IMG/VR virus record: IMGVR_UViG_3300037245_001320
Coordinates: 1 to 64,000 of that record
Reading direction: 5' to 3' (one strand)
DNA length: 64,000 nucleotides
Source: a virus
Shown in pieces: positions 1 to 64,000 of the stretch; the first letter of the stretch is position 1; every line of letters begins with the position of its first letter. The notes beneath the pieces were generated by a model. That model worked only from the letters and a program-made list of their open reading frames with translations, did not search any database and was not told where the DNA came from. The translations under genes and the position numbers were made by a program.

Positions 1-192
1 TTATATGCAGAGTTCAAAGACTTTGATACATCAGGGTACACTTTTAGCACAATGAATGATACAACTGTGTCTCACTATAGAAGGATTATTTGTATAGGTA
101 TAGCTAATCTTGTAGTAACAGCAATTAAAGCTACGTGTACTAAGCTTTTGACCCAAACTGTCTACCAAAAAGAGGAGAAATATTATGAATAA
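1..192 (+). CDS. 3' end of an unidentified gene (partial)
   Basis: Frame 1 is open from the first base of the window to TAA at 190-192, giving about 63 residues. The tail is basic and ends in QKEEKYYE. It overlaps the start of the next gene by 8 bases, an arrangement seen throughout this region. I do not recognise it, and the true start lies outside the window, so it could also be a chance open frame. Confidence 0.45.
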   Translation, partial: LYAEFKDFDTSGYTFSTMNDTTVSHYRRIICIGIANLVVTAIKATCTKLLTQTVYQKEEKYYE

Positions 193-694
193 AGATAAAG
201 ACACATTTAAAATACTAATGGAAACAAATGGATGGAAACAAATAACAGACTTTCCACTAGGTAATAGGGAAGATGCTTATTACCTAAATGGATTTATAGC
301 TTATCATAGAAACTATTATATGGTTGTAGCAGGACAAGTTCCGCTAGAATTAGCAACTAAGTTATATGAAGACAATCCTAAATCTCTGGAAATTAGGGTA
401 GATGGTCATGGAGGAAATCTACATCCTAAAGAATATGGAGGAGATTCTGCCTTTGGTAAATCTAAAGTTATACTAGATGCAATATTTGCAGATCTCAGAC
501 ATAAGTGGTGGGATACTAAGGAAATAACAACAGCAGATTTAGATGAGAAATATAACATTGCACAAGCAGAACTAATAAAGAAAAACCCCGATGAGTTCGG
601 AGTAGATCTATATCATATAGATACATGGGAAGGTTTTGCTGTATTTTCTGAGTTTATTGTAAATCATACTATTAAAAGCACATGGTTTGATTAA
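185..694 (+). CDS. Hypothetical phage protein, 169 aa
   Basis: Starts at ATG after AGAGGAGAAATATT, a ribosome site of the strong type used in this arm. The protein is soluble, with no membrane segment. It has a central Gly/His-rich stretch (residues about 74-90, DGHGGNLHPKEYGGD) and a C-terminal part around YHIDTWEGFAVFSEF. This layout recalls small conserved phage proteins of unknown role, but I cannot name a family. It is followed by its own intergenic promoter for the next gene, so it probably ends a transcription unit. Confidence 0.8.
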   Translation: MNKDKDTFKILMETNGWKQITDFPLGNREDAYYLNGFIAYHRNYYMVVAGQVPLELATKLYEDNPKSLEIRVDGHGGNLHPKEYGGDSAFGKSKVILDAIFADLRHKWWDTKEITTADLDEKYNIAQAELIKKNPDEFGVDLYHIDTWEGFAVFSEFIVNHTIKSTWFD

Positions 695-710
695 TATATA
701 AACTAACCTA

Positions 711-739
711 TTGACAGGCTAAACAATAACCTGTAATAT
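711..739 (+). promoter_or_regulatory. Sigma-70-like promoter
   Basis: TTGACA at 711-716 and TAATAT at 734-739 are separated by 17 bases, upstream of the gene at 764. One of the clearest promoters in the left arm. Confidence 0.75.
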
Positions 740-763
740 GTAAACATAAAGAGGAGAAACAAT

Positions 764-1384
764 ATGAAACTAAGAGAATTATTAAGTAGAGTAAAATCAC
801 CAGAACATACAAGTCAGAATAAAGCAGACTTTGAATCATTCAGAGAAGATCTCTTACCCAACTGTTATGAGTACCCTGTAAACTGGAATGATTTTAATGT
901 TTACGAAAAAGGCTTTGGAGAGTGGATGTGTACTGATTCAGCGGTTGGATCGGTTGCCTACTTCTATGAAGATACTTTAGTTGCTTTTTCTTACCAGTCA
1001 GGTAGAAAATCAGCTAGAGCGTTTGCATGGGTGTCCTTAGAATTAGCTCAGAAAGTTAAAGAGCACATCCTAGCTATTATAGATGAGGATGACGAACTGA
1101 ATGTATCTGTTATAGAAACTACTGATTTTGAAGAGGACATGGGTGTAGGGTTTGTGGTTCATTATGCTTCACAGTTGCTAACCAAAAATGTTATTTACAA
1201 GCATACTGGTGAAAGTGTACACGTTATCAAAGACTTCTACTCAGAGATGTATAAGGAAGATAAATATAAAGATAAAAGTATTACACATGATATGACTTTT
1301 CATGGTGTTGTAATTAAGTTTTCAGATGGTAGAGAAGAACTAGTTTACCTTAATAAAGATATTTTAGTTCCTTGGGATATTTAA
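764..1384 (+). CDS. Hypothetical protein, 206 aa
   Basis: Starts at ATG after AAAGAGGAGAAACAAT and is expressed from the promoter at 711-739. The protein is acidic and soluble, with aromatic-rich segments and no recognisable catalytic motif. The last 40 residues (THDMTFHGVVIKFSDGREEL onward) look like a small beta-rich module. I do not recognise the family. It stands alone between two promoters, so it is probably monocistronic. Confidence 0.8.
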   Translation: MKLRELLSRVKSPEHTSQNKADFESFREDLLPNCYEYPVNWNDFNVYEKGFGEWMCTDSAVGSVAYFYEDTLVAFSYQSGRKSARAFAWVSLELAQKVKEHILAIIDEDDELNVSVIETTDFEEDMGVGFVVHYASQLLTKNVIYKHTGESVHVIKDFYSEMYKEDKYKDKSITHDMTFHGVVIKFSDGREELVYLNKDILVPWDI

Positions 1385-1389
1385 AACAC

Positions 1390-1418
1390 TTGATACAACA
1401 ATCAATATACTATAAGAT
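1390..1418 (+). promoter_or_regulatory. Probable sigma-70-like promoter
   Basis: TTGATA at 1390-1395 and TAAGAT at 1413-1418 (17-base spacer), upstream of the gene at 1445. Slightly weaker match than its neighbours. Confidence 0.55.
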
Positions 1419-1444
1419 AGTAAACATAAAGAGGGGATTTTAAT

Positions 1445-1630
1445 ATGGGACCAAAAGCAAGAAACACAAGAAATAGATATAAAGAAGCAGTCTGGGATTT
1501 CCTAGATAGTAACAATGGGAAGATAACATTAGCCTTTACAAGAAAAGCTCAAAGAGAATATGGAAGGCCTCCTTCAGCTATAGCAAGGTATGTTCTAGAA
1601 TATAAGAATAAAGAGGAGAACAAACAATGA
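1445..1630 (+). CDS. Small basic hypothetical protein, 61 aa
   Basis: ATG follows AAAGAGGGGATTTTAAT. The protein is Arg/Lys-rich (MGPKARNTRNRYKEAVW...) with a possible helix-turn-helix-like C-terminal half (RKAQREYGRPPSAIARYVLEY). That could be a small DNA-binding protein, but this is a guess from composition only. It overlaps the next small ORF by 4 bases (ATGA), which indicates translational coupling. Confidence 0.6.
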   Translation: MGPKARNTRNRYKEAVWDFLDSNNGKITLAFTRKAQREYGRPPSAIARYVLEYKNKEENKQ

Positions 1631-1734
1631 AAAAATCAAGAAAACCAAAATTCCATACATTCCCTAATAATAAATGGGATCAAGGAGTATACTATAATAA
1701 ACAAATTAACAGAATCAGGAATGCGCTTAGATAA
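1627..1734 (+). CDS. Very small ORF, possibly frame-broken
   Basis: ATG at 1627 overlaps the previous stop and encodes 35 basic residues ending at TAA 1732-1734. A second overlapping frame stays open through 1798 and reads KLTESGMRLDKAESLAWDHRHW..., which looks more protein-like than the annotated tail. Either two tiny overlapping genes exist or one gene of about 55 codons has suffered a frameshift near 1700. Confidence 0.4.
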   Translation: MKKSRKPKFHTFPNNKWDQGVYYNKQINRIRNALR

Positions 1735-1810
1735 AGCAGAATCTTTAGCGTGGGATCATAGACACTGGAGTTTATATCCAGAGTTAATAGGTAAATAAAG
1801 GAGAAACACT

Positions 1811-2002
1811 ATGAGAATGAAAAAGAAATGTGGTGCCTGTAAAGCACTTTCTCTTGATCTTTGTGGATTAGGGTACAAAATTAATATTATGTATAAACAA
1901 ACAACAATAGGGTTACCTTATCTTGAACACATTCCACTAGAACTTTGTGAAAAACCTTTAACTAATAAAAGGTTTTGTGATCTTATTATTAAAGGAGAAT
2001 AA
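1811..2002 (+). CDS. Cys-rich small protein, paralogue of 14144-14347
   Basis: Starts at ATG after AAAGGAGAAACACT. The 63-residue protein has the pattern C-x2-C-x2-LSLD-x-C-x-LGYK near its N-terminus, and P..LCEKP later. The gene at 14144 encodes the same pattern, so the two are paralogues. Four conserved cysteines suggest a small metal-binding or disulfide-stabilised fold. The function is unknown. Confidence 0.75.
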   Translation: MRMKKKCGACKALSLDLCGLGYKINIMYKQTTIGLPYLEHIPLELCEKPLTNKRFCDLIIKGE

Positions 2003-2004
2003 AA

Positions 2005-2169
2005 ATGATAAGTAATTTTAAAAGAGTGCTGAAAACACTCAAACATAATAAAATAATGGTTAAGGCAACAGAAGAAGGGGTCTTTATTAGATTTGCAGGA
2101 AAGGAAGAAAAAGGAGAACTATTTTCTTTAGAGTGGTTACAAGTTACAGGAAAAGAGGAGAATAAATAA
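2005..2169 (+). CDS. Small hypothetical protein, 54 aa
   Basis: ATG follows AAAGGAGAATAAAA, 2 bases after the previous stop. The product is Lys-rich at the N-terminus with a short beta-like core (GVFIRFAGKEEKGELFSLEWL). Co-directional with its neighbours and probably in the same operon. Family not recognised. Confidence 0.6.
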   Translation: MISNFKRVLKTLKHNKIMVKATEEGVFIRFAGKEEKGELFSLEWLQVTGKEENK

Positions 2170-2170
2170 G

Positions 2171-2464
2171 ATGATTGACAAAATAAAATATGCCTTACTG
2201 ATTATTCTAATAGTCGGAGTGTTCAGCTTATTCACATGGTTAATCATACCAAGGTATGAGCTGACAGAGGTACTTATTGTAAAAATTCACACAGTAGAAG
2301 ATTACAAAGCACAAACAGAACTAGGTGTGAAACAAGGTTCTTATCCTCATATTGTTTACGAGGTTATAGAAACAAAAGAAAGATTTAAAGAAAAGACAAG
2401 TTATTCTATGGGAGAAGTAGGAGAAACAATAACAATAAATAGACAAGTTGGAGGAATGAGATGA
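2171..2464 (+). CDS. Single-pass membrane protein, 97 aa
   Basis: A hydrophobic helix at residues about 8-27 (ALLIILIVGVFSLFTWLIIP) follows a short charged N-terminus, leaving a soluble C-terminal domain of about 70 residues rich in beta-forming residues. It overlaps the next membrane gene by 4 bases. Part of a cluster of small membrane proteins between 2171 and 6285. Role unknown. Confidence 0.7.
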   Translation: MIDKIKYALLIILIVGVFSLFTWLIIPRYELTEVLIVKIHTVEDYKAQTELGVKQGSYPHIVYEVIETKERFKEKTSYSMGEVGETITINRQVGGMR

Positions 2465-2724
2465 AACAAAAAGCAAAAGAATTATTAGAAGAACATTTAG
2501 GATTAGTAGCAGGTATTATATTAGGAATACTTATAGTTTGGAACAGTATTTATGCAATGGTAGGCTTATTTCTAATAATGTATATTTTAGCACCTATTGT
2601 TATTTGGAAGGGGCTTGTCGTATTTGCAGAATCAGATGACATATATGAATTATTTACACCTTTATTATGGTTAAGTTGGTTTGTTTTTAACAATGTCCGA
2701 TTCATTCAAATTATATGGGGATAA
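2461..2724 (+). CDS. Small membrane protein, 87 aa
   Basis: Two or three hydrophobic segments (residues about 14-50 and 64-85) follow an amphipathic N-terminus. Start ATG overlaps the previous stop. Unknown function, in the cluster of small membrane proteins. Confidence 0.7.
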   Translation: MKQKAKELLEEHLGLVAGIILGILIVWNSIYAMVGLFLIMYILAPIVIWKGLVVFAESDDIYELFTPLLWLSWFVFNNVRFIQIIWG

Positions 2725-2725
2725 A

Positions 2726-2896
2726 ATGGTATACTTAGGAAACAAAATAACAATAGAGGAATTAAATATCCTATTGGAAGAATACCCAGAAGATGAAGAA
2801 CTCCTCTTATTAAAAGAAGACTATGAGCACTGGAGAAAGCTTATCTTAAATAGTAATGTGTTAGAGAACAATAATAAGAAGTATTACAATAAATAA
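2726..2896 (+). CDS. Small acidic protein, 56 aa
   Basis: The frame opens at 2681, but ATG 2726 just after the previous stop is the better start. It gives MVYLGNKITIEELNILLEEYPEDEELLLLKEDYEHW..., a helical, acidic N-terminal half with an Asn/Lys-rich tail. Not recognised. Confidence 0.55.
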   Translation: MVYLGNKITIEELNILLEEYPEDEELLLLKEDYEHWRKLILNSNVLENNNKKYYNK

Positions 2897-2907
2897 AGGA
2901 GTATATA

Positions 2908-3132
2908 ATGGAAATAGATAAAGAACTAATGAGAGAAATAGTTAATTATATGACTAATACTGATAACACATGGAAAGAGTGGTGGAGCTCAGATGGGACA
3001 AGTCCTTCCCATTGTATATGCTGTGAGATTGGCACTAGTGCAGAGAAACACAAAGATCATTGTTTACTACCTAAAATGGAGAAATTAAAGGTAATGTTTG
3101 ATCATGAGAAAAATTTAGGAGAAGGGATATGA
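2908..3132 (+). CDS. Cys/His-rich small protein, 74 aa
   Basis: ATG follows AAAGGAGTATATA. The central motif CICCEIGTSAEKHKDHC has three or four cysteines and two histidines, consistent with a zinc-binding site. The flanks are helical. Family not known to me. Confidence 0.65.
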   Translation: MEIDKELMREIVNYMTNTDNTWKEWWSSDGTSPSHCICCEIGTSAEKHKDHCLLPKMEKLKVMFDHEKNLGEGI

Positions 3133-3133
3133 A

Positions 3134-3421
3134 ATGATAAACAATAGAGTAATAATAAAAGCAGGTTTAAGTAACGACAAGCCAGAGAATAAATACAGAT
3201 TAGGAAAAGCAATCCGTGAGGCATCAGAAGGAAGTTTAAAAGGATACATCGTATTACTAGGAGGTAAAGAACAATTCTTTTATAGTGAGCAAGTTACTTT
3301 CCTTAGATCCTACAAAAGACAAGTGAATGAATTTATGGAAATGCTTTTAACATTAGAGAAAGTAGGATTACCCACAGAAGAGATTTTTAAAGCCTGTGTA
3401 GAATTTCAGGAGGAGTTATGA
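3134..3421 (+). CDS. Hypothetical protein, 95 aa
   Basis: ATG 3134 is 1 base after the previous stop, preceded by GGAGAAGGGATATGAA. Soluble mixed-charge protein with a likely C-terminal helix (QVNEFMEMLLTLEKVGLPTEEIFKACVEF). Its stop overlaps the ATG of the next gene. Not recognised. Confidence 0.65.
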   Translation: MINNRVIIKAGLSNDKPENKYRLGKAIREASEGSLKGYIVLLGGKEQFFYSEQVTFLRSYKRQVNEFMEMLLTLEKVGLPTEEIFKACVEFQEEL

Positions 3422-3609
3422 ATAAAGTAATTAAAAGTAAATGGATGCATATTCCTATAGCTATACTAGTGTTTGTTTTAATGCCTAAATCATTCCCTAT
3501 AATAGCCTTTATAACTATATTTGTTGTCTTTTTTATAATATTTTCTATTTTATGGAGAATTGTTTTGTCTTTATTAAATGACGATAATGAGAAGGAGGAG
3601 AAGGAGTAA
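3418..3609 (+). CDS. Small two-segment membrane protein, 63 aa
   Basis: The hydrophobic run from residues about 11 to 53 is interrupted near a KSFP turn, so one or two transmembrane helices are likely. It has an acidic/basic tail (NDDNEKEEKE). It overlaps the previous gene by 4 bases and lies 2 bases before the AAA+ ATPase gene, so the two may be co-translated and the small protein could be a membrane partner of the ATPase. That is inference from position only. Confidence 0.65.
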   Translation: MNKVIKSKWMHIPIAILVFVLMPKSFPIIAFITIFVVFFIIFSILWRIVLSLLNDDNEKEEKE

Positions 3610-3611
3610 AT

Positions 3612-4841
3612 ATGGAAGCTATATTAAAATTATTAAAGGACAATGCCTTAGCATTACTACCTGTATTATTAGCAGGAGGAGGTTTATTTGTATCTATAAA
3701 AACAATAGGTAAATTAATTACAGACTTTCTAGTTAAACACATTACAACAGAATTAGTTCTGACATCTGCCAACGTATCCTTTTACAACGCTATGGAATGG
3801 ATAGATAGGAAAGGGCTAGCTAGTAAATTTAGAAAGATAAAATTATTTAATGGTCACTGGGGATACAGTAACAAAACTACTAAATCTGTGGGATATGGTA
3901 AAAATGTTATATTTATTGATAAAAAATTAGTGTTTGTAACGTTAAATAAAGAAGATGGATCAGCTACATCATCTGATAAAGAATCATTATACCTATCCTA
4001 TTTTGGAAGATCACATGAGTTCATAGATAAAATCATAAAGGAGTTTGAACCAGAGAAAGATCCAACAAAAGTTATGATTAAGCAATTTTCAGGGGATTCT
4101 TGGAGACCTGTCCCTTCAGCTAGAAAACTAGATTGGGATAAAGTTTATTTTAATACAGAAGAGAAAGTACGAATAGAGCGGGTATTAACAGATTTTATAA
4201 ATAATAAAGAGTGGTATTTAAAACATAATATCCCTTATAGACTTGGCATCTTGCTATCTGGAATTCCTGGCAGCGGTAAGACGACACTCATAAAAGGTTT
4301 GGCTAGTAAATTGAATTATTCCTTAAACTGCCTACCTACCGACCAGATGAAAGAAATAGGTAATGCCATAAATACATTAGATGAAAAAAGTATTATGTAC
4401 ATTGAAGATGTAGACTCATCTGGTATGGTCGATACAAGAGAAGTAAAGGAAGAGGATAAAGATGACCCATTTAAAGGATTAAAGTTTGATTCAGGAGGAT
4501 TGAGTTTAGTTTTAAATGCTATTGACGGTATTTCTGACTCAGATGGTAGAATTGTAATATTTTCTACTAATAAACCTGAAGATATAGATCCAGCAGTATT
4601 AAGACCAGGTAGAATTGACTTGAGATTACATATAGATTATCTAGATAAGGACCAATTTCAGTTATGGTTGATCAATTCTTTTGATAATCCTATTGACATT
4701 CTTACTAATAAGAAGTATAGTAATTTAGATATTAAAGAAGTAACAATAGCAGAGTTAACCAATCTATTTAGAATGGGAAATTCTCAGGAAGATATTGTTA
4801 CAAGTTTATTGAATGAGCCTAATATTAGATTGTTAGGATGA
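3612..4841 (+). CDS. BCS1-like AAA+ ATPase with N-terminal membrane anchor
   Basis: The 409-residue protein carries a hydrophobic N-terminus (residues about 12-29), a BCS1-like middle region, and a C-terminal AAA+ module. Walker A GIPGSGKT lies at about 217-224, Walker B IMYIEDVD at about 261-268, sensor-1 STN near 320, and LRPGRID, with arginine-finger candidates, at about 330-336. BCS1-type AAA+ proteins are membrane-anchored unfoldases or translocases: the mitochondrial member moves a folded iron-sulfur protein across a membrane. Bacterial and phage relatives are mostly uncharacterised. The region after the ATPase core is short, with no protease domain. It sits in a run of small membrane proteins (2171-6285) that could be partners. 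All ATPase residues seem intact, so it is probably active. The substrate is unknown. Confidence 0.85.
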   Translation: MEAILKLLKDNALALLPVLLAGGGLFVSIKTIGKLITDFLVKHITTELVLTSANVSFYNAMEWIDRKGLASKFRKIKLFNGHWGYSNKTTKSVGYGKNVIFIDKKLVFVTLNKEDGSATSSDKESLYLSYFGRSHEFIDKIIKEFEPEKDPTKVMIKQFSGDSWRPVPSARKLDWDKVYFNTEEKVRIERVLTDFINNKEWYLKHNIPYRLGILLSGIPGSGKTTLIKGLASKLNYSLNCLPTDQMKEIGNAINTLDEKSIMYIEDVDSSGMVDTREVKEEDKDDPFKGLKFDSGGLSLVLNAIDGISDSDGRIVIFSTNKPEDIDPAVLRPGRIDLRLHIDYLDKDQFQLWLINSFDNPIDILTNKKYSNLDIKEVTIAELTNLFRMGNSQEDIVTSLLNEPNIRLLG

Positions 4842-4851
4842 GGAGAAATAA

Positions 4852-5058
4852 ATGAAAATAGATTACATGAAACTGGTAACATACATTATAGTTATTAGTA
4901 GCACAATTATTATTTCTTTTAGTATAGCATCCTACCTATACACAGAAAGTTGGCTAAATATACTTAACATATCTGTAAGTGCCTCTACTGTATTTCTAGT
5001 GAGAAGCACCTATATACGATGGAAAATTAAAAGATCAGAGTGGGAGAAGGAGAAATAA
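4852..5058 (+). CDS. Small membrane protein, 68 aa
   Basis: ATG follows ATGAGGAGAAATAA. Two hydrophobic segments (residues about 9-28 and 33-50) and a basic C-terminus (RWKIKRSEWEKEK) suggest a two-helix membrane protein with its tail in the cytoplasm. Directly downstream of the AAA+ gene. Unknown function. Confidence 0.65.
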   Translation: MKIDYMKLVTYIIVISSTIIISFSIASYLYTESWLNILNISVSASTVFLVRSTYIRWKIKRSEWEKEK

Positions 5059-5208
5059 ATGAATAAAGAACTAACATTTAATAACTTTTTAAAAGAAAGA
5101 GGAATTGAAGAAGAGATTATGGTAATTGCTACGAAGGAAGTAGAGCGATTGAGAGCAGAGTATAATGATCTTCCTTGGATAAAACGATTATTCAGGAGGA
5201 GGATTTAG
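5059..5208 (+). CDS. Small charged protein, 49 aa
   Basis: ATG follows AGAAGGAGAAATAA and touches the previous stop. It is helical and rich in Glu/Arg, ending in RLFRRRI. It ends 2 bases before the start of the next gene, whose ribosome site (AGGAGGAGG) lies inside its last codons. Not recognised. Confidence 0.6.
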   Translation: MNKELTFNNFLKERGIEEEIMVIATKEVERLRAEYNDLPWIKRLFRRRI

Positions 5209-5210
5209 GG

Positions 5211-5876
5211 ATGGAAGCAATAATAAACCTTTTGTTTTACAATGAGGTATTTATAGATACCTATGGTATATGGTTTGGACTAGGTTGGTTTATCATCACC
5301 ATAATATGTACATGGAAAACAGCATGGAGAAGAAAATATTTTTATGAGCTTAAGCAGTATAAAATTTACCTTACCATATTTTACATTAGTACTTTGCTAT
5401 TCTGTGGATGGTTAGTAGGAATAGTGTCCGTCCCTTATTTAACAGGGTACACAATACTGTATATGATTTTTTGGGGGACTGTTGTATCTTACCTTTTCTA
5501 TTGGGTAGGAATAGTTGGTCTAAGTCTAGGTAATTTAACAGCCGACATTTATGGGAGTTACAAGCACCTTGTGGATGGAACATGGGATCATCTAGCAGCA
5601 GAAGAATGTAAGTTGAAAAATATAAAAACATTTACTAGGGCTACCCAAAGAGGTGTTCCATTTTATCCCATAGATGTACATACTGTAAGGGCTTTTGGAG
5701 AGGATGAGCACACAAAAGATTGTTTTGAATCCAAGGATACCCAATCCAATAATAGGGAGAGTAGCTCGACCGTAAGGGCAAAGCGAGAAGAAACAGAGGA
5801 AAAATCAAAGGGACCATTAGGATTTGGGAGTTTAGCAGAAGATTATGCTATAGGGACAATAACAGGATTATTTTAG
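5211..5876 (+). CDS. Polytopic membrane protein, 221 aa
   Basis: The frame is open from 5175, but ATG 5211 directly follows the strong site AGGAGGAGGATTTAGGG and is chosen here. Three to four transmembrane helices lie in residues about 20-130 (YGIWFGLGWFIITIICTW, then IYLTIFYISTLLFCGWLVGI, then YTILYMIFWGTVVSYLFYWVG). A soluble, charged C-terminal domain of about 80 residues follows. No transporter motif is recognised. Probably a host-envelope-directed accessory protein. Confidence 0.7.
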   Translation: MEAIINLLFYNEVFIDTYGIWFGLGWFIITIICTWKTAWRRKYFYELKQYKIYLTIFYISTLLFCGWLVGIVSVPYLTGYTILYMIFWGTVVSYLFYWVGIVGLSLGNLTADIYGSYKHLVDGTWDHLAAEECKLKNIKTFTRATQRGVPFYPIDVHTVRAFGEDEHTKDCFESKDTQSNNRESSSTVRAKREETEEKSKGPLGFGSLAEDYAIGTITGLF

Positions 5877-5891
5877 AGAGGAGGACAACTT

Positions 5892-6008
5892 ATGTTAAGT
5901 GAATGGTTAGCAATGCAACAGCCTTTAGGATGGGTGATAGGTATCATTTTGGCTATTATAGGAGGAATTATGCAAGGGGTAGGGATGAGAGGAGAGACAG
6001 ATGAGTAA
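5892..6008 (+). CDS. Single-helix membrane peptide, 38 aa
   Basis: ATG follows AGAGAGGAGGACAACTT. One hydrophobic glycine-rich helix (LGWVIGIILAIIGGIMQGVGM) with short polar ends. It overlaps the next gene by 8 bases. Holin-like size, but nothing else supports a lysis role. Confidence 0.55.
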   Translation: MLSEWLAMQQPLGWVIGIILAIIGGIMQGVGMRGETDE

Positions 6009-6285
6009 CACAGTATTATTTATATTATATGGGATAGGATTTTTAACAGTTGTACTAGCACCCTTACTAATGTGCTATAGAGAAACAGAGTTTGTACATA
6101 TGGTTGTATGGATTATGGGATCAGTCGTTTTTCAAGCACCTGTAATTTATGATTTGTTTGATGGTAGTACTTTAAGAGGGTTAATTTTATTATCAGTCTA
6201 TTTTATAATATTCTTTGGATTTACTGAATTAGTATCAAGGATTTATTTTAAGGGTAGAAGAAAGAAGTTAGGACTAGGTGAGTAA
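6001..6285 (+). CDS. Membrane protein, 94 aa, three predicted helices
   Basis: Hydrophobic segments at residues about 4-24, 32-50 and 57-79 are followed by a basic C-terminus (KGRRKKLGLGE). The ribosome site GGAGAGACAG lies inside the preceding gene. Size and topology resemble phage holins, but there is no endolysin nearby, so I leave it as an unassigned membrane protein. Confidence 0.65.
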   Translation: MSNTVLFILYGIGFLTVVLAPLLMCYRETEFVHMVVWIMGSVVFQAPVIYDLFDGSTLRGLILLSVYFIIFFGFTELVSRIYFKGRRKKLGLGE

Positions 6286-6504
6286 ATGGGAAGATATGGA
6301 ATAGTAAAGAACAAAACTGTTAAGCGAGTAAATAAAAGACAGTATAAGAAGCAATATAAGATATACATGTATAATAAAGCACTTATACAAGGTTATCCTC
6401 GAAAAGGTTTGAAGAAGTTTATTTCTGTATTGTATCATAATCAAGATTCAATAATAGAGATGAAAGAGTATTTAGAGAAGAAGTTGAATTATGAGTTGTC
6501 TTAG
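6286..6504 (+). CDS. Small basic protein, 72 aa
   Basis: ATG touches the previous stop. Strongly basic N-terminal half (KNKTVKRVNKRQYKKQYKIY) and a helical C-terminal half. It could bind nucleic acid or the inner membrane surface. Last gene of the membrane-protein cluster before the promoter at 6526. Confidence 0.6.
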   Translation: MGRYGIVKNKTVKRVNKRQYKKQYKIYMYNKALIQGYPRKGLKKFISVLYHNQDSIIEMKEYLEKKLNYELS

Positions 6505-6525
6505 AAAGAATTACGAAGTTACATA

Positions 6526-6554
6526 TTGACACGACTTATTATATAATGTAATAT
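6526..6554 (+). promoter_or_regulatory. Sigma-70-like promoter
   Basis: TTGACA 6526-6531 and TAATAT 6549-6554 with a 17-base spacer, upstream of the secreted-protein gene at 6589. Confidence 0.75.
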
Positions 6555-6588
6555 GTACACATAAAGTAAATAGAGAGGAGAAACAAAG

Positions 6589-6912
6589 ATGAAAAAATTA
6601 TTTATATTAGTTTTTATACTAATAGGAATCACAGTATTTGCAGAAGATGTACTCTTTGAGGATTTAACAGAGGAACAAAAACAAGAGGTCATTGCTGAAT
6701 TGTATTTAAAACAAGCTACTAAAAAAGAAAAGAAAGATCACGAAAGTAACTATAGATGGAATTCAAAAGTGAGGATTATAGATAAATTACAGGTACCTAA
6801 TGATAATTATTTGTATATCGTTGAAATAAGAGGACAGTACTTTATTGTGGATCCTTATAGAGATGGACCAAGTGATGCATATTGGGGTTCAAGAATAACA
6901 CCACTTAAATAA
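6589..6912 (+). CDS. Exported small protein with signal peptide, 107 aa
   Basis: ATG follows GAGAGGAGAAACAAAG. The N-terminus MKKLFILVFILIGITVFA is a typical Sec signal peptide with likely cleavage after VFA, leaving an acidic start (EDVLFEDLTEEQKQEV). The mature part of about 89 residues is beta-rich near the end (YLYIVEIRGQYFIVDPYRDG). No cysteine lipobox is present, so it is probably secreted or periplasmic. Role unknown; an envelope-acting accessory protein is plausible. Confidence 0.7.
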   Translation: MKKLFILVFILIGITVFAEDVLFEDLTEEQKQEVIAELYLKQATKKEKKDHESNYRWNSKVRIIDKLQVPNDNYLYIVEIRGQYFIVDPYRDGPSDAYWGSRITPLK

Positions 6913-6927
6913 AGAGGAGAAAATAAT

Positions 6928-7131
6928 ATGTTAGAGTTTTTTAAGTTTATATTTAGTAATTTTTGGTATTTTATAGGATTTGTAATCATTCTGGAACTAA
7001 TATGTAAATTAGTATATGGTGTGGTACATAAAATAGTAAGACACTTTACAATATTAAAAGTAGGTTATCCTCCTGCACATTGTGATGGTGATGGGGATTT
7101 TAAGAAGATTAGTAAGGAAGAGGAGAAATAA
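6928..7131 (+). CDS. Single-pass membrane protein, 67 aa
   Basis: ATG follows AAAGAGGAGAAAATAAT. A hydrophobic helix lies at residues about 10-32 (FWYFIGFVIILELICKLVYG). A short tail contains HCDGDGDFKK, which could bind a cation. Co-transcribed with the secreted protein upstream. Unknown. Confidence 0.6.
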   Translation: MLEFFKFIFSNFWYFIGFVIILELICKLVYGVVHKIVRHFTILKVGYPPAHCDGDGDFKKISKEEEK

Positions 7132-7132
7132 G

Positions 7133-7918
7133 ATGAAAGAAGAAGAAGGAACAGTTCAAATAGGGAAGGTAACAATAAGCACTCAGGAGTATTTAGCTTT
7201 AAAGATAAAAGAATTAACAGATAGACATGAAGCTGAGTTAGACAAGGTTAATGAAGTATTAGCTAAAGTAACTGAAGAAAGAGGTTATCTAAAGTTTGGT
7301 ACAGAGGAATATTGGAATGGTGTCCAAATAAGTATACAAAACAAAGCTCCAGAATATATTTCCTGTGATGATGTAACAAAGGAATTTAATGATAAGGTAA
7401 CAGAACTAACTAAACAGATACATGATTCCAATGAAGAATGGAGTACTAAGTTAATGGATAAAGAAAAGGAAATAAAATCTTTACAAGATGATCTATTATC
7501 CAGAAACACACAAGTATTACGAGCTTTAAAGGAAGATGAGAAATTAACAAACACCTATAAATTATTAGAGCTCTTGGCAGCAGGGGATTACATGAATCAT
7601 TCAGTTGGTAGTACTGATCTTAGAGCTATCCTTAAATTATATGGAGAGGATAAAAAGTATAAAGAAGTTTCTACAGATTCAGATTACAGAGGAAATTTAA
7701 ACAAACTTCAATATCTACCAAGCTACAAGGATGATAGACATAATAATTATGAAACTATAGATTATGTAGACTTCATTAAGTGGATTTTAAAGAATACACC
7801 ATCTCTACAGTTAACCGAGAAAGATATAGTAAAAGAAGAGGTTGAGATTAAGGAAGAGGAAGTCACTGAAATAGGTGGGATTAAATATAAAGGTCTTAGA
7901 AAGTTTTTTGGTAAATAG
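7133..7918 (+). CDS. Coiled-coil hypothetical protein, 261 aa
   Basis: The frame is open from 7082, but ATG 7133 follows GAAGAGGAGAAATAAG and is the better start. Residues about 20-150 are rich in heptad-like Leu/Lys/Glu patterning (YLALKIKELTDRHEAELDKV..., TKQIHDSNEEWSTKLMDKEKEIKSL), suggesting a long coiled coil. The C-terminal region has a KGLRKFFGK tail. No enzyme motif is visible. It may act as a scaffold or adaptor. Confidence 0.7.
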   Translation: MKEEEGTVQIGKVTISTQEYLALKIKELTDRHEAELDKVNEVLAKVTEERGYLKFGTEEYWNGVQISIQNKAPEYISCDDVTKEFNDKVTELTKQIHDSNEEWSTKLMDKEKEIKSLQDDLLSRNTQVLRALKEDEKLTNTYKLLELLAAGDYMNHSVGSTDLRAILKLYGEDKKYKEVSTDSDYRGNLNKLQYLPSYKDDRHNNYETIDYVDFIKWILKNTPSLQLTEKDIVKEEVEIKEEEVTEIGGIKYKGLRKFFGK

Positions 7919-7920
7919 AC

Positions 7921-7949
7921 TTGACTTTAATTATAGATAAGTGTAAGAT
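7921..7949 (+). promoter_or_regulatory. Sigma-70-like promoter
   Basis: TTGACT 7921-7926 and TAAGAT 7944-7949, 17 bases apart, upstream of the minigene/leader at 7982 and the membrane protein at 8075. A 9-base inverted repeat, ATATACAGT (7950-7958) and ACTGTATAT (8025-8033), brackets the leader. Confidence 0.65.
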
Positions 7950-7981
7950 ATATACAGTTGAAAGATTCAAGGAGGTAGCTT

Positions 7982-8011
7982 ATGAGCCCCAAGACACTAG
8001 CGAGATGGTAG
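7982..8011 (+). CDS. Possible 9-codon leader peptide (minigene)
   Basis: A strong site AAGGAGG sits 6 bases before ATG, followed by MSPKTLARW and TAG. It lies between the promoter at 7921 and the gene at 8075. A short TTGAA-AGA-TTCAA hairpin precedes it. A leader peptide or structured leader is plausible. There is no independent support for expression. Confidence 0.35.
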   Translation: MSPKTLARW

Positions 8012-8074
8012 TAAGTGAAAAGGGACTGTATATTTAGAGAGTATATTAGAAAGATGAGAGAGGAGAAAAAGATT

Positions 8075-8251
8075 ATGATGAATAGTAATATGATAATGGG
8101 AATAATTATATCGGGAATATGGGCAGTACATTTAATAGCTTTATTTGTTGGAGCAGAAATCAGTAAAGTGACTAGTGGAATGGCATTTGTTGTGTGTATT
8201 ATGTATGGGTTAACTCTGATACTTAAGGGATTAGAAAGAGAGGATAAATAA
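8075..8251 (+). CDS. Two-helix membrane protein, 58 aa
   Basis: The frame opens at GTG 8015, but ATG 8075 follows AGAGAGGAGAAAAAGATT and is chosen. Hydrophobic segments (MIMGIIISGIWAVHLIALFVGA and GMAFVVCIMYGLTLILKG) give two membrane helices. Followed by the terminator at 8258-8285. Confidence 0.6.
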   Translation: MMNSNMIMGIIISGIWAVHLIALFVGAEISKVTSGMAFVVCIMYGLTLILKGLEREDK

Positions 8252-8257
8252 ATACTG

Positions 8258-8285
8258 AAAGAGCCTGTAAAAGGTCTCTTTTTTA
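8258..8285 (+). terminator. Rho-independent terminator
   Basis: Hairpin AAAGAGCC / GGTCTCTTT (one bulge) followed by a T-run, right after the gene ending at 8251. Confidence 0.65.
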
Positions 8286-8295
8286 TTTATAAGTA

Positions 8296-8324
8296 TTGAC
8301 AAATAATTATACATCAGCTATACT
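8296..8324 (+). promoter_or_regulatory. Sigma-70-like promoter
   Basis: TTGACA 8296-8301 and TATACT 8319-8324 with a 17-base spacer, driving the recombinase gene at 8349. Confidence 0.75.
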
Positions 8325-8348
8325 ACTTATATAACAAGGAGAAATAAA

Positions 8349-9014
8349 ATGACAGATGATATGGAAAAAGAAATAGAAAGAAGAGTGCAGGAAGAATTAG
8401 CTAAGGTAAAAACAAAACCTAAAAAGAGAAAGAAAGTAAAACTCCCAACAATCTTAACTGATGAGCAAGTGCAATCTATTTTAGACTGGTTTAACGAAGA
8501 CTCCAAGTATGGGTACAGAAATAAGACCTATATCCTATTCTTACTCCGCAATGCTTTACGTGCGAATGAGGCCAAACACATTAGATGGGAGGATATCACT
8601 ATAGTAAAAGACTCAGAAGGAAATGACGAGGCTGTATATAGGCTTTTACACAATAAGTCAGGTTTTGAGGCGGACATACCAATATCAAAAGATACATATG
8701 AAAGATTTGTAGAAGTGTCTAGACAATTTGGGAACAATAATAAAAAGGGGTATATTTTTCAGACGGGACAATATAACAAATTGATGCAGGGGAGTTATTT
8801 TAGAAGGGTTGCAGGAAATATAGGTAAGGAATTGGGATTCCACTTTAATTTACATCAACTGAGGCATTTCACACTTTCAAAAATATATAATAAGACGCAG
8901 AATATCAAGCTAGTTCAGCTAACAGCCAGACATTCTAGTATTGCGAGCAGCGAACCATATATTCACTTAAATCCAGCTGCCGTGAGAGGAGCAACAGAAC
9001 TTATAGACTTCTAG
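8349..9014 (+). CDS. Tyrosine recombinase (integrase-type), catalytic domain
   Basis: The 221-residue protein has the full set of tyrosine-recombinase active-site residues: R71 in NALRANEAKHIRW, a candidate lysine near 103, H169-x-L-R172 in LHQLRHFTL, H195 in TARHSS, and the nucleophile Y204 in SEPYIHL. Such enzymes cut and rejoin DNA at specific sites through a 3'-phosphotyrosine. The protein is short: after a charged coiled N-terminus (residues 1-30) it goes straight into the catalytic domain, without the full core-binding domain of long integrases. It has its own promoter and stands alone, and no attachment site is recognised nearby. It could act in phage integration, dimer resolution, or inversion or mobilisation of a segment such as the island at 19.6-33.5 kb. 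Confidence 0.88.
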   Translation: MTDDMEKEIERRVQEELAKVKTKPKKRKKVKLPTILTDEQVQSILDWFNEDSKYGYRNKTYILFLLRNALRANEAKHIRWEDITIVKDSEGNDEAVYRLLHNKSGFEADIPISKDTYERFVEVSRQFGNNNKKGYIFQTGQYNKLMQGSYFRRVAGNIGKELGFHFNLHQLRHFTLSKIYNKTQNIKLVQLTARHSSIASSEPYIHLNPAAVRGATELIDF

Positions 9015-9054
9015 TAAAAAGTCAAGCAGACAATAAATAAACTATTAAAACTGC

Positions 9055-9083
9055 TTGACAAACCCAAAACATTCCTATAGAAT
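9055..9083 (+). promoter_or_regulatory. Sigma-70-like promoter
   Basis: TTGACA 9055-9060 and TAGAAT 9078-9083, 17 bases apart, upstream of the gene at 9110. Confidence 0.7.
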
Positions 9084-9109
9084 ACTAAGTATAAAGAGAG
9101 GAAACAACA

Positions 9110-9877
9110 ATGAACAAAACTATAAAGACAAAAAGAATTAAGAAAAGACTAGAGAAATCCTTAATAATAACTGACTTTTTTGGTAATGGTTATTCATATA
9201 GTTTTACTTGGAGAGATAGGCATATATCCTTTGTAGATCAGGATGATCGGATTTGTGGATATATAAAAGAAGATGAATATAGTGAAGAAGAACTATTAGA
9301 GTTTCTATATGATGGAACAATAAAAGAAACATTACCAAAAATGATAAATATGTTATTTGAATACAAGCAACACATCCAAAACACACCTAAAGAAGACGAA
9401 TCAATTAGGTTGGGCGACCAGAAGGAAGAAACAGCGAAGAAGATGCTAAAAGATCTTTTGAATGTAAACCTGCTTAGGTCAAATGGATATGCATACACAT
9501 TTACATATAAAGAATACGAAATAACATTGTGTGATCAAAAAACCAGAATTGTTGGACCTATACAGTTGAAGACGAGCACAAAATACCCGAATAGAAGGAA
9601 GCTTAAACATCTATGTGAAGAGGGTCGTTCATTTTCAGATCAATTATTAGGTGCTATCCATGAAATAATACTATTTGCTGGAGCACCTGTAAAAGAGGCA
9701 AATAAACACACAGTAGAAGAACTTCTTTTAAAATATAAGGAAGCAACCAATAGTATAGATTTTGTAGAAGATGAACAAAGTCAAGATCTTTTTAAGATAG
9801 TATTACAGGAACTAACCTCTTTAGCAAATAAAAATGTGGAATTAGAAAATAAAATCAAAGCATTAACAGATTTATAA
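9110..9877 (+). CDS. Internally duplicated hypothetical protein, 255 aa
   Basis: ATG follows AAGAGAGGAAACAACA. Two related modules are visible. Residues about 26-51 read NGYSYSFTWRDRHISFVDQ then DDRICGYI. Residues about 125-150 read NGYAYTFTYKEYEITLCDQ then KTRIVGPI. The protein therefore seems to have arisen by tandem duplication of a domain of about 100 residues, with a C-terminal helical tail (NKNVELENKIKALTDL). The function is unknown. It is monocistronic between two promoters. Confidence 0.7.
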   Translation: MNKTIKTKRIKKRLEKSLIITDFFGNGYSYSFTWRDRHISFVDQDDRICGYIKEDEYSEEELLEFLYDGTIKETLPKMINMLFEYKQHIQNTPKEDESIRLGDQKEETAKKMLKDLLNVNLLRSNGYAYTFTYKEYEITLCDQKTRIVGPIQLKTSTKYPNRRKLKHLCEEGRSFSDQLLGAIHEIILFAGAPVKEANKHTVEELLLKYKEATNSIDFVEDEQSQDLFKIVLQELTSLANKNVELENKIKALTDL

Positions 9878-9887
9878 TACTTTACTC

Positions 9888-9916
9888 TTGACACACCGCT
9901 CAACTTCCTATAAACT
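9888..9916 (+). promoter_or_regulatory. Sigma-70-like promoter
   Basis: TTGACA 9888-9893 and TAAACT 9911-9916, 17 bases apart. The downstream text (ACTAAGTATAAAGAGAGGAAA) matches that of the promoter at 9055. Confidence 0.7.
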
Positions 9917-9942
9917 ACTAAGTATAAAGAGAGGAAAACAAT

Positions 9943-10116
9943 ATGAATAATAAAACATACTACCAATGCACAGCATGTACAACAGATCCAGACAATGCTT
10001 GTTTATTAAAGGTTAATAGAGAAGATGGACAGCCCAGTAAATGTCCTTATGGATTACCAGATCGCCCTAAATGGGTTGAAGTAGAAATAGTAATAACAAC
10101 AAAGGAGAAACTATGA
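9943..10116 (+). CDS. Cys-rich small protein, 57 aa
   Basis: ATG follows AAAGAGAGGAAAACAAT. The cysteines in YQCTACTTDPDNAC and KCPYG form a probable four-Cys zinc site. It overlaps the next gene by 4 bases. First gene of the operon driven from 9888. Confidence 0.6.
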   Translation: MNNKTYYQCTACTTDPDNACLLKVNREDGQPSKCPYGLPDRPKWVEVEIVITTKEKL

Positions 10117-10313
10117 AATTAAAAGATTGTAAATATGGAACACTAGTAGTAAAGAATAACGGTGAGATAGGAATGATAAAAGGAATAACAAACAATGTAT
10201 TCTCAGCAAATCTTAATGAGAGATCCAAACCTGAGAATGCTATACCGTTTGTTTCATGGTCAGATGGAAGTAAAGGCGGTATTCATAACGATAATATAGA
10301 AGTACTGAAGTAA
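10113..10313 (+). CDS. Small hypothetical protein, 66 aa
   Basis: ATG overlaps the preceding stop, with AAAGGAGAAACT as ribosome site. The beta-rich sequence MKLKDCKYGTLVVKNNGEIGMI, ending in VSWSDGSKGGIHNDNIEVL, resembles small SH3-like phage modules. No firm family. Confidence 0.6.
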   Translation: MKLKDCKYGTLVVKNNGEIGMIKGITNNVFSANLNERSKPENAIPFVSWSDGSKGGIHNDNIEVLK

Positions 10314-10325
10314 GGAGAAACAATT

Positions 10326-10508
10326 ATGATAACATACACAACAGCAAACAGATTTGATACATACGTATACCTAGATGGTAAATTAGTAGGATGTATAGCT
10401 AAAGTAGATGGAGGATACCAATATATCCCAGATAAACACGATTCTTCATGGGGAGGAGATGTTTTATCAACTCTCCAAGAAGTAAAAGCTAGTTTGGAGG
10501 AAGATTGA
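10326..10508 (+). CDS. Small hypothetical protein, 60 aa
   Basis: ATG follows AAGGAGAAACAATT. Beta-rich (DTYVYLDGKLVGCIAKVDGGYQYIP) with a C-terminal helix. Same operon as its neighbours. Not recognised. Confidence 0.6.
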   Translation: MITYTTANRFDTYVYLDGKLVGCIAKVDGGYQYIPDKHDSSWGGDVLSTLQEVKASLEED

Positions 10509-10509
10509 G

Positions 10510-10725
10510 ATGAAAATATATGTAGTTACACACTGTTATTATGATTACTATGAATACAATGATAATGTCTTTGTTACCAATACTATCCCCAAATGTTATA
10601 AATGGGCAGAACAAAATGGAAACAAAGACTTCCCCATAATATTAGGAGAAAAGACTGACGAGGAAGATAATGAGTTTTTTAAAAATGAAACGAGTCATTA
10701 CACTATAGAGATATGGGAGGTATAG
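10510..10725 (+). CDS. Small acidic/aromatic protein, 71 aa
   Basis: ATG is 1 base after the previous stop, with TTGGAGGAAGATTGAG upstream. Many Tyr and acidic residues (YVVTHCYYDYYEYNDNVFV). Function unknown. Confidence 0.6.
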   Translation: MKIYVVTHCYYDYYEYNDNVFVTNTIPKCYKWAEQNGNKDFPIILGEKTDEEDNEFFKNETSHYTIEIWEV

Positions 10726-10726
10726 T

Positions 10727-10882
10727 ATGATACATTCTATATTTAGAAAGATACTTTGCAAATTATTTAAAATACACGACTGGATCACGGTATATAGTCT
10801 AGGAACAGCAATGTCTAGAAGATGTGAACATTGTCATAAATTTCAGTATGCCTATGAGTTTAAGAAAGGAGAAATAAAATGA
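10727..10882 (+). CDS. Small Cys/His protein, 51 aa
   Basis: ATG follows GGGAGGTATAGT. Basic N-terminal half with amphipathic sequence (IFRKILCKLFKIHDW) and a CEHCHKF motif that could be half of a zinc site. It overlaps the next gene by 4 bases. Not recognised. Confidence 0.55.
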   Translation: MIHSIFRKILCKLFKIHDWITVYSLGTAMSRRCEHCHKFQYAYEFKKGEIK

Positions 10883-10998
10883 AAAACATAGCACTAGATT
10901 TAATGATGGGATTATTGTGTATAGTCTTAACCTGTACATTTATAGGAATATTAGTAGTACCAGTGGCTATTGATTACTGGAAGGATATGAGGAGCTAA
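10879..10998 (+). CDS. Single-pass membrane peptide, 39 aa
   Basis: ATG overlaps the previous stop, with AAAGGAGAAATAAA upstream. One long hydrophobic helix covers residues about 6-32. Unknown. Confidence 0.55.
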   Translation: MKNIALDLMMGLLCIVLTCTFIGILVVPVAIDYWKDMRS

Positions 10999-11000
10999 AA

Positions 11001-11141
11001 ATGAATAAAAAACCAAAAATATGTCACACCTGTAACAAACCTATTGTAGAGGAGTTAGGATTTTTAAAGCTTGAAGAAGGAGTGCTAGTCAGGTTTATGT
11101 GTCAAAAATGTATTTTAAAAGGAAAGGGGAAAGAATTATGA
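11001..11141 (+). CDS. Zinc-ribbon-like small protein, 46 aa
   Basis: ATG follows GAGGAGCTAAAA. CHTC near residues 8-11 and CQKC near 34-37 form a four-Cys zinc-ribbon pattern. It overlaps the next gene by 4 bases. Confidence 0.6.
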   Translation: MNKKPKICHTCNKPIVEELGFLKLEEGVLVRFMCQKCILKGKGKEL

Positions 11142-11509
11142 AAGAAATATTTAAAGAACAACACTATAAGCACTGTAATAATTGTGGAACACGATTTGAA
11201 ATAGATCATTTAATTACTTCCTGTACACATTGTGGTAATGGTATAGATAACTGTGAGTTTAAGTTTGTACAAGAAGATGATTGTTGTGGAGCTGCTATAA
11301 ATGCTATAACAAACAACAGATATGGTTCTTGGTTTTGCAAAGATAGTAGAGATCATTTATGCCATTATGACGGAGAGATCCTTGAGGATAAGAAAGGTGA
11401 TTATATTACTTTACTAAACGGAGAGAAGGAACACCTAAAAGATTATGATGAAGAAGAGCATTATTGGGAGTCTTGTTTATTTTGTGGGGCACCAGAGGAG
11501 AGAAAATAA
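11138..11509 (+). CDS. Multi-cysteine hypothetical protein, 123 aa
   Basis: The frame opens at 11099, but ATG 11138 follows AGGGGAAAGAATT and overlaps the previous stop. Cysteine pairs CNNC, CTHC, DDCCG and CLFC suggest two zinc-binding sites. The middle contains RYGSWFCKDSRDHLCHYDGE. Function unknown; possibly a zinc-stabilised interaction protein. Confidence 0.65.
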   Translation: MKEIFKEQHYKHCNNCGTRFEIDHLITSCTHCGNGIDNCEFKFVQEDDCCGAAINAITNNRYGSWFCKDSRDHLCHYDGEILEDKKGDYITLLNGEKEHLKDYDEEEHYWESCLFCGAPEERK

Positions 11510-11833
11510 ATGTACACAAGTAAAGAAGGATTAGTATATTCAAAAGAAAGATTTGAAGAATACAAGTACAGAGCCCAAGTCAAGTTTCTATTCAAAGACC
11601 ATGGAGAAATAACTATAGATATCTACACTACAGATGTTAACAAAGATAATGTAGCAAAAGTACTAGCAGAGAGGATGACCAAAAACAAAGGAAAGTTTTT
11701 AGGAGTAACTCACTGGGCTAGTAGAGAACAGGATGATCTATCAAGTATTATGATTGACGAATGGTTAGCAGAGATGGATAAAGAAGATAATAGTAATAAG
11801 GAAGAACCTTTTGTATATGAGGAGGATTATTGA
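11510..11833 (+). CDS. Hypothetical protein, 107 aa
   Basis: ATG touches the previous stop, with GAGGAGAGAAAATAA upstream. Mixed alpha/beta, strongly acidic at the C-terminus (DEWLAEMDKEDNSNKEEP). Its stop overlaps the start of the lipoprotein gene. Not recognised. Confidence 0.6.
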   Translation: MYTSKEGLVYSKERFEEYKYRAQVKFLFKDHGEITIDIYTTDVNKDNVAKVLAERMTKNKGKFLGVTHWASREQDDLSSIMIDEWLAEMDKEDNSNKEEPFVYEEDY

Positions 11834-12093
11834 TGAAGCATAAGATATTATTCTTCCTAATTATAATAATGTTCTTAGGATGTACACCTAGAACCGATAG
11901 AAGTACAGGAACAGTGTATCGTAAGGAATATAAAGAAGCGAATATGTTAAGAATGAATAAATTTCATCCATTATATACAGTATACCTTGAAAGTCTATCC
12001 GAGGATGAGAAATATAGCACAAGATGGTCTATGAAAGTAGATGAGAAGACATATAAAATGATGAAGGTTGGAGTAGAATATAACATAAAATAA
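11833..12093 (+). CDS. Putative lipoprotein, 86 aa
   Basis: ATG 11833 overlaps the previous stop and follows GAGGAGGATTATTG. The N-terminus MKHKILFFLIIIMFLGC is a signal peptide ending in a lipobox-like FLGC, so the cysteine would be lipidated and the mature protein tethered to a membrane. The mature part is basic. Phage lipoproteins sometimes block superinfection; nothing else supports that here. Followed by a terminator. Confidence 0.65.
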   Translation: MKHKILFFLIIIMFLGCTPRTDRSTGTVYRKEYKEANMLRMNKFHPLYTVYLESLSEDEKYSTRWSMKVDEKTYKMMKVGVEYNIK

Positions 12094-12100
12094 AATGATT

Positions 12101-12139
12101 AAAAAGCAAGTTTCTGTAAAAAGGGCTTGCTTTTGTTAT
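12101..12139 (+). terminator. Rho-independent terminator
   Basis: AAAGCAAG ... CTTGCTTT hairpin with a T-rich tail after the lipoprotein gene. Confidence 0.7.
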
Positions 12140-12184
12140 TTATAAAGAGTATACTTATATTAAGTTAAATGAGAGGAGACAAAA

Positions 12185-12559
12185 ATGTTTACAAAAGAAC
12201 AAATCATAGAATCAACACACTATGCAGAAGGCTTTACATTTATTGATGGAGAGATGACAGGGCATGATACCTTAGTATATAAGGAATATTATAAATGTAC
12301 ATTATTAGGATTAGGAATGGAAGAAGATATGAATTATCCACTATTCCTACAAAACACAATAGAAGGTTTAGAAGATGAACACTTAATCATTATTAAACCA
12401 GAGCAAAATAGTTCAGGCTGGAGATATCATATAGTAGAGCAAAATAACAGGTATCAACAGACTTATTCAGGATTCTTCTATAAGTCAAGATTAGAAGCTA
12501 AAGAAAAGGGTATCTTGTGTGTATTTGATAAACTTAGTAGAATAAAGGAGATAAAATGA
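12185..12559 (+). CDS. Hypothetical protein, 124 aa
   Basis: ATG follows GAGAGGAGACAAAA. Soluble mixed alpha/beta protein. A central Trp/Tyr-rich part (SSGWRYHIVEQNNRYQQTYSG) precedes a helical end. First gene of an operon running to about 14088. Not recognised. Confidence 0.65.
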   Translation: MFTKEQIIESTHYAEGFTFIDGEMTGHDTLVYKEYYKCTLLGLGMEEDMNYPLFLQNTIEGLEDEHLIIIKPEQNSSGWRYHIVEQNNRYQQTYSGFFYKSRLEAKEKGILCVFDKLSRIKEIK

Positions 12560-12750
12560 TTAAAAAACTAGAAAAGATGAAAGGCTTAGGAGAACACTAC
12601 AATAACAAGATCAAGGAAGTAACACACTTAATTGAATCTAAAAGAATGAGTTATACCGAGAATACCAATTTCAGTCAAAAAATAATAGAATACCAAATGG
12701 CGTACAATGCTGTTCTAAAATGCATAAGAATAATGGAGGGATTAGATTAA
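12556..12750 (+). CDS. Small helical protein, 64 aa
   Basis: ATG overlaps the previous stop. Lys/Glu-rich and helical throughout, probably a short coiled coil. Not recognised. Confidence 0.55.
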   Translation: MIKKLEKMKGLGEHYNNKIKEVTHLIESKRMSYTENTNFSQKIIEYQMAYNAVLKCIRIMEGLD

Positions 12751-13092
12751 ATGACTAAAGAAATAGTAAAAGGTAACATAGCAGAACTTAATGAATTTCT
12801 ACAAGACGACTCCTTATCTTTTGATTATGATAAATGGGGATCAATAGTTTGCCATTTTCAGAGTTTAGCGATTCAGAACAGAAAGCTTAGAGAAGCTATA
12901 ACACCTTCAAGCAATAATAAATCATTTCATATAGGAGAGTATTCATTCCCTATCGAGAGAGCTGAATATGATGAAGATGGTGAAGTTATAGAGTACACTG
13001 AGAATCGAGATATTCCGTGGACTTCTGTTAAAGAAATTATGAAGGGTATTCGTAAGTATGCAGGGGTTGACAATATTGAACCAATAGAGTAA
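12751..13092 (+). CDS. Hypothetical protein, 113 aa
   Basis: ATG touches the previous stop, with ATGGAGGGATTAGATTAA upstream. Acidic soluble protein with no catalytic motif. The middle has FHIGEYSFPIERAEYDEDGE. Not recognised. Confidence 0.6.
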   Translation: MTKEIVKGNIAELNEFLQDDSLSFDYDKWGSIVCHFQSLAIQNRKLREAITPSSNNKSFHIGEYSFPIERAEYDEDGEVIEYTENRDIPWTSVKEIMKGIRKYAGVDNIEPIE

Positions 13093-13117
13093 TATTATGA
13101 TAAAAGAGGAGAACTAA

Positions 13118-13396
13118 ATGAAGGAACTGGAATGGAACAAACCAATATTGGGAGAAGTCCAAACATCACAAGATATTGTAATGAGATGTGGAAGAGGATA
13201 TAGATACAGAGTTAGATGCACTAGTTACAATCTCCCAACATTGGAGATTATTGATAATGGAGGCAGTAATAAAGTTTTATTCTCTACACCAATGGAAACA
13301 ACACAAATGACACATATAGCTAAATTCTTAGAAGAGGCAGTGTCTGTGATAGAGGATAACCCGTTGTTGAATGGTGGATATAAAAAGGAGAAATAG
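13118..13396 (+). CDS. Hypothetical protein, paralogue of 18602-18913
   Basis: ATG follows AAAAGAGGAGAACTAA. The segment TSYNLPTLEIIDN followed by TPMETTQMTHIAKFLEEAVSVIEDN matches ASNFNTPLLTII and NMKTDQMRSLSKWLSDVADIIDND in the gene at 18602. The two are diverged paralogues of about 95 residues: a beta-rich N-terminal half, then a helix. Function unknown. Confidence 0.65.
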   Translation: MKELEWNKPILGEVQTSQDIVMRCGRGYRYRVRCTSYNLPTLEIIDNGGSNKVLFSTPMETTQMTHIAKFLEEAVSVIEDNPLLNGGYKKEK

Positions 13397-13810
13397 ATGA
13401 TAGATTGTAAAATAAGATTTGGGTCATATGAATATAATGTATGGGTTAGTGATCGACTATGGATGGCTAAAATGGTTGATAGTAAATCTCCTTTCTGGGA
13501 TTTTCAAGAGTGCTCCAAAGAAGAATTATTTACCAAGATGAAAGGATGTCATGACTTCCCGTTAGTTATTATTGAACTATGTCACAAAACAGACTGTAAA
13601 TATTATAATGAGAATATGGATTTAAATTGTGGTGCTGATGAAGATACCTGCGAGAGATGTAATTTTGGTAAAGGGTTTGAACAAGAAATGCTCTGTCCCA
13701 AATGTAAAAGTGAAATGAAAGAGTATGTAAACAGATATAGATGTAGAAATATAGATTGTAGAAATACTATTGATAAATATTTTAAGATTAAAGGAGACAA
13801 ATATAAATGA
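13397..13810 (+). CDS. Zinc-ribbon-containing protein, 137 aa
   Basis: ATG touches the previous stop. The N-terminal half is beta-rich. The C-terminal half holds many cysteines (CHKTDC, CGADEDTCERC, CPKCK, CRNIDCR), giving one or two zinc ribbons. Probably a nucleic-acid or protein-binding accessory factor. Family unknown. Overlaps the next gene by 4 bases. Confidence 0.65.
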   Translation: MIDCKIRFGSYEYNVWVSDRLWMAKMVDSKSPFWDFQECSKEELFTKMKGCHDFPLVIIELCHKTDCKYYNENMDLNCGADEDTCERCNFGKGFEQEMLCPKCKSEMKEYVNRYRCRNIDCRNTIDKYFKIKGDKYK

Positions 13811-14088
13811 CCAAAGTAAATGAAGAGTACAAAATAAACATAATGAAAATAGAAGCCGCTATACAATTAGAGAAAAACGACATGAACAAGATGTGTTTAA
13901 TGAATGTTAAACATTATATGGAGAGTCAACAAGAAAAACTAGAAGAACTCCAAGAATATCTAGAACTAGCTGTTAGCCAACAAGACCAATGCCCAATATG
14001 TAAAAGATGGGATTTTAGAGAGTTAGGACATGTATCCAATTGTTTTATGAGAACTTTACCTAATGGGAATACACAATATAGTAAATAA
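13807..14088 (+). CDS. Coiled-coil protein with C-terminal zinc motif, 93 aa
   Basis: ATG overlaps the previous stop. Residues 1-60 are helical and Glu/Gln-rich. The end has CPICKRWDFRELGHVSNC, a probable zinc knuckle. Last gene before the promoter at 14092. Confidence 0.6.
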   Translation: MTKVNEEYKINIMKIEAAIQLEKNDMNKMCLMNVKHYMESQQEKLEELQEYLELAVSQQDQCPICKRWDFRELGHVSNCFMRTLPNGNTQYSK

Positions 14089-14091
14089 GGG

Positions 14092-14120
14092 TTGACACAA
14101 CTAATAGTTATGTATAGTAT
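14092..14120 (+). promoter_or_regulatory. Sigma-70-like promoter
   Basis: TTGACA 14092-14097 and TAGTAT 14115-14120 with a 17-base spacer, upstream of the gene at 14144. Confidence 0.7.
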
Positions 14121-14143
14121 AGAAGTATAAAGGAGAAATAAAT

Positions 14144-14347
14144 ATGATGAGAAAGAAAAAAACTTGTAGTGGTTGTACAGCCTTATCACTGGACAGGTGC
14201 ACATTAGGATATAAAATGGAAACCATCTACATAGGAACATCTATAGGTTATGACTATCCTGAAGGTATCCCACAAGAAGTTTGTGAGAAGCCTAGAACAA
14301 TTAAAAAGTTATTGGAGTTGATAAAGGAGCAAACATGCAAAGACTAG
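14144..14347 (+). CDS. Cys-rich small protein, paralogue of 1811-2002
   Basis: ATG follows AAAGGAGAAATAAAT. C-SGC-TALSLDRCTLGYK, then P-x3-VCEKP, repeats the pattern of the protein encoded at 1811. Its end overlaps the next gene by 13 bases. Probable small metal-binding fold; function unknown. Confidence 0.7.
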   Translation: MMRKKKTCSGCTALSLDRCTLGYKMETIYIGTSIGYDYPEGIPQEVCEKPRTIKKLLELIKEQTCKD

Positions 14348-14526
14348 TAACATTCACAGAAGAAGAATTTAAGAATAAATTCAAAGAGTTTGTAGATAAC
14401 TTCGTAAAACAAAGTGAAAAGGACTATGGTGTAAAATTACATTGTAACGAGACAAAGATGATAATTCATGATAAAGAGTCTGTTTTAGGTTCTTTAATGA
14501 TGAGTTGGGATGAGACATTTAAATAA
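14335..14526 (+). CDS. Small hypothetical protein, 63 aa
   Basis: ATG 14335 lies inside the end of the preceding gene after AAAGGAGCAAAC. Basic and acidic residues mixed, with a predicted N-terminal helix. Not recognised. Confidence 0.55.
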   Translation: MQRLVTFTEEEFKNKFKEFVDNFVKQSEKDYGVKLHCNETKMIIHDKESVLGSLMMSWDETFK

Positions 14527-14541
14527 TAAGGAGAATAGAGT

Positions 14542-14961
14542 ATGAAAACATTAGAAATTACAGAAGAAGGCAAGATCACCACAATAATGGGTAGAGCTAA
14601 ATCAGGAAAGTCAACTATATTAAAGGCTTTAATTAATAACAACACAGAGAAGACTTCTTTTAATGATGTATACTTCACAACAGAAGAAAACAAGAGAGAT
14701 GTAGTAGGTAAATTTACTAATCCAGATGTAATTATATTTGAAGCAAAAACCTTTGATGACATATTTACTTCTCTTCAATGTATTGTACTAGACAACATAG
14801 ATATAAGAACAATTTCTATAGATAGCATTGATACTTTAGTGGGGGATTATGAAAAGTTTACACAATGGCTAGAGAATTTTATTAACGATAAAGATCCAAA
14901 TATACGACCTAAAACAGTAACAAACGTGTACATAACTAAACAAATGAGGAGAATGGATTAA
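14542..14961 (+). CDS. P-loop ATPase of RecA/KaiC/DnaB-like type, 139 aa
   Basis: ATG follows AAGGAGAATAGAGT. A Walker A motif (MGRAKSGKST) lies at residues about 16-25. VYFTTEEN follows, as in RecA-fold ATPases with a conserved glutamate after strand 2, and then a hydrophobic strand with ISIDSIDTL that fits the Walker B site of the KaiC/DnaB group. At 139 residues it is only a minimal core. It may be a stand-alone ATPase with a partner, or a reduced helicase-like protein. The P-loop is clear; the family assignment is inference. Confidence 0.7.
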   Translation: MKTLEITEEGKITTIMGRAKSGKSTILKALINNNTEKTSFNDVYFTTEENKRDVVGKFTNPDVIIFEAKTFDDIFTSLQCIVLDNIDIRTISIDSIDTLVGDYEKFTQWLENFINDKDPNIRPKTVTNVYITKQMRRMD

Positions 14962-15321
14962 ATGAAAAAGAAATACGAAGTAAACCTATCATCAGAGTAT
15001 GCAGTAACATTTCCAGATGAGCAGAAAATAATCGACTATTACATTGATGGAGATTGGAAAGAAACATTCTATGAGTTTTATGGCATAGAGGATATGATAA
15101 GAAGTATTATTTACTCCTTTGTAAGAACAGGTACACAGATGTTAAAAGATGAGTTAGGTAACTATTACTTCTGTAAAGTAATAGAGGGCTATCCAGAGTT
15201 TGTAAGAGATGATGATAACAGAGATCTATACACAAGTTCACACGAAGAGTGTGGAACAATTATTATTGAAAGAGAATGTGAGTTAGATGTAGATTTTGTG
15301 ACAGAGCAAGATAATACCTAA
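14962..15321 (+). CDS. Acidic hypothetical protein, 119 aa
   Basis: ATG touches the stop of the ATPase gene, so co-translation is likely. Acidic throughout (DDDNRDLYTSSHEECGTIIIERECELDVDFVTEQD). It may partner the P-loop protein upstream, judged only by position. Not recognised. Confidence 0.6.
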   Translation: MKKKYEVNLSSEYAVTFPDEQKIIDYYIDGDWKETFYEFYGIEDMIRSIIYSFVRTGTQMLKDELGNYYFCKVIEGYPEFVRDDDNRDLYTSSHEECGTIIIERECELDVDFVTEQDNT

Positions 15322-15373
15322 CATATTAGTCATAATACCCTATAATCAAAGGTTATAGATAAGATATTGTTAA

Positions 15374-15399
15374 TAGCTCCTTAATTTGGGAGCTTTTTT
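15374..15399 (+). terminator. Rho-independent terminator
   Basis: AGCTCC / GGGAGCT hairpin followed by seven Ts. Confidence 0.8.
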
Positions 15400-15409
15400 A
15401 TTTAAGGAC

Positions 15410-15438
15410 TTGACACACTTATAGATTTCCTATAAGAT
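15410..15438 (+). promoter_or_regulatory. Sigma-70-like promoter
   Basis: TTGACA 15410-15415 and TAAGAT 15433-15438, 17 bases apart, upstream of 15466. Confidence 0.7.
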
Positions 15439-15465
15439 ATAAATAGATTGAGAGGAGAAATAATT

Positions 15466-15753
15466 ATGATAGACAGTGAATTAGCACACAGTTTAATAGA
15501 TGAGTATAGAAATAAAGAGATAAGACCCAGTGATAGGGTTGAGTTATTAGTAACTTATGAGCATAAATTAGAGAAAGAAATAGGAACATGTTTATGGGAA
15601 CATTATGCATCTCGAGATTACTGGATAGAAGGTTGTTCAGATTTTGAAACACACGATAAGATAAGACCTAGATTTAATAAGACAATAGATATTACTTCTT
15701 TTACTAATTGTCCTTATTGTGGAAAACCAATTGAATTTGTGGAGGAGAACTAA
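15466..15753 (+). CDS. Hypothetical protein with C-terminal CPYC motif, 95 aa
   Basis: ATG 15466 follows GAGAGGAGAAATAATT and is preferred over the upstream in-frame start at 15448. The C-terminal part ITSFTNCPYCGKPIEF resembles the single CxxC knuckles found at the end of many small phage proteins. Helical N-terminus. Not recognised. Confidence 0.6.
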   Translation: MIDSELAHSLIDEYRNKEIRPSDRVELLVTYEHKLEKEIGTCLWEHYASRDYWIEGCSDFETHDKIRPRFNKTIDITSFTNCPYCGKPIEFVEEN

Positions 15754-15757
15754 AATT

Positions 15758-16057
15758 ATGAGAGGAATTATCAAAATACTAGAAAACACTTTAGAAGGAA
15801 CATATCATCCAATATTCTATGCAGAGAGCCCATTACCAGGAGAGAGAACGTCTTTAATAAGATATAAGTCAAAGATGCAGCATACATCAGGATTAGCGTC
15901 CTTGGAAATAGCTGTAGATAATATAAACAATAATCTTTTAAGTAGATTAGAGGAACAGGGATATTATGTGAAAAAAGCAGACAGCTATGAAGTAGTAGTT
16001 TGGGATGGAGTAGAATTTCCAACAGATATTACTATGGAATATGAGGAGAATACATAA
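15758..16057 (+). CDS. Hypothetical protein, 99 aa
   Basis: ATG 15758 follows GTGGAGGAGAACTAAAATT; the frame is open from 15719, but that start is inside the previous gene. Mixed alpha/beta. It shares its last base with the first base of the next ATG. Not recognised. Confidence 0.6.
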   Translation: MRGIIKILENTLEGTYHPIFYAESPLPGERTSLIRYKSKMQHTSGLASLEIAVDNINNNLLSRLEEQGYYVKKADSYEVVVWDGVEFPTDITMEYEENT

Positions 16058-16653
16058 TGATGAAAGATGGAAATGAAAACGAAAGATATGCAATACACTT
16101 AGACACAATGGATTCACAAATTCTATTACTCTCAAAAGGGCACTTCAAAGAGATAAAAGAAAAATTAGGTATAGATAATATAGAAGTATTAAAAGCTCTA
16201 TGGTTAGAAAATTATGGTGTGAGTAAGGTGTATGATGTTAATTTAGGATATATAGCTAGACATATGGTAGAGCTCTTAGAATCCTTAGATTTATTGAAAG
16301 CTAAGGATGTATGTACGCTGTTAAGTGAATCAGAAGGATATACAAGGGGTATCTGGAGAGGAATGAACCAAACAACTAAGTTAACATTCAATGAGGCTAT
16401 TTTAACTACTTCCTTAAATATGATTAGTACTCTACAAGTATATAAATCAGAATCCGATGAAGCAATACTAGAATTAGAAGATTATTACGATTCCTTCCTA
16501 GAGGTTTATAGAGTACAGGAAGAGGATTATGGAGTGCATATAGGACATTGTTGTAAAGACCACGGGTGTAAGTATAGTGAGAGAACATGCCCTGTAGTAT
16601 TAGAAATTGTTGTGCAGGAATATCCATGTGAAGATTGTGGAGAGGAGAATTAA
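16057..16653 (+). CDS. Phage protein with CCxxHGCKY / CPVV / CEDC Cys cluster, 198 aa
   Basis: The N-terminal two thirds are helical. The C-terminal 45 residues hold HCCKDHGCKYSERTCPVV and a final CEDCGEEN. I have met this Cys/His signature (CC-x2-HGCKY, CPVV, CE-x-C) at the end of many phage and mobile-element proteins of unknown function. It is probably a zinc-binding module. Overlaps the previous gene by 1 base. Confidence 0.65.
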   Translation: MMKDGNENERYAIHLDTMDSQILLLSKGHFKEIKEKLGIDNIEVLKALWLENYGVSKVYDVNLGYIARHMVELLESLDLLKAKDVCTLLSESEGYTRGIWRGMNQTTKLTFNEAILTTSLNMISTLQVYKSESDEAILELEDYYDSFLEVYRVQEEDYGVHIGHCCKDHGCKYSERTCPVVLEIVVQEYPCEDCGEEN

Positions 16654-16656
16654 ATT

Positions 16657-17370
16657 ATGACTAATATTGAAAAAATAACAGAGGATATCACAAAATTAGT
16701 AGAAAAATACGAAGATTTAACCCTAGAAAATATAGTATTAGATAGGGATAAAGTTAGTGTCAATATATTCACAACTACTAAAATAAAAAGTAAATTTAAA
16801 GCTAGTTATCCATTAAAACCAATAGTAATTACTACTGACCCTTATTTTTATTTTATGAAATGTAAAAGAAACAGTTCCATAAATTTTGAAGATATAGTAG
16901 TCAGATTTAATATAAGTAGAAGGTCTTTAGTATTACAAAACGGTCATCTTGATAAAAACCTAACATATAATGTATCAACGCTATTATATGGATTAGAGTT
17001 TTTAATGTATCATTTGGTTCAGGAACACAGTCTTAAAAATAACCGTGATGATAAACTGATATTAAGAGAAATTATGGAAGATATAATTCACACTGATGGT
17101 ATTGCGTTTATAGAGGAAATGGGAGAAGATCTGTCTGAAAGAGATTTCTTAGAAGTTACAGGAGATGAGGCTAAAGAATATGCTGTAAATAATTACAAAG
17201 GGTTTATTAATTACACTGAGACACACTCATGGACTAGTCGTAGTACAAAGGGTGGACTAAATGCTATTATTGTATCTCGTGAAAAATATGATTATCACTA
17301 TCCAATAAGAACAAAATTCTATGTATTTATTAAATATGGAAAGATAACACACATGGAGGAACTAAAATGA
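16657..17370 (+). CDS. Hypothetical protein, 237 aa
   Basis: ATG follows GGAGAGGAGAATTAAATT. Soluble protein with alternating strand and helix segments. The region EFLMYHLVQEHSLKNN is helical, and a C-terminal beta-rich part ends in FYVFIKYGKITHMEELK. No enzymatic motif recognised. Overlaps the next gene by 4 bases. Confidence 0.65.
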   Translation: MTNIEKITEDITKLVEKYEDLTLENIVLDRDKVSVNIFTTTKIKSKFKASYPLKPIVITTDPYFYFMKCKRNSSINFEDIVVRFNISRRSLVLQNGHLDKNLTYNVSTLLYGLEFLMYHLVQEHSLKNNRDDKLILREIMEDIIHTDGIAFIEEMGEDLSERDFLEVTGDEAKEYAVNNYKGFINYTETHSWTSRSTKGGLNAIIVSREKYDYHYPIRTKFYVFIKYGKITHMEELK

Positions 17371-17573
17371 AAACATTATACAGAGAAAATGAAAGCTTAA
17401 CAGATGAAGCTGTAGAATTAGGTATGGAAATATCTGATATATTAGAACCAACTATAACTAAATGGGTTGAGAGAGGATATACATATAGAGAAGTATGTGC
17501 TATAACTAAGGATTATTTAGATATTATTAGATCTGTGGGTATAATTAAAAACTACACAGAAGAGGAGAAATAA
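17367..17573 (+). CDS. Small helical protein, 68 aa
   Basis: ATG overlaps the previous stop. Acidic, helical, ending with KNYTEEEK. It ends 1 base before the receptor remnant. Not recognised. Confidence 0.55.
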   Translation: MKTLYRENESLTDEAVELGMEISDILEPTITKWVERGYTYREVCAITKDYLDIIRSVGIIKNYTEEEK

Positions 17574-17574
17574 T

Positions 17575-18581
17575 ATGAATATAAGAAAGAAAATAACTAT
17601 ACCAACGTTAGCATTACTATTTACAGGTAATTTAGTATTAATTTTAGTAGCTAATACTATTTTGAAATCAGCTATTATAGAAAAAGACGCTCAGACATCA
17701 ACATACATACTAGATGAGGTTATGATCCAACTAGAAGAGGTGTACACAGGTAAAATCACAAAATAATTATTTAGAGACAATATGTTCTCACACAATATAG
17801 ATTCTGCATACCCATATATCCTAACAGAAGATGATAATCTATATCTACATATTAATCCGACACTAGAAGGAAAAGGATCAGTTATAGATACAGAGACAAA
17901 CAAATCAATTCTACCATGAATAAAAATAATGTAGATCAAACATACACATATCATTTCACACACCCAACAAAGAAAGGATCTCATCCTAAGAAAGCATATA
18001 TAAGATATTATGAACCTTTAAAGTTATATGTTATATATGCTACATACACAGATTACCTAGACAATAATATACAGAAATCAACATTACTCTTAAGTGGAAT
18101 AGCTCTAGCATTACTTTTAATCATAGCTATACCGATGTATCTAATAGCTAATAATATAGCAAAATATATAGTCTCAGTTAGTACACAAGCTAAAGAACTA
18201 TCTGAAGGTGACGGAGATTTAACTAAGAGATTAGAGGCTCATTCTAAGGATGAATTAGGTATTTTAGGTAGTTACATGAATAAATTCCTTCAATTAGTGC
18301 AAAATATAATAAGTAATATAAACATCTCAGCAAATAAAGTTCATCAATTAACACAAGATGTACAAGATACTATAGGAGCTATGAGATCTAATTCTAATAA
18401 AGTTAAGAGCCTATTAGATCAAACTTCAGATAGATCAATAGAAGCTACAAATGCTATCAACGAGATCAATATAGGAACAAAGGAAATAGCTGTAAGTATT
18501 GGTAATATGATTAATGTAGTAAAAGAATTAGAAATAGTTGATGAAGACTTGACTATTGAAGTTAAAAAGTTTAAAGTATAG
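17575..18581 (+). pseudogene. Broken methyl-accepting chemotaxis protein (receptor remnant)
   Basis: ATG follows AAGAGGAGAAATAAT. Reading through two breaks gives an ordered chemoreceptor. A membrane helix (residues about 11-33) is followed by a sensor domain of single-Cache type across the breaks, a second helix (LLSGIALALLLIIAIPMYLIA), a HAMP-like segment, the usual ELSEGDGDLTKRL linker, and the start of the signalling coiled coil. An in-frame TAA at 17764-17766 and a TGA plus frameshift near 17917-17925 split it into 17575-17766, an unstarted middle piece and 17916-18581. The C-terminal part also lacks the conserved hairpin tip and jumps to a receptor-like end (IEVKKFKV). A working full-length receptor is therefore impossible without recoding. 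The 17916-18581 piece could still make a membrane/HAMP protein. cheD lies 587 bases downstream. Confidence 0.8.
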
Positions 18582-18601
18582 TTAAGAAGAGAGGAGATAA
18601 A

Positions 18602-18913
18602 ATGTACATAACAGAAAAACTTAAAGAATGGAACAAACTGAAAGTAGAGAAAAAGCTAATATCACAAGAGTTTAGAACACAAACAGGAAATGGGATAGAG
18701 TATAACATAACAGCAAGCAACTTTAATACCCCTCTATTAACTATAATAGAATACCCATATGATGAAAATATTAAAAGACATTATAAAGAAAATATGAAAA
18801 CAGACCAGATGAGATCATTGTCTAAATGGTTATCAGATGTAGCAGATATTATAGACAATGATATAGACTTAGATAATGGTGAACCAAAGAAGCTTAAAAA
18901 GGTGATAAAATGA
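18602..18913 (+). CDS. Hypothetical protein, paralogue of 13118-13396
   Basis: ATG follows AGAGAGGAGATAAA. It shares the beta-rich core and the following helix with the product of 13118 (see that entry). It carries an extra charged N-terminal helix and a Lys-rich tail. Overlaps the next gene by 4 bases. Function unknown. Confidence 0.6.
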   Translation: MYITEKLKEWNKLKVEKKLISQEFRTQTGNGIEYNITASNFNTPLLTIIEYPYDENIKRHYKENMKTDQMRSLSKWLSDVADIIDNDIDLDNGEPKKLKKVIK

Positions 18914-19155
18914 AATATATAATAATTAAAGCATCATGGAATACAGAGTATGAAGCCTTACTATTTCCAGAAGGTATTATTCATCATCCTGTTGCTATGT
19001 CTGTTGGGTGCATGGATGATTATGAGGTTATATCAGCAGGTTTTTGTGATAAGAACTATAATGCTTACGGAGAAAGCACATCTATGAAAAGAAAAAGTAG
19101 ACCTGAAGAAGATACCATTATTCTACAAAGGATATTTATAAAGGAATTCTATTAG
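18910..19155 (+). CDS. Small hypothetical protein, 81 aa
   Basis: ATG overlaps the previous stop. It starts with MKYIIIKASWNTEYEALLFPEGIIHH and has a glycine turn near SVGCMDDYEVISAGF. This layout resembles small phage proteins of unknown role. It ends 13 bases before cheD. Confidence 0.6.
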   Translation: MKYIIIKASWNTEYEALLFPEGIIHHPVAMSVGCMDDYEVISAGFCDKNYNAYGESTSMKRKSRPEEDTIILQRIFIKEFY

Positions 19156-19168
19156 GGCTAATATTAGT

Positions 19169-19621
19169 ATGAGACAAACAAAAACAATATTTCAAGGCGA
19201 CTTGTATATAACAGATAAACCAGAGATTATAAGGACTGTACTAGGTTCTTGTATCTCTGTTTGTTTATATGATATAAGAAGTACAATAGTCTGCATGAAT
19301 CATTATGCCCTCCCAAAAAGAAAGGTAGACAGTAATAAACAAGATTTAAACTATGGTAAAGAAGCTATAGATATACTTATCAGAAGGATGATGAGTAAAG
19401 GAGTACATTTATATAATATAAGAGCTAAAGTGTTTGGAGGTGCTTGTATCAATATGTCTGAAGTAAATAGTGTAGGTCAAGCTAATATTACAATAGCTTT
19501 TAAAATATTAAATGAATATAAGATTCCTATTGAGAGCAAAGATGTTGGAGGTATAAATGGTAGAACTTTATTATTTCATACTGAGAGTAGGAAGGTTTTT
19601 GTGAAGAGATTAAATAAATAA
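19169..19621 (+). CDS. cheD: CheD-family chemoreceptor glutamine deamidase
   Basis: The 150-residue product matches CheD over its whole length. It has TVLGSCISVCLYD with the catalytic cysteine at residue 28, the catalytic histidine at residue 45 in MNHYALP, VFGGAC near residues 91-96, and DVGGINGRTLLFHTESRKV at the end. CheD hydrolyses receptor glutamine side chains to glutamate and, in some bacteria, binds CheC. Catalytic residues and length look normal, so the enzyme is probably active. The start ATG 19169 has a weak ribosome site, so expression may depend on the upstream genes. Carried next to a receptor remnant, it could alter host chemotaxis during infection; that is inference. Confidence 0.9.
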   Translation: MRQTKTIFQGDLYITDKPEIIRTVLGSCISVCLYDIRSTIVCMNHYALPKRKVDSNKQDLNYGKEAIDILIRRMMSKGVHLYNIRAKVFGGACINMSEVNSVGQANITIAFKILNEYKIPIESKDVGGINGRTLLFHTESRKVFVKRLNK

Positions 19622-20023
19622 TGAGCATGGTGGTGGGAGAAGGTCCTCCCCAGGGTAAAGTAAAAAGGTACAGGAAATGGTTTGTAGTATTTTATTGTAA
19701 TATTACATACATCTTACAAAATCTTACATCCACCAGTCATTTACTAAACCTTCTGTGAAATACTTCGCAACAAATAGTATACATCATCTCAAAATCCCTC
19801 ACCAAATAAACCTATAAAATCACACCAAACACCTATACACCTTCACATAAATCCTATAGAAATCATCCTAGAATAAAGCTCTCAGAAGCATCGAAAAATC
19901 ATAGTTGAACCCATACACCTTTTTACAGAGAAAGTCCTGTGAATCACTCTGTAGGGCTATAGAAAAAGAGATTAGGAATATAGGTAGAAGTCTGGAAATA
20001 AATTTGATAGTCTTTTAGAAAAG

Positions 20024-20047
20024 CTTCCTCGGTGGAGGAACTTTTTT
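20024..20047 (+). terminator. Rho-independent terminator
   Basis: TTCCTC-GGTG-GAGGAA hairpin followed by C and a six-T run, about 400 bases after cheD. Confidence 0.7.
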
Positions 20048-20176
20048 CTGGGGGATTTTTAAGAAATTTCGAGGAGGAGGAAAAACAAAGCGAGAAAAAT
20101 TTTCATCCCCGCCAACTTTTATATTTTCAGATAGGATCTCATTTTTTGCTCTAGAATCAAATTTTCTTTAAAAATA

Positions 20177-20277
20177 AAGTTAGGTTGGACTAATTCGGAT
20201 AGGATAGACTAATAAACTTAGGCTTGCCTATCTGAATTAGGGTGGACTAACAAAGTTAGGCTTGCCTATCTGGATTT
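20177..20277. repeat. Palindromic repeat cluster (left copy)
   Basis: Two copies of TTAGGCTTGCCTATCTG (about 20218 and 20256) alternate with GGTTGGACTAA and GGGTGGACTAA. Each TAGGC-TT-GCCTA is itself a near-perfect palindrome. A related cluster in inverted order lies at 33184-33285 on the other side of the island. Confidence 0.7.
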
Positions 20278-20759
20278 ATATTTATACAATAATCATGAAT
20301 AAATATACTTATATAATAGTTATCATTATCTTTAATAGTAGTATTGATTATCATTATCAATAACTTTTATTAGTAATAGTTACTATTCATATTGTTTAAA
20401 ATGAGATATTGTTTGTAAGTTTCTTATTTATTTCTAATATAGTAACATCCTCCTTTTAATATACTTATATAATACCATTTAAGCATAACGAAAATAAACC
20501 GCTAAACTTATCATAGTTACACCTTTTTAAAAATCCGAAGTTAAAAAGAAAACTACCATAAATTCTTACTACCTTTTTAAAAATGGTTTTTAAAATCACT
20601 AACTAGATTTTTGTTTTTGCAACATTTAACTATTCAGCTATTTTTTTATAGCGAATTTAAAAAATTGAAAGTTGAATTTATTACCTTGAAAAATTTACAA
20701 AGTTGAATTCATTGTCTCGATTTTTTTGAAAAGATCTCTGTTATAACTTTGAAAATTTT

Positions 20760-20778
20760 GGTAGTAATCACTACTACC
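20760..20778 (+). terminator. Possible terminator hairpin
   Basis: GGTAGTA-ATCAC-TACTACC followed by TTTT. It lies in a gene-free region, so it could also be another structured element. Confidence 0.4.
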
Positions 20779-21035
20779 TTTTAACTAACTAAGATTTTTT
20801 AAATAGTTTCTTGATATAACTTTTAAAATTTTGGAATTTTATTGTGCTTTATTAGATACAACTAACAAAATTAGGCACAATGAAAGTAGCAGTTAGTCTT
20901 ATCTAACTCGTATATTTACTATAGAATTTCATCTAAAATGATAGTATAAACGGTCTGTAACAGGTTTCAATGAATATAGCATAGACTTTATAAACCCACC
21001 CACGCTATGAGCGATTTTAAACAAATTCTGTTTTC

Positions 21036-21072
<37 letters not shown>

Positions 21073-21262
21073 TCTAATTTGTTATTTTACTTGCATATAA
21101 AGGAAGAGGAAAATTCTTTTAATCTTTTTACTTATTTTAATTGACTCTTTTTAATATCTAAGCTATATTTATTAACAGATAGCAACTAACAAACTGTTAT
21201 TAGATACAGGTTATTTAATTATATGGTTTTAAGTGCTGAAAAGATTAAAAGGATTTTATAAT

Positions 21263-21733
21263 ATGGATAGTAAAAGATTAAAAGGCATTATTATTTTACT
21301 AGGTGATACAAGCCACCATGAAGAGCAAGGAAACTATTTTTTAAAAAAGACAAATACAACTTTTGTTGCTACTTATTCACATGTAACAAATACATTTATT
21401 AAGGGGTTAGTAAATACAGTTTATGAAATAACACTTAAAAACGAAAATGGTGTATATCAATTTGATTTTACACAATCGGTGCATAATTCAAAACTTGATA
21501 TTAAACCAACACCTTATGATGTTTTATCAGGTGTTACATGTTACGAAGTTGAAAAGGAATTAAAAGACTTTTGTAGTGAGTTCGGTTATGAACACAAATT
21601 CTATAATGAAGACTTAAATAGATATTGCTTAGTTAAAGAGTCACAAAGCATACACAATGCCTGTAAAAAAGAATATAGAAATATAAAAAGAATGTTTAAA
21701 AATACTCTTGATATATTATGTGAAATAAACTAA
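21263..21733 (+). CDS. Mobile-element protein of the YDVL / F-CSEFGY type, 156 aa
   Basis: ATG 21263 follows AAAAGGATTTTATAAT and is preferred over the upstream frame start at 21233. The pattern TPYDVLSGVTCYEVEKELKDFCSEFGYEHK, followed by a Lys/Arg helix ending near LDILCEIN, matches a small protein family I remember as widespread in phages and plasmids. In that family a YDVL motif precedes DFCSEFGYD. Function is unknown. It is the first gene of the island and supports a mobile origin for it. Confidence 0.65.
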   Translation: MDSKRLKGIIILLGDTSHHEEQGNYFLKKTNTTFVATYSHVTNTFIKGLVNTVYEITLKNENGVYQFDFTQSVHNSKLDIKPTPYDVLSGVTCYEVEKELKDFCSEFGYEHKFYNEDLNRYCLVKESQSIHNACKKEYRNIKRMFKNTLDILCEIN

Positions 21734-21769
21734 AGTAAATTAGTCCAGAGGGATAAAGGATACAAAAAC

Positions 21770-22306
21770 ATGGAAAAAAGCCAACTTAATGCAAAATTAG
21801 TAAGAAACATTTTAGAGACTTGTAATTTTGAGGTAACATTTGAAGTTATTAAAAATTACTTAGAAATAACAGGGGATTTAAACACCTTTACAGATGTATT
21901 AGAATTTCTAAATGAAACAACCGATATAACAGATGAAGAAATGGAAATAATAAACGGTGTTATTGATTATCAAGGGCTAACAACTGAAGATGAATATTTA
22001 AACGTATTAGAAGTTATTAACTTAACATGTATGGAAGATGATACAACCATTGAATTTGACGGTTTTGAACTACGAATTATTAAAGATTCTGAAATATGGG
22101 AAATATATAAGGGGTCAATAGAAAATGTGGTAACTGAGTGTTATGACTTAAACCTTGATAATATACCATCATTTGTTGAATTCTCTATTGACTGGGAACA
22201 AACCGCAAAAAATTGTTATGTGGACGGTTATGGGCATGAATTTAGCGGGTATGATCATTCCGAACATGAAACAGATAATTTTTGGTATTTTTGTACTAAT
22301 AAATAA
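21770..22306 (+). CDS. Acidic hypothetical protein, 178 aa
   Basis: ATG follows AAAGGATACAAAAAC. Very acidic, with few basic residues. The C-terminal segment FSIDWEQTAKNCYVDGYG, then HEFSGYDHSEHE, resembles the DWE-x-TA...DG end found in antirestriction-like and other mobile-element proteins. An acidic DNA-mimic role is possible but unproven. Second gene of the island. Confidence 0.6.
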   Translation: MEKSQLNAKLVRNILETCNFEVTFEVIKNYLEITGDLNTFTDVLEFLNETTDITDEEMEIINGVIDYQGLTTEDEYLNVLEVINLTCMEDDTTIEFDGFELRIIKDSEIWEIYKGSIENVVTECYDLNLDNIPSFVEFSIDWEQTAKNCYVDGYGHEFSGYDHSEHETDNFWYFCTNK

Positions 22307-22312
22307 ACATAC

Positions 22313-22370
22313 ACAATGGACTTAAAACAATAGTTAACACAATATACAACTTTTATATAAAGTCCATTGT
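22313..22370 (+). other. Inverted repeat, 11-base arms
   Basis: ACAATGGACTT (22313-22323) and AAGTCCATTGT (22360-22370) are perfect complements with a 36-base loop, just after the gene ending 22306. It could be a terminator-like or regulatory RNA hairpin. No T-run follows. Confidence 0.5.
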
Positions 22371-22403
22371 ATACGTAACTATAAACAAATAAAGGGGGAA
22401 TTA

Positions 22404-22700
22404 TTGTTTATATCAAAATTAGAGGCATGGCATAAAGTAAATAAAACAGATATAACAACAATTAAAAAAGAGATAATCTTTTATACTATGTTTGAATATG
22501 AATTAAAAACTTTCTTGAATACTGAAAAGAACACAAAATTATTAAAAACACTTGTTAAACAATTAGTATGTAATAATTTAACATTGGAAGATGTTAAACA
22601 AGAGTTAATTCACAATACAGATAAAAATAATTATTGTTATTTAATTAAAATAGGATATATTGATAGTAATTATATATTATATTTAAAAACAGTTGATTAA
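22404..22700 (+). CDS. Hypothetical protein, 98 aa
   Basis: The likely start is TTG 22404 after AAAGGGGGAATTA. Helical and basic, rich in Lys, Asn and Leu. No motif recognised. Confidence 0.55.
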   Translation: MFISKLEAWHKVNKTDITTIKKEIIFYTMFEYELKTFLNTEKNTKLLKTLVKQLVCNNLTLEDVKQELIHNTDKNNYCYLIKIGYIDSNYILYLKTVD

Positions 22701-22738
22701 TATTAAATTAACCTATAGAATGATATTAGATTAAAAAA

Positions 22739-22757
22739 CAAGTTTTAAACAACTTGT
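22739..22757 (+). promoter_or_regulatory. Small hairpin before the ribosome site of 22771
   Basis: ACAAGTT-TTAAAC-AACTTGT lies directly upstream of AAAGGA for the next gene and could tune its translation. Confidence 0.4.
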
Positions 22758-22770
22758 AAAGGATAACAAA

Positions 22771-23583
22771 GTGAATAGAAAAGAATTTGAAGAGTTGGAA
22801 GTGGTTTTAATAGATACATTAGAAGAAAAAGGTTTTAACGGTATCGATGTTAGTTTAGAAATTTCATTGTTTGAATATGGATTACTAGTAAAACCTTCAG
22901 AGGATAAAAAAGAATTTGATTGTATTATTGGAAGTAATTCCGATGATAACGGAAATTTTAAAGAATTTAGTTATGCTTCTATTACAAAACAATTCCTATT
23001 TGATTTTATTAACTGTAAAGAATGGGTAAACAAAAAAGACTTAAAAAGCTTTTACGAATCTAATGATACAAATAAAAAAGAGTGTTTACTTTTAATAAAT
23101 GAATTTTCCCCCATGATTATTAACGATATTATCAGTTACTGGGGTATAGTTGAATTTTTTGATATTGGAGCAACGGATCATATATTTTTAGAAAATTATC
23201 AGTATGATTGTTTAAATGATTATTATGATGAATTAACAGATTTAAATGATGAATTAAAAGAACTTGAAACAAATTTAGAAGAGTTACCAGAATTTGACAG
23301 GGATGACTATAAAACTGGATTTGATGAAATGTTGGACGATGGGGAAAGTATAACAGTTGCAGGGATTGAATTCGAGCCTTCAGATATTTTAAAAGAATGC
23401 GACCCAACGGCATATAGATGTTATTTTAATGATTATGTTTTTAGTTATGAGGATGAATATAATAATACTGTAGAAGAATTTGAAACTGAAATTGAGAATA
23501 AAAAAGAAGAAATAACAGATAAAAAACAAGAAATTCTAAGTCAATTAGAGGATATACCACAAATTGACTTAGAAGATGAATAA
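22771..23583 (+). CDS. Highly acidic protein, 270 aa
   Basis: GTG 22771 follows AAAGGATAACAAA. Strikingly acidic: the last 120 residues alternate Asp/Glu-rich helices (DYYDELTDLNDELKELETNLEELPEFD and NTVEEFETEIENKKEEITDKKQEIL) likely to form a coiled coil. Unknown function. Such charge could mimic DNA, but other explanations are equally good. Confidence 0.65.
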   Translation: MNRKEFEELEVVLIDTLEEKGFNGIDVSLEISLFEYGLLVKPSEDKKEFDCIIGSNSDDNGNFKEFSYASITKQFLFDFINCKEWVNKKDLKSFYESNDTNKKECLLLINEFSPMIINDIISYWGIVEFFDIGATDHIFLENYQYDCLNDYYDELTDLNDELKELETNLEELPEFDRDDYKTGFDEMLDDGESITVAGIEFEPSDILKECDPTAYRCYFNDYVFSYEDEYNNTVEEFETEIENKKEEITDKKQEILSQLEDIPQIDLEDE

Positions 23584-23596
23584 TAAAAAATAGTGT

Positions 23597-23625
23597 TTGA
23601 CATATACAATAATAAAGATTAAAAT
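23597..23625 (+). promoter_or_regulatory. Sigma-70-like promoter in the island
   Basis: TTGACA 23597-23602 with TAAAAT at 23620-23625, upstream of the operon starting at 23674. Confidence 0.55.
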
Positions 23626-23673
23626 TATTGTATATTAAAAATTAAAAGGCAATTGAGCTAAAAGGAAACAAAA

Positions 23674-23787
23674 ATGAAAAAAACAACTTTAAGAACTTAT
23701 GAACAAACAAGAAAGAACAAAGCAAAGAAACAAAACAAACAACGTAGAAATGTTAGAAGAACAAAAAACGGATGGTATACTTCATGA
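23674..23787 (+). CDS. Small strongly basic protein, 37 aa
   Basis: ATG follows AAAAGGAAACAAAA. The composition is mostly Lys, Arg, Asn, Gln and Thr (RKNKAKKQNKQRRNVRRTKNG), as expected for a small nucleic-acid-binding peptide. Stop overlaps the next ATG. Too short for a family call. Confidence 0.5.
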   Translation: MKKTTLRTYEQTRKNKAKKQNKQRRNVRRTKNGWYTS

Positions 23788-23996
23788 TTCAATTGGTTAA
23801 GATATCCCACGGAACAACACAAATTATTATTAAAGATTGTTTAACAGATAAAAGAGGAAATGAATTTCTTGCAATACACAATGAAGAGAATAGTTTCCCA
23901 CTTTTAATTAAATTTGAGTTAGTACAAACTAATAATAATGTAAATTTAACTTATGAAGAGTTGGAACGTAGACAGAAACTAAGGAAAGTATGTTAG
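23784..23996 (+). CDS. Small hypothetical protein, 70 aa
   Basis: ATG 23784 overlaps the previous stop, so it is preferred over the in-frame codon at 23772. Beta-rich core and helical end. Overlaps the next gene by 7 bases. Confidence 0.55.
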   Translation: MIQLVKISHGTTQIIIKDCLTDKRGNEFLAIHNEENSFPLLIKFELVQTNNNVNLTYEELERRQKLRKVC

Positions 23997-24217
23997 TAGA
24001 TAATGAAACTAGGATTATGATTAATAATAATTATATGTTAATACCTAGGGATGGATATTTTATATTATACAGTTATCAATATAACCCATATACTGAAGAG
24101 TTTATCTATATAGAAGTAGATGAAGTGCAAACTATTTCAGAGGGTTTTAAATATGATAGGAAATTCCATCATTCTCAATTTACAAAAAAAGACTTTGAAA
24201 AGGGGTTAAAAGATTGA
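23990..24217 (+). CDS. Hypothetical protein, 75 aa
   Basis: ATG inside the end of the previous gene after AAGGAAAGT. Aromatic and beta-rich (YFILYSYQYNPYTEEFIYIEV). Overlaps the next TTG start. Not recognised. Confidence 0.55.
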   Translation: MLVDNETRIMINNNYMLIPRDGYFILYSYQYNPYTEEFIYIEVDEVQTISEGFKYDRKFHHSQFTKKDFEKGLKD

Positions 24218-24378
24218 TTACAGATAAAAAATATACAATAGATATCTACATTGAAAAAATAAAAAGAGTTATAGCACTTGATTTAATCCTAATGACATAT
24301 AAACAAGCAATAACTTTTAGAAGTAAATTCATATATAGAAAACATTATGATTATAGAATTAGGAGCTTAAATAGTTGA
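24214..24378 (+). CDS. Small basic protein, 54 aa, TTG start
   Basis: TTG 24214 overlaps the preceding stop and follows AAAAGGGGTTAAAAGA. Lys/Ile/Arg-rich helical product. Its stop overlaps another TTG start downstream. Confidence 0.45.
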   Translation: MITDKKYTIDIYIEKIKRVIALDLILMTYKQAITFRSKFIYRKHYDYRIRSLNS

Positions 24379-24530
24379 TTAAATATTTATGTAAAGTTGT
24401 TAATTTAATTATCTATAATTTAACAACTAGTAAAGAACAAAAATATAGGGATATAGCTATTAGAAAACAAATAGCATATAATAAATATATCCAAGAGCAA
24501 AGTTACGCTTTTTTACAGAATAAAAGATAA
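24375..24530 (+). CDS. Small basic protein, 51 aa, TTG start
   Basis: TTG 24375 follows AGGAGCTTAAATAG. Basic and helical, ending in YAFLQNKR. Terminator directly after it. Confidence 0.45.
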   Translation: MIKYLCKVVNLIIYNLTTSKEQKYRDIAIRKQIAYNKYIQEQSYAFLQNKR

Positions 24531-24537
24531 TAATATA

Positions 24538-24566
24538 AGTCGGCTTTAATAGTCGGCTTTTTTAGT
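24538..24566 (+). terminator. Rho-independent terminator
   Basis: AAGTCGGCT-TTAAT-AGTCGGCTT forms a 9-pair RNA hairpin (with G-U pairs) followed by a T-run. Confidence 0.7.
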
Positions 24567-24721
24567 TATAACTACTTAACAAACTACTTAAAATGGACTT
24601 TTAAACATTCTTATATATTGGGACAACTTTATTCAAATGATCATCCTATAAGCTTATTTAAGCAATATTGTATAAATAATATATAGAATACAAAATAAAT
24701 GTAAATAATCGTTTATTTTGT

Positions 24722-24750
24722 TTGACATTATTTAATATAAAGATAATAAT
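24722..24750 (+). promoter_or_regulatory. Sigma-70-like promoter in the island
   Basis: TTGACA 24722-24727 with TAATAAT at about 24744-24750, upstream of 24781. Confidence 0.5.
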
Positions 24751-24780
24751 AATTATAGATTGAATAAAAGAGGTGTAAAC

Positions 24781-25245
24781 ATGGATATCAGGGATATATT
24801 ACCCAAACAAAATAACATTACAATTAATTTTGTTTTTAAAAATTGGAATAAAGCTCATAATCAAATAGTAGCAAATGTTAAAAATAATAAACCAATGTTA
24901 GAATTTGTTGATATAGCATTCTATAACATTCTAGTAAAGTATGGATATAACTATAATTATACAGTAGAGGGATTATTAAAAACAAATAAGGATTATACTT
25001 TAAATGTAAAAATAGTACTCGATAATGAATTTAATGCAAAATATACACAATGTTATCTTAAACACACATTTGAAAATTATAATATATATGTAAGTGAAAC
25101 AAATATTTATATAGTAATAGATAGTTATATAATTTTAGGTTTAAATGATTACTCTAAAATTAAACCTTTTGTAGATTACTATAATAATATAAATAAATCT
25201 TTAAACTTTCAATATATCCAAAATAATAGACAAATAGCAATTTAA
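24781..25245 (+). CDS. Hypothetical protein, 154 aa
   Basis: ATG 24781 follows AAAAGAGGTGTAAAC, the ribosome-site type typical of the island, so the longer frame from 24760 is not used. Asn/Lys/Tyr-rich, beta-strand-rich soluble protein. No motif recognised. Followed by a TTGCATAATT promoter element. Confidence 0.6.
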   Translation: MDIRDILPKQNNITINFVFKNWNKAHNQIVANVKNNKPMLEFVDIAFYNILVKYGYNYNYTVEGLLKTNKDYTLNVKIVLDNEFNAKYTQCYLKHTFENYNIYVSETNIYIVIDSYIILGLNDYSKIKPFVDYYNNINKSLNFQYIQNNRQIAI

Positions 25246-25249
25246 ACAC

Positions 25250-25280
25250 TTGCATAATTTTAAAATAAAGATTATTATTT
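25250..25280 (+). promoter_or_regulatory. Island-type promoter (TTGCATAATT)
   Basis: CTTGCATAATT followed by an AT-rich -10 region. The same -35-like word precedes other island operons at 27917 and 31974. Confidence 0.45.
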
Positions 25281-25288
25281 AAACATCA

Positions 25289-25384
25289 AGTAGTTAACCA
25301 GTTAAACGGCTGTCAATGACTTTCAAGGGGTCAAACTACTAGGAAAAGGCAATATATAAAAAAACTGATATTCGGCTATATTGC
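25289..25384 (+). ncRNA. Candidate structured leader RNA
   Basis: AGTAGTT (25289-25295) pairs with AACTACT (25334-25340), enclosing a small TGAC/GTCA hairpin. A second hairpin GCAATATA (25349-25356) / TATATTGC (25377-25384) follows. Together they fill the leader between the promoter and a 37-codon ORF. No known riboswitch class recognised. Confidence 0.4.
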
Positions 25385-25416
25385 AAGAAATTAAAAAGAC
25401 TTAGGAAGGTGAAAAG

Positions 25417-25530
25417 ATGGTTAAATTATTAGTTAAAGTAAACAAAAGTAAAAAATTAAAAGTGTTGGCAACCAGTGCCGGAATAGCAAGGGCGTTAACA
25501 GTTTCATTGTTTATTGGTAAAATGAAGTAA
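25417..25530 (+). CDS. Small basic peptide, 37 aa
   Basis: ATG follows AGGAAGGTGAAAAG. Sequence MVKLLVKVNKSKKLKVLATSAG with a Lys-rich N-terminus and an Ala/Gly-rich hydrophobic end. Possibly membrane-active or an RNA-binding peptide. Function unknown. Confidence 0.45.
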   Translation: MVKLLVKVNKSKKLKVLATSAGIARALTVSLFIGKMK

Positions 25531-25546
25531 AGAGGAAAATTAAACA

Positions 25547-25771
25547 GTGATATATTATACAATGGATCAAATAATTAGCACATTACAACATAATACAGAA
25601 TATAGGTATACATCTATTCTATTCAAAATAACAATGTATATTTACAATCATAAAATGTACTTAAAAGTCATCTGGAATAATAAAAAAGAGACTTTAAAAG
25701 AAGTTAAACATTTAAGAGACTTAAAAAATATAAATATCATAATTAAACAAATGGTAGTAGACAAAAAATAA
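25547..25771 (+). CDS. Small hypothetical protein, 74 aa
   Basis: GTG 25547 after AAGAGGAAAATTAAACA; ATG 25562 is an alternative start. Basic, mixed alpha/beta. Not recognised. Confidence 0.5.
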   Translation: MIYYTMDQIISTLQHNTEYRYTSILFKITMYIYNHKMYLKVIWNNKKETLKEVKHLRDLKNINIIIKQMVVDKK

Positions 25772-25807
25772 CTAATTAGTTATATAATACTTATAAGAGG
25801 TAAACAA

Positions 25808-26158
25808 ATGGATAATAATATTAAAGTTGGTTCAACTGTTATGATTAAAGATTCTATTAAAGGTACTGCTACAAGAGCTATAATAGAAGAGTTAGAAAAG
25901 GATTATGTTTTATTACATTTAATTAGGGATAATGAGAGATTAACTATTGATAATCCAGATTCAAGAATTTCTTTATTATTTGAAAATAACTATTTAAGAA
26001 TTAAAATAGTAGAGCAAATGAGTAAAATGAATATAGAATTAAGAACTGGAGAAATTGAAAAGATAATAACAGGTTTTTTGTCTTTATACGATTTATCAGA
26101 TGAAAAAATCAAACAAGCAATAATTGATTTTATGGAAGCAAACGACTTTATAATATAG
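25808..26158 (+). CDS. Hypothetical protein, 116 aa
   Basis: ATG follows TAAGAGGTAAACAA. The N-terminal 45 residues look like a small beta barrel (VGSTVMIKDSIKGTATRAIIEELEKDYVLLHLI). The C-terminal part is helical. Nothing identifies its function. It lies 9 bases before the next gene. Confidence 0.6.
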   Translation: MDNNIKVGSTVMIKDSIKGTATRAIIEELEKDYVLLHLIRDNERLTIDNPDSRISLLFENNYLRIKIVEQMSKMNIELRTGEIEKIITGFLSLYDLSDEKIKQAIIDFMEANDFII

Positions 26159-26167
26159 GAGAATAGC

Positions 26168-26716
26168 ATGTTAACAGTATTTGACATTAAAAACGACTTA
26201 AATTGCACATTAAGTTTGGCAATAAATATTTTTGATAATCAAGGTAAAATTCTTAAATTATTAAACCAACATCCAAATTCTGATTATTTTTGTAATCAAA
26301 GATCAATCGACGATATAAAACAAAAGGACATAAACAATATAGAAGATGGAAACGATAATTTAAAACCTTTAACTGATAAAGAGCTACAAACATGTAGAAA
26401 ACAGATAATCGATAATATGGACGATAATCAAGGAATAACTAACGATACATTAGATTATGCTATAGAAACAATAAAATCAGATAGAATCAAACATCTATTA
26501 CAATATGTTAATAAAACATATAAACAAATAGGGGATGGTAAAAACCTTTTAATAAATACATGGTTAATAAAAGGTAATATAATATTATGGTTAGATGAAA
26601 CTGAAGAGGGTTTTTATTCAATAGATAGTTATGATTTCGATAATGAAGTTGTAAAAGATAATTTATTTTATGGTACATTAGACAGGTGTATTGATTATCT
26701 TAAGGGGATTAAATGA
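26168..26716 (+). CDS. Hypothetical protein, 182 aa
   Basis: ATG follows TAGGAGAATAGC. Acidic, Asn-rich, with a charged middle (QRSIDDIKQKDINNIEDGNDNLK) and a beta-rich C-terminal half. Overlaps the next small gene by 4 bases. Not recognised. Confidence 0.6.
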   Translation: MLTVFDIKNDLNCTLSLAINIFDNQGKILKLLNQHPNSDYFCNQRSIDDIKQKDINNIEDGNDNLKPLTDKELQTCRKQIIDNMDDNQGITNDTLDYAIETIKSDRIKHLLQYVNKTYKQIGDGKNLLINTWLIKGNIILWLDETEEGFYSIDSYDFDNEVVKDNLFYGTLDRCIDYLKGIK

Positions 26717-26889
26717 AAAAATATAATATTCAGTATGGAATTGGTAAAAGTAAATATATTGTCAATTATCATGATGGAATTAAAACACATAAGGATAATA
26801 GTTTATTTTTTGACATGGCAATATTTAAAAGTCGTGCTAAATTAAATATATTTGTAAATGATTTAAAATTAAAAGGATACATTGAATAA
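26713..26889 (+). CDS. Small hypothetical protein, 58 aa
   Basis: ATG overlaps the preceding stop. The sequence YNIQYGIGKSKYIVNYHDGIKTHKDNSLFFD is beta-rich, with a helical end. Followed by a terminator. Confidence 0.5.
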   Translation: MKKYNIQYGIGKSKYIVNYHDGIKTHKDNSLFFDMAIFKSRAKLNIFVNDLKLKGYIE

Positions 26890-26900
26890 TAAATCAGAAT

Positions 26901-26932
26901 AAGACAACTTGAAATAATAGTTGTCTTTTTTA
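26901..26932 (+). terminator. Rho-independent terminator
   Basis: AAGACAACT / AGTTGTCTT hairpin followed by a T-run. Confidence 0.8.
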
Positions 26933-27003
26933 CTTTATAAAGCTTGATCAATTAAACATACTGATATATAATGATTTATAGAGTTTAAAAGGAAGGTGTT
27001 TAA

Positions 27004-27153
27004 ATGGTTACAGTTTCAGAGTTATATAATAAAAGAGATAAACTTAATAAAGCATTATTAAACACCTATGATTTATTAGATACTGATTTATTAAACAATA
27101 CCTTGATGGCTGTCAATTGTAAGATTATAAAAATGTTAATTGGGAAGAGGTAA
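27004..27153 (+). CDS. Small helical protein, 49 aa
   Basis: ATG follows AAAAGGAAGGTGTTTAA. Leu/Asn/Lys-rich helix. It is 4 bases before the next gene's start. A TTGATC/TATATAAT promoter-like pair lies upstream near 26943. Not recognised. Confidence 0.5.
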   Translation: MVTVSELYNKRDKLNKALLNTYDLLDTDLLNNTLMAVNCKIIKMLIGKR

Positions 27154-27157
27154 GAAT

Positions 27158-27520
27158 ATGGAGAATAATAACATACATAAAGGATTAACCATAAATGGGT
27201 ACAAGTGGAATTATTACGACGATAAAACCAAACTACACACTTTTAGTAAAAAGGTTAATAATCCATATGGATACAATGTAATAAAGTGTTTACCTTCAGA
27301 TATAGAAAACAGTAATATAAATGATATGTGTAAAATGGAACTATCTAGAAATGAAACATATTATAAAGATATCATGAAAGTAAGAAGAACTTTAAAAAAT
27401 GAGTTACAAGAGGGTATTTTGGTATATGAAACAAACAAGACTCCAGAACTATTTTCAGAATTACAAGAAATAGAGAAAGACTTAAAAGATATAAAATTAC
27501 AGTTAAAAGGATGTCAATAG
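27158..27520 (+). CDS. Hypothetical protein, 120 aa
   Basis: ATG 27158 follows GGGAAGAGGTAAGAAT, so the longer frame from 27140 is not used. Begins with a Trp/Tyr-containing beta segment (TINGYKWNYYDDKTKLHTFSK) and ends in a long charged helix. It touches the next gene. Confidence 0.55.
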   Translation: MENNNIHKGLTINGYKWNYYDDKTKLHTFSKKVNNPYGYNVIKCLPSDIENSNINDMCKMELSRNETYYKDIMKVRRTLKNELQEGILVYETNKTPELFSELQEIEKDLKDIKLQLKGCQ

Positions 27521-27913
27521 ATGGTAAAAGAAATAAAAAATATAATAGAATGTGTAGAAGATTTTAGGGATTATGAGGGGTCAATTGATCATTATGACTG
27601 GAATAGTAAAAGGCAAAATGATGAATCTTTTATAACTGTAGTGAATAATATTAAAATTGATTTAAGTAATTTTGTCAATTCCTTATTAGTACTATGTAAG
27701 GATGACAATAAAACTAAGGAAGATATAAAAAATCTATTACTAGATCATAAGGAAGAAATAAACACTATAGAAGAAATAAACAATATTAATTTTAGTTGCA
27801 ATATTTTAACAACTTTTCAAGAGTGGAATGAAGAAAATTATAATTGTATTGAATCAGAAGTAAAACAAATAGAATCAGATGAAAATTGGCGGTTATACGA
27901 CTCATTAAAATAA
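27521..27913 (+). CDS. Acidic helical protein, 130 aa
   Basis: ATG directly follows the previous stop, with AAAAGGATGTCAATAG upstream. Mostly helical and acidic. No recognised motif. Confidence 0.55.
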   Translation: MVKEIKNIIECVEDFRDYEGSIDHYDWNSKRQNDESFITVVNNIKIDLSNFVNSLLVLCKDDNKTKEDIKNLLLDHKEEINTIEEINNINFSCNILTTFQEWNEENYNCIESEVKQIESDENWRLYDSLK

Positions 27914-27916
27914 AGC

Positions 27917-27947
27917 TTGCATAATAAACAATTACCCTATATAATTC
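27917..27947 (+). promoter_or_regulatory. Island-type promoter (TTGCATAATA)
   Basis: TTGCAT near 27917 and TATAAT at about 27940, upstream of 27966. Confidence 0.5.
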
Positions 27948-27965
27948 TAGTAAGAGGTTGAAAAG

Positions 27966-28226
27966 ATGAAAAAAGATAAATTAAAAGTCGTATTTAGATA
28001 TGATAAAAAAGCAAATTTTACAACTATGTTCTTTTATGACGATAGAAAGAATATAGAATGTTTCACAATGTCTGAAGGTCATAACTCAGCATGTTACAAT
28101 TATTACTTATCATGTAAGTTAATAACAGATATAGAAAACAATAGAGATGTTCAAACAATAATTAAATATTATGAGAGTTATCCCAATAGTACAAAATTAG
28201 ATATAATGAAGAGGTTAGTAATATGA
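27966..28226 (+). CDS. Small hypothetical protein, 86 aa
   Basis: ATG follows TAAGAGGTTGAAAAG. Beta-rich first half (KLKVVFRYDKKANFTTMFFYDD) and helical second half. Overlaps the next gene by 4 bases. Not recognised. Confidence 0.55.
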   Translation: MKKDKLKVVFRYDKKANFTTMFFYDDRKNIECFTMSEGHNSACYNYYLSCKLITDIENNRDVQTIIKYYESYPNSTKLDIMKRLVI

Positions 28227-28467
28227 AAACAATAGAATATATTTTACCAGTGTATACAGTTTATTATTTTGCTTATGGAGACATTGAGACACTAAGCAAA
28301 AATGATTTAATAGAATTAGAAGAATTTGAAAATAATCTACCTACTGGGGATGTTGGGAATTTCCTAATATAGATGAAACAAAGGATTTTTACACATTTAA
28401 TGATTTAAACACATTAGGGAATGATTGTGTAATATGTAAATATAATTATGATTTTAAAAAGGAATAA
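28223..28467 (+). pseudogene. Small frame-broken gene
   Basis: ATG 28223 overlaps the previous stop. The first frame ends at TAG 28370-28372 after LPTGDVGNFLI. Another frame continues smoothly as EFPNIDETKDFYTFNDLNTLG... to TAA 28465-28467. A one- or two-base change near GATGTTGGGAATT (about 28347-28360) would join both parts into one protein of about 80 residues. It is either a real frameshift or a sequence error. Confidence 0.5.
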
Positions 28468-28470
28468 ACA

Positions 28471-28638
28471 ATGTGTAAACTAACTGAAGCAATAAAAGAA
28501 AACAACAATTATTTAAAAATCTTTAATGTAGAGAATAAACATTCACTAGGTTTTAATAAATCTCGAATATCAGATTTATATAATTGTAATTCTCGTTTTA
28601 TTAGGAAGAATGAGAAAAGTTTAAATATTATGGTTTAA
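28471..28638 (+). CDS. Small basic protein, 55 aa
   Basis: ATG follows AAAAAGGAATAAACA. Lys/Asn/Ser-rich, partly helical (SLGFNKSRISDLYNCNSRFIRK). Not recognised. Confidence 0.5.
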   Translation: MCKLTEAIKENNNYLKIFNVENKHSLGFNKSRISDLYNCNSRFIRKNEKSLNIMV

Positions 28639-28719
28639 TTACTTGCAAAGATTTCTTTTATGGATTATATTTAATATATGGTTAAGTAATTAACTAAATA
28701 TTTTAATAGGTGGTATAAA

Positions 28720-29127
28720 ATGGCTAATTCTGTAAAATGTCCTAAGTGTAATGGTAGAGGTACTATTGATCAATATAAAAGAGTTAACGGTGGTTTATGT
28801 TATACATGTAACGGTACAGGAAGAGCATTTAATAAAAGAATAGTTAAAAAGTATTCTACTAAGGGCTTTACTTTAATCAGTAATAAAGAAGAATTTACAA
28901 TTGTTAAAATACAAATAATTGAAAAGGATTTTTTACATGGTGTTTCCGTTGGTGGAATAGATTTTAAAAACCCTATATTTATTGATACTAAAAAAGGGAT
29001 ACATTTAAAAAACCATAACTATAAAATAATAGAGTCTTTAAGCAAAGAACAAAAAGAATTCTATATTAAAACAGTTAAGCAAAATATAGTATCTAATATA
29101 GATCTAATAAAGGAATGGTTTTTATGA
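28720..29127 (+). CDS. Protein with DnaJ-type zinc motif, 135 aa
   Basis: ATG follows AATAGGTGGTATAAA. The N-terminus CPKCNGRGTIDQYKRVNGG-LCYTCNGTG has paired CxxCxGxG motifs like half of the DnaJ zinc centre. There is no J domain. The remaining 100 residues are basic and beta-rich. Such modules bind zinc and often unfolded or partner proteins. The precise role is unknown. Followed by a terminator. Confidence 0.65.
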   Translation: MANSVKCPKCNGRGTIDQYKRVNGGLCYTCNGTGRAFNKRIVKKYSTKGFTLISNKEEFTIVKIQIIEKDFLHGVSVGGIDFKNPIFIDTKKGIHLKNHNYKIIESLSKEQKEFYIKTVKQNIVSNIDLIKEWFL

Positions 29128-29138
29128 GATATTAAGAT

Positions 29139-29171
29139 AAGAGACTTTATTAAAAGAGTCTCTTTTTTATT
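29139..29171 (+). terminator. Rho-independent terminator
   Basis: AAGAGACT / AGTCTCTT hairpin followed by T6 and TATTTGTC. The same tail follows the terminators at 31583 and, in part, 32359. Confidence 0.85.
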
Positions 29172-29350
29172 TGTCTAACTAATATAATAAAACACTCATA
29201 ATCGAGCATAGAATGGTTAAAATAAGAAAGTTATATATTGTATTAACTATTATAGAAAGATCGTGTTAAACTGGATATAGACCTATAAAATAGGAACTTA
29301 GATAATAAGTAGAGAAATAAAAAGGCTGGAATAAACCAACCTCTTATATA
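29172..29350. repeat. Non-coding segment with motifs shared with 31.6-32.7 kb
   Basis: After the terminator come GAGCATAG and CTATTATAGAAAGATCGT-type words that recur near 32502 and 32670. No gene is visible. It is a diverged member of the intergenic repeat family described at 31640 and 32511. Confidence 0.4.
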
Positions 29351-29617
29351 TTAAATATCTTTAAATGTTAATTTATTTTTATCTATATAAGTAATATATA
29401 AAACGTTGTTACTTAGATAAACTATTTTAGTATCAAAACCTAATTCATAACCTTTTAAATTAATATCTATTCTTTTTACATAATTAACAATATTTGATAA
29501 TAATAAATTATCAATATCCTTTTCAGAATGAATACAACACAAATATTCATAATGTAAACTATCACAATATACTTTTGTATCAATAGTGTATAAATCAATT
29601 AAATCAATCACTTTCAT
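29351..29617 (-). CDS. Hypothetical protein on the minus strand, 88 aa
   Basis: Minus-strand gene overlapping by 4 bases the gene that ends at 29614, so the two form a small divergent operon. Leu/Ile/Asp-rich, beta and helix mixed (MKVIDLIDLYTIDTKVYCDSLHYEYLCCIHS). No plus-strand gene competes here. Not recognised. Confidence 0.6.
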   Translation of the reverse strand: MKVIDLIDLYTIDTKVYCDSLHYEYLCCIHSEKDIDNLLLSNIVNYVKRIDINLKGYELGFDTKIVYLSNNVLYITYIDKNKLTFKDI

Positions 29618-29901
29618 CCCAATACCTCTATTATATCAATAGCAGTATCTTTAATAGTCCATTGTTTAAAATCATTTACCCCATATTCATACACAATATT
29701 AGTAGTAAGATCAATTTTAAAGTTTAATCCTATATGGTTTGTATCAGTAATATACAAATAAGTAGTTTGGTGTAATTCAGAATAAACAACATTTTCCAAA
29801 CATTCTATAAGTACAGCATTCTTACAAGTGACTTTTAATGTAACAAAGTGGTCAAACTCATTCACTTTTAATAAGTGTAATAAATCATTAGTATTCAACA
29901 T
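29614..29901 (-). CDS. Hypothetical protein on the minus strand, 95 aa
   Basis: Start ATG at 29901 (minus) preceded by AAAAGGAATTATAT, a good island-type ribosome site. Beta-rich soluble sequence. First gene of a two-gene minus-strand operon, the only clear minus-strand unit in the window. Function unknown. Confidence 0.6.
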   Translation of the reverse strand: MLNTNDLLHLLKVNEFDHFVTLKVTCKNAVLIECLENVVYSELHQTTYLYITDTNHIGLNFKIDLTTNIVYEYGVNDFKQWTIKDTAIDIIEVLG

Positions 29902-29976
29902 ATATAATTCCTTTTAATAATTAAGATAATTTAAATATAATCCATAAGAGAATAAAAAGCAAGCATAAAAAGACAC

Positions 29977-30004
29977 TTGACATAAAAAGAATAAAGAATA
30001 TAAT
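29977..30004 (+). promoter_or_regulatory. Sigma-70-like promoter in the island
   Basis: TTGACA 29977-29982 and TATAAT 29999-30004 (16-base spacer), upstream of 30024. Confidence 0.6.
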
Positions 30005-30023
30005 AATTAAAAGAGGTTAAGAA

Positions 30024-30380
30024 ATGAAAACAATTAAAACAAGTTACAAAACATCTGAGCTATTAAGCAATAGATTAAAAGACTATCACACTAAAGATTT
30101 AAAAAGAGATCAATACAACATTAAAAACAATAACTATTATTTTAACAAACATATAAAAAGTTTATTATGTCGGGTTAGAAGAAAGAAAACTATTTACTTA
30201 ACTAAAAGTCAATATATGCTATTATCTTATATGATAGATGAAATAATAGACTGTAATAAATTACAATTATCAAGTATTAGCTTAAGAAAAGAATTATTAC
30301 ACACTAATGGAGATAAACAAAGTACGTTAGTGAATAAACAAATAGTATTATTAAGGAATATACTAAAAACAGTTGATTAA
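30024..30380 (+). CDS. Basic helical protein, 118 aa
   Basis: ATG follows AAAAGAGGTTAAGAA. Lys/Arg-rich helical protein with clusters LLCRVRRKKTIYLTKSQ and LSSISLRKELLHTNG. It could bind nucleic acid; no family recognised. Confidence 0.55.
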   Translation: MKTIKTSYKTSELLSNRLKDYHTKDLKRDQYNIKNNNYYFNKHIKSLLCRVRRKKTIYLTKSQYMLLSYMIDEIIDCNKLQLSSISLRKELLHTNGDKQSTLVNKQIVLLRNILKTVD

Positions 30381-30430
30381 ATAGAATTAGTGTGTATAAT
30401 GAATAGTATAAAAGAGTAAAGGAATAAATA

Positions 30431-31243
30431 ATGAATAAAAAAATGAAACAAATACTAATAGATAAAATGGAGTTAATTGACAATCCTATAGTACAGTTTA
30501 AAAATAATGAAACATACATAGAATACTATAACGATTCTAACGAAATAGTAGACGATTATACTGTAAATATAGTTAATTCTATTATCCCAAAAAAGACTAT
30601 AGAAGAAAAGAAACAAGCAATAGCAACTTATATATTAAATAATGGGTTAGAGTCTCTACAGGATGCAACTATAAATGATATCTATGAAGAAATAAAAATT
30701 GAATCCTATATTGACGATATAGAAAAGAAAGTAACTGAAGAGGAAAAAAGAACAATTGCTTTACAAAAATATCAATCATATAAAGGTAAATACTACAAAG
30801 TTTCAACAAGTGACTATATATTTATGTATCATGTAAAAGATGTCGATGTAAAAGATTATTATGGGACTTATGAAGGCACATTTTCAAGTCAAATAATAAC
30901 AATACATAAAAATAATCAAATAAGTATTAAAGAAGATACAGCAACAGATTTTATTAATTTAGAAGAATTAAAGAAAAAAGCAATAGCAGAACACAAAAAG
31001 AGTATAGCACCAAACAAAACACAAAAGCTATTTATTGATATGGGATTCGTATTTAGTAGTAGAACTAATGCAAAGTGTAAAGAGCTATCACTAGAATTAA
31101 AATATGAGCAACAAGGGGATTTTACTCTTTTAATAGGCTTAACCACAAAAGGACGTTTCAACATCCAACACCCTAAAGAAAAATTACAAATGGAAATAGA
31201 TAGATTATTTATTAAGCATTTTAAAAAAGAGTTAGAAAGATGA
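30431..31243 (+). CDS. Hypothetical protein, 270 aa
   Basis: ATG follows GTAAAGGAATAATA. One of the two largest island genes. The N-terminal half is acidic and helical (AIATYILNNGLESLQDATINDIYEEIKIES). The middle is beta-rich, and a basic C-terminal half contains KTQKLFIDMGFVFSSRTNAKCKELSLELKYE and LFIKHFKKELER. No catalytic motif recognised. Its stop overlaps the next gene by 4 bases. Confidence 0.6.
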   Translation: MNKKMKQILIDKMELIDNPIVQFKNNETYIEYYNDSNEIVDDYTVNIVNSIIPKKTIEEKKQAIATYILNNGLESLQDATINDIYEEIKIESYIDDIEKKVTEEEKRTIALQKYQSYKGKYYKVSTSDYIFMYHVKDVDVKDYYGTYEGTFSSQIITIHKNNQISIKEDTATDFINLEELKKKAIAEHKKSIAPNKTQKLFIDMGFVFSSRTNAKCKELSLELKYEQQGDFTLLIGLTTKGRFNIQHPKEKLQMEIDRLFIKHFKKELER

Positions 31244-31527
31244 AAATACTAAATAAGATGATAATACCAAAAATTAAAAGATATGGACTAATTAAAGGTA
31301 TTCATGAACACACTAGGGATAAAATGAGTATTGCAATATGTATAGAAGATTGTGACAGATTTTACCAATACGCTAATAATTACGAACCATGGAGAGAATT
31401 AGACAGGGATGAATTAAAACTATTAATAAAAGAATGGTTTGATTATAGGAAGTTTAAAAAGACTCTTCAGTATAAAATACTACTCTGGTTATTACAATTT
31501 GATAAAGTCAAGGAATGGCATATTTAA
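31240..31527 (+). CDS. Hypothetical protein, 95 aa
   Basis: ATG overlaps the previous stop. Basic, with Trp-containing amphipathic ends (EPWRELDRDELKLLIKEWFDYRKFKKTLQYK). Not recognised. Confidence 0.55.
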   Translation: MKILNKMIIPKIKRYGLIKGIHEHTRDKMSIAICIEDCDRFYQYANNYEPWRELDRDELKLLIKEWFDYRKFKKTLQYKILLWLLQFDKVKEWHI

Positions 31528-31582
31528 AAATAATATAAAAGCAGGTAAAAGAATTTAATTACAGAATTAAATAAACAATATA

Positions 31583-31610
31583 AGAGAGACCTTGAAATAG
31601 TCTCTTTTTT
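31583..31610 (+). terminator. Rho-independent terminator
   Basis: AGAGAC / GTCTCT hairpin followed by T6 and ATTTGTC, closely matching the terminator at 29139. Confidence 0.8.
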
Positions 31611-31639
31611 ATTTGTCTAAATAGTAATGTGATCAATCA

Positions 31640-31740
31640 TATATGAGTATACAAGCGATATAATGCAATCGTTAACAATATACACCACTTTACTATAATA
31701 ACCTTTATATAGTAATAAAGGATAATAGTTAATATAGTAG
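31640..31740 (+). repeat. Intergenic repeat, copy A
   Basis: ATACAAGCGATATAATGCAATC, then AATATACACCACTTTACTATA, then AACCTTTATATAGTAATAAAGG. Aligns with copy B at 32511-32612. The final CCTTTAT-ATAAAGG hairpin is matched in copy B by a different but still complementary CCTTC-GAAGG, which suggests conserved RNA structure. Confidence 0.55.
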
Positions 31741-31973
31741 TAACAATATACAATAATAACAAATAAGCTTATAGAATCCATACATATATAAAATCAATGC
31801 TATATAACATAATAGGTTTAATAACAGTTTGTTGATACTGTAAAGAATGAAATTGATATAATAATATATAGCTTAGTTATGACTAACTGTAATTTGAGGT
31901 GAGACTATTAAAGATAGGTTAGACTAATAAACTTATATGTAAGGAATATATAGTAATAAATTAAAAATAATAC

Positions 31974-32002
31974 TTGCATAATTAAAAATAGTCTATATAA
32001 TA
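31974..32002 (+). promoter_or_regulatory. Island-type promoter (TTGCATAATT)
   Basis: TTGCAT 31974-31979 and TATAAT at about 31996-32001, upstream of the gene at 32035. Confidence 0.55.
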
Positions 32003-32034
32003 GTAATTAGATCAAAGATTAAAAGGGTGAACAA

Positions 32035-32349
32035 ATGAAACAAGTAAATGTAAAAGACTTAACAAGACTGGAAACAATATTATTAAATGAAATAGTAACA
32101 AGTAACATGGATCAAGAATTTGTTTGTCATATTATAGATAGTTCTGAAATAGATAATAAATCAATAAAAGGTGTTATTTCTTCATTAGTTAAAAAAGGTA
32201 TAGTAACTATACAGGATTACGAAGGTAAAGGTCTATCAATTGATAATATATTATACTTAAATGATAATAGTAAAGATATTCAGATAGTATTAAATAATTT
32301 TAATAAAACACCTAAATTATTTAATATATACTTAAAAGGTTTAAAATAA
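32035..32349 (+). CDS. Putative winged-helix DNA-binding protein, 104 aa
   Basis: ATG follows AAAAGGGTGAACAA. The pattern LTRLETILLNEIVTSN, then IDNKSIKGVISSLVKKGIV, then the wing TIQDYEGKGLSIDNILYL is that of a winged helix-turn-helix. In such a fold the second segment would be the recognition helix. It is the last gene of the island and could regulate it. Specific family unknown. Confidence 0.6.
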   Translation: MKQVNVKDLTRLETILLNEIVTSNMDQEFVCHIIDSSEIDNKSIKGVISSLVKKGIVTIQDYEGKGLSIDNILYLNDNSKDIQIVLNNFNKTPKLFNIYLKGLK

Positions 32350-32358
32350 TATTGAGTA

Positions 32359-32387
32359 AGAGAGACTATTAAAACAGTCTCTTTTTA
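32359..32387 (+). terminator. Rho-independent terminator
   Basis: AGAGACT / AGTCTCT hairpin and T5, after the winged-helix gene. Confidence 0.8.
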
Positions 32388-32510
32388 TTTGTTCCAATAG
32401 AATACAAACATATAGTAAACAATATATAGTGATAACCTTATGCAATGCTATAATAACTTACTATCCTAATAACTAACCTCTTATTATACTATCTATGATA
32501 TGAGCATAGT

Positions 32511-32612
32511 GGTGCATACAAGCGATGTAATACAATAGATATACAATCATACCACTTTAATATATAAACCTTCTACGGTGATATATGAAGGATACTATAA
32601 GAGACTATATGT
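32511..32612 (+). repeat. Intergenic repeat, copy B
   Basis: ATACAAGCGATGTAATACAAT, then ACAATCATACCACTTTAATATA, then AACCTTCTACGG...ATATGAAGG. Diverged copy of the element at 31640, in the same orientation and also downstream of an AGAGAC-type terminator. Confidence 0.55.
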
Positions 32613-33183
32613 AAGAAACCATATATAGTAGGGTGTTTATACTGGACTTATTGGAATAGTTGATAAGATGTATAACTATTGTATAAAGATCGTTGTATAG
32701 TCTTGTATGGAGAAATTAAGGGGATTGTAGATAGTATGTAAGATAGTTCTTATGTATAGTTAAGTCGTTGCTTAATTGTTTAGGTGTTGCATTGATATCA
32801 TACGTATTAGGCAAGGCTAACTGTAATTATATATTACATATCATTTGATAACAATAAATAGTAAGTGGCGAAATATACCACGCCTTGGTAATTCTTACCA
32901 TTATTGATATAAACATATGTATAACTATTTCAATTCTGCTATATAGTCAAAAAAGATGTCATTGTTCCCAGACTTAAATTTTCTTTTTTATTTCTCTTAG
33001 GATTCGACGATTAAGCAACTACTTAACTATCGAACTATCCCACTCGACGCAACGTCAACGCCAAATGAGAGAAAAAAGGAACAACTTTCATAAATGGAGT
33101 CAAAAGAGGGTCAAATTCACGTTATTTAGTAGCACTTTCTATGAGAGTTGACCATATAAGCATAAATATGCATCAAAACGACC

Positions 33184-33285
33184 GAATTAGGCACACCTAA
33201 CTAAATTAGGCAAGGGTAAGTTTGATAGGCAAGCCTAACAACATTAGGGAGGGTGGCCGGTTAGTCCGACCTAACAAACTTAGTC
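33184..33285. repeat. Palindromic repeat cluster (right copy)
   Basis: ATAGGCAAGCCTAAC at about 33225-33239 is the exact reverse complement of GTTAGGCTTGCCTAT in the left cluster at 20177-20277. Diverged copies (TTAGGCACACCTAA, TTAGGCAAGGGTAAG) and GGTTAGTCCGACCTAACAAA lie beside it. Confidence 0.65.
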
Positions 33286-33507
33286 TGTATATCATGACAC
33301 CGAAATTTTGTTGGTGTTTCATATGGCTCTAGACGAGCTCTGTACTAGCATTTAAGCACCTTTTCAACAAATAACCCTCTCACAGCTCAAAACCGAGCAC
33401 TGAAATTTTTGGCTCTCACCTTTCCAGCTCCCTTAGAAATCAAGTCCAAATTTTTTCTGAAACAGCAAAATAAGGCACTATAAGCCAAAAACTCTCACCA
33501 ACCCCCG

Positions 33508-33532
33508 AAAAAATTCCCACTATGCTATAATG
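33508..33532 (+). promoter_or_regulatory. Shared extended -10 promoter element, copy 1
   Basis: Six As, then TTCCCACTATGCTATAAT, including TGCTATAAT (extended -10). Near-identical copies occur at 49971 (before terS) and 53519 (before the HNH gene). No TTGACA box is present. Drives the KilA-N gene. Confidence 0.65.
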
Positions 33533-33589
33533 TATATAAGAGTTAAATAACTAATGTTAAAAAGGCATAGTTAAAATAGGAGAAATAAG

Positions 33590-34315
33590 ATGACATTAAC
33601 AAAAGCATTTGAGATGACAGTAGAGTACCTTGGAGAGACGAAGGATGTAAAAGTAGATAAGGAAGGGTATATGTGTTTAAATGACATGGCCCAATTCTTT
33701 CCAAATAAAAACGTAAAGGAATGGCTAACTAATAGAAATACAAAAGATTTTATAGTAGTTATGGAGAAGTTTTTAACTGGGGGAGATTCTACCCTTTTAA
33801 AAATAGAGGATTTTGGTAGTAGAGGAGGAATACCTAAGGGCTTAAAAGCTATTAAAACCAAATCGGGTAGGTATGGAGGAGGAACATTTGCACAAAAGAC
33901 CTTGGCTTTAAAGTTTGCTATGTGGTTAAGTCCTGAGTTTGAACTAGATGTTTTACTATCCTATGAGAATGGAACGCAACACAAACAAGATTGGAATATG
34001 CAAAGAATATTAGCTTCTGAAAACTACAAACTACAAACAGAGTCCATTAGCTTATCCCCAGAAGGAAAGTTACCTTATGCAAAGGGATACACTAGCAATG
34101 CTAAACTTCTTAATGTACTGGTGTTTGGAGAACATCAAAAAGGTAGGAGAGATACAGGAACAGTTGTGGAACTAAATCAGATAAGCTATTTAGAATCTAA
34201 AAACAGTGCTTTCATTGATTTAGGGTTATCTTATGAAGTAAGGCAAGTTGAGTTAGCTAAGTTATTAGTTAGAAAGTTTGGTAAAAATGTAAAGCTACTA
34301 GGAGAGAATAAATAA
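33590..34315 (+). CDS. KilA-N domain DNA-binding protein
   Basis: ATG follows ATAGGAGAAATAAG. Residues about 20-130 carry the KilA-N pattern: GYMCLNDMAQFFPNKNVKEWLTN, then TKSGRYGGGTFAQKTLALKFAMWLSPEFELDVL. KilA-N is a DNA-binding fold common in large DNA phages and often found in antirepressor-type regulators. The C-terminal half (about residues 140-241) has no recognised catalytic motif and may bind a partner. It sits 2 bases before the GIY-YIG/recombinase fusion gene and uses the same promoter type as terS, so it is probably expressed with that programme. Substrate sites unknown. Confidence 0.85.
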   Translation: MTLTKAFEMTVEYLGETKDVKVDKEGYMCLNDMAQFFPNKNVKEWLTNRNTKDFIVVMEKFLTGGDSTLLKIEDFGSRGGIPKGLKAIKTKSGRYGGGTFAQKTLALKFAMWLSPEFELDVLLSYENGTQHKQDWNMQRILASENYKLQTESISLSPEGKLPYAKGYTSNAKLLNVLVFGEHQKGRRDTGTVVELNQISYLESKNSAFIDLGLSYEVRQVELAKLLVRKFGKNVKLLGENK

Positions 34316-34317
34316 GA

Positions 34318-35082
34318 ATGAGTAAATATAAAATATATCAACACTTAGATAAAGAAGACAAGGTACTATATGTAGGGAGAACAACCCGTATGGACAGTAG
34401 ACAACTAGAGCATTTAAAAGCAACTCCGTATAGTAAGAAGATAGAAACAATATTAGAAGGAGAAGCAATAAATAGAACGGCTATGATTTTGTATGAGCAG
34501 TTCTATATAAACAAACTAAAACCATCAGAAAACGAAAGAGATAACAGAGGAGATGATGTGTCTTTCTTAAAGCTAGATTTAATAGAGTTCATCAATTATC
34601 CTTTTGTAAGACCTGCTCCACGAGTAAAACAAGTAATGCTCCCAACTAAGAAGTACATGAATGAAGAAGAGTTCCAAGTATTTATAGAAACGTTTAAAAG
34701 CAAAACAAAGACCGCCTTTAGAAATAAATTATTCTTTGAGATGACGTACTTCACCAAAATAAAACCAGCAGATTTTGCAACACTTACATGGAAAGATATT
34801 AAGAAAGTAAAAGGGGAACATCAATTGCATGTGCCCACAAAAGGATTTTATGTTGTTCTGCCTGAGGACATACCAGAGAAACTAAGTAAATTATATACGT
34901 TGTTTAATATGAAGAAGAAGGATTATATATTTAAACCCTTTTCTAAGGAAGCACCAATACAACTATCTTACTTAAGAAGGAAAATCACAGAGCACGGAAA
35001 ACTAGCAGGCTTCAATTTTGCAATGAATGTAAACCTTTTGCTTAAGGGAATGACGTATCACCAAATACCTATAGAAGATTAA
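34318..35082 (+). CDS. GIY-YIG-like nuclease fused to a degenerate tyrosine-recombinase domain
   Basis: ATG 34318 is 2 bases after the previous stop, with GGAGAGAATAAATAAGA upstream. Residues 1-75 look like a GIY-YIG domain: KIYQHLDKEDKVLYVGRTTRMDSRQLEHL carries the Tyr, Gly and Arg positions, and a conserved Glu follows in YEQFYINKLKP. Residues about 115-254 resemble a tyrosine-recombinase catalytic domain (MNEEEFQVFIETFKSKTKTAFRNKLFFEMTY, then KIKPADFATLTWKDIKK). The expected catalytic Arg is replaced (TKIKPAD), no H-x-x-R motif remains, and no nucleophilic Tyr is seen at the end. The fusion is therefore probably a nuclease guided by a DNA-binding recombinase relic. I know of no named family with this order. 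Confidence 0.7.
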   Translation: MSKYKIYQHLDKEDKVLYVGRTTRMDSRQLEHLKATPYSKKIETILEGEAINRTAMILYEQFYINKLKPSENERDNRGDDVSFLKLDLIEFINYPFVRPAPRVKQVMLPTKKYMNEEEFQVFIETFKSKTKTAFRNKLFFEMTYFTKIKPADFATLTWKDIKKVKGEHQLHVPTKGFYVVLPEDIPEKLSKLYTLFNMKKKDYIFKPFSKEAPIQLSYLRRKITEHGKLAGFNFAMNVNLLLKGMTYHQIPIED

Positions 35083-35113
35083 ATAATAAAGGGTATATTT
35101 AACACATATGCCC

Positions 35114-35143
35114 TCGACATACCAACACAATCCACGATACAAT
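35114..35143 (+). promoter_or_regulatory. Sigma-70-like promoter
   Basis: TCGACA 35114-35119 and TACAAT 35138-35143 (18-base spacer), upstream of 35175. The -35 box is imperfect. Confidence 0.5.
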
Positions 35144-35174
35144 ACAAATAGATAAAAACAACAAGGAGAAATAA

Positions 35175-35714
35175 ATGAAATTTAATTATGAACAAGAAGA
35201 GAGAACCAAGAGTGGAAAGAGCTACTACGAGGTTAATTTAACAGCTATGCATGGAGATGATGAGTATGATGACACAACTACTATAACATTTAAGAGTATA
35301 GCTCATGTTTATTGCCTACTAGAATTATTAAATAGTGAGTTAGCTGAAGAGGAGCTTGATGAAGACAATATAGCATCATTTGAAGAAGTTATGAGAGAGA
35401 TATTTAGTCTTATACCTAAAGGGATATGGGATCATCATGCAGCAATGTGGTCCGAGTACTTTCTAGCGAGGTATAGTATTATGATTATGCCTGCACAGCT
35501 TCTCAAGTTTAACTATAAGAAAATAGATGCCATAGAAGGATTAATAGAAGATATTTTAGAAGAAGTTCAGTCATATGATAGCATTTATGATCAAACTCTA
35601 TTTTATAGTGTAGATAACATTGTATACCACGATGGAACAGGAAAAGAGATCTATATAACTAATATAGAAGCGGAAGCTAACGAATCAGATATAGCTTACG
35701 AGATGGAAGAATAA
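35175..35714 (+). CDS. Acidic hypothetical protein, 179 aa
   Basis: ATG follows ACAAGGAGAAATAA. Beta-rich first 50 residues, then long acidic helices (ELAEEELDEDNIASFEEVMREIF). No motif recognised. First gene of the operon that also holds the frame-broken gene at 35727. Confidence 0.65.
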   Translation: MKFNYEQEERTKSGKSYYEVNLTAMHGDDEYDDTTTITFKSIAHVYCLLELLNSELAEEELDEDNIASFEEVMREIFSLIPKGIWDHHAAMWSEYFLARYSIMIMPAQLLKFNYKKIDAIEGLIEDILEEVQSYDSIYDQTLFYSVDNIVYHDGTGKEIYITNIEAEANESDIAYEMEE

Positions 35715-35726
35715 GGAGAACAACTA

Positions 35727-36013
35727 ATGAGTAAATATAATATAACAAGTGGTGTTAAGATGAATGAGGAGAATCCAGATACATTTGGATACCTACTAAA
35801 GAGGAAAGAACTAATCTTCCAAAAGGCACAAGTGTAAAACTAATCTTCACAGAGGATATACATGGGGAACGTATGTGGGTTACTATTACTGAGGTCTTAG
35901 GAGAGAAGTATAAAGGATTGTTAGATAGTCCTCCTGTGTTTATAGAAGGTATATCTTATGGAGATGAAATCTTATTTGATAGAGATGATATTATATCTAT
36001 TTGGGATCAATAG
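35727..36013 (+). pseudogene. Frame-broken DUF2314-like gene
   Basis: ATG follows ATAAGGAGAACAACTA. The first frame, MSKYNITSGVKMNEENPDTF, ends after 36 residues. From about 35790 another frame continues as WIPTKEERTNLPKG-TSVKLIF, then GERMWVTITEVLGEKYKGLLDSPPVFI, ending YGDEILFDRDDIISIWDQ at 36013. The joined sequence (about 95 residues) resembles the DUF2314 pattern of WxPx..R..L..G, MWV, DN/SPP, YGD and DI. One missing T in ACATTTGGATAC would explain the break. Real mutation or sequence error. Confidence 0.6.
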
Positions 36014-36022
36014 CTTTTACAA

Positions 36023-36049
36023 GGAGAATCTATAAAAGGTTCTCTTTTT
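36023..36049 (+). terminator. Rho-independent terminator
   Basis: GAGAATC-TATAAAA-GGTTCTC hairpin followed by TTTTT. Confidence 0.7.
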
Positions 36050-36062
36050 CTTTTATAGCTAC

Positions 36063-36091
36063 TTGACACAAACTATTATCCATGCTAAACT
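36063..36091 (+). promoter_or_regulatory. Sigma-70-like promoter
   Basis: TTGACA 36063-36068 and TAAACT 36086-36091, 17 bases apart, upstream of 36120. Confidence 0.7.
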
Positions 36092-36119
36092 ACCTATATA
36101 AACAAAGAAAGGAGAATAA

Positions 36120-36392
36120 ATGAATAAAGAAATAATAATCAAAACACTTCTACAGACATTAGGTATTGTAATATTTGTGTTTAATTTCCTAATGCTAGCT
36201 AGTGCTTTCAGTTTCATACCCCCAGCACATTTAGCTGCTGGTGGAGGGGTAATAGGTTTAGGTATAATATTTAGAGCATCTTGTAATATAGTGATTACTT
36301 CTAATAATATACTTAAAAATATTGTACTAGCTATTTTTGGAATAATAATAGTAACATTGTGTATGAGTATACTAAGTACTATAACTATATAA
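36120..36392 (+). CDS. Membrane protein, 90 aa, two to three helices
   Basis: ATG follows AAAGGAGAATAA. Hydrophobic segments IVIFVFNFLMLASAF, HLAAGGGVIGLGIIF and NIVLAIFGIIIVTLCMSIL. No charged pore motif. Unknown function. Confidence 0.65.
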   Translation: MNKEIIIKTLLQTLGIVIFVFNFLMLASAFSFIPPAHLAAGGGVIGLGIIFRASCNIVITSNNILKNIVLAIFGIIIVTLCMSILSTITI

Positions 36393-36423
36393 TAAATAAG
36401 ATAATAAGGAAAGGAGAAACAAA

Positions 36424-36642
36424 ATGAAAACAATATTACTTAAGTCAACAAAGATAGGGGATTGTAAACAAGTAAATTATGAAATCCCTTTAGAGTACAA
36501 GAAGATACAACTAGCAGATGGAATATTCCTACAAGATATTCTTCTAGGTGATCTAGTAGCAAAAGAGATTTCAGATGGAGTATATGTATCTGTTAGGTTA
36601 CATAATCATTTTATGTATGAAGAAGGTGTTGAGGAGAAATAA
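36424..36642 (+). CDS. Small hypothetical protein, 72 aa
   Basis: ATG follows AAAGGAGAAACAAA. Beta-rich core (VNYEIPLEYKKIQLADGIFLQDILLGDLVAKEI). The next gene starts 1 base after its stop. Not recognised. Confidence 0.55.
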   Translation: MKTILLKSTKIGDCKQVNYEIPLEYKKIQLADGIFLQDILLGDLVAKEISDGVYVSVRLHNHFMYEEGVEEK

Positions 36643-36643
36643 A

Positions 36644-37000
36644 ATGAATGATTGGAAGGAATTAGTAATAGGGAATATACCTATGGGTTTTTTAGAGGAA
36701 GATAACTATGAAGTTCAATTCAAGGCTGTTAATGATTGGAGGGAAGAGAATAGTGACAAGAAAGAAGTTCTGCACCTAATGATTGATAAAGAATACAAAT
36801 ACCGTTACCGACGTAAACCACTTGAGAATATTAAGATGACAAAAGAAGAGCATCATTCAATAACCTTTGGTATATTACATGCCAACAAAGCAGTAAATGG
36901 AGAGCATATTACGAAAGCACATTTTAATAATGCAATGAGTGCAATGATTAACGGACTGGAAAGTGTTTTAAGACGGACAGGAATAATAGGGGAAGAATAA
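36644..37000 (+). CDS. Hypothetical protein, 118 aa
   Basis: ATG 36644 follows TGAGGAGAAATAAA and is preferred over the upstream frame start at 36575. Soluble, basic middle (DKEYKYRYRRKPLENI) and a helical end. Touches the next gene. Not recognised. Confidence 0.6.
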   Translation: MNDWKELVIGNIPMGFLEEDNYEVQFKAVNDWREENSDKKEVLHLMIDKEYKYRYRRKPLENIKMTKEEHHSITFGILHANKAVNGEHITKAHFNNAMSAMINGLESVLRRTGIIGEE

Positions 37001-37255
37001 ATGATAGACATAAACTACATTAAATCAAACTCCCTTATATTAGATAGAAGAATATTCTTTCATAACGAAGTAACAATCCCTATAGAACCTTTTCAAAAGA
37101 CTCTGGCTCAGTTATTCTCCCACGCTAAGATATTTACATCTACTAGTGAAGCTAAACGAAATGGATGGGATAAATCTATACCTGATGGATTTTCACAATT
37201 CATTATAGGTAAGAGAAGAAACAAGATAACAATTTTTAAGGAGAAAACAATATGA
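37001..37255 (+). CDS. Small basic protein, 84 aa
   Basis: ATG touches the previous stop. The C-terminal part KRNGWDKSIPDGFSQFIIGKRRNKITIF has a compact, probably beta-rich, positively charged surface. Overlaps the lipoprotein gene by 4 bases. Confidence 0.6.
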   Translation: MIDINYIKSNSLILDRRIFFHNEVTIPIEPFQKTLAQLFSHAKIFTSTSEAKRNGWDKSIPDGFSQFIIGKRRNKITIFKEKTI

Positions 37256-37512
37256 AAAAGATAATAGCAATAGTAATGATTCTAATGTTAACAGGATGTG
37301 GTATGGCAATGGATAACGTTGGAACAGTAAAAGTCACAATCACAGAAAACCAGAAAACATACAATATAGGAGGAGATGTATCAGGAGTGGTATCTCTTAG
37401 ACAATTAGAAATGCTGATAGAGACAATTAAAGAAGATAATAAGGATTTAAACACAGGCGAAGTGCTTATTTTCCCTTCTAATACATATATTAGTATAAGG
37501 GTGTATAAATGA
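37252..37512 (+). CDS. Putative lipoprotein, 86 aa
   Basis: ATG overlaps the previous stop after AAGGAGAAAACAAT. Signal sequence MKKIIAIVMILMLTGCG with lipobox LTGC, so the mature protein starts at Cys 16 and should be membrane-anchored outside the cytoplasm. The mature part is small and beta-rich. A second putative lipoprotein gene lies at 11833; the two show no obvious similarity beyond the signal. Confidence 0.7.
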   Translation: MKKIIAIVMILMLTGCGMAMDNVGTVKVTITENQKTYNIGGDVSGVVSLRQLEMLIETIKEDNKDLNTGEVLIFPSNTYISIRVYK

Positions 37513-37682
37513 CCCTAAAAGAACTAGAAATACAATTCTATAAACAGATGATTATAAATGGATTCAATCCTATCCTCTTAAATACTGTAAATGGAGAGTA
37601 TTCAACACAAGCTATAAAAGGTTTATGGATATGTTGGGAACAATGTGCTCGTGTTAATAAGGTATTGAAAGAAGGAGAATAG
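37509..37682 (+). CDS. Small hypothetical protein, 57 aa
   Basis: ATG overlaps the lipoprotein stop. Mixed helix/strand with a GLWICWEQCARVNKVLK helix. Touches the next gene. Not recognised. Confidence 0.5.
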   Translation: MTLKELEIQFYKQMIINGFNPILLNTVNGEYSTQAIKGLWICWEQCARVNKVLKEGE

Positions 37683-37928
37683 ATGAGTAACAGAAGATTT
37701 AATAGAGTAATAAATAGATTAGAGGAAAAAGGAATACAAGCAGGGGATATTGAATTTATTAAAGATCAAAATGATACAATAACTACACTAAGAGCTCTAC
37801 TAAAACAAGCAGCACAAGATATAGTGGAAGAGAACAGTAGGTTAAAATCTAAAATAAGTAATTTAGAATATGAAAACAGTTTGGAATATAAAATATTAGA
37901 CGAGTATTCTAGCTTTAGGTTAAAATAA
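37683..37928 (+). CDS. Coiled-coil protein, 81 aa
   Basis: ATG follows AGAAGGAGAATAG. Helical with heptad-like repeats (LRALLKQAAQDIVEENSRLKSKISNLEYEN). Probably a small dimeric coiled coil. Confidence 0.6.
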   Translation: MSNRRFNRVINRLEEKGIQAGDIEFIKDQNDTITTLRALLKQAAQDIVEENSRLKSKISNLEYENSLEYKILDEYSSFRLK

Positions 37929-37952
37929 CCTAGTGTATATCTAATATATACC

Positions 37953-37981
37953 TTGGCAATACCCTACCAAAGTAGTATAAT
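37953..37981 (+). promoter_or_regulatory. Sigma-70-like promoter
   Basis: TTGGCA 37953-37958 and a perfect TATAAT 37976-37981 with 17-base spacer, upstream of 38014. Confidence 0.7.
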
Positions 37982-38013
37982 TTAATTAAACCATAATAAG
38001 GAGGATTAACATT

Positions 38014-38250
38014 ATGGATACATATTATGTAGAAATTCCATTGACAGGGTTTGTACACACTGAAGTAAAAGCAAATTCTGAAGAAGAGGCACTAGAAAAG
38101 TTTTACAAGAAAGATTGGAAGTTGAGCATAGACTCAGAAGATCAAAGTATGGACTTAGGTGAGCTGGATATGCATGAAAACTTAATTATTGACGGGAAGA
38201 TTCAGACCTACCATATTAAGGCTTTTGCGGAGAAACTCTTAGTTGGTTAA
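38014..38250 (+). CDS. DpnD/PcfM-like small protein, 78 aa
   Basis: ATG follows AAGGAGGATTAACATT. The start YYVEIPLTGFVHTEVKANSEEEALEKFYK fits the pattern of small DpnD/PcfM-type proteins (a beta strand, then EVKA-x-SEEEA). That group has no clear function. The C-terminal half is acidic. Monocistronic between a promoter and a terminator. Confidence 0.55.
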   Translation: MDTYYVEIPLTGFVHTEVKANSEEEALEKFYKKDWKLSIDSEDQSMDLGELDMHENLIIDGKIQTYHIKAFAEKLLVG

Positions 38251-38262
38251 AAGAAGAATTTT

Positions 38263-38298
38263 TAAGAGGAGGAGATATTCATTTATTTCCTCTTTTTT
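38263..38298 (+). terminator. Rho-independent terminator
   Basis: AAGAGGA ... TCCTCTT hairpin followed by a T-run. Confidence 0.65.
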
Positions 38299-38310
38299 AT
38301 TTTGTAGCTA

Positions 38311-38339
38311 TTGACTATTGTTTTATAGTGTGTTATTAT
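38311..38339 (+). promoter_or_regulatory. Sigma-70-like promoter
   Basis: TTGACT 38311-38316 and TATTAT 38334-38339, 17 bases apart, upstream of 38373. Confidence 0.7.
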
Positions 38340-38372
38340 ATGGAAGATTAAAAAGAAAAGGAGAATTAAATT

Positions 38373-38654
38373 ATGACAGTTTTATTTATTATACTAGCAA
38401 TATTGCTTTTATATTGTGGGGGATATTTATGGAGTGCATCCAAAGGATTAAGTATATTTGTGGCATTCTTAGGTGTTATGAGTATGGGAATAGGTATAGG
38501 AGCTTTTGAGATAGATATAAAGAGTTTACAGAAAGATTATTACCACCAAAGAATACCCGACTTGAAACAACTATTAGATAATTATGAAGTAGAAGAATTA
38601 GAACAAAAGATTTTAAAGATAAAAGAAGGAGCTCAGATTGAAACCAATGATTAA
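38373..38654 (+). CDS. Two-helix membrane protein, 93 aa
   Basis: ATG follows AAAAGGAGAATTAAATT. Helices at residues about 3-19 (LFIILAILLLYCGGYLW) and 28-48, then a charged helical tail. Similar in layout to the product of 44415 (two N-terminal helices plus an acidic tail of similar length). Overlaps the next gene by 17 bases. Confidence 0.6.
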   Translation: MTVLFIILAILLLYCGGYLWSASKGLSIFVAFLGVMSMGIGIGAFEIDIKSLQKDYYHQRIPDLKQLLDNYEVEELEQKILKIKEGAQIETND

Positions 38655-38973
38655 CGAGAGTATTAAGGAACAGCCCTGTTATTTAACATTGACCTCTAAG
38701 ATAAGGAGAATAATTAAAACAACCTATTCAGAAAATGATTTAATAAATGTAAATTTCCTTACTATGGATTTGTGTGGTGAGGAATATATGATCTGTTTAT
38801 GGGATGGGGAACCACATAGTAGAGATGAGGATTACTGGTCAGAGGATAATGATGGCAGTTTAGACACAGATGATATCTTTATAAAAGATTTAACAGAACA
38901 AGAGAAGCAATTCATAAATGATAACTGGAATATGTTGATTTGGCAGATAGCAAAAGGAGAGGAAAATGAATAA
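38638..38973 (+). CDS. Hypothetical protein, 111 aa
   Basis: TTG 38638 lies 6 bases after AAGGAG; ATG 38647 is an alternative start. Acidic (RDEDYWSEDNDGSLDTDDIF) and soluble. Overlaps the next small gene by 8 bases. Not recognised. Confidence 0.6.
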   Translation: MKPMINESIKEQPCYLTLTSKIRRIIKTTYSENDLINVNFLTMDLCGEEYMICLWDGEPHSRDEDYWSEDNDGSLDTDDIFIKDLTEQEKQFINDNWNMLIWQIAKGEENE

Positions 38974-39088
38974 AAATTGTAGTAATTGTAATGGAGACGG
39001 AACGAAAGATGTATATGATCACCATCAGCAGGTAATTATAGTAGTTAAATGTGATTGTAAAGAAGACAACAAGGAGAAAGCAGCATAG
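38966..39088 (+). CDS. Small Cys-rich protein, 40 aa
   Basis: ATG follows AAAGGAGAGGAAA. CSNCNGDG and CDCK give a DnaJ-like half zinc motif. Touches the next gene. Confidence 0.5.
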   Translation: MNKNCSNCNGDGTKDVYDHHQQVIIVVKCDCKEDNKEKAA

Positions 39089-39613
39089 ATGAAAAAATTA
39101 TTATTATTATGGATAACGACCAGTGTACTTTTCGCAAACAGTATTTCAAACAGCGAAGAGTATAGAGCAGAGACATTAGCACAAGAAGTAACAGTTGTAA
39201 CAACCGAGAAAGGGTTTGTTATTATAGGTAATGAAATGAAAGATTTAATATTCACATTAGATCCTGTAAAAAGAGCAATACTAAGAGGTATTATAGAAGC
39301 ATACCAAGAAGTAGACAATACAGCGGAGTATGCTAACTATAGAACTAATCTACCTCCTGCTATGCAATCAACAGATTTTAAGAGAATGCAATTTGTATAC
39401 ACTCATATAGTAGAGGATGCTTCATCCAATATAGCAGTAACTATAGATATGGATGCTAATGGTATTCATAAAGAGCCTTTTGTGATAAGAGCTACTATAG
39501 ATCAGTGGTTGAATATTTTAAATATTGTAGATCAAGGATTCCTATATATGGATAAGGTTAAAACAGAAATACTTAAATTAAGGAGTATGGAGAATGATAT
39601 ATCCAGAGGTTGA
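39089..39613 (+). CDS. Exported protein with signal peptide, 174 aa
   Basis: The N-terminus MKKLLLLWITTSVLFANS is a signal peptide with likely cleavage after LFA. The mature part is soluble, beta then helical, with FVIIGNEMKDLIFTLDPVKRAILRGIIEAYQEV. Probably periplasmic or secreted. ATG follows ACAAGGAGAAAGCAGCATAG. Function unknown. Confidence 0.65.
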   Translation: MKKLLLLWITTSVLFANSISNSEEYRAETLAQEVTVVTTEKGFVIIGNEMKDLIFTLDPVKRAILRGIIEAYQEVDNTAEYANYRTNLPPAMQSTDFKRMQFVYTHIVEDASSNIAVTIDMDANGIHKEPFVIRATIDQWLNILNIVDQGFLYMDKVKTEILKLRSMENDISRG

Positions 39614-39695
39614 GTTATTTATGAAATCAGTTAAGAGAATGAATGAAGCTATAAAAGAGATGAAAAGGAGAAATAAATGGATGATTATTTTGTAA
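39594..39695 (+). CDS. Very small basic protein, 33 aa
   Basis: ATG inside the end of the exported-protein gene after TTAAGGAGTATGGAGA. Lys/Met-rich helix, overlapping the next gene. Weakly supported. Confidence 0.35.
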   Translation: MIYPEVELFMKSVKRMNEAIKEMKRRNKWMIIL

Positions 39696-39850
39696 TACAG
39701 TCAGATTTTGACAAGTGTACCTCTTCTAGATATGCCCAAATAGAGGAAGTGACTAAAGAAGTAAATAAATTACTAGACACACATATGCCTTTAGGAGGAA
39801 TTATTTTTGACGGAAAGTACACATATCAAACAATGATAAAAATAAAATAG
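39677..39850 (+). CDS. Small hypothetical protein, 57 aa
   Basis: ATG follows AAAAGGAGAAATAA. Beta-rich start (DDYFVIQSDFDKC), helix, then GGIIFDGKYTYQTMIKIK. Not recognised. Confidence 0.5.
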   Translation: MDDYFVIQSDFDKCTSSRYAQIEEVTKEVNKLLDTHMPLGGIIFDGKYTYQTMIKIK

Positions 39851-39853
39851 TGT

Positions 39854-39883
39854 TTGACACTCTCCTCTTGATTAGTATACAAT
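39854..39883 (+). promoter_or_regulatory. Sigma-70-like promoter
   Basis: TTGACA 39854-39859 and TATACAAT around 39876-39883, upstream of 39907. Confidence 0.65.
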
Positions 39884-39906
39884 TATATTAAGAGGAGAGA
39901 AGCAAC

Positions 39907-40206
39907 ATGAAAAACATGATAATATTAGATGGAATTTTAGCAGAATCAGTAACAGTAGTTAACAACCAATATGCATTTTGTATTATAACAGAGGATACAG
40001 CCCCAATTATGATTAAGATGGATCCAGAGAGTGAGATATATAACCAACTAAATAAAGGAGCACTAGTAGAGATTATAGGTAGATTACAAACTAAAAAATG
40101 TGTTGTCTTAGATAAAACAAGTCAATGTACCTATATACTAGCTACAAAAGTAGAAGTTAAATGCCAATCACTATTGACACTAAGTACAATAAATGCTATA
40201 GTATAG
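39907..40206 (+). CDS. Possible OB-fold (SSB-like) small protein, 99 aa
   Basis: ATG follows AAGAGGAGAGAAGCAAC. The layout DGILAESVTVVNNQYAFCIITED, then KGALVEIIGRLQTKKCVVLDKTSQCTYILATKVEV is that of an OB barrel. It recalls the GRL-QT-x-K strand of single-stranded DNA-binding proteins. This is a weak, pattern-level match. The promoter for the next gene lies inside its last codons. Confidence 0.45.
   Translation: MKNMIILDGILAESVTVVNNQYAFCIITEDTAPIMIKMDPESEIYNQLNKGALVEIIGRLQTKKCVVLDKTSQCTYILATKVEVKCQSLLTLSTINAIV
40173..40202 (+). promoter_or_regulatory. Sigma-70-like promoter inside a gene end
   Basis: TTGACA 40173-40178 and TATAGT 40197-40202 (18-base spacer) within the last codons of the preceding gene, upstream of 40243. 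Confidence 0.6.
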
Positions 40207-40242
40207 AAGTAATCAAGAATAAGAGAGGGGGAGATACAATAT

Positions 40243-40590
40243 ATGATAACATTACTTTTAATAGGAATACTAATTTACTTTTTACTAGGATATGGAGCTT
40301 ATAAGCAATCTGAGAAGAAATGTAAAACAGCTCAGGATAAGAAAGATTTAAAGTCATTCAAAAACAAACTATATCTAAACTGGGTGTCTTACGCTATATT
40401 TATTGGTAAACTAAGACAACATATCAAGAATGTAAAAGAAACAGAGAAAAATACACTAGAACAAACATATAAAGGTGATCCTGATAAAGTTTCCATAGAA
40501 TTGTTTTCTAATGGATTTCAAGGATCAGAGAGAAGAGGATCAGCTATATTTGCATCTTATATTGTAAATCCAATGGCAGATGATAAGTAG
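40243..40590 (+). CDS. N-terminally anchored membrane protein, 115 aa
   Basis: ATG follows AGAGGGGGAGATACAATAT. One hydrophobic helix at residues 2-17 (ITLLLIGILIYFLLGY), then a charged soluble domain of about 95 residues. Function unknown. Confidence 0.6.
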   Translation: MITLLLIGILIYFLLGYGAYKQSEKKCKTAQDKKDLKSFKNKLYLNWVSYAIFIGKLRQHIKNVKETEKNTLEQTYKGDPDKVSIELFSNGFQGSERRGSAIFASYIVNPMADDK

Positions 40591-40611
40591 ATACAACAAT
40601 AGGGAGATTAA

Positions 40612-41025
40612 ATGCTAGAATTAAAAGAAAGAGATTATACTGCGAAAGAACTAGAAGATTTTAAGAGAGAAGTATTAGAGAATAAGAACAGAGACAACGC
40701 ATATTTATTAGGGAATATACAAGCTTTACGATTGTTAGGTTGGCAGATTAAATTAGGTACTAGATTAAAACATGAGTATATGGTGGAATTCTGGGATGTA
40801 CTCAAGTTCGACAGTCAGCTTAAACCTAGGACTATGAGATTAAACATCCCTAAGAAAGAAACTGTAAAATGTCCTGATTGTCGAGATGGAAAAGTTAGAG
40901 TAGTTTGTGCTTGTGGAGGAATGATAGGGAATGTATGTCAATATTGTAATGGAGATTGGCAAAATGCAAAAGAGAAATGTCCAACATGTCAAGGGACAAG
41001 AAGAGTAGAGAAGGGGAAGGAGTAA
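40612..41025 (+). CDS. Protein with C-terminal DnaJ-like zinc motifs, 137 aa
   Basis: ATG follows ATAGGGAGATTAA. The C-terminal 55 residues contain CPDCRDGKVRVVCACGG, CQYCNGDW and CPTCQGTRR, like the CxxCxGxG arrays of DnaJ. The N-terminal half is helical and charged. Probably a zinc-dependent binding protein. No J domain. Confidence 0.65.
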   Translation: MLELKERDYTAKELEDFKREVLENKNRDNAYLLGNIQALRLLGWQIKLGTRLKHEYMVEFWDVLKFDSQLKPRTMRLNIPKKETVKCPDCRDGKVRVVCACGGMIGNVCQYCNGDWQNAKEKCPTCQGTRRVEKGKE

Positions 41026-41029
41026 GTTA

Positions 41030-41239
41030 ATGAAAGAAGAATTAATATTATCCAAAGGGGAAGTGATATGTTATCAAGATATGCTGGAAAGCACTGTAGG
41101 AGACTTTATATCTAGAGCATTACCCTATAATGGAAACTATGAGGGAATTGAAGATTATGATAGAGGAATAAGAAGAGATGAAGCTTACTTCGAAGGTGAC
41201 GCAGAATACTATATTAAAATAATAAAGAGAAAAGGTTAA
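41030..41239 (+). CDS. Small acidic protein, 69 aa
   Basis: ATG follows GGGGAAGGAGTAAGTTA. Acidic with YEGIEDYDRGIRRDEAYFEGD. Not recognised. Confidence 0.55.
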   Translation: MKEELILSKGEVICYQDMLESTVGDFISRALPYNGNYEGIEDYDRGIRRDEAYFEGDAEYYIKIIKRKG

Positions 41240-41249
41240 GGAGTAAAAT

Positions 41250-41594
41250 ATGGAAATAGAATATAATGGTTATGACATATCTATAAATGAAGACTTATTA
41301 GATAAGCAAGATGCATGGAAAAACCTTAAAGATATTATAGAAGCTAGAATAAGAATAATGGAAATATTAGATACAGAACCTGATAATAATCATAAAGAGC
41401 TTTTAAATAAATTGACAGAAGCAGAGTTTGCATTACAAAGAGCATGGAATTTTGACGAAGATGCTAATTACCATAGTTATCAGTGGACAGGACTAAATGA
41501 TTGTACATGTCCTACACTAGATAATTTAGATAACTTAGGATGTGATATAAGATACATATCAAGGAATTGTCCTTGGCATGGGAAAGGAGAATAA
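41250..41594 (+). CDS. Phage protein with C-CP-DN...CPWHG signature, 114 aa
   Basis: ATG follows TAAGGAGTAAAAT. The C-terminal signature CTCPTLDNLDNLG, then YISRNCPWHG resembles small phage and mobile-element proteins ending in CxCPxxDN...Y...CPxHG, which I have seen in many phages. It probably coordinates zinc. Function unknown. N-terminal part helical. Confidence 0.6.
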   Translation: MEIEYNGYDISINEDLLDKQDAWKNLKDIIEARIRIMEILDTEPDNNHKELLNKLTEAEFALQRAWNFDEDANYHSYQWTGLNDCTCPTLDNLDNLGCDIRYISRNCPWHGKGE

Positions 41595-41843
41595 ATGATA
41601 ACACTAGATGTACTAACTAAGTTCGATAAGCAAATGAGCAACCCCCAGATAAAGAAAAGGAAGATTAGATCTGATATAACAGTTATCTATGATAGAGTTG
41701 AGATACATTATTTATATACAACCAACAATATAGATGCATATAGACATCTACTAAACTGTTATGATATTACAGAAGTTGAATTAAAGGAAATATTATATGA
41801 GATCAAGAATCCTGATAAAGAATTGAAAGGAAGCTCAAAATGA
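41595..41843 (+). CDS. Small hypothetical protein, 82 aa
   Basis: ATG touches the previous stop after AAAGGAGAATAA. Basic start, helical end (DITEVELKEILYEIKNPDKEL). Last gene before a 100-base gap. Confidence 0.55.
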   Translation: MITLDVLTKFDKQMSNPQIKKRKIRSDITVIYDRVEIHYLYTTNNIDAYRHLLNCYDITEVELKEILYEIKNPDKELKGSSK

Positions 41844-41943
41844 GCCATACAACGATCTTTTTAATAAAAAGGTATATTGTTACCACTTTTTGTAGAAAGT
41901 CGTGTGAAACGACAGTCAGACGCACAGAATAAAGGATTAAGCT

Positions 41944-42216
41944 TTGAGAAAGAAAGTACTAGATCCATATGTAAAATATTCTTCATTATCCGTTAACGCC
42001 CAAATCACATTTACTGCAATTGAACAGATACTTATGAGATATACTACAAAGGAATTAAAAATAACAAAGGAAGTATTATCTTGGGAAACATCAATGTCTA
42101 TCCCAGGAGTGAAAGTAGCTTTGAGACTTTTAAAAGAAACAGGCTATATTAAATCAAAAAACAGCAACTCACCTATATTAAGAGTGGGTGAGCTATATGA
42201 GGATAAAGGGAGATAG
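41944..42216 (+). CDS. Winged-helix-like DNA-binding protein, 90 aa
   Basis: TTG 41944 follows AAAGGATTAAGC. LSVNAQITFTAIEQILMRY, then TKEVLSWETSMSIPGVKVALRLLKETGYI has the layout of the winged helix found in phage replication and regulatory proteins, where the second helix pair would contact DNA. Very short, so it lacks a second domain. It precedes the ligase gene and might control or help replication. Confidence 0.6.
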   Translation: MRKKVLDPYVKYSSLSVNAQITFTAIEQILMRYTTKELKITKEVLSWETSMSIPGVKVALRLLKETGYIKSKNSNSPILRVGELYEDKGR

Positions 42217-42222
42217 TAGAAA

Positions 42223-42387
42223 GTGGAAGTAAAATGTGAGTTAAGACTAATTAAGCAACGAGAAAAATTGTTATTAGGTCTTATAGAAAAGCACCAAGAG
42301 ACAGTGGACACATGCAAAGAAGAACTGTATAATACAAGAGAAACAATAAAAGCATTAGAAGGAGTATGCAAATGCCAAGAGAAATAG
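42223..42387 (+). CDS. Small coiled-coil protein, 54 aa
   Basis: GTG 42223 follows AAAGGGAGATAGTAGAA. Leu/Glu/Lys-rich helix with CEL...C...CKCQEK cysteines. Its end overlaps the start of ligA by 16 bases, and the ligase ribosome site AAGGAG is inside it, so the two are likely coupled. Confidence 0.5.
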   Translation: MEVKCELRLIKQREKLLLGLIEKHQETVDTCKEELYNTRETIKALEGVCKCQEK

Positions 42388-44204
42388 AGGAGAGATTAAT
42401 AGAAGCAAAAGTAAAGTATTATGAAGGGACACCAATAATGGATGATGCTCCATTTGATTTACTAGAGGATGAGTTGAGATCTGTGGATCCCGATAATTCT
42501 TATTTTAGTTTAGTAGGATCGAGAGAACAAGGGGCGGATATTGTACATAAATATAGAATGAAGTCTATGGCAAAAGGGAAACAGCCAGAGGACGTAGAGA
42601 AATGGATGAAGAATATAGGAATAAAAGATCCCCAATTTAGTTTAGTCTTGCTTCCGAAAGTGGATGGAGTTTCTGCAACCTTAAGATACATTAAAGGAAA
42701 ATTAGTATATGTTGCCTCAAGAGGAGATGGAACAACGGGTAAGGATATAACCCACATAGCAAAGCATATGAAAGATATACCCCTTCAAATAGATTTCACC
42801 CAAGATGAAATTGAAATTAGAGGAGAATTATATTTAAGTAAATTTGGTAATCATGGTATAACAGGCCCATTAAGAAATAACTGTACAGGATTAATAAACA
42901 GGCAAACAGATACAAGCCAAACACATCATTTAAGATTTGTGGCTTATCAAGTTGTACTAGGTGGATTTAAGACTGTTAAGGAATACTTAACAACTCTATT
43001 AGATAATGGGTTTAATGTGGCAGACGCTTACTATGTAACAAGTATAATAGGAATATACAATACTTATTTAGATACATTAAGAGATAAGTGGGAGTATGAA
43101 ACCGACGGTTTAGTAGCGGTTGTTAATGATTTAGGCTCTTACAGAAGCATAAATGCTTTGTATAAAGATAATGACCATCACTGGTTCACGAATTTCGCTT
43201 TGAAACCTCCATCAGTAGGAGGAGAGACAACTTTAATTGATATTGAATGGCAGATGTCAAGACAAGGCTTAATGATACCTGTAGCTATTTTTGAAACAAT
43301 AACTATTGGTGGAGTAAACATACAAAGAGCGACTGCAAATAACTACCTTAATGTCTGTGATTTAGATTTGAAGAAAGGAGATATAATCATAATTGAAAGA
43401 GCTAACGATGTAATACCATTCCTAAAGTCAAATAATGGAGGAGGAGAAGGAAATCTTATACCAACAGTTTGTCCTCATTGTGGATCTCATTTAGAAGAGG
43501 TTGGAGTACATTTAGCTTGCTTAAATCATGAGTGTGAGGAACAAGTTATTCAGAGAATTATCTATTATGTTAGAGAGGCTGATATTGATAATGTAGCTGA
43601 AGGGATGTTAAGAGCAATCTACACAACAGGCTTACTAAAAACACCTGCTGACTTATATAGAATTACTAGAAACGATCTATTATATGTAGATGGACTAGGA
43701 AGTACAAAGATAACAACCTTTATTGAAGGAATTAAGAAAGATCGGGTAATAACACCTGTAGAACTTCTTGCTCGTTTAAACATTCCATTAGTTCGGGTAA
43801 AAGGATTGACTAAGTTAGGCATTGATACAATAGACACATTCCTAAGTTATGATGATAAAGGAACAGCAATTGGGAAAAATGTAGTTGAGTGGAAAGAGAA
43901 AGATTACAATATTGATCTCCTAAATGATTTAATAGCAACAGTTGAGATCATAGTAGAAGAAAAAGATGATAAAGTTGGATTAGAGTCTAAAGGCAAAGTC
44001 TGCGCTACAGGAAGTGCTCCAATGGGTAGAAAAGAACTACAGAAGATCATTGCTGAGAAAGGATACGAGTGGCATTCATCTGTGACAAAGGATCTTAACA
44101 TATTGTTAGTTGATGATGTTAATGGATCATCAAGTAAGATAGTTAAAGCAAGAAAGAATGGAACAACTATTATGTTGTATGAGGAGTTTTTAAATGATAT
44201 GTAA
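42372..44204 (+). CDS. ligA: NAD-dependent DNA ligase (LigA)
   Basis: A 610-residue enzyme that seals nicks in DNA using NAD. ATG 42372 is 7 bases after AAGGAG and is preferred over ATG 42366. The adenylation lysine is about residue 96 in LPKVDGVSATLRY. The nucleotidyltransferase motifs RGDGTTGKDIT and IRGELYL follow, then an OB fold, a four-Cys zinc finger (CPHCG...CLNHEC, from about residue 367), helix-hairpin-helix repeats (VDGLGSTKITTFIEGI, IPLVRVKGLTKLGIDTI) and a C-terminal BRCT domain (from about residue 535). Slightly shorter than the usual 660-670 residues of bacterial LigA. All core motifs look intact. It probably supports phage DNA replication and repair. Overlaps the next gene by 11 bases. 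Confidence 0.92.
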   Translation: MPREIEERLIEAKVKYYEGTPIMDDAPFDLLEDELRSVDPDNSYFSLVGSREQGADIVHKYRMKSMAKGKQPEDVEKWMKNIGIKDPQFSLVLLPKVDGVSATLRYIKGKLVYVASRGDGTTGKDITHIAKHMKDIPLQIDFTQDEIEIRGELYLSKFGNHGITGPLRNNCTGLINRQTDTSQTHHLRFVAYQVVLGGFKTVKEYLTTLLDNGFNVADAYYVTSIIGIYNTYLDTLRDKWEYETDGLVAVVNDLGSYRSINALYKDNDHHWFTNFALKPPSVGGETTLIDIEWQMSRQGLMIPVAIFETITIGGVNIQRATANNYLNVCDLDLKKGDIIIIERANDVIPFLKSNNGGGEGNLIPTVCPHCGSHLEEVGVHLACLNHECEEQVIQRIIYYVREADIDNVAEGMLRAIYTTGLLKTPADLYRITRNDLLYVDGLGSTKITTFIEGIKKDRVITPVELLARLNIPLVRVKGLTKLGIDTIDTFLSYDDKGTAIGKNVVEWKEKDYNIDLLNDLIATVEIIVEEKDDKVGLESKGKVCATGSAPMGRKELQKIIAEKGYEWHSSVTKDLNILLVDDVNGSSSKIVKARKNGTTIMLYEEFLNDM

Positions 44205-44415
44205 AGGAGAGCTATATGAACACTGTAAAGGAAGCTTGTATCTTATATTAGAAGTGGCTAGAGATTCGTCAGAGTGTGCAAAAGAAATGGTTGTGTATAA
44301 ATCATTAACTAAATCTGATTATCCAGCAGGGACAATTTGGACAAGACCTTTAGAGGAATTTATAGATATGCATAAATCAGGTGTTAAAAGATTTGTATTT
44401 AAAGGAGTTGTTTAA
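44194..44415 (+). CDS. Small hypothetical protein, 73 aa
   Basis: ATG lies in the last codons of ligA after TGAGGAGTTTTTAAAT. KGELYEHCKGSLYLILEVARDS is followed by TIWTRPLEEFIDM, a small beta-rich fold that recalls DUF1653-like proteins (Y.H.KG..Y.V...A..SE......Y..L......WVRP...F). The match is partial. Confidence 0.6.
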   Translation: MICKGELYEHCKGSLYLILEVARDSSECAKEMVVYKSLTKSDYPAGTIWTRPLEEFIDMHKSGVKRFVFKGVV

Positions 44416-44696
44416 TGGGATTTTATATTTTATGTATAATTTTAGGGTTACTACTAATATCTTTAGGGTTATGTTTAGTAATTAAGTTTACCCACAAAAC
44501 AGTATATGAGACACTAGGAGGTATAGCATTGTTTGTAGGATTTATAGTGTTTTCAGTAAGTTTATCCTTTATGACAGATTATGTAGAAGACGTTGTACCA
44601 GACTTTAAAGTATTAGAGGCAGAGTACAAGTATAATAAAGTACTAGATGAACAAGGTGTTTTGCAAGTTGTAGCAGAGCATATAGAGGAGGAATAG
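44415..44696 (+). CDS. Two-helix membrane protein, 93 aa
   Basis: ATG 44415 shares one base with the previous stop. Helices YILCIILGLLLISLGLCLVIKF and LGGIALFVGFIVFSVSLSF are followed by an acidic soluble tail. Same layout as the product of 38373. Possible paralogue, judged by topology and tail length only. Confidence 0.6.
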   Translation: MGFYILCIILGLLLISLGLCLVIKFTHKTVYETLGGIALFVGFIVFSVSLSFMTDYVEDVVPDFKVLEAEYKYNKVLDEQGVLQVVAEHIEEE

Positions 44697-44942
44697 ATGG
44701 GATGTTTTGATACAGTAACAGCTAAATGTAAATGTGGTGGAAGAGTAGAATGGCAATCTAAAGCAGGAGAATGTAATCTGGATGTATTTTCAGTTCATCA
44801 AGTTCCTTTGGCTATAGCAGCGGATTTAATAGAAGATACTGCCCAATGTGATTTGTGTGAAAGGGAATATCGATTAAATCTATTATTTGATATACAAAAT
44901 GTCCCAATGAATATGACAGAGGTAGGAGATAGTAGACAATGA
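44697..44942 (+). CDS. Zinc-binding phage protein, 81 aa
   Basis: ATG touches the previous stop after AGAGGAGGAATAG. MGCFDTVTAKCKCGGRVEWQSKAGEC is followed by CDLCEREY, giving a typical zinc-ribbon cluster. I have seen similar MG-x-FD...C.CG..V..QSK...C...C..C proteins in large phages, without known function. Confidence 0.65.
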   Translation: MGCFDTVTAKCKCGGRVEWQSKAGECNLDVFSVHQVPLAIAADLIEDTAQCDLCEREYRLNLLFDIQNVPMNMTEVGDSRQ

Positions 44943-45097
44943 ATAACAACCTACCAGATAGATTAGATGTAGGACAGGTAAAGCATATTATGAGACTTCT
45001 ACAAATCGGTTTAAATAATACATATGATAAGAGGAACTTCAGTTTAACAGCAATAAACCCTCAGGATATAGTAGACTTAATTAAAGGAGATAAATAA
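44939..45097 (+). CDS. Small hypothetical protein, 52 aa
   Basis: ATG overlaps the previous stop. Helical with NAINPQDIVDLIKGDK-like end; shares its final base with the next ATG. Not recognised. Confidence 0.5.
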   Translation: MNNNLPDRLDVGQVKHIMRLLQIGLNNTYDKRNFSLTAINPQDIVDLIKGDK

Positions 45098-45342
45098 TGG
45101 AAATATTTAAAAGCAGATATACCCCAAATTTAAAGAATGGTAAAGATGTCGGATTTAGTATAGGAGATATGATTCTGTATAAACCAGCAGGACAATCGCC
45201 TGTGAGAGCAAAAATTGTGTCAGATAGAAGAAGTCATAAGAGTGTGGATAAGCTAGGTTATGATGCTATATTTGCAGATGATGGTAATCAGTGGTTTGCC
45301 GTAGAGGAGCAGATAATTGATTGGGAAGGGAAGGTTAAATAA
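45097..45342 (+). CDS. Small beta-rich protein, 81 aa
   Basis: ATG follows TAAAGGAGATAAATA. FSIGDMILYKPAGQSPVRAKIVSD, then HKSVDKLGYDAIFADDGNQWFAVEEQIIDW looks like a KOW/SH3-like barrel. Not assigned to a family. Confidence 0.55.
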   Translation: MEIFKSRYTPNLKNGKDVGFSIGDMILYKPAGQSPVRAKIVSDRRSHKSVDKLGYDAIFADDGNQWFAVEEQIIDWEGKVK

Positions 45343-45503
45343 TGGGACCAACTGAATTAGATAAGATAGATAAGTATAATGAGTATGTAGACAATATCAA
45401 GTTTCTAGAAACAGAGGAAAAAGACAAACCAGAATCAAGAAACTTAAGAGAAGCACTAAACATTGTACATAAGAAACCGAAGTGGTTGAAAGATAGGAGA
45501 TAA
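45342..45503 (+). CDS. Small charged protein, 53 aa
   Basis: ATG overlaps the previous stop by one base, with GGGAAGGTTAAATA upstream. Helical, Lys/Glu-rich (FLETEEKDKPESRNLREAL) ending in HKKPKWLKDRR. Confidence 0.5.
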   Translation: MGPTELDKIDKYNEYVDNIKFLETEEKDKPESRNLREALNIVHKKPKWLKDRR

Positions 45504-45794
45504 ATGAAAATTTTAAAAGTAAAAGATTTAAAGAGAGCAAGGAAGCACTCAATAAAAGTATTAAGAGAAGAGAAGCTAGATCGGACAGAACCATTTAAAG
45601 AGCTGCTAGAGAAAGCAACAGATTTATATGTTAAAGGATTTCCGAGGATGGAATATGAATTAAAGAAATCATTGGTTGAGAAGCATATGCGATTCTGGTT
45701 ATATCATCCTGTCTGGAATCAATGTATAGGGAGTGTAATAGATAAACCTCATAATAAGTCAAATGTTATGGTGAGTGTTTATTTTAGGAATTAA
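45504..45794 (+). CDS. Basic hypothetical protein, 96 aa
   Basis: ATG touches the previous stop after GATAGGAGATAA. Basic N-terminal half (VKDLKRARKHSIKVLREEKL) and an aromatic C-terminal half (MRFWLYHPVWNQCIGSV). Followed by a long inverted repeat. Not recognised. Confidence 0.55.
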   Translation: MKILKVKDLKRARKHSIKVLREEKLDRTEPFKELLEKATDLYVKGFPRMEYELKKSLVEKHMRFWLYHPVWNQCIGSVIDKPHNKSNVMVSVYFRN

Positions 45795-45801
45795 AGTAGA
45801 A

Positions 45802-45863
45802 AATGTAAACTATAGTTATCAAAATGATGTGAAAGTCTGTAAATGATAACTATAGTTTACATT
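45802..45863. repeat. Perfect 20-base inverted repeat
   Basis: AATGTAAACTATAGTTATCA (45802-45821) and its exact complement at 45844-45863, separated by 22 bases. It lies between two genes and ends 16 bases before the ATG at 45879. As RNA it would form a very stable hairpin. No T-run follows, so it is not a simple terminator. Confidence 0.85.
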
Positions 45864-45878
45864 ATAAAAGGAGAAGAA

Positions 45879-46625
45879 ATGAAAGAATGGCAAGATGTAA
45901 CAATAGACACCCTATCAGAGTGTCTAAGTATAAATACTGTAATAGAGGCACAGTACTTGAGAACAAGAAATAACACTGTTAAAGGTTATTGGGTACCTTC
46001 AGGATATGGGGTAAAAGCAATGGTAGGATATATCAGAGATAATACAAAAAGATTTAGATTTAGAATAATAGAAGAAACACAACCAAAACCTCCAATAGGA
46101 TTAAGACCACAAAATATTGTACAGGAATTAAGATATAAGGAAATAACAGAAGCTATATTTAGATATACTCAAGCAGGGAAATGTATTCCTGTTGAATGGA
46201 CAAAAGAGCATAAAGAACTAGTAAAAACTCTTGGAAAAGAAAACAGTATTAACACAACAGAAGAGAGAAGTAAATCTTTATTATTTCTATTAAATGTAGG
46301 AGTAGGTACGCCACAAGGAATAAATCTTAGTAAATCCCAGTGTGAAGGTGGTTCTGAAGTTATTAGACAGTTATTAGCAGATAGACAGTGTAAAGGAGAC
46401 AAAATGAAAAGTATATGGGTATATGATGATTTATGGGAAGAAGGATATAGATTCGATGACATCCTAAATAATAGGCATGTTATGATTGCAAGAGAGTTTG
46501 CTAAAGATGAATATGAGGCAATTTCGTATTTAGGCACAGAATATAAAAGTATCAAGAAGAACAAAGGAACAGGAATATGCATACGCAACTCAGTATATTC
46601 TAATGCCTTATTCTTATTTATATAA
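45879..46625 (+). CDS. Hypothetical protein, 248 aa
   Basis: ATG 45879 follows AAAAGGAGAAGAA and is used rather than the frame start at 45843, which lies in the inverted repeat. Soluble. Residues about 20-70 are beta-rich, the middle is helical, and the end IWVYDDLWEEGYRFDDILNNRHVMIAREFAKDEYEAIS is mixed. No catalytic motif recognised. Confidence 0.6.
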   Translation: MKEWQDVTIDTLSECLSINTVIEAQYLRTRNNTVKGYWVPSGYGVKAMVGYIRDNTKRFRFRIIEETQPKPPIGLRPQNIVQELRYKEITEAIFRYTQAGKCIPVEWTKEHKELVKTLGKENSINTTEERSKSLLFLLNVGVGTPQGINLSKSQCEGGSEVIRQLLADRQCKGDKMKSIWVYDDLWEEGYRFDDILNNRHVMIAREFAKDEYEAISYLGTEYKSIKKNKGTGICIRNSVYSNALFLFI

Positions 46626-46636
46626 AAGGAGATTAA

Positions 46637-46837
46637 ATGAAAGCAGTAATATTAATAGATAAAGACTCACCAGAGGATATAACAGCTATGGTAGAAGATA
46701 ATGGATTCTCAAGTTACCTAGAAGGCTATGGGAACAATATAGAGGAAGCTAAATATGAATTAAAGCATGTTATAGCAAATAGAATCAAGCTTCTACGAGA
46801 AATAGATGTAGATCAGGCAGAGGTCAGGGAGGTTTAG
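46637..46837 (+). CDS. Small acidic protein, 66 aa
   Basis: ATG follows AAAAGGAGATTAA. VILIDKDSPEDITAMVEDNGFSSYLEGYGNNIEEA looks like a small alpha/beta fold. Touches the next gene. Confidence 0.55.
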   Translation: MKAVILIDKDSPEDITAMVEDNGFSSYLEGYGNNIEEAKYELKHVIANRIKLLREIDVDQAEVREV

Positions 46838-47173
46838 ATGAAAGTAGGGGCATTAACAGTAGATATAAAGATAGGAGAGAATCCATTAGAGTTTGCTACA
46901 AAACTTATAGAGTTATTATGTGAATCAGGTGTAGCAAGAGAGATTGTAGAGGATGTAGAGCATTTGATTGCAGAGAGCTTAGTTTCAGAGGTTAATAATA
47001 CAGATAGAAGGAAGTTGTTTAATTTGGTTAAGAATAAGGAAGTAGAAAAACAACTAGTAGGGCAAAACTCTGAGGCTCATTATGAATTTGTTATAGATAT
47101 TGGAAAAGATAAGATGGCTTGTATTCAGATGACAGAATCAGCTTATAATAAATTGATGGAAAAAGGAGAATAA
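46838..47173 (+). CDS. Hypothetical protein, 111 aa
   Basis: ATG touches the previous stop after TCAGGGAGGTTTAG. Acidic, helical middle, and a beta-rich end (YEFVIDIGKDKMACIQMTESAYNKLMEKG). Not recognised. Confidence 0.6.
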   Translation: MKVGALTVDIKIGENPLEFATKLIELLCESGVAREIVEDVEHLIAESLVSEVNNTDRRKLFNLVKNKEVEKQLVGQNSEAHYEFVIDIGKDKMACIQMTESAYNKLMEKGE

Positions 47174-47176
47174 AGA

Positions 47177-47452
47177 ATGCATAAAGTAATATATAAAAGA
47201 GAATTTAGTTTTGGATTAGCATATGGAGATAGTGAGAAAAACATAATAGAACCTGAGATAACAGTCCAATTACACATAACATGCAGGGATGGAATATGGT
47301 TTAGTGTAAATGTACCCAATAAATCATTCTGTGGTAGAAATATATTCAAACTATTTATAAACGCTTTAGAGAGCCAAACAGTAGGAATGATTAAGTATGA
47401 TAGGTTAAAAGAAGATTGTAGAAGTAAAGGTTTATGGAATAAATTAGGATAG
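47177..47452 (+). CDS. Hypothetical protein, 91 aa
   Basis: ATG follows AAAGGAGAATAAAGA. Beta-rich (ITVQLHITCRDGIWFSVNVP), then helical. Not recognised. Confidence 0.55.
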   Translation: MHKVIYKREFSFGLAYGDSEKNIIEPEITVQLHITCRDGIWFSVNVPNKSFCGRNIFKLFINALESQTVGMIKYDRLKEDCRSKGLWNKLG

Positions 47453-47462
47453 GAGAAATAAA

Positions 47463-47732
47463 ATGACACCAGAAAAGTTTGCAAAAGACTTATTAGATAA
47501 CGCAGAGAAAGATTATGGGATGTGTTCTCCACCTTTAGAGGCTAAGAAAGCATTAAAGATATTGCAAGATCATTTCTTAGGAGAGGATTGGTATGTAACA
47601 ATGCCTATTAGTGGAGAACAAGTAAATTCAGAAGCTGTGTATGCTATATTAGAGCAGTATCCTAGAAGAGTAGAAGGATTTAGGAATAAAGTTAAGGCAA
47701 TGGTTAAGGCGATAAAAGATGCAATCATTTAA
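47463..47732 (+). CDS. Helical hypothetical protein, 89 aa
   Basis: ATG follows GATAGGAGAAATAAA. Amphipathic helices (AKDLLDNAEKDYG, KKALKILQDHFLG, FRNKVKAMVKAIKDAII). Not recognised. Confidence 0.55.
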   Translation: MTPEKFAKDLLDNAEKDYGMCSPPLEAKKALKILQDHFLGEDWYVTMPISGEQVNSEAVYAILEQYPRRVEGFRNKVKAMVKAIKDAII

Positions 47733-47741
47733 GGAATGTAC

Positions 47742-48296
47742 ATGAAAATAACAGCTAAACTAATAAAACTCATCCTTATGTTGAAATACAGATTCAAGGA
47801 TGGGTTTATGGTAACTTCTGAGTGTACCGGTCATGGAGGAGGAATAGCAGATTTAATTCTCTATGACTTGAAGAAAGACTCCATGGTAGAGATTGAAATA
47901 AAGATATCGAAGCAGGATTTAAAGAAAGACATATTAAAGCAGAAACACAAGATCTACAGGAATAAGGAGAACATCGAGATACAGCAATTCTATTATGCAG
48001 TCCCTAGTAAATTGGTTGAGTACTGTAAAGCTTATCTTATTGAGCATGATTTGGAATACGGGATTATTGAGATTGTAACAGAGAAGGTAGAGGGTTTTGA
48101 TTTTAAAGAGTTTTCTGATTGTGCTGAGTTGGTGTGTGTAGTCAAGAGATGTAAAAGGTTTAATAAGAATAAACCCTATGAAAGTCAGAAACACACATTC
48201 TTTAAGCGAATATCTTCAGAGTTGGTATTAAGGGAGAAGGAGTTGTTTTTGGTTAGGGAAGAGTTAAAAATAGTAAAGGATAAGGAGAGAGGTTAA
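47742..48296 (+). CDS. PD-(D/E)XK-like nuclease, 184 aa
   Basis: ATG 47742 follows AAGGAATGTAC and is preferred over ATG 47736. The core reads TGHGGGIADLILYDLKKDSMVEIEIKISKQDLKKDI. The Asp of ADLIL and the later E-x-K (EIK) in a following strand fit the PD-(D/E)XK nuclease fold, and a helix with KQKHKIYRN follows. Family members act on DNA in recombination, repair or restriction. The C-terminal 90 residues form another strand region and a charged helix. Substrate not predictable. Confidence 0.65.
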   Translation: MKITAKLIKLILMLKYRFKDGFMVTSECTGHGGGIADLILYDLKKDSMVEIEIKISKQDLKKDILKQKHKIYRNKENIEIQQFYYAVPSKLVEYCKAYLIEHDLEYGIIEIVTEKVEGFDFKEFSDCAELVCVVKRCKRFNKNKPYESQKHTFFKRISSELVLREKELFLVREELKIVKDKERG

Positions 48297-48623
48297 ATGG
48301 GAATGGATATTAGTTGTATAGGTGGAATAGGGTTTGAAATTAGTGAATTGTTGGCAATGTATGATGATCACAAGCTAACTAAAGATTACTATAATGAAGA
48401 GGATGAGGACTTAGACAAGTATGAATTAATAGATGAGTTTTTTAGTGATAATGAGTATATAGATCTCCAATGTTTACACTCTTATGATGACACAGAATAT
48501 TATGTATTTGCAGAAGACCCAATAAAGGGCGTGCAAGCTTTTATTGATGAGTTAGTTAAATTAGGTTTTGAAGATTTAAACATAGATGACTTAGATTTTT
48601 ATAGTGAGGCTCAGGTTTGGTAG
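48297..48623 (+). CDS. Acidic hypothetical protein, 108 aa
   Basis: ATG touches the nuclease stop after AAGGAGAGAGGTTAA. Extremely acidic (YYNEEDEDLDKYELIDEFFSDNEYIDLQ), many Asp/Glu in the second half too. It could bind a basic partner. Not recognised. Confidence 0.6.
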   Translation: MGMDISCIGGIGFEISELLAMYDDHKLTKDYYNEEDEDLDKYELIDEFFSDNEYIDLQCLHSYDDTEYYVFAEDPIKGVQAFIDELVKLGFEDLNIDDLDFYSEAQVW

Positions 48624-48636
48624 AGAAGGAGTATAA

Positions 48637-48960
48637 ATGATTAAGAAAATAGTAATAGCACAGAGAGAAAGAACAGTAGTAGAGTTTGAAAAAGACATAT
48701 TTATAAGTACGTTTAACAAACTAGCAGGGCTAAAAGTATTAGTTACACTATCAGATAAAACAGAGGACTTTAAAGGAGACAATGGGAAACTAGACTTAGA
48801 CAAAGATTATGACATGAAAGACCAAACTATTAAGTCTATTGATCCAGAGATTATACTAGAGTTTAACGATCCTAAAAGCATTAGAAATATGATAGAGATA
48901 TTAAAAGATGCAGAAGAATTATTGAAATACAAATTACCTAAAACAAGGGATAGGGGTTAG
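48637..48960 (+). CDS. Hypothetical protein, 107 aa
   Basis: ATG follows AGAAGGAGTATAA. Beta-rich first half and an Asp-rich middle (KGDNGKLDLDKDYDMKD). Not recognised. Confidence 0.6.
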   Translation: MIKKIVIAQRERTVVEFEKDIFISTFNKLAGLKVLVTLSDKTEDFKGDNGKLDLDKDYDMKDQTIKSIDPEIILEFNDPKSIRNMIEILKDAEELLKYKLPKTRDRG

Positions 48961-48971
48961 AAGGAGAATAA

Positions 48972-49709
48972 ATGAATAAGTTTTTAAGATTAATAGGAGC
49001 AACAAGAGTTGAGAAAGAGTGTATAGAGTTTAAATGGGGGTATATAGCAAAAGGATTAAGCTTCCAATTAAAGCTACATAGAGGAGGATATTTCGATTCG
49101 AGGTATGCTGTCTCAATAGGGCTTATATTTGGTTATATTCACATATATCTGCCGTTTAAAACAAAGTTAGGGGAAGGATGCACACTGCCTCAATATGGTA
49201 TAGCAATTCATAATAATACTTTCTGGATATATCTAGGAGGTAAGTTTGATGAGTCATGGGGACAAGTTACTCAAGAGAAATGGATTACTTGGAATCTGCC
49301 TTGGTTTACATGGGAGTTTGATAATCATTGGATTATGAATAAAGAAGGGAAATATCAAATTCCTCAGAAAGTAGAAACACCAATGAAAGATGGAACTACT
49401 CGCTTAGAACAAGACTATGAGTATAAATTTGCCTTGAAGGAAACTGTACCATATAAGTATACTTTAAGAAGTGGAGAGATCCAAGAAATAACAGCTACCA
49501 TTTTCCAAGAGAAAAGGCAATGGCATAGGAAATGGTTTCCTTTTATTAAAATGGTAAAGGTCGATATAGATGTTGCCTTTAGTGATGAAGTTGGAGAGAG
49601 GGCAGGATCTTGGAAAGGTGGAGTTGTAGGAACAAGCTATAAGATGTTGAAAGGTGAGACACCATTAGAGACTTTGAGAAGAATGGAGTCTGAGAGGGTG
49701 TTTAAATAA
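48972..49709 (+). CDS. Conserved phage protein with SWKGG motif, 245 aa
   Basis: ATG follows AGAAGGAGAATAA. The Trp-rich middle (YIHIYLPFKTK, ITWNLPWFTWEFDNHWIM) and the C-terminal segment IDVAFSDEVGERAGSWKGGVVGTSYKMLKGETPLETLRRME match a family I remember in many phages and prophages (FSxExGxRxGSWKGG...E.L.GE.P...LRRME). No function is established that I know of. The protein is full length. It is followed by a strong terminator that separates this accessory operon from the terminase genes. Confidence 0.7.
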   Translation: MNKFLRLIGATRVEKECIEFKWGYIAKGLSFQLKLHRGGYFDSRYAVSIGLIFGYIHIYLPFKTKLGEGCTLPQYGIAIHNNTFWIYLGGKFDESWGQVTQEKWITWNLPWFTWEFDNHWIMNKEGKYQIPQKVETPMKDGTTRLEQDYEYKFALKETVPYKYTLRSGEIQEITATIFQEKRQWHRKWFPFIKMVKVDIDVAFSDEVGERAGSWKGGVVGTSYKMLKGETPLETLRRMESERVFK

Positions 49710-49733
49710 AGTAGCACTTTCTGTTTTGGGTAG

Positions 49734-49774
49734 AGGGCTGAAAGTATAGATAAATAGACTTTCAGCTCTTTTAT
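49734..49774 (+). terminator. Strong rho-independent terminator
   Basis: A 12-pair stem, AGGGCTGAAAGT / ACTTTCAGCTCT, followed by TTTT, separates the accessory operon from the terminase operon. Confidence 0.85.
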
Positions 49775-49970
49775 TTAGGGATTATAGGTATAAACAGACA
49801 AAGATCTATAATTAGGTACAACTTGCATGATAAAGAGTGTAAAAGTATAGAAATACCTATAAAGTAAGTATGCGTTGAGATATAATGGTATCAGGTAGGG
49901 CAATGCGGAAAATGGTACATAAGTATATAGAAAATATATAAGAAATACAAGGAAATATGAGGAAACACTA

Positions 49971-49995
49971 AAAAAATTCCCACTATGCTATAATA
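49971..49995 (+). promoter_or_regulatory. Shared extended -10 promoter element, copy 2 (terS)
   Basis: Six As, then TTCCCACTATGCTATAAT, identical to the copy at 33508 over about 24 bases. It lies 122 bases before the terS start, leaving a long untranslated leader. Likely the promoter for packaging genes. Confidence 0.7.
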
Positions 49996-50116
49996 AAGAT
50001 ATAGGAAAGTAAAGGAAAATTGCTGAGAGTCAATACAAAGCACCTAGAGAGAAAGATAGGGAAATTGGCTAAAATAACTCAGAATTTATCCCCTAAAGAT
50101 TATAGGAGAAATAGTA

Positions 50117-50752
50117 GTGTGGATTAATAAAGAAGAAATACTAAAGGAAGTGGAAGAGGAAGATTGCTGGAAAGATCTTTCTGCTAAAGAAAAGAAGATG
50201 TTTTTGGCATACTGTGTAAATGGCTTAGATTATGTAAAAGCATATAAAGATGTTTATATGGATACAGAGTCAAGTAGGGTTGTAAAGTTCCCAGGGGACA
50301 AAGCAGCAATAATTGTAGCAAAAGACTCGTTTCAAGAGTGCTTTGAAATTTACGGGGAAGCATTACAAGAAGCAGCATCAACAAAAACTAATGCTCATTT
50401 ATATAATCAATATGTAATTATGGCAACAGCAAACCTCCTGGATTATGTTGACGAGATAGGACAATTTAAGTTTAAAAGTATTCAAGAAGCTAAAGATATC
50501 CTTGGAGAAAAAGCATTAGCCATAGTGGGGTTTCAAGTTAGTGTTCACCCGAAAGACCCAAAAAAGACGATGACTGTTCCAGTATTAGCAGATAAAATGA
50601 AAGCTATGAAAGAACTAGCCAAGTTCTCTAAATTATTTGGAGAAGCAGAGTCAGGTGGAAAAGGTCTTGGTACTATTAGTATTGATCTAGGTAATGCTGT
50701 ATTTAATAAAGAAGAAGAGGATAGAAAGAGAAAGGAGTTAGGAGTTGTCTAG
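50117..50752 (+). CDS. terS: Terminase small subunit
   Basis: GTG 50117 follows ATAGGAGAAATAGTA. The 211-residue product opens with a helix-turn-helix-like region (LSAKEKKMFLAYCVNGLDYVKAYKDVY). This is the DNA-recognition layout of small terminases (K..FV..Y....N...AY). A long helical oligomerisation part follows (EYGEALQEAASTKTNAH region). The C-terminus is charged (FNKEEEDRKRKELG). TerS binds the viral DNA and guides the large subunit to the packaging start. It directly precedes and overlaps terL by 8 bases, which supports the call. It is expressed from the promoter element at 49971. Confidence 0.8.
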   Translation: MWINKEEILKEVEEEDCWKDLSAKEKKMFLAYCVNGLDYVKAYKDVYMDTESSRVVKFPGDKAAIIVAKDSFQECFEIYGEALQEAASTKTNAHLYNQYVIMATANLLDYVDEIGQFKFKSIQEAKDILGEKALAIVGFQVSVHPKDPKKTMTVPVLADKMKAMKELAKFSKLFGEAESGGKGLGTISIDLGNAVFNKEEEDRKRKELGVV

Positions 50753-53488
50753 AAGAAAGAAACGAGATAAAGCAACTAATACAAAACTTGACTTTAATCT
50801 ATATCCAAAACAGAAGTTGGCTATGGATGGCGGGGCCAACGAGATATTATACGGAGGAGCAGCAGGGGGTAAATAATACTGCTCCCTTTAAATCTCTCTT
50901 TAACGGGGAAACTCTTAACAGGTAAAGCTGAAGACAATCCCGTGGGAAGACACTTGAATGAGTGTAACCTGTAACGACTAGAGCATTGTGCTCGTACATC
51001 ACAAGCGATTGGTGATGGAAATGGGAGACAGAGTAAAATCTGAAGAGATAGTCTGATCTCATAGGAAACTATGAGCAGTTCATTTGAGAACGTGATCAAG
51101 GGTAGCGACTTGGTTAGAACATTATTGGGTAAATCACATTTATTGAGAATATCAGCTATAACATATTGTTTATCTTCCCCAGGTGTCCAAGTATATCTAT
51201 TTAGAAAGCAATTGACAGATTTGATTAAAGGTCATTTAAGTTCTGAGTCAGGGTTTCCTAGTTTATTATCTGGACTAGTAGATGCTAAATTATGTAAGAT
51301 AGATATGTCGAGATACAAAATAACCTTTAAAAATGGTTCAGGGGGGAATAGCTGGGCGGGTGGCTCAACTATCCACCTCAGTCACCTTTCTAAAGGAAAA
51401 AATTCATTAAATAATTATCAAGGTGCGGAGATACATGTGCTAATGTTAGATGAGGCAACTCACTTTTTAGCATCTAGTTACAAGTATTTAAGAACAAGGG
51501 TAAGGCTTGGTGGATGGAATCCTCCAGCAGAAGGTCCTTATAGTGGGGACTACTACCCCCGAATTTTAGCTTGCTCGAATCCTGGCGGCTTAAGTCATTC
51601 ATTTTGGAAGAACGAATTTGTGGATAGATTGGAAGATTATGTACCAGAGTTAATGCCTCCTGAACAAGGTGGTATGAGACGAATGTATATTTCTGCGAAA
51701 ATAACGGATAATGCTATCCTCATGAAAAACGATCCTACATATGTCTCAAGACTACTAGCCAGTGGAGAGAAATCTTATGTGGAAGCTTTATTACATGGTA
51801 AATTATTGCCCTTTATAATAGTGATATTATAATTAGCACAACTTTAATTGCTGGAAACTCTTGTTAGGTTTCAGGTACAAAGAGAAACAAATGTTTCTCT
51901 CGTGACAATCCTGAAAATAAAGACAATCAGCAGCGAAGACAGAAGGGAACTTCTGTAACGTTCATCGACTATCCCGTGAGGGAGTAGAGAGGTAGTCCTC
52001 TCGAAACAGGTTGCAACTCAAAAGAGTTGAAGATATAGTCAATTCTTGCAGGAGACTGTAAGCAGTTCATAAGAGAACGTAATTAGATTAACGATCTGGT
52101 TAGAATATAAAAGAATTGGAATATTTCCATGGGAGGAATCCTACAAGATGACTTCTCCTTTGATATACACATTTTGGATGATTTTGAAATACCAAAGAAT
52201 TGGGATGTGTACAGATGTTTTGACTGGGGTAAAAACTTGCTCCCCTTGACAGTAATGTTAAGTGTAAAACAACTTTAATTGCTGGAAACTCTCGCTAGGT
52301 TTCAGGTACTCACAGAACTTTGTTCTGAAGTAAAAATCCTGAAAATAGAGACAATCAGCAGCCAAGACAAGCATAAGCTTGTAAGGTTCAACGACTAGAG
52401 CATAAGCTCGTAGGGAGGTAGTCCTTCCGAAACAGGTTGCCCACAGAAATGTGGTGAAGATATAGTCTATTCTATATGGAGACATATAGCAGTTCAGTAA
52501 TGAGAACGTATTCAGATTAACGCCCTGAGTAGAATATGCAAGGCAGCAAAACCCTTCGGTTGTATTTGGTTTGCAGAATCAAACGGAGAAGCAGTAGAAT
52601 TAGCAGACAAATCAGTAGTTACTTTTCCTGTAGGAACAGCTATAGCAATGAGAGAATTGTATGGTTGTAAAGAAGGGGAGTATGATGTCGGAGTTAATAT
52701 CACAGATAAGCAAATAGGAGAAAGAATTAAAGAAACAGAAGAGGTTTTCTTAAAAGGTTATAATATTAAAGCCGGTCCTGGGGACGGTAGTTGCTGGGGA
52801 AAAGCGAACAAAGAATTTTCAATTATTGATGATATTAACCATGGTTATTATGGAAGAAGAATATCAGATAATGAAAGACTATTCAAAAGGTTTCTAAAAC
52901 CCAAACATTCAAGAGTCGAGGGGTTTAGTTTAATTAGAACTAGATTAAGAAACTCATTACCATTTGCAGAAGGAAAGATGGAAGAGCAAGGATTATTCTT
53001 TTTAAGGGGATGTAAACATATGATAAGGACAATTCCTACACTTCCTCGAAGCGACTCGAATCCCGACGATTCTTCCCCTCATGCAGAAGACCATTTAGCA
53101 GATAAACAACTATTGTCTGCCTAGCCTGTGAAGGTTAGTAAACAACTTTGTTAATTGCTGGAAACTCTTGTTAAGTTATAGGTACTCGTTAATTCAGTAA
53201 AAATCCTATAAATAGAGACAATCAGCAGCCAAGCCTGAAAAGGAAAGGTTCAACGATCATCGAAAGGGACAAAATAACTTGTCACTGAGTAGAGTACATC
53301 CAAGTGGATGGAAACGCAAAGCTCTCAGAAATGAGATGAAGATATGATCTAGCCTATATTGAGAAATATAGAAGTTCCTACGAGAACTGCAATAAAAGTA
53401 ACGAATTATTGTGAATACAGCGGTGTTAAGATATTACCTACTAAAGAAAGTTTCTAAAGTGGGTCAAGCTAGGGTGACATTATTTTGA
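50745..53488 (+). CDS. terL: Terminase large subunit, five exons interrupted by four group I introns
   Basis: Start TTG 50745 follows AAAGGAGTTAGGAG. Exons 50745-50870, 51128-51799, 52114-52230, 52543-53103 and 53423-53488 join in phase 0 to give 513 residues. Splicing rebuilds the Walker A motif GGAAGGGKS across the first junction, gives LLHGNWNIS across the second, FDWGAAKPFG across the third (first nuclease Asp), and AEDHLADVLRYYLL across the fourth (last nuclease acidic site). The intact Walker B is VLMLDEATHF in exon 2; ACSNPGG follows, and GPGDGSCWG in exon 4 is the probable middle nuclease acid. TerL is the ATP-driven motor and nuclease that packages DNA into capsids. Without splicing every frame stops early, so function requires RNA splicing. 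Length is normal for the family. Confidence 0.9.
50871..51127 (+). other. Group I intron 1 in terL (257 nt)
   Basis: Sits inside the Walker A codons, after GGT. The 5' exon end GGGGGT can pair with the guide GCTCCC near 50881-50886, leaving the usual T-G wobble at the splice site. Group I core-like words follow: GGGAAACTC, GTAACGACTAGAGC and GAAGAGATAGTCTGATC. The intron ends in ...AACATTATTG with terminal G. No ORF inside. Confidence 0.85.
51800..52113 (+). other. Group I intron 2 in terL (314 nt)
   Basis: After GGT of LLHG. Conserved core words in order: AATTGCTGGAAACTC (P), AATCAGCAGC (Q), GTTCATCGACTA (R), AAGATATAGTC (S). Ends ...GAATATAAAAG. The guide is short (GCC with GGT). No ORF. 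Clearly related to intron 3. Confidence 0.88.
52231..52542 (+). other. Group I intron 3 in terL (312 nt)
   Basis: After GGT of FDWG. Exon end TGGGGT pairs with guide GCTCCCC. Core words AATTGCTGGAAACTC, AATCAGCAGCC, GTTCAACGACTAGAGC, AAGATATAGTC. Ends ...GAATATGCAAG. No ORF. Confidence 0.9.
53104..53422 (+). other. Group I intron 4 in terL (319 nt)
   Basis: After GAT of HLAD. Exon end GCAGAT pairs with guide GTCTGC (about 53114-53119), six pairs with a T-G wobble at the site. Core words AATTGCTGGAAACTC, AATCAGCAGCC, GTTCAACGATCA, AAGATATGATC. Ends ...GAATACAGCG. No ORF. Confidence 0.87.
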
Positions 53489-53518
53489 TAGTACAGACAA
53501 AAACTTAAGTCAAGTGCT

Positions 53519-53543
53519 AAAAAAATTCCCACTATGGTATAAT
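53519..53543 (+). promoter_or_regulatory. Shared extended -10 promoter element, copy 3 (HNH gene)
   Basis: Seven As, then TTCCCACTATGGTATAAT: one base differs from the copies at 33508 and 49971. Upstream of the structured leader and the HNH gene. Confidence 0.65.
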
Positions 53544-53551
53544 GTATATAT

Positions 53552-53724
53552 AGGAAGGTTCGCATCTTCCTTAAGGTACAGTAAAATAGAGTCTCAAAGA
53601 ATCAATAAGAAAAACATATAAAAACCTCTTATTAGATCAGAAGTTAGGAAGAACTTTAAAGGATTTACTCTATTACCTTTGAAGTTCTATGCGAAACCTA
53701 ATGGAAGATCTAATAAGAGGTTTT
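53552..53724 (+). ncRNA. Long structured leader RNA before the HNH gene
   Basis: An 18-base perfect inverted repeat AAAACCTCTTATTAGATC (53621-53638) / complement (53707-53724), followed by Ts, encloses a second stem AGAACTTTAAAGG (53650) / CCTTTGAAGTTCT (53676). GGTTCGCAT (53557) can also pair with ATGCGAAACC (53689), which would cross the long stem (pseudoknot or alternative fold). A short AGGAAG/CTTCCT hairpin precedes. The long stem plus T-run could terminate transcription before the HNH gene. Confidence 0.6.
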
Positions 53725-53748
53725 TCATTTAAAAAAGGAATAAAAATA

Positions 53749-54762
53749 ATGAAACCAAGAGAAGTATCGCACAGATACAACAAAGCAAATGTTATGGTAA
53801 ACAAAGAACAGAAAGAGAAGATGTGTTCTGTTTGTAACAAAGTGAAAAGCCATAAGGAGTTCAATAAATCTTCTTCAAACAAAACAGATAGGTTAGCTGG
53901 AAGATGTAGAAAATGTGAACTTTCTCTACGGTATATAGTAAAAGACACACCTACTACAAAAGCAAAGAAATATAATAAAGACCACCAAGAAGAAAACTTA
54001 AAAAATAAGGAAAAGATGTGTGTATCATGTAATATAGTAAAGCCCTTAGAAGAGTATAATAAAGATAAAGCACGAAAAGATGGTAAGCAATCAGTGTGTA
54101 GACCCTGTAGGCAAGCATTTTACACTACTAATGACCAAAAGAAAAAAGCGAGGATGTATGATGATACCCCTGAGAGAAAAGCATACGAAAAGGAGCGAGC
54201 ACAGAGACCTGAGAGAAAAGCTTATTGTAAGGCACTCAGTAGCACACCTAGAGCAAGAAAACAACAAAAAGAGCATAGAAGTAGACCAGAAGTAAAAGAA
54301 AGACAAAGAGAGTTAAGTAAAATGCCTCATAGAAGAGCAACCACCAATGCATACAGGCAAAGTATAAGAGACAGACCAGAAGTTAGAGCTATGAATGCTA
54401 TGAGGGGAATTATACATAACACAGTAGCTAAGTTTGGAACTAAGAAAGAAAATAAAACTGTAGAAATAACAGGATACTCAGCTAAAGAGCTTATATCACA
54501 TTTAAACAAAGGGAAATACAAATGGAAAGACTATATGAAAAACACACATAAAAATATACTCTTCCACATCGACCACATCATACCCATATCCTATTTTGTA
54601 AAGAAAGGAAGAGAGTATTCAAAAGAAGAGCTAAATAAACTTATTTCTCGTGTCAATGATTTAAGAAATCTTAGAATATGGCCAGGAAGATTAAATGAAT
54701 CTAAGCATGATAAAATAGACAGGGATTTAATCAGAGAACATGGAATAGAGGATCTTCTTTAA
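53749..54762 (+). CDS. HNH homing-type endonuclease with N-terminal zinc fingers
   Basis: ATG 53749 follows AAAAAAGGAATAAAAATA; the longer frame from 53689 runs through the hairpin and is not used. The 337-residue protein has two CxxC...CxxC zinc modules (CSVCNKVKSHKEF...CRKC from about residue 26, CVSCNIVKPLEEY...CRPC from about 88). A long basic region with repeated RPE-RKAY / RPEVK / RPEVR units follows. The C-terminal HNH nuclease domain contains FHIDHIIPISYF and a downstream NDLRNLRIWPGRLNESK. Such free-standing endonucleases copy themselves and nearby introns by cutting intron-less alleles. It lies 260 bases after intron-rich terL and none of the four introns carries its own ORF, so it may mobilise them. 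That is inference. Confidence 0.85.
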   Translation: MKPREVSHRYNKANVMVNKEQKEKMCSVCNKVKSHKEFNKSSSNKTDRLAGRCRKCELSLRYIVKDTPTTKAKKYNKDHQEENLKNKEKMCVSCNIVKPLEEYNKDKARKDGKQSVCRPCRQAFYTTNDQKKKARMYDDTPERKAYEKERAQRPERKAYCKALSSTPRARKQQKEHRSRPEVKERQRELSKMPHRRATTNAYRQSIRDRPEVRAMNAMRGIIHNTVAKFGTKKENKTVEITGYSAKELISHLNKGKYKWKDYMKNTHKNILFHIDHIIPISYFVKKGREYSKEELNKLISRVNDLRNLRIWPGRLNESKHDKIDRDLIREHGIEDLL

Positions 54763-54780
54763 AACAAACTCTGGAAACCC

Positions 54781-54809
54781 TTGACACAACGACAGATAAA
54801 TAATACAAT
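54781..54809 (+). promoter_or_regulatory. Sigma-70-like promoter
   Basis: TTGACA 54781-54786 and TACAAT 54804-54809, 17 bases apart, upstream of 54833. Confidence 0.75.
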
Positions 54810-54832
54810 AAACAAATAGGAGAAATAAAGTT

Positions 54833-55117
54833 ATGATTAAAATAGTAACAAAAGAAGAATACAAGAGAGTAACCCCAAATGGAATAAGCACATATTTTGA
54901 CTTTGAGGGAATTAGTTTTACAACCGGTTTAGCTACATGGAACTATTTCCTACACGAGTCTCTAGAAAATAAAGAGAAGACTGTTATATATGAAATAACA
55001 GCTAGAGAGGGATTTGACGTATGGGACGCAAGAGATAAAATTATTAAAGATAAAATAGAGTTAACTTCCTTTCACAAGGTTGTTAATAGAGTGTTAGATA
55101 GAGGAGAAACAATATGA
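54833..55117 (+). CDS. Hypothetical protein, 94 aa
   Basis: ATG follows ATAGGAGAAATAAAGTT. Mixed alpha/beta, no motif. Overlaps the pentapeptide-repeat gene by 4 bases. Confidence 0.6.
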   Translation: MIKIVTKEEYKRVTPNGISTYFDFEGISFTTGLATWNYFLHESLENKEKTVIYEITAREGFDVWDARDKIIKDKIELTSFHKVVNRVLDRGETI

Positions 55118-55440
55118 TAAAAGAATTAGATTTAAATAGGTTTTGCTCAGACGGAATGTTTGAGTGCTTAGTAGATGACCATGAGAAGTATTTAAAGACA
55201 GATGGAGAAGAAGGAGAAAGAATAGTTCTAAGAGGAGTACAGATAGGAGGTATTTGGCAATCAGATATCGATCTATCCCACTCCACATATACTGACTGTG
55301 AGTTTGAAGGATCTCCTGTAGATAAGGTTAACTTTACATCAGCCTTCTTTAAGAATTGTAATTTTGAAGAAACAGTTTTTACTGACTGTAATTTTGATCA
55401 AGCAAGATTTATTAACTGTGTAAATGCACCTATACACTAA
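55114..55440 (+). CDS. Pentapeptide-repeat protein, 108 aa
   Basis: ATG overlaps the previous stop after AGAGGAGAAACAAT. Residues about 60-104 show five-residue repeats with central Phe/Val (DCEFEGSPVDKVNFTSAFFKNCNFEETVFTDCNFDQARF), which fold as a right-handed beta helix. Some such proteins mimic DNA and inhibit gyrase (Qnr, MfpA). This one is short, with about nine repeats, so that role is only possible. Confidence 0.75.
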   Translation: MIKELDLNRFCSDGMFECLVDDHEKYLKTDGEEGERIVLRGVQIGGIWQSDIDLSHSTYTDCEFEGSPVDKVNFTSAFFKNCNFEETVFTDCNFDQARFINCVNAPIH

Positions 55441-55456
55441 GAGGTAAGGAGAAAAA

Positions 55457-55927
55457 ATGAGAATAATAGTAACACATAACATAGACAAGAAAATATATCA
55501 TGCGTATATACCAATGGTAGGATACAGTGCTGATATACCAGAAGAAGCATTCAGCCAAGACAGAGTATTAGAGTTGATTAAGATTTACACTAAGGATAAG
55601 GTTAAACTGGATATACAAGAACCTTTAGACTCTTCTAATGCTATAGAATTACCAATTGAAAACAAACACCCAACAAACGGGAAACAGTACCTCAGCTTTA
55701 TTAGATTCCATACTGAGTACTCCTTAGAAGATTTTCCATATTTAACAGTAGAGTATTCTGGTAAGGTTTATGTACATAAAGATTTCCCTAGTAGAGACTT
55801 TGATAATGACTACTGGGCAAGCGAAGTACAAGAACCTATAGGGTATTTACCTGAAGGGATCTTAACAGAGGAAGAAGACAATGATGAGGATTTATATCAA
55901 AATGTCTTTAAGTGTGTAGAGACATGA
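55457..55927 (+). CDS. Hypothetical protein, 156 aa
   Basis: ATG follows AAGGAGAAAAA. Beta-rich acidic protein with aromatic patches (YLSFIRFHTEYSLEDFPYLTVEYSGKVYVHKDF). Overlaps the YopX-like gene by 4 bases. Not recognised. Confidence 0.6.
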   Translation: MRIIVTHNIDKKIYHAYIPMVGYSADIPEEAFSQDRVLELIKIYTKDKVKLDIQEPLDSSNAIELPIENKHPTNGKQYLSFIRFHTEYSLEDFPYLTVEYSGKVYVHKDFPSRDFDNDYWASEVQEPIGYLPEGILTEEEDNDEDLYQNVFKCVET

Positions 55928-56289
55928 ACAAGTTCAGAGTATATGACCCCATAAAAGAAAAGTACTTAGAATATCTAGATGACTTATATTTAAGTGCTAA
56001 AGGTAGATTATTTGAACAAGAATATGATGAGGATGGGGAAGAAACAGGGCTTACACAACTATCTAACTGCATAGTTGAACACTATATAGGAATATGTGAT
56101 AAAGAGGGTACAGACATCTATGAGCATGATGTAATAAAGATTAAAACCAAACTTTACTTAGTTATACATAGACCAGAGATGTGTGCTTATGAACTACAAG
56201 ATGTAAATGATAAAAAGAGACTAATAGTCATGAGTGAGCTTAGAAGGGAATCTTATACTATAGTAGGAAGTGGGAGAGATAAAATATGA
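55924..56289 (+). CDS. YopX-like phage protein, 121 aa
   Basis: ATG 55924 overlaps the previous stop; the frame start at 55912 lies inside that gene. FRVYDPIKEKYLEYLDD at the start and YIGICDKEGTDIYEHDVIKIKTKLYLV in the middle match the YopX pattern (a beta barrel with TGLKDKNG-x-EIYEGDIV). YopX proteins are common in phages and have no defined function. Full length apart from a slightly short C-terminus. Confidence 0.7.
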   Translation: MNKFRVYDPIKEKYLEYLDDLYLSAKGRLFEQEYDEDGEETGLTQLSNCIVEHYIGICDKEGTDIYEHDVIKIKTKLYLVIHRPEMCAYELQDVNDKKRLIVMSELRRESYTIVGSGRDKI

Positions 56290-56573
56290 AACCAAAAACC
56301 TGTCCATCCTGCATAGACTGCGGAGTAATCAATGGAAAGATGGTTTGTTTAGCTACAGGCGCAGGTAGAGGCTTCTCATGGAACGATACCTTAAAATATG
56401 ATTGTCACAGAGTATATGATTTTAAATGTAAAAACTGTGAAGAAGATATGAAACCATTTACATATAATATTTATCTAGGAGAGTTAAACTATACAAAGTC
56501 GGTAATGATTTGTGATAACTGCGGAACAATGCATATTCCATCACCTAATAAAATGAAAGATCCAAGAGGATAG
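56286..56573 (+). CDS. Zinc-binding hypothetical protein, 95 aa
   Basis: ATG overlaps the previous stop. CPSCIDCG, CKNCEED and CDNCGTM supply at least two zinc sites. Last gene of the operon before a terminator. Not recognised. Confidence 0.6.
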   Translation: MKPKTCPSCIDCGVINGKMVCLATGAGRGFSWNDTLKYDCHRVYDFKCKNCEEDMKPFTYNIYLGELNYTKSVMICDNCGTMHIPSPNKMKDPRG

Positions 56574-56582
56574 TAAGTATAG

Positions 56583-56606
56583 GAGAGAAGAAATTCTCTC
56601 TTTTTT
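56583..56606 (+). terminator. Rho-independent terminator
   Basis: GAGAGAA-GAAA-TTCTCTC hairpin followed by T7. Confidence 0.8.
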
Positions 56607-56617
56607 TAATTTAATGC

Positions 56618-56646
56618 TTGACACAGATTACCAAACAGTGTATACT
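56618..56646 (+). promoter_or_regulatory. Sigma-70-like promoter
   Basis: TTGACA 56618-56623 and TATACT 56641-56646, 17 bases apart, driving the operon that includes rtcB. Confidence 0.75.
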
Positions 56647-56673
56647 ACTTATATAAAGAGAGGAGAAACACAG

Positions 56674-57018
56674 ATGGGAAAAGGAAGAGTATACAAAGTA
56701 GTAATACATAATAACTGGAAAGATTCCACTAAAGTATCTATATTAGAATATGATATAAATAAAATAACAGACAAAAACTATATTCTAGATCTAGGTAACA
56801 ATGAAACAAGGAGAATACCCATAAACACATTATTACGGGTTACAGCAGAAAGAGGATATACCTTTGATTTGAATACTGTAGATGAAGTGGTTGAGAAAAT
56901 TGTGGAGTTAAACAAGATGCTATTGCAACACAAAATAGATCAGGCGGTTAAAGAAATAAAACATTTAAATACTGTAGTAATAGATAGAGATGTTAAAACA
57001 GTAGCTTATTATAATTAG
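56674..57018 (+). CDS. Hypothetical protein, 114 aa
   Basis: ATG 56674 follows AGAGAGGAGAAACACAG; the longer frame from 56614 runs through the promoter. Beta-rich start (VYKVVIHNNWKDSTKVSILEYDIN) and a helical second half (VDEVVEKIVELNKMLLQHKIDQAVKEIKHL). Not recognised. First gene of the rtcB operon. Confidence 0.6.
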   Translation: MGKGRVYKVVIHNNWKDSTKVSILEYDINKITDKNYILDLGNNETRRIPINTLLRVTAERGYTFDLNTVDEVVEKIVELNKMLLQHKIDQAVKEIKHLNTVVIDRDVKTVAYYN

Positions 57019-57029
57019 AGGAGAAAACT

Positions 57030-57200
57030 ATGAAATTTCAATTAAACTTAGAAAACGACAGTGACAATTCCAACACAGAAGATAGCTATATAGAGGTAGA
57101 GGAATATAATGATAAGGTCTGGTTCACTCTGCAAGACCCAGAAAGAGAAGTTAGTGTTAGTAAAAGTGACTTATTAAAAGTTATGAAAGTACTAGATTAG
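57030..57200 (+). CDS. Small acidic protein, 56 aa
   Basis: ATG follows TAGAGGAGAAAACT. Beta-rich with acidic N-terminal half (NDSDNSNTEDSYIEVEEY). Lies 12 bases before rtcB. Confidence 0.55.
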   Translation: MKFQLNLENDSDNSNTEDSYIEVEEYNDKVWFTLQDPEREVSVSKSDLLKVMKVLD

Positions 57201-57212
57201 AGGAGAAATAAA

Positions 57213-58385
57213 ATGACAGAATTAACAGGAAAATACACAAGCTGTAAAATATTTACAGACTACACAGAGCAATCAGCTATAAGTCAGGTATATGAGTTTT
57301 TAAATCATCCCGCATTTGAAAATAAGAAAACAAGGTTCATGCCGGACATTCACGCAGGCTCAGGAGCAGTAATAGGAACAACAGTAGAATTAGGAGACAA
57401 AGTTATTCCAAACACAATTGGGGTTGACATTGGATGTGGCATGTACTCAGTTAAGCTTTCTACAAAGGAAATTAACTATAAAGCTTTAGATAGAAATATC
57501 AAGCAGAATGTCCCTTCAGGATTTAACATGAATAACAAACAACAGGCAATTCCTAAATTGTTAGAGCGAGATATTGTATCAACCTGCAAAGAAATTGGGA
57601 TTGAAACTCATAGAGCCTTATTTTCTTTGGGCAGTTTAGGTGGAGGCAATCATTTCATCGAAATTGGGAGGGATGAACAAAATTTTCTTTGGTTAACTAT
57701 TCATTCGGGATCCAGAAACTTTGGCTTACAAATAGCTAAGTATCACCAGAAGATAGCAGAGCAAAATTATTCCAACCCTAAACCTGATTTAACAAATGTT
57801 TCTCCAAAGGAAAGAGAAGCTTATATAAGAAAGTTCAAAGAGACAAGAGTTAAAATACCAAAAGGCATGGAGTATTTAACAGGAGCAGATAAAGAAGCTT
57901 ATGAACTTCATATGCGTATTGCTCAAAGATATGCGTCTGAGAGTAGAAAGATTATGGTCAGAAACATCCTAAAGACTTTAGATTGTGCTGTATTAGAAGA
58001 GATTGAATCAATCCACAACTATATAGACTTCGAGCATGGTATCATTAGAAAAGGAGCTATTTCAGCACAGAAAGATGAGTTGGTTATTATCCCTTGGAAT
58101 ATGAGAGATGGTTTAATTATAGGCAGAGGTCTAGGTAATCCAGACTGGAACTTCTCAGCACCTCACGGAGCAGGAAGAACTATGTCCAGATCCCAAGCTA
58201 AGAAAGAAGTTAACTTAGATGAGTTTAAAGCATCAATGGAAGGGATTTATTCTTCATGTGTTTCTGAATCTACACTAGATGAATCTCCTATGGCTTACAA
58301 GGACCACACTGAGGTTGAGAAATATCTAGAAGAATCAGTAGAGATTCTACATAGAGTTAAACCAGAATATAATTTTAAAGCATAA
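57213..58385 (+). CDS. rtcB: RtcB-type RNA ligase
   Basis: ATG follows TAGAGGAGAAATAAA. The 390-residue protein has the RtcB signatures in order: MPDIHAGSGAVIGTT (about residues 44-58), GVDIGCGMYSV with metal-binding Asp/Cys (about 70), SLGGGNHFIEIG (about 140), HSGSRNFG, and APHGAGRTMSRS, where the His near residue 317 is the guanylylation site. RtcB joins RNA 2',3'-cyclic phosphate ends to 5'-OH ends using GTP and manganese, repairing cleaved tRNAs and other RNAs. It resembles the compact RtcB group of about 390 residues. Phage-borne RNA ligases can counter host tRNA-cutting defences; this is a plausible role here. All key motifs appear intact. Confidence 0.92.
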   Translation: MTELTGKYTSCKIFTDYTEQSAISQVYEFLNHPAFENKKTRFMPDIHAGSGAVIGTTVELGDKVIPNTIGVDIGCGMYSVKLSTKEINYKALDRNIKQNVPSGFNMNNKQQAIPKLLERDIVSTCKEIGIETHRALFSLGSLGGGNHFIEIGRDEQNFLWLTIHSGSRNFGLQIAKYHQKIAEQNYSNPKPDLTNVSPKEREAYIRKFKETRVKIPKGMEYLTGADKEAYELHMRIAQRYASESRKIMVRNILKTLDCAVLEEIESIHNYIDFEHGIIRKGAISAQKDELVIIPWNMRDGLIIGRGLGNPDWNFSAPHGAGRTMSRSQAKKEVNLDEFKASMEGIYSSCVSESTLDESPMAYKDHTEVEKYLEESVEILHRVKPEYNFKA

Positions 58386-58393
58386 ATAGTGAA

Positions 58394-58434
58394 AACAGGT
58401 ATTGACTTAATTGTTGGTACCTGTTATTATACTT
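58394..58434 (+). promoter_or_regulatory. Promoter flanked by an 8-base inverted repeat
   Basis: TTGACT 58402-58407 and TATTAT 58425-58430 (17-base spacer) lie between and overlap the arms AACAGGTA (58394-58401) and TACCTGTT (58418-58425). A repressor could bind the palindrome and block the promoter. Drives 58455. Confidence 0.55.
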
Positions 58435-58454
58435 TATAAAGAGAGGAAAACAAA

Positions 58455-58703
58455 ATGAATATTGCATACATAGTAAAAACTAGAAAAAACAAGTACCGAC
58501 CATTTGTTGGTACTCCAGTTAAGGATGATGACGATAGCTTTATGAACGTTTTAGCTAGTGGAGAACTTATGCTGGAATTGAAAGAAGCCCAAGATTTTAT
58601 TACATCTAACCGAGAAGGTATAGACAGAATTTATTTAAATCCTGTTCCCTCTGGTATGGTAGGTATTTCATGGATGAGTGAAATTGAGTCTGCAAACTCT
58701 TAG
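58455..58703 (+). CDS. Small hypothetical protein, 82 aa
   Basis: ATG follows AAGAGAGGAAAACAAA. KYRPFVGTPVKDDDDSFMNVLASGELMLELKEAQDFI is an alpha/beta layout. No motif. First gene of the unit controlled by the palindrome promoter. Confidence 0.6.
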   Translation: MNIAYIVKTRKNKYRPFVGTPVKDDDDSFMNVLASGELMLELKEAQDFITSNREGIDRIYLNPVPSGMVGISWMSEIESANS

Positions 58704-58728
58704 TAGGAATAAATAAAGGAGAAAATAT

Positions 58729-58926
58729 ATGAAACATCTAAGAAAATTAAATAAGAAAAAGAAGAGTATAAAAGAGATCATTAAAGAAGAGATCTTAAAC
58801 AATCTAACTATCTCAGTTAGTACAGAAGGCAGGTACGAAGATGAATCCTTTTATGTTTCAGTATCTGTATATTTAGATTATGATGGAGAACCCATATGTG
58901 ATGGTTACGATAGTGTATCAGTTTAG
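58729..58926 (+). CDS. Small hypothetical protein, 65 aa
   Basis: ATG follows TAAAGGAGAAAATAT. Basic N-terminus (KHLRKLNKKKKSIKE), beta-rich end (YVSVSVYLDYDGEPICDGYDSVSV). Not recognised. Confidence 0.55.
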   Translation: MKHLRKLNKKKKSIKEIIKEEILNNLTISVSTEGRYEDESFYVSVSVYLDYDGEPICDGYDSVSV

Positions 58927-58938
58927 AGAGGAGAACCC

Positions 58939-59058
58939 ATGCCAGTAACAACAGTAACAAGGACATTAACAAAAAGAGAATTAAACAAATTGAAAAAGAA
59001 GAGAGAATCATATAGAAGAAAGCTTATTAAGAAGTTTAGAAAGGAGAGAATGAAGTGA
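58939..59058 (+). CDS. Small strongly basic protein, 39 aa
   Basis: ATG follows AGAGAGGAGAACCC. Lys/Arg-rich helix (RTLTKRELNKLKKKRESYRRKLIKKFRKERMK). Probably binds nucleic acid. Overlaps the next GTG start by 4 bases. Confidence 0.5.
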   Translation: MPVTTVTRTLTKRELNKLKKKRESYRRKLIKKFRKERMK

Positions 59059-59582
59059 ACCACAAATTATCAGAAAATGCAATAAACCAAAGTTTTATCA
59101 ATTCAGATCTTCCTATAGACCAATGGGAAGGATATTTATATGCATGTAGACAATTCAATATTATAAAACAACCCACATACAAGAAGCATATTCTGATAGA
59201 AATAGGAGGATCACAAGGATTCTTTGGAAGTCATACTCCACGAGCTTATGCAGGAAAAACAGATGGTTATCAGTTTAGAGACAGTTTAGGACAAGATATA
59301 ATGAGAAATCCAGCTTCTATAACATTAAGATATGCAGACAATGTTTATGCTGTTAATGCTAATTTCTTTTATGGGTTATTCTCATTAACAGTACAAAGTA
59401 TAGGAAAGGAGAAGTTCTTATCTATTTTGTATTTACCTGAGGATTTTGATTTTCAAGTATGTTTAAATGAAGCGTTGAGAATGATGGAAGACAAATCAGA
59501 AATATTTAAAGATTGCAGGAGAAAAAATGAACTACAAAACAATATCAACAACAGTAATGCATCCAAACATCTACGGAGGTAA
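59055..59582 (+). CDS. Hypothetical protein, 175 aa
   Basis: GTG 59055 overlaps the previous stop after AAAGGAGAGAATGAA. Mixed alpha/beta with GGSQGFFGSHTPRAYAGKTDGYQFRDSLGQD. The last 20 residues run inside the next gene, which has its own strong ribosome site, so this gene may originally have ended near 59527. Not recognised. Confidence 0.6.
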   Translation: MNHKLSENAINQSFINSDLPIDQWEGYLYACRQFNIIKQPTYKKHILIEIGGSQGFFGSHTPRAYAGKTDGYQFRDSLGQDIMRNPASITLRYADNVYAVNANFFYGLFSLTVQSIGKEKFLSILYLPEDFDFQVCLNEALRMMEDKSEIFKDCRRKNELQNNINNSNASKHLRR

Positions 59583-59793
59583 AGAATGTAACGAGCATAT
59601 ACCCCAATGGAGAGGGCATTTTTATGATGAAGAGAATACTGATTTAGAAAGTATAGAGCTTAATCCAAAAGCCTTCCCAGCAGGCACGAGGATCACCATA
59701 CAAGTACCTTTATGCCCTAAATGTAATATGGAGCAAGAGATGTGTGAATGTGGCTTTGATTGGGTTGCTTGGACGGAGTGTAATTATGGGTAA
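59527..59793 (+). CDS. Zinc-binding hypothetical protein, 88 aa
   Basis: ATG follows TGCAGGAGAAAAA inside the previous gene. The C-terminus has CPKCNMEQEMCECG and a Trp-containing end. Overlaps the next start by 8 bases. Confidence 0.6.
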   Translation: MNYKTISTTVMHPNIYGGKECNEHIPQWRGHFYDEENTDLESIELNPKAFPAGTRITIQVPLCPKCNMEQEMCECGFDWVAWTECNYG

Positions 59794-60115
59794 TAACAAA
59801 CTTATTCCTACAGCTATTAAAATGATAAATGGAGAGTTTAGCAGTTTTAATAACAGAGGTGTCATAGATCATTCCTATTTAAGAGGATGGATGAATACCA
59901 TAAATGACTGTTTAGATTCCTTTACAAATTGCTGGGGTATTAGAGAAGGTAAAGCTTTTCATGAATTCCGAGAAGATAGAAAAACACTCCGAAATTATGC
60001 CCTAGACCTAGCGAGAGAATGGGTAAAAGAAAACATAGATGAAGTATCTTGGGCATATGATGAACTAGAGGAAGATCGGAAGGAATGGTTAAAGACTAAT
60101 AGGAAGGAGAAATAA
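59786..60115 (+). CDS. Helical hypothetical protein, 109 aa
   Basis: ATG 59786 follows GACGGAGTGTAATT; the longer frame from 59744 lies in the previous gene. Charged helices (REDRKTLRNYALDLAREWVKENIDEVSWAYDELEEDRKEW). Shares one base with the next start. Confidence 0.6.
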   Translation: MGNNKLIPTAIKMINGEFSSFNNRGVIDHSYLRGWMNTINDCLDSFTNCWGIREGKAFHEFREDRKTLRNYALDLAREWVKENIDEVSWAYDELEEDRKEWLKTNRKEK

Positions 60116-60399
60116 TGCTAAGTTTTAAAGAAGAAAAAACAGTAGTTGAAAATAATAAACAAAGGTTAGATAACATATATAAAACTATTCCTAGAAGTAC
60201 CAAACTACTAGGACAAATTCAAGAGGCCTACTATAAATTAGAACAAGTAGAGGAAGATCTTGTGAAAGAAATAAAAGAGTTAGAACTAAAGCAAAGACAG
60301 GAGATGCATCATTTAAAACGAAAACCTTCTTATCTAGTAAGTGATATACACTTTTTTACACAAGAATATGATAAAGCTTTATTAGAGGAGAAACTATGA
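60115..60399 (+). CDS. Coiled-coil protein, 94 aa
   Basis: ATG overlaps the previous stop by one base. Helical with strong heptad character (IQEAYYKLEQVEEDLVKEIKELELKQRQEMHHLKRK). Overlaps the next gene by 4 bases. Confidence 0.6.
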   Translation: MLSFKEEKTVVENNKQRLDNIYKTIPRSTKLLGQIQEAYYKLEQVEEDLVKEIKELELKQRQEMHHLKRKPSYLVSDIHFFTQEYDKALLEEKL

Positions 60400-60614
60400 G
60401 TATAGATTTAGAATGTGATGAAGATCAAGAAAATTATAATATATCAATACAGGATATTATAGATAGATGCAAGAAAGAATTTGGAGAAGAGGTAGATTTA
60501 AATAAATTAAGATTGAACACTTCTTATCAACAATATGCCTGCTTTGGATATGATCTATACGATTCAGGAGATTATATGTGTTATACGGAAATAAAGTACA
60601 AGGAGAACAAATGA
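60396..60614 (+). CDS. Small acidic protein, 72 aa
   Basis: ATG overlaps the previous stop. The start is acidic, and the end YQQYACFGYDLYDSGDYMCYTEIKYK is Tyr-rich. Overlaps the next gene by 4 bases. Not recognised. Confidence 0.55.
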   Translation: MSIDLECDEDQENYNISIQDIIDRCKKEFGEEVDLNKLRLNTSYQQYACFGYDLYDSGDYMCYTEIKYKENK

Positions 60615-60817
60615 AAACATTTATAGAACTAGTATCAGAGGATGGAATAAAAACCATAGAAAGAACAGATAGGATTAGAACGTTAGAACCATTAGGAAAG
60701 TTCTGTAGAATATGGTGGGAACCTGATCAAGTTACAGAGGAGTTTAACGAAACAGGAACAGATTATACCACACCCTACGAAGAAGTAAGAAAAATACTAC
60801 TGGATATAGAAGAATGA
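60611..60817 (+). CDS. Small hypothetical protein, 68 aa
   Basis: ATG 60611 follows AAGGAGAACAA; the frame start at 60578 lies in the previous gene. Beta-rich (FIELVSEDGIKTIERTDRIRTL). Overlaps the next gene by 4 bases. Confidence 0.55.
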   Translation: MKTFIELVSEDGIKTIERTDRIRTLEPLGKFCRIWWEPDQVTEEFNETGTDYTTPYEEVRKILLDIEE

Positions 60818-61137
60818 TAGTTTCCTCAGCAGTACAATTAGAAGATGGTAGAGTGTTTGTGGGTAGAAGACACGGTGATTGTTATACCCATATGATGGAG
60901 GTATTAAATTTATCCTTAAATGAGGTTCCAATAGATAACTCTGTACAAGGATTCCAAACAGATTTCCAAGTGTTCCTAAATAGAGAAGATGGTTACTATC
61001 ATGCTAGAAAATACAATCAATGTAAGGAACAATTTTGGAAAGAAACTAATTACACTAATGGGCTAGGAAACACTAAGGAAGAAGAATGGTCACCTTGTTT
61101 GATTTCAGAGCATTTATGGCAGGAGGATTTTAAATGA
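60814..61137 (+). CDS. Phage protein of the RVFVGRRH / QGF-NRED type, 107 aa
   Basis: ATG overlaps the previous stop. SAVQLEDGRVFVGRRHGDCYTHM, then VQGFQTDFQVFLNREDGYYHARKYNQC matches a small protein family I recall in many phages (AV-x-F-x-DG-x-V..G.RH ... EGF......F..REEA...A...GQ). Function unknown. Confidence 0.65.
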   Translation: MIVSSAVQLEDGRVFVGRRHGDCYTHMMEVLNLSLNEVPIDNSVQGFQTDFQVFLNREDGYYHARKYNQCKEQFWKETNYTNGLGNTKEEEWSPCLISEHLWQEDFK

Positions 61138-61568
61138 ACAAAGGAATAGAAGCATTAAATAAAATACTATTAGAAGTCCAAGATATGTCTCCTGAAGAGT
61201 ATATGGAATTGTATAACCAATCAGAAGCAAGATTAGAAAGACCAAACAGAATAAAGAGAACACCAGAAGAAATAAAGGAATTTAATCTAAATATGGGAGC
61301 TCTTATAGAGAAGACAACAGCACTGGAAATAGAGCACTTAAAGAATAAAGGTATTACTTGGTGTAAAAACCCTAAGTGTAATTATGAAGTCTCCTCAACA
61401 CTAAATATATGTACTAAGTGTGGGGCAATACAAGATAAGAAAGAAAAGTTAACTAAAGAAGAATCCAAAAAGATTGATGAGGAAATAGACAAGGTTTTAG
61501 AAAAAGCTGAAATATTATTTAAGAAAGGTAAGAGAATAAAGATAGATAGAGTGCCTCATGTATTTTAA
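61134..61568 (+). CDS. Protein with C-terminal zinc ribbon shared with 61598-61882, 144 aa
   Basis: ATG overlaps the previous stop. The segment WCKNPKCNYEVSSTLNICTKCGAIQD is nearly the same as SCKNPKCNYEVLPTLNICTKCGTIQD in the gene at 61598. The four cysteines form a zinc ribbon. The N-terminal part is helical and unrelated. A charged helical tail follows. Function unknown. Confidence 0.65.
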   Translation: MNKGIEALNKILLEVQDMSPEEYMELYNQSEARLERPNRIKRTPEEIKEFNLNMGALIEKTTALEIEHLKNKGITWCKNPKCNYEVSSTLNICTKCGAIQDKKEKLTKEESKKIDEEIDKVLEKAEILFKKGKRIKIDRVPHVF

Positions 61569-61597
61569 CATATTATAAAGGAGAAAGGAGTAGACTT

Positions 61598-61882
61598 ATG
61601 AAATACACAAAAGAACAAACCATACAAAGAATTAAAGATCTTAATATAACTGATATACACATAGATGGAGGGAATACCTCAACAGATTCATTAGAGGTAA
61701 TAAATGATGTCTTAGATACAATTGAATCAGCCAATAAACATTTCTGTTCTTTTGAAGAATTAAAAGAGAGATTAGGAATACACAACAGTTGTAAGAATCC
61801 TAAGTGTAATTATGAAGTTCTGCCAACATTAAATATATGTACTAAGTGTGGAACAATTCAAGATAATAAGGAGAAAAAATGA
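61598..61882 (+). CDS. Protein with C-terminal zinc ribbon shared with 61134-61568, 94 aa
   Basis: ATG follows AAGGAGAAAGGAGTAGACTT. Helical N-terminal part and the zinc ribbon described for the preceding gene, here at the very end. The DNA of the two ribbons is also very similar, so this is a recent partial duplication. Overlaps the next gene by 4 bases. Confidence 0.65.
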   Translation: MKYTKEQTIQRIKDLNITDIHIDGGNTSTDSLEVINDVLDTIESANKHFCSFEELKERLGIHNSCKNPKCNYEVLPTLNICTKCGTIQDNKEKK

Positions 61883-62331
61883 AAACACTTACAGGAAAGA
61901 TAGAATACATAGGAAATTCAATAATAGTTCACTGCTACTTTACAGCAGGGTACATAATTAACCCAGAGTATGCTAATAGTAAAGAAGAAGCTAATAGTAT
62001 TTTAAAAGAGGAATTAACAGAGTTAGTAGACGAGCTAAGAACAGATCTAATTCATTATGAATACAATATTAAGTTCTCAGAGAGTCCCATAGTTCCCTTT
62101 CGAGTATCCCATCCTAATGAAGACAACAAGATGCCTATAAACACCTACATGGACGATGATGGGTTAGTTGGACAATTGTTATTTGGGAATAGTTTATTTA
62201 TAGAATCAGGAGATGTATCTGAAGGTAAAGAGAAATTGTTATTAGATATTAAAGAACATGTTAAAGAGGTTTATGCTTATTTAATAGATGATGCTTATGT
62301 TATGATAGAAGAAGAGTGCATAGATGAATAG
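61879..62331 (+). CDS. Hypothetical protein, 150 aa
   Basis: ATG overlaps the previous stop after AAGGAGAAAAA. Acidic soluble protein, helical in the middle (SKEEANSILKEELTELVDELRTDL) with a beta-rich core. No motif. Overlaps the next gene by 8 bases. Confidence 0.6.
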   Translation: MKTLTGKIEYIGNSIIVHCYFTAGYIINPEYANSKEEANSILKEELTELVDELRTDLIHYEYNIKFSESPIVPFRVSHPNEDNKMPINTYMDDDGLVGQLLFGNSLFIESGDVSEGKEKLLLDIKEHVKEVYAYLIDDAYVMIEEECIDE

Positions 62332-62512
62332 ATACATATTCATAAAAACTGTAGAGCCTCTATGTGAGAAATGTTGTTTTGTAGAGGATTCTGTAGCTAA
62401 ATGTAATGAGAATATATTAAAAGCTATAAAAGATTGTGGAGTTAATTGTTTGAAGATCCACGGGTATTACTCTGTGGTTGATGATAGTTGTTTGAAGAAG
62501 GGGAATGCATGA
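62324..62512 (+). CDS. Cys-rich small protein, 62 aa
   Basis: ATG overlaps the previous gene. Six or seven cysteines (PLCEKCCFVEDSVAKC, DCGVNCLK, DDSCLKK) suggest metal binding or disulfides. Its stop overlaps the start of the CmoA-like gene by 4 bases. Confidence 0.55.
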   Translation: MNRYIFIKTVEPLCEKCCFVEDSVAKCNENILKAIKDCGVNCLKIHGYYSVVDDSCLKKGNA

Positions 62513-63186
62513 ATTATAGTTGGAGATTTAACAAAGAAGTTGTAGGGGAATTCGATGAACATGTAAGACAATCCGTTCCATTATATGAGGTATTTCATGC
62601 CTCAATTTTGGATCTAGCCAAATATTACATAACCCCCAATTCTGATATTATCGATGTAGGCACATCCACAGGACATTTTATAAATTCCATATATGAAGAT
62701 AAGTTAGATAGAAATAATAAGTATGTAGGAGTAGACATAGAACCTGATATGATTACAGAGTGTAGAGAGAGGTATAAGGATAAAGATATCTCATTTATAC
62801 TATCAGATGCTATTGAAGTGGACTACAAGAATGCAAGTGTGATAACTTTAATATTACTTCTACAGTTTATGAAGAAGCCAGAGAGAATAAAGTTGTTACA
62901 ACATATACACGACTCAGTTAAGATAGGCACAGCTCTGTTTATAGTGGAGAAAATAAAAACACCTAACTTAGATATACATGATATGTATGTGGATGTTTAT
63001 TATGACTTCAAAAGATCACAAGGGTTATCTGATACAGAAATACTAGATAAGAATACCTCATTAAGAGGTGTGATGTTTCCCGAGACTCTACCTGAGATCT
63101 TACGTATTCTAGACTTCATTGGGTTTGACACAGAGGTTAATGTTAAGTATAACAACTTTGCCAGTATAATAGCGGTAAAGAGATAA
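62509..63186 (+). CDS. CmoA-family SAM-dependent enzyme, 225 aa
   Basis: ATG 62509 follows AGAAGGGGAATGC and overlaps the previous stop. The protein aligns by eye with CmoA from end to end: FDEHVRQSVPLYEV, the SAM-binding DIIDVGTSTGHF, YVGVDIEPDMITECRERY, LLLQFMKKPERIKLLQHIH, YYDFKRSQGLSDTEI and GVMFPETLPEIL. Bacterial CmoA makes carboxy-SAM for modifying wobble uridine in tRNA. From memory, E. coli CmoA Arg199 contacts the carboxyl group. The phage protein seems to have Asn there (DKNTSLRGVM), so it may instead use SAM or a different cofactor. It is next to a PP-loop enzyme. Confidence 0.8.
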   Translation: MNYSWRFNKEVVGEFDEHVRQSVPLYEVFHASILDLAKYYITPNSDIIDVGTSTGHFINSIYEDKLDRNNKYVGVDIEPDMITECRERYKDKDISFILSDAIEVDYKNASVITLILLLQFMKKPERIKLLQHIHDSVKIGTALFIVEKIKTPNLDIHDMYVDVYYDFKRSQGLSDTEILDKNTSLRGVMFPETLPEILRILDFIGFDTEVNVKYNNFASIIAVKR

Positions 63187-63195
63187 AGGAGAAAT

Positions 63196-64000
63196 ATGAT
63201 AAGACAAATATTAAAAAACACCATAAAGGCACAATTAGAAATAGATTCTAATCCAGCTCTGTTACTTAGTGGAGGATTAGATAGCCTTTCTATATTATTG
63301 GCCTGCTTAGACATAGGATTTAAACCCCATTGCTATACATTCTATTTAGATAATTATATTTCAGAAGATCTACTTTCGTGTAGAAAACTGAGAGATATTT
63401 ATGGATTTAAGTTAACAGAAGTAGTTATAAATACAAGTGAAGTAGATGTGTACAGGGATTGTATAGATATATTAAGAGAACATGCTCATTTGGAACACAC
63501 GACTAAGCACACAAAAACTTTTGTTCAATGTTACCAGCCCATGTTGTATTTGCTTCCATATATAACAGAGACAACTGTTTTATCGGGTATATTTGGGGAC
63601 ACTCTTCAGTTTAACTCAAGAAAATTTGCTGTAGCAAGCAAGAACATGCCCTACACAGAACTAAATGACATAAGAATAAATAAATTAAAGAATCCCTACT
63701 CCAATAGCTACAAACCTGTTTATGACTTGTTTGCTAGAGAGTATAAAATTTTTAAAGCTGTCTATTTAGAAAAAAATGTACAGGATTACTTTTTAGAAAA
63801 AAATTACCTAGCTTGTATGAAACCTAAGAGGAAGAACTTAGTATATGAATCTTTTAAAGATGAAATAGATAAGTATAAACTATATCGAACACCTTCAGGA
63901 TATCAGGTAAATAGTCATATTAGAGAATGGCATGATGATGCTTTATTAAATAATACAGAAATTAATATAAATAATAACAAAGCTGTAATAGGAATATACA
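63196..64000 (+). CDS. Asparagine-synthase-like PP-loop ATPase (cut by window end)
   Basis: ATG follows AAAGGAGAAAT, 9 bases after the CmoA-like gene. 268 residues are visible with no stop. ALLLSGGLDSLSILLACLDIGFKPHCYTFYLDN contains the SGGxDS pyrophosphate loop of asparagine synthase and related ATP-pyrophosphatases. These activate a carboxylate or a base by AMP transfer. There is no N-terminal glutaminase domain, so it would need free ammonia or a partner. LSGIFGDTLQFNSRKFAVASK fits the conserved GD-x-x-F region after the loop. Probably works in the same pathway as the CmoA-like protein (inference). Confidence 0.75.
   Translation, partial: MIRQILKNTIKAQLEIDSNPALLLSGGLDSLSILLACLDIGFKPHCYTFYLDNYISEDLLSCRKLRDIYGFKLTEVVINTSEVDVYRDCIDILREHAHLEHTTKHTKTFVQCYQPMLYLLPYITETTVLSGIFGDTLQFNSRKFAVASKNMPYTELNDIRINKLKNPYSNSYKPVYDLFAREYKIFKAVYLEKNVQDYFLEKNYLACMKPKRKNLVYESFKDEIDKYKLYRTPSGYQVNSHIREWHDDALLNNTEININNNKAVIGIY

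Follow-up and report, generated by a model that had tools for sequence, protein, structure and literature searches.

Gene content and layout of the locus

The window, i.e. the whole 64,000-nucleotide stretch analysed here, comprises positions 1 to 64,000 of a viral record of 154,018 bases. At its end, and running on just beyond it, lie three consecutive genes on the + strand, separated by gaps of 9 and 4 bp and provided with good ribosome-binding sites (Table 1). Their products are homologues of CmoA, of PP-loop ligases and of C5-cytosine DNA methyltransferases (C5-MTases), and are referred to here as CmoA, CmoY and CmoX. The start of cmoA overlaps an upstream 62-aa ORF by ATGA, and the sequence AAAGGAG lies ahead of both the ATG of cmoY and the TTG start codon of cmoX. 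The window contains 268 of the 278 aa of CmoY (63196..64000), the stop codon ending at position 64032 of the record. An earlier note on this DNA had placed the CmoA-like and PP-loop genes 9 bases apart, which is exact, and the similarity of both to known families is far beyond chance. That note also advised extending the sequence, and it was by this means that the C5-MTase homologue was found, just outside the window.

Table 1. Coordinates of the three genes and the first intergenic spacer
Feature	Position	Strand	Remarks
cmoA-like, candidate Cx-SAM (carboxy-S-adenosylmethionine) synthase	62509..63186	+	225 aa; ATG start; assigned by homology
cmoA-cmoY spacer, 9 bp	63187..63195	+	Part of the AAAGGAG ribosome-binding region; sequence ...gagataaAGGAGaaatATG
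cmoY-like, candidate PP-loop amide ligase, asparagine-synthetase fold	63196..64032 (record)	+	278 aa
cmoX-like, candidate C5-cytosine DNA carboxymethyltransferase	64037-65518 (record, beyond the window)	+	493 aa

Genes for the portal and other structural proteins lie further downstream of cmoX in the record; similarity of the portal protein did not fix the host. No tRNA gene was found in the window by ARAGORN, and CmoB (TIGR00452) had no match in the whole 154-kb record. Elsewhere in the window are genes for a protein of 357 aa, with matches to endonuclease VII and to Lar-like restriction-alleviation families (53689-54762), and for an RtcB RNA ligase (57213-58385). Over the whole window (1-64000), at 31% G+C, CpG occurs at 0.34 of expectation, with no matching excess of TpG/CpA, and GpC at 0.83; these values may reflect a bias of the host, and no motif was read from them.

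Homology and active-site residues of the three proteins

The earlier note envisaged that a carboxymethyl donor and a carboxylate-activating ATPase might act together on a nucleobase, in a pathway that it took to be undescribed. The central idea was right, but the trio matches a pathway since published for Synechococcus phage S-B43 (Yang et al., Nat Commun, 7 December 2025; PMC12783734). In S-B43, CmoA makes Cx-SAM, CmoX generates 5-carboxymethylcytosine (5cxmC) at GC sites, and CmoY, an asparagine-synthetase homologue, carries out ATP-dependent glycine ligation; 5gcxmC was detected in phage DNA, and 5cxmC blocked HhaI (PMC12783734). In structure 8YF3, R350 of S-B43 CmoX, which stands in place of HhaI N304, is positioned on the carboxylate. 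The R350N variant was inactive, and the wild-type enzyme used Cx-SAM as its sole donor, SAM being unused (PMC12783734). The same paper defined CmoX by SPPC plus Arg, with SPPC serving as a filter, and described CmoY-like families with other active-site residues, including glutaminase-bearing ones thought to use ammonia (PMC12783734).

The CmoA of the window matched solved CmoA structures over its full length, with E values of 1e-23 to 2e-25 across PDB entries 1im8 (2e-25), 4gek (7e-25) and 4iwn. It also matched phrog_4752 (E 2e-50) and TIGR00740 (E 4e-40), the latter with a score of 138, under the curated cut-off of 193. The cofactor-binding and signature residues of E. coli CmoA, Y39, D62, G64, S66, D89, D117 and E164, are retained; N90 and N132 are changed, as in most phage members.

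In E. coli CmoA, a salt bridge links Arg199 with the Cx-SAM carboxylate (PMC3663124). The earlier note held that this residue was lost, and that the donor might consequently be ordinary SAM. The alignment confirms the loss, Asn being present at this position, but there is an Arg at E. coli position 203, and the objection to Cx-SAM probably falls away: S-B43 CmoA, in which Glu occupies 199 and Arg 203, synthesises Cx-SAM with a kcat 10-fold above that of the E. coli enzyme (PMC12783734). A comparison of 73 distinct sequences of the CmoA family, taken from the fetched loci, gave 44 with Arg199, 24 with Arg203, five with neither and none with both. As the two positions are one helical turn apart and mutually exclusive in this set, the alignment is most simply read as a shift of the carboxylate-binding Arg from 199 to 203. 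The use of Arg199 as a diagnostic residue for CmoA needs correcting, since many phage CmoA proteins have Arg at 203.

CmoY matched Pfam Asn_synthase above the cut-off (E 2e-6) and phrog_26038 (E 4e-19). An AlphaFold2 model (mean pLDDT 85) most closely resembled asparagine synthetases and beta-lactam synthetases, with LarE and NAD synthetase far behind, suggesting an asparagine-synthetase-like fold. The protein lacks a glutaminase domain and shares many conserved residues with the glycine ligase SpCmoY. Near the active site it has GIFGDTLQF as against GxGADxxYG, and there is an insertion near residues 92-105. These deviations suggest that the amine may differ from the glycine of S-B43; by analogy with S-B43, glycine or another amino acid is most likely.

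CmoX matched TIGR00675 (dcm superfamily), and its closest solved relative is M.MpeI (8c56/4dkj, E about 7e-41), followed by M.HhaI. All catalytic motifs are present, with Cys127 in SFPC, E168 in ENV and QNRER (QxRxR) at 210-214. In motif X, AGRGIVV is found instead of the AGN(S/A) of methylases, so that R477 replaces the Asn of M.HhaI (N304) and M.MpeI (N374) and aligns with the Cx-SAM-selecting R350 of S-B43 CmoX. With SFPC in place of SPPC, the protein lies outside the published definition and also falls outside the published SPPC clade, although its residues suggest that it functions like an SPPC-type CmoX. Multispecific phage methylases of the SPbeta type are expected to carry tandem repeat units in the recognition region. 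Tandem target-recognition-like repeats are present at about residues 345-435 of CmoX (local score 90 vs a shuffle maximum of 49), and by analogy this enzyme may be multispecific.

Distribution of the cassette and phylogeny of the transferase

A search of viral contigs with a single CmoA protein sequence gave no matches, and the CmoA loci in viral contigs came from an alignment-based search. Of the 80 loci so found, 45 had a C5-MTase within the stored stretch, in most cases immediately next to CmoA, and 20 had a CmoY. A check of conserved neighbours, suggested in the earlier note, showed that the pair is found again, next to a C5-MTase, in phages of Staphylococcus, Synechococcus and Pseudomonas; the lack of conservation that the note named as a refutation is thus not what is seen. 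The order of the trio is common to Synechococcus phages S-B43 and S-B05 and Staphylococcus phage F1, and the three genes lie together in Pseudomonas phage PaBG. In Erwinia phage SNUABM_5, CmoA adjoins the PP-loop gene, and an Arg-type CmoX lies at a distance of about 17 kb. One contig (L062:3767-5968) encodes a CmoX N-terminal and a CmoY C-terminal part in a single open frame of 734 aa.

The motif-X residue is linked to the presence of CmoA. C5-MTases beside CmoA have Arg in 45 distinct proteins (the fusion included) and Gly in three, from Staphylococcus; those fetched without CmoA have Asn (30), Met (two) or Arg (one, on a plasmid of which just 0.6 kb of flank was read). Misaligned motif-X entries (L062, L126, L016, L017 and L023) were discounted by eye in these counts; for the table as it stood before this cleaning, the Fisher p of the association was about 5e-16. 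In addition, viral contigs were scanned, blind to CmoA, for the DNA pattern of YERAGRxIV. Two of the seven stretches recovered are C5-MTases with enough flank (L114 and L117), and both lie directly downstream of CmoA. A profile scan added L131, which is also behind CmoA and is on the same contig as a 1.2-kb pattern match (L118).

L114, L117 and L131 are virus contigs with the same pair of CmoA and SF/SYPC-Arg C5-MTase as the window phage. They hold the nearest relatives of its CmoX, and CmoY is absent from the stretches or records examined. Their CmoA proteins are of the Arg199 (or Lys199)/Glu203 type, as opposed to Asn199/Arg203 in the window, which suggests that the cassette has been reshuffled. 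The Asn-type relatives of the SF/SYPC lineage (including L109-L112, L127-L129 and L133) have no CmoA within the stretch read.

A maximum-likelihood tree was built from 38 C5-MTases, among them Asn-type representatives of each lineage. In this tree the four SF/SYPC-Arg proteins make up a single clade (support 100/99), which is nested with seven Asn-type proteins in a larger group (99/95), and the SPPC-Arg proteins cluster with SPPC-Asn proteins. The GFPC-Arg proteins (L028 and L103) sit elsewhere, amongst Asn types, and a Staphylococcus pair with GSPC and Gly represents a further CmoA-linked lineage. Forcing both Arg groups into a single clade was 218 log units worse, and a single origin of the SFPC CmoX and SPPC-type CmoX was rejected (p-AU 2e-36). 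The same one-clade test without the Asn-type SPPC relatives was borderline (p 0.051 and 0.069); it was resolved once four SPPC sequences, two of Asn type and two of Met type, had been added.

The CmoX of the window phage is thus nested in ordinary methylases, and with a single clade rejected this indicates that the Asn-to-Arg change arose independently in its lineage. Overall, there were probably at least three independent origins of this change (SPPC, SF/SYPC and GFPC), each beside a Cx-SAM synthase, together with a Gly lineage, and the CmoX of the window phage is perhaps multispecific. The independent origin of the transferase is what is new here, the three-gene pathway itself having already been published. 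It would provide a clean natural example of convergent cofactor switching via one residue, would extend 5-carboxymethylcytosine hypermodification to a methylase branch unrelated to the SPPC lineage, and could supply new enzymes with different recognition motifs or amines. The published SPPC-based search excluded such a branch by design, and the pathway is therefore likely to be more widespread than reported.

Several further variants were observed. GSPC in motif IV with Gly in motif X (VGGVINQ) is found in CmoA-linked C5-MTases of Staphylococcus phage F1 (L003:8711-9718), of an SPbeta-like sequence (L007:8702-9700) and of L029-L031. The Arg-type CmoX of Erwinia phage pEa_SNUABM_5 (L141, about 30.1-32.1 kb) has an intein-like insertion right after the SPPC catalytic Cys. 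An Arg-type CmoX with an adjacent CmoA is encoded on a Thermobispora bispora plasmid, where it adjoins a phage capsid gene (L135), and on Scytonema NIES-4073 plasmid2 (L139), both being plasmids or phage-plasmids of bacteria; on Azospirillum plasmid p7 (L134), an Arg-type CmoX adjoins a ParB-domain gene. In SPPC C5-MTases of Parabacteroides phage PD491P1 (L137) and Flavobacterium phage Fpv6 (L138), Met (GMSVPP) stands where motif X usually has Asn.

No C5-MTase match was found when ten virus records with a CmoA were searched along their full length, and CmoA alone is therefore no proof of the pathway. A C5-MTase is not nearby in CmoA-bearing L040-L046, L050, L051, L056 and others, nor in L060, L061, L067, L068, L070 and L088. 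In one such group, a ParB-like plus SAM-methyltransferase-like protein (phrog_5475) is encoded near CmoA; in another, the product of the gene directly upstream of CmoA weakly matches a methyltransferase small domain and contains a GNSPS motif. These contigs are candidates for a different Cx-SAM-dependent modification. In MT835562, labelled as a bacteriophage, a CmoA-like gene (L025:5947-6741) lies amid ABC exporter, oxidoreductase-like and TonB-receptor-like genes with no C5-MTase; this region resembles a biosynthetic locus of a bacterium more than a phage.

Proposed pathway, alternatives and comparison with known systems

Gene content, order and spacing, the residue replacements, conservation in other phages, phylogeny and the predicted fold all point to a CmoA-CmoY-CmoX DNA hypermodification cassette, and we consider this assignment very probable. 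Weighing against it are the low identity to the S-B43 proteins, the SFPC of CmoX, the deviations of CmoY near its active site, the lack of a CmoY match around the three nearest relatives of CmoX and the CmoA-bearing records with no C5-MTase match. Homology and key residues suggest Cx-SAM synthesis, Cx-SAM-selective C5 transfer and ATP-dependent amide ligation, and from the biochemistry of S-B43 we infer all of the activities, the identity of the amine and a protective role. CmoA would convert SAM and prephenate to Cx-SAM. CmoX would flip cytosine out of its recognition motif, Cys127 attacking C6, and C5 would receive the carboxymethyl group of Cx-SAM while Arg477 holds the carboxylate. CmoY would then adenylate the carboxylate of 5-carboxymethylcytosine with ATP and join an amine to it, forming an amide. 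The bulky amide on the cytosine could shield the phage DNA from restriction.

The same cassette might end in a different product if CmoY used ammonia, giving 5-carbamoylmethylcytosine, or a non-amino-acid amine. CmoY-like families with differing active sites, and versions bearing a glutaminase, are known (PMC12783734), and one of the fetched loci (L085) starts with an N-terminal CGIVGG of the glutaminase type; the GIFGDTLQF sequence and the insertion near 92-105 also depart from the consensus. CmoY of the window phage, however, retains many of the residues conserved in the SpCmoY glycine ligase, and simple amidation to a carbamoylmethyl group, as entertained in the earlier note, is less likely than the joining of an amine such as glycine because the glutaminase domain found in the presumed ammonia-using variants is absent from it. 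A product made with ammonia or another such amine is thus possible, but we regard it as rather unlikely.

The earlier note left the choice between DNA and tRNA as the target undecided. The bacterial role of CmoA is in cmo5U synthesis in tRNA, and the PHROG family is named as a tRNA methyltransferase, so that Cx-SAM might instead pass to a CmoB-type enzyme of host or phage, with the tRNA base amidated by the ligase. The lack of a CmoB match in the 154-kb record and of tRNA genes in the window argues against this, and it was set aside on the former ground; moreover, the neighbouring gene encodes a homologue of C5-cytosine DNA methyltransferases with a carboxymethyl-selecting Arg in motif X, and close cassettes are proven DNA modifiers. 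DNA is therefore the likelier target, and a tRNA wobble modification is very improbable. Hardly more credible is the combination of an ordinary SAM methyltransferase in place of CmoA, a C5-MTase making plain 5mC and an unrelated ligase. The Asn aligned with R199 would fit such a combination, but the active S-B43 CmoA likewise has Glu for this Arg, with Arg203, and the window protein keeps the CmoA signature residues; furthermore, the CmoX of S-B43, which has the motif-X Arg, accepts only Cx-SAM and not SAM (PMC12783734). Ordinary 5mC methylation was set aside on account of Arg477 and the linked CmoA.

The preferred CmoA-CmoY-CmoX assignment invites comparison with four known systems. The window phage shares with S-B43 the three gene families in the order CmoA, PP-loop ligase and C5-MTase homologue, an Arg at the HhaI N304 position, Arg203 rather than Arg199 in CmoA and a ligase without a glutaminase. 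It differs in that its CmoX has SFPC, lies inside ordinary C5-MTases near M.MpeI and outside the SPPC clade, and is longer, with tandem recognition-region repeats. Identity between the proteins of the two phages is only 25–28%.

The bacterial CmoA/CmoB system for cmo5U in tRNA has the CmoA fold and cofactor-binding residues in common with the window phage. In the phage, however, the carboxylate-binding Arg of CmoA is apparently one helical turn away and the partner is a DNA C5-MTase homologue in a record with no CmoB match. CmoY has the SGGxDS PP-loop and the predicted fold in common with the synthetase domain of asparagine synthetase B and beta-lactam synthetase, but at about 20% identity, without a glutaminase and with partners in DNA modification.

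M.MpeI N374K, which Yang et al. cite as an engineered carboxymethyltransferase (PMC12783734), has a basic residue in place of the same Asn, and M.MpeI is the nearest solved C5-MTase to the CmoX of the window phage. There the residue is an engineered Lys in a CpG methylase; in the window phage it is a natural Arg, encoded in a phage gene that adjoins one for a putative Cx-SAM synthase. If the origins proposed above are correct, the change introduced into M.MpeI by engineering has arisen repeatedly in nature.
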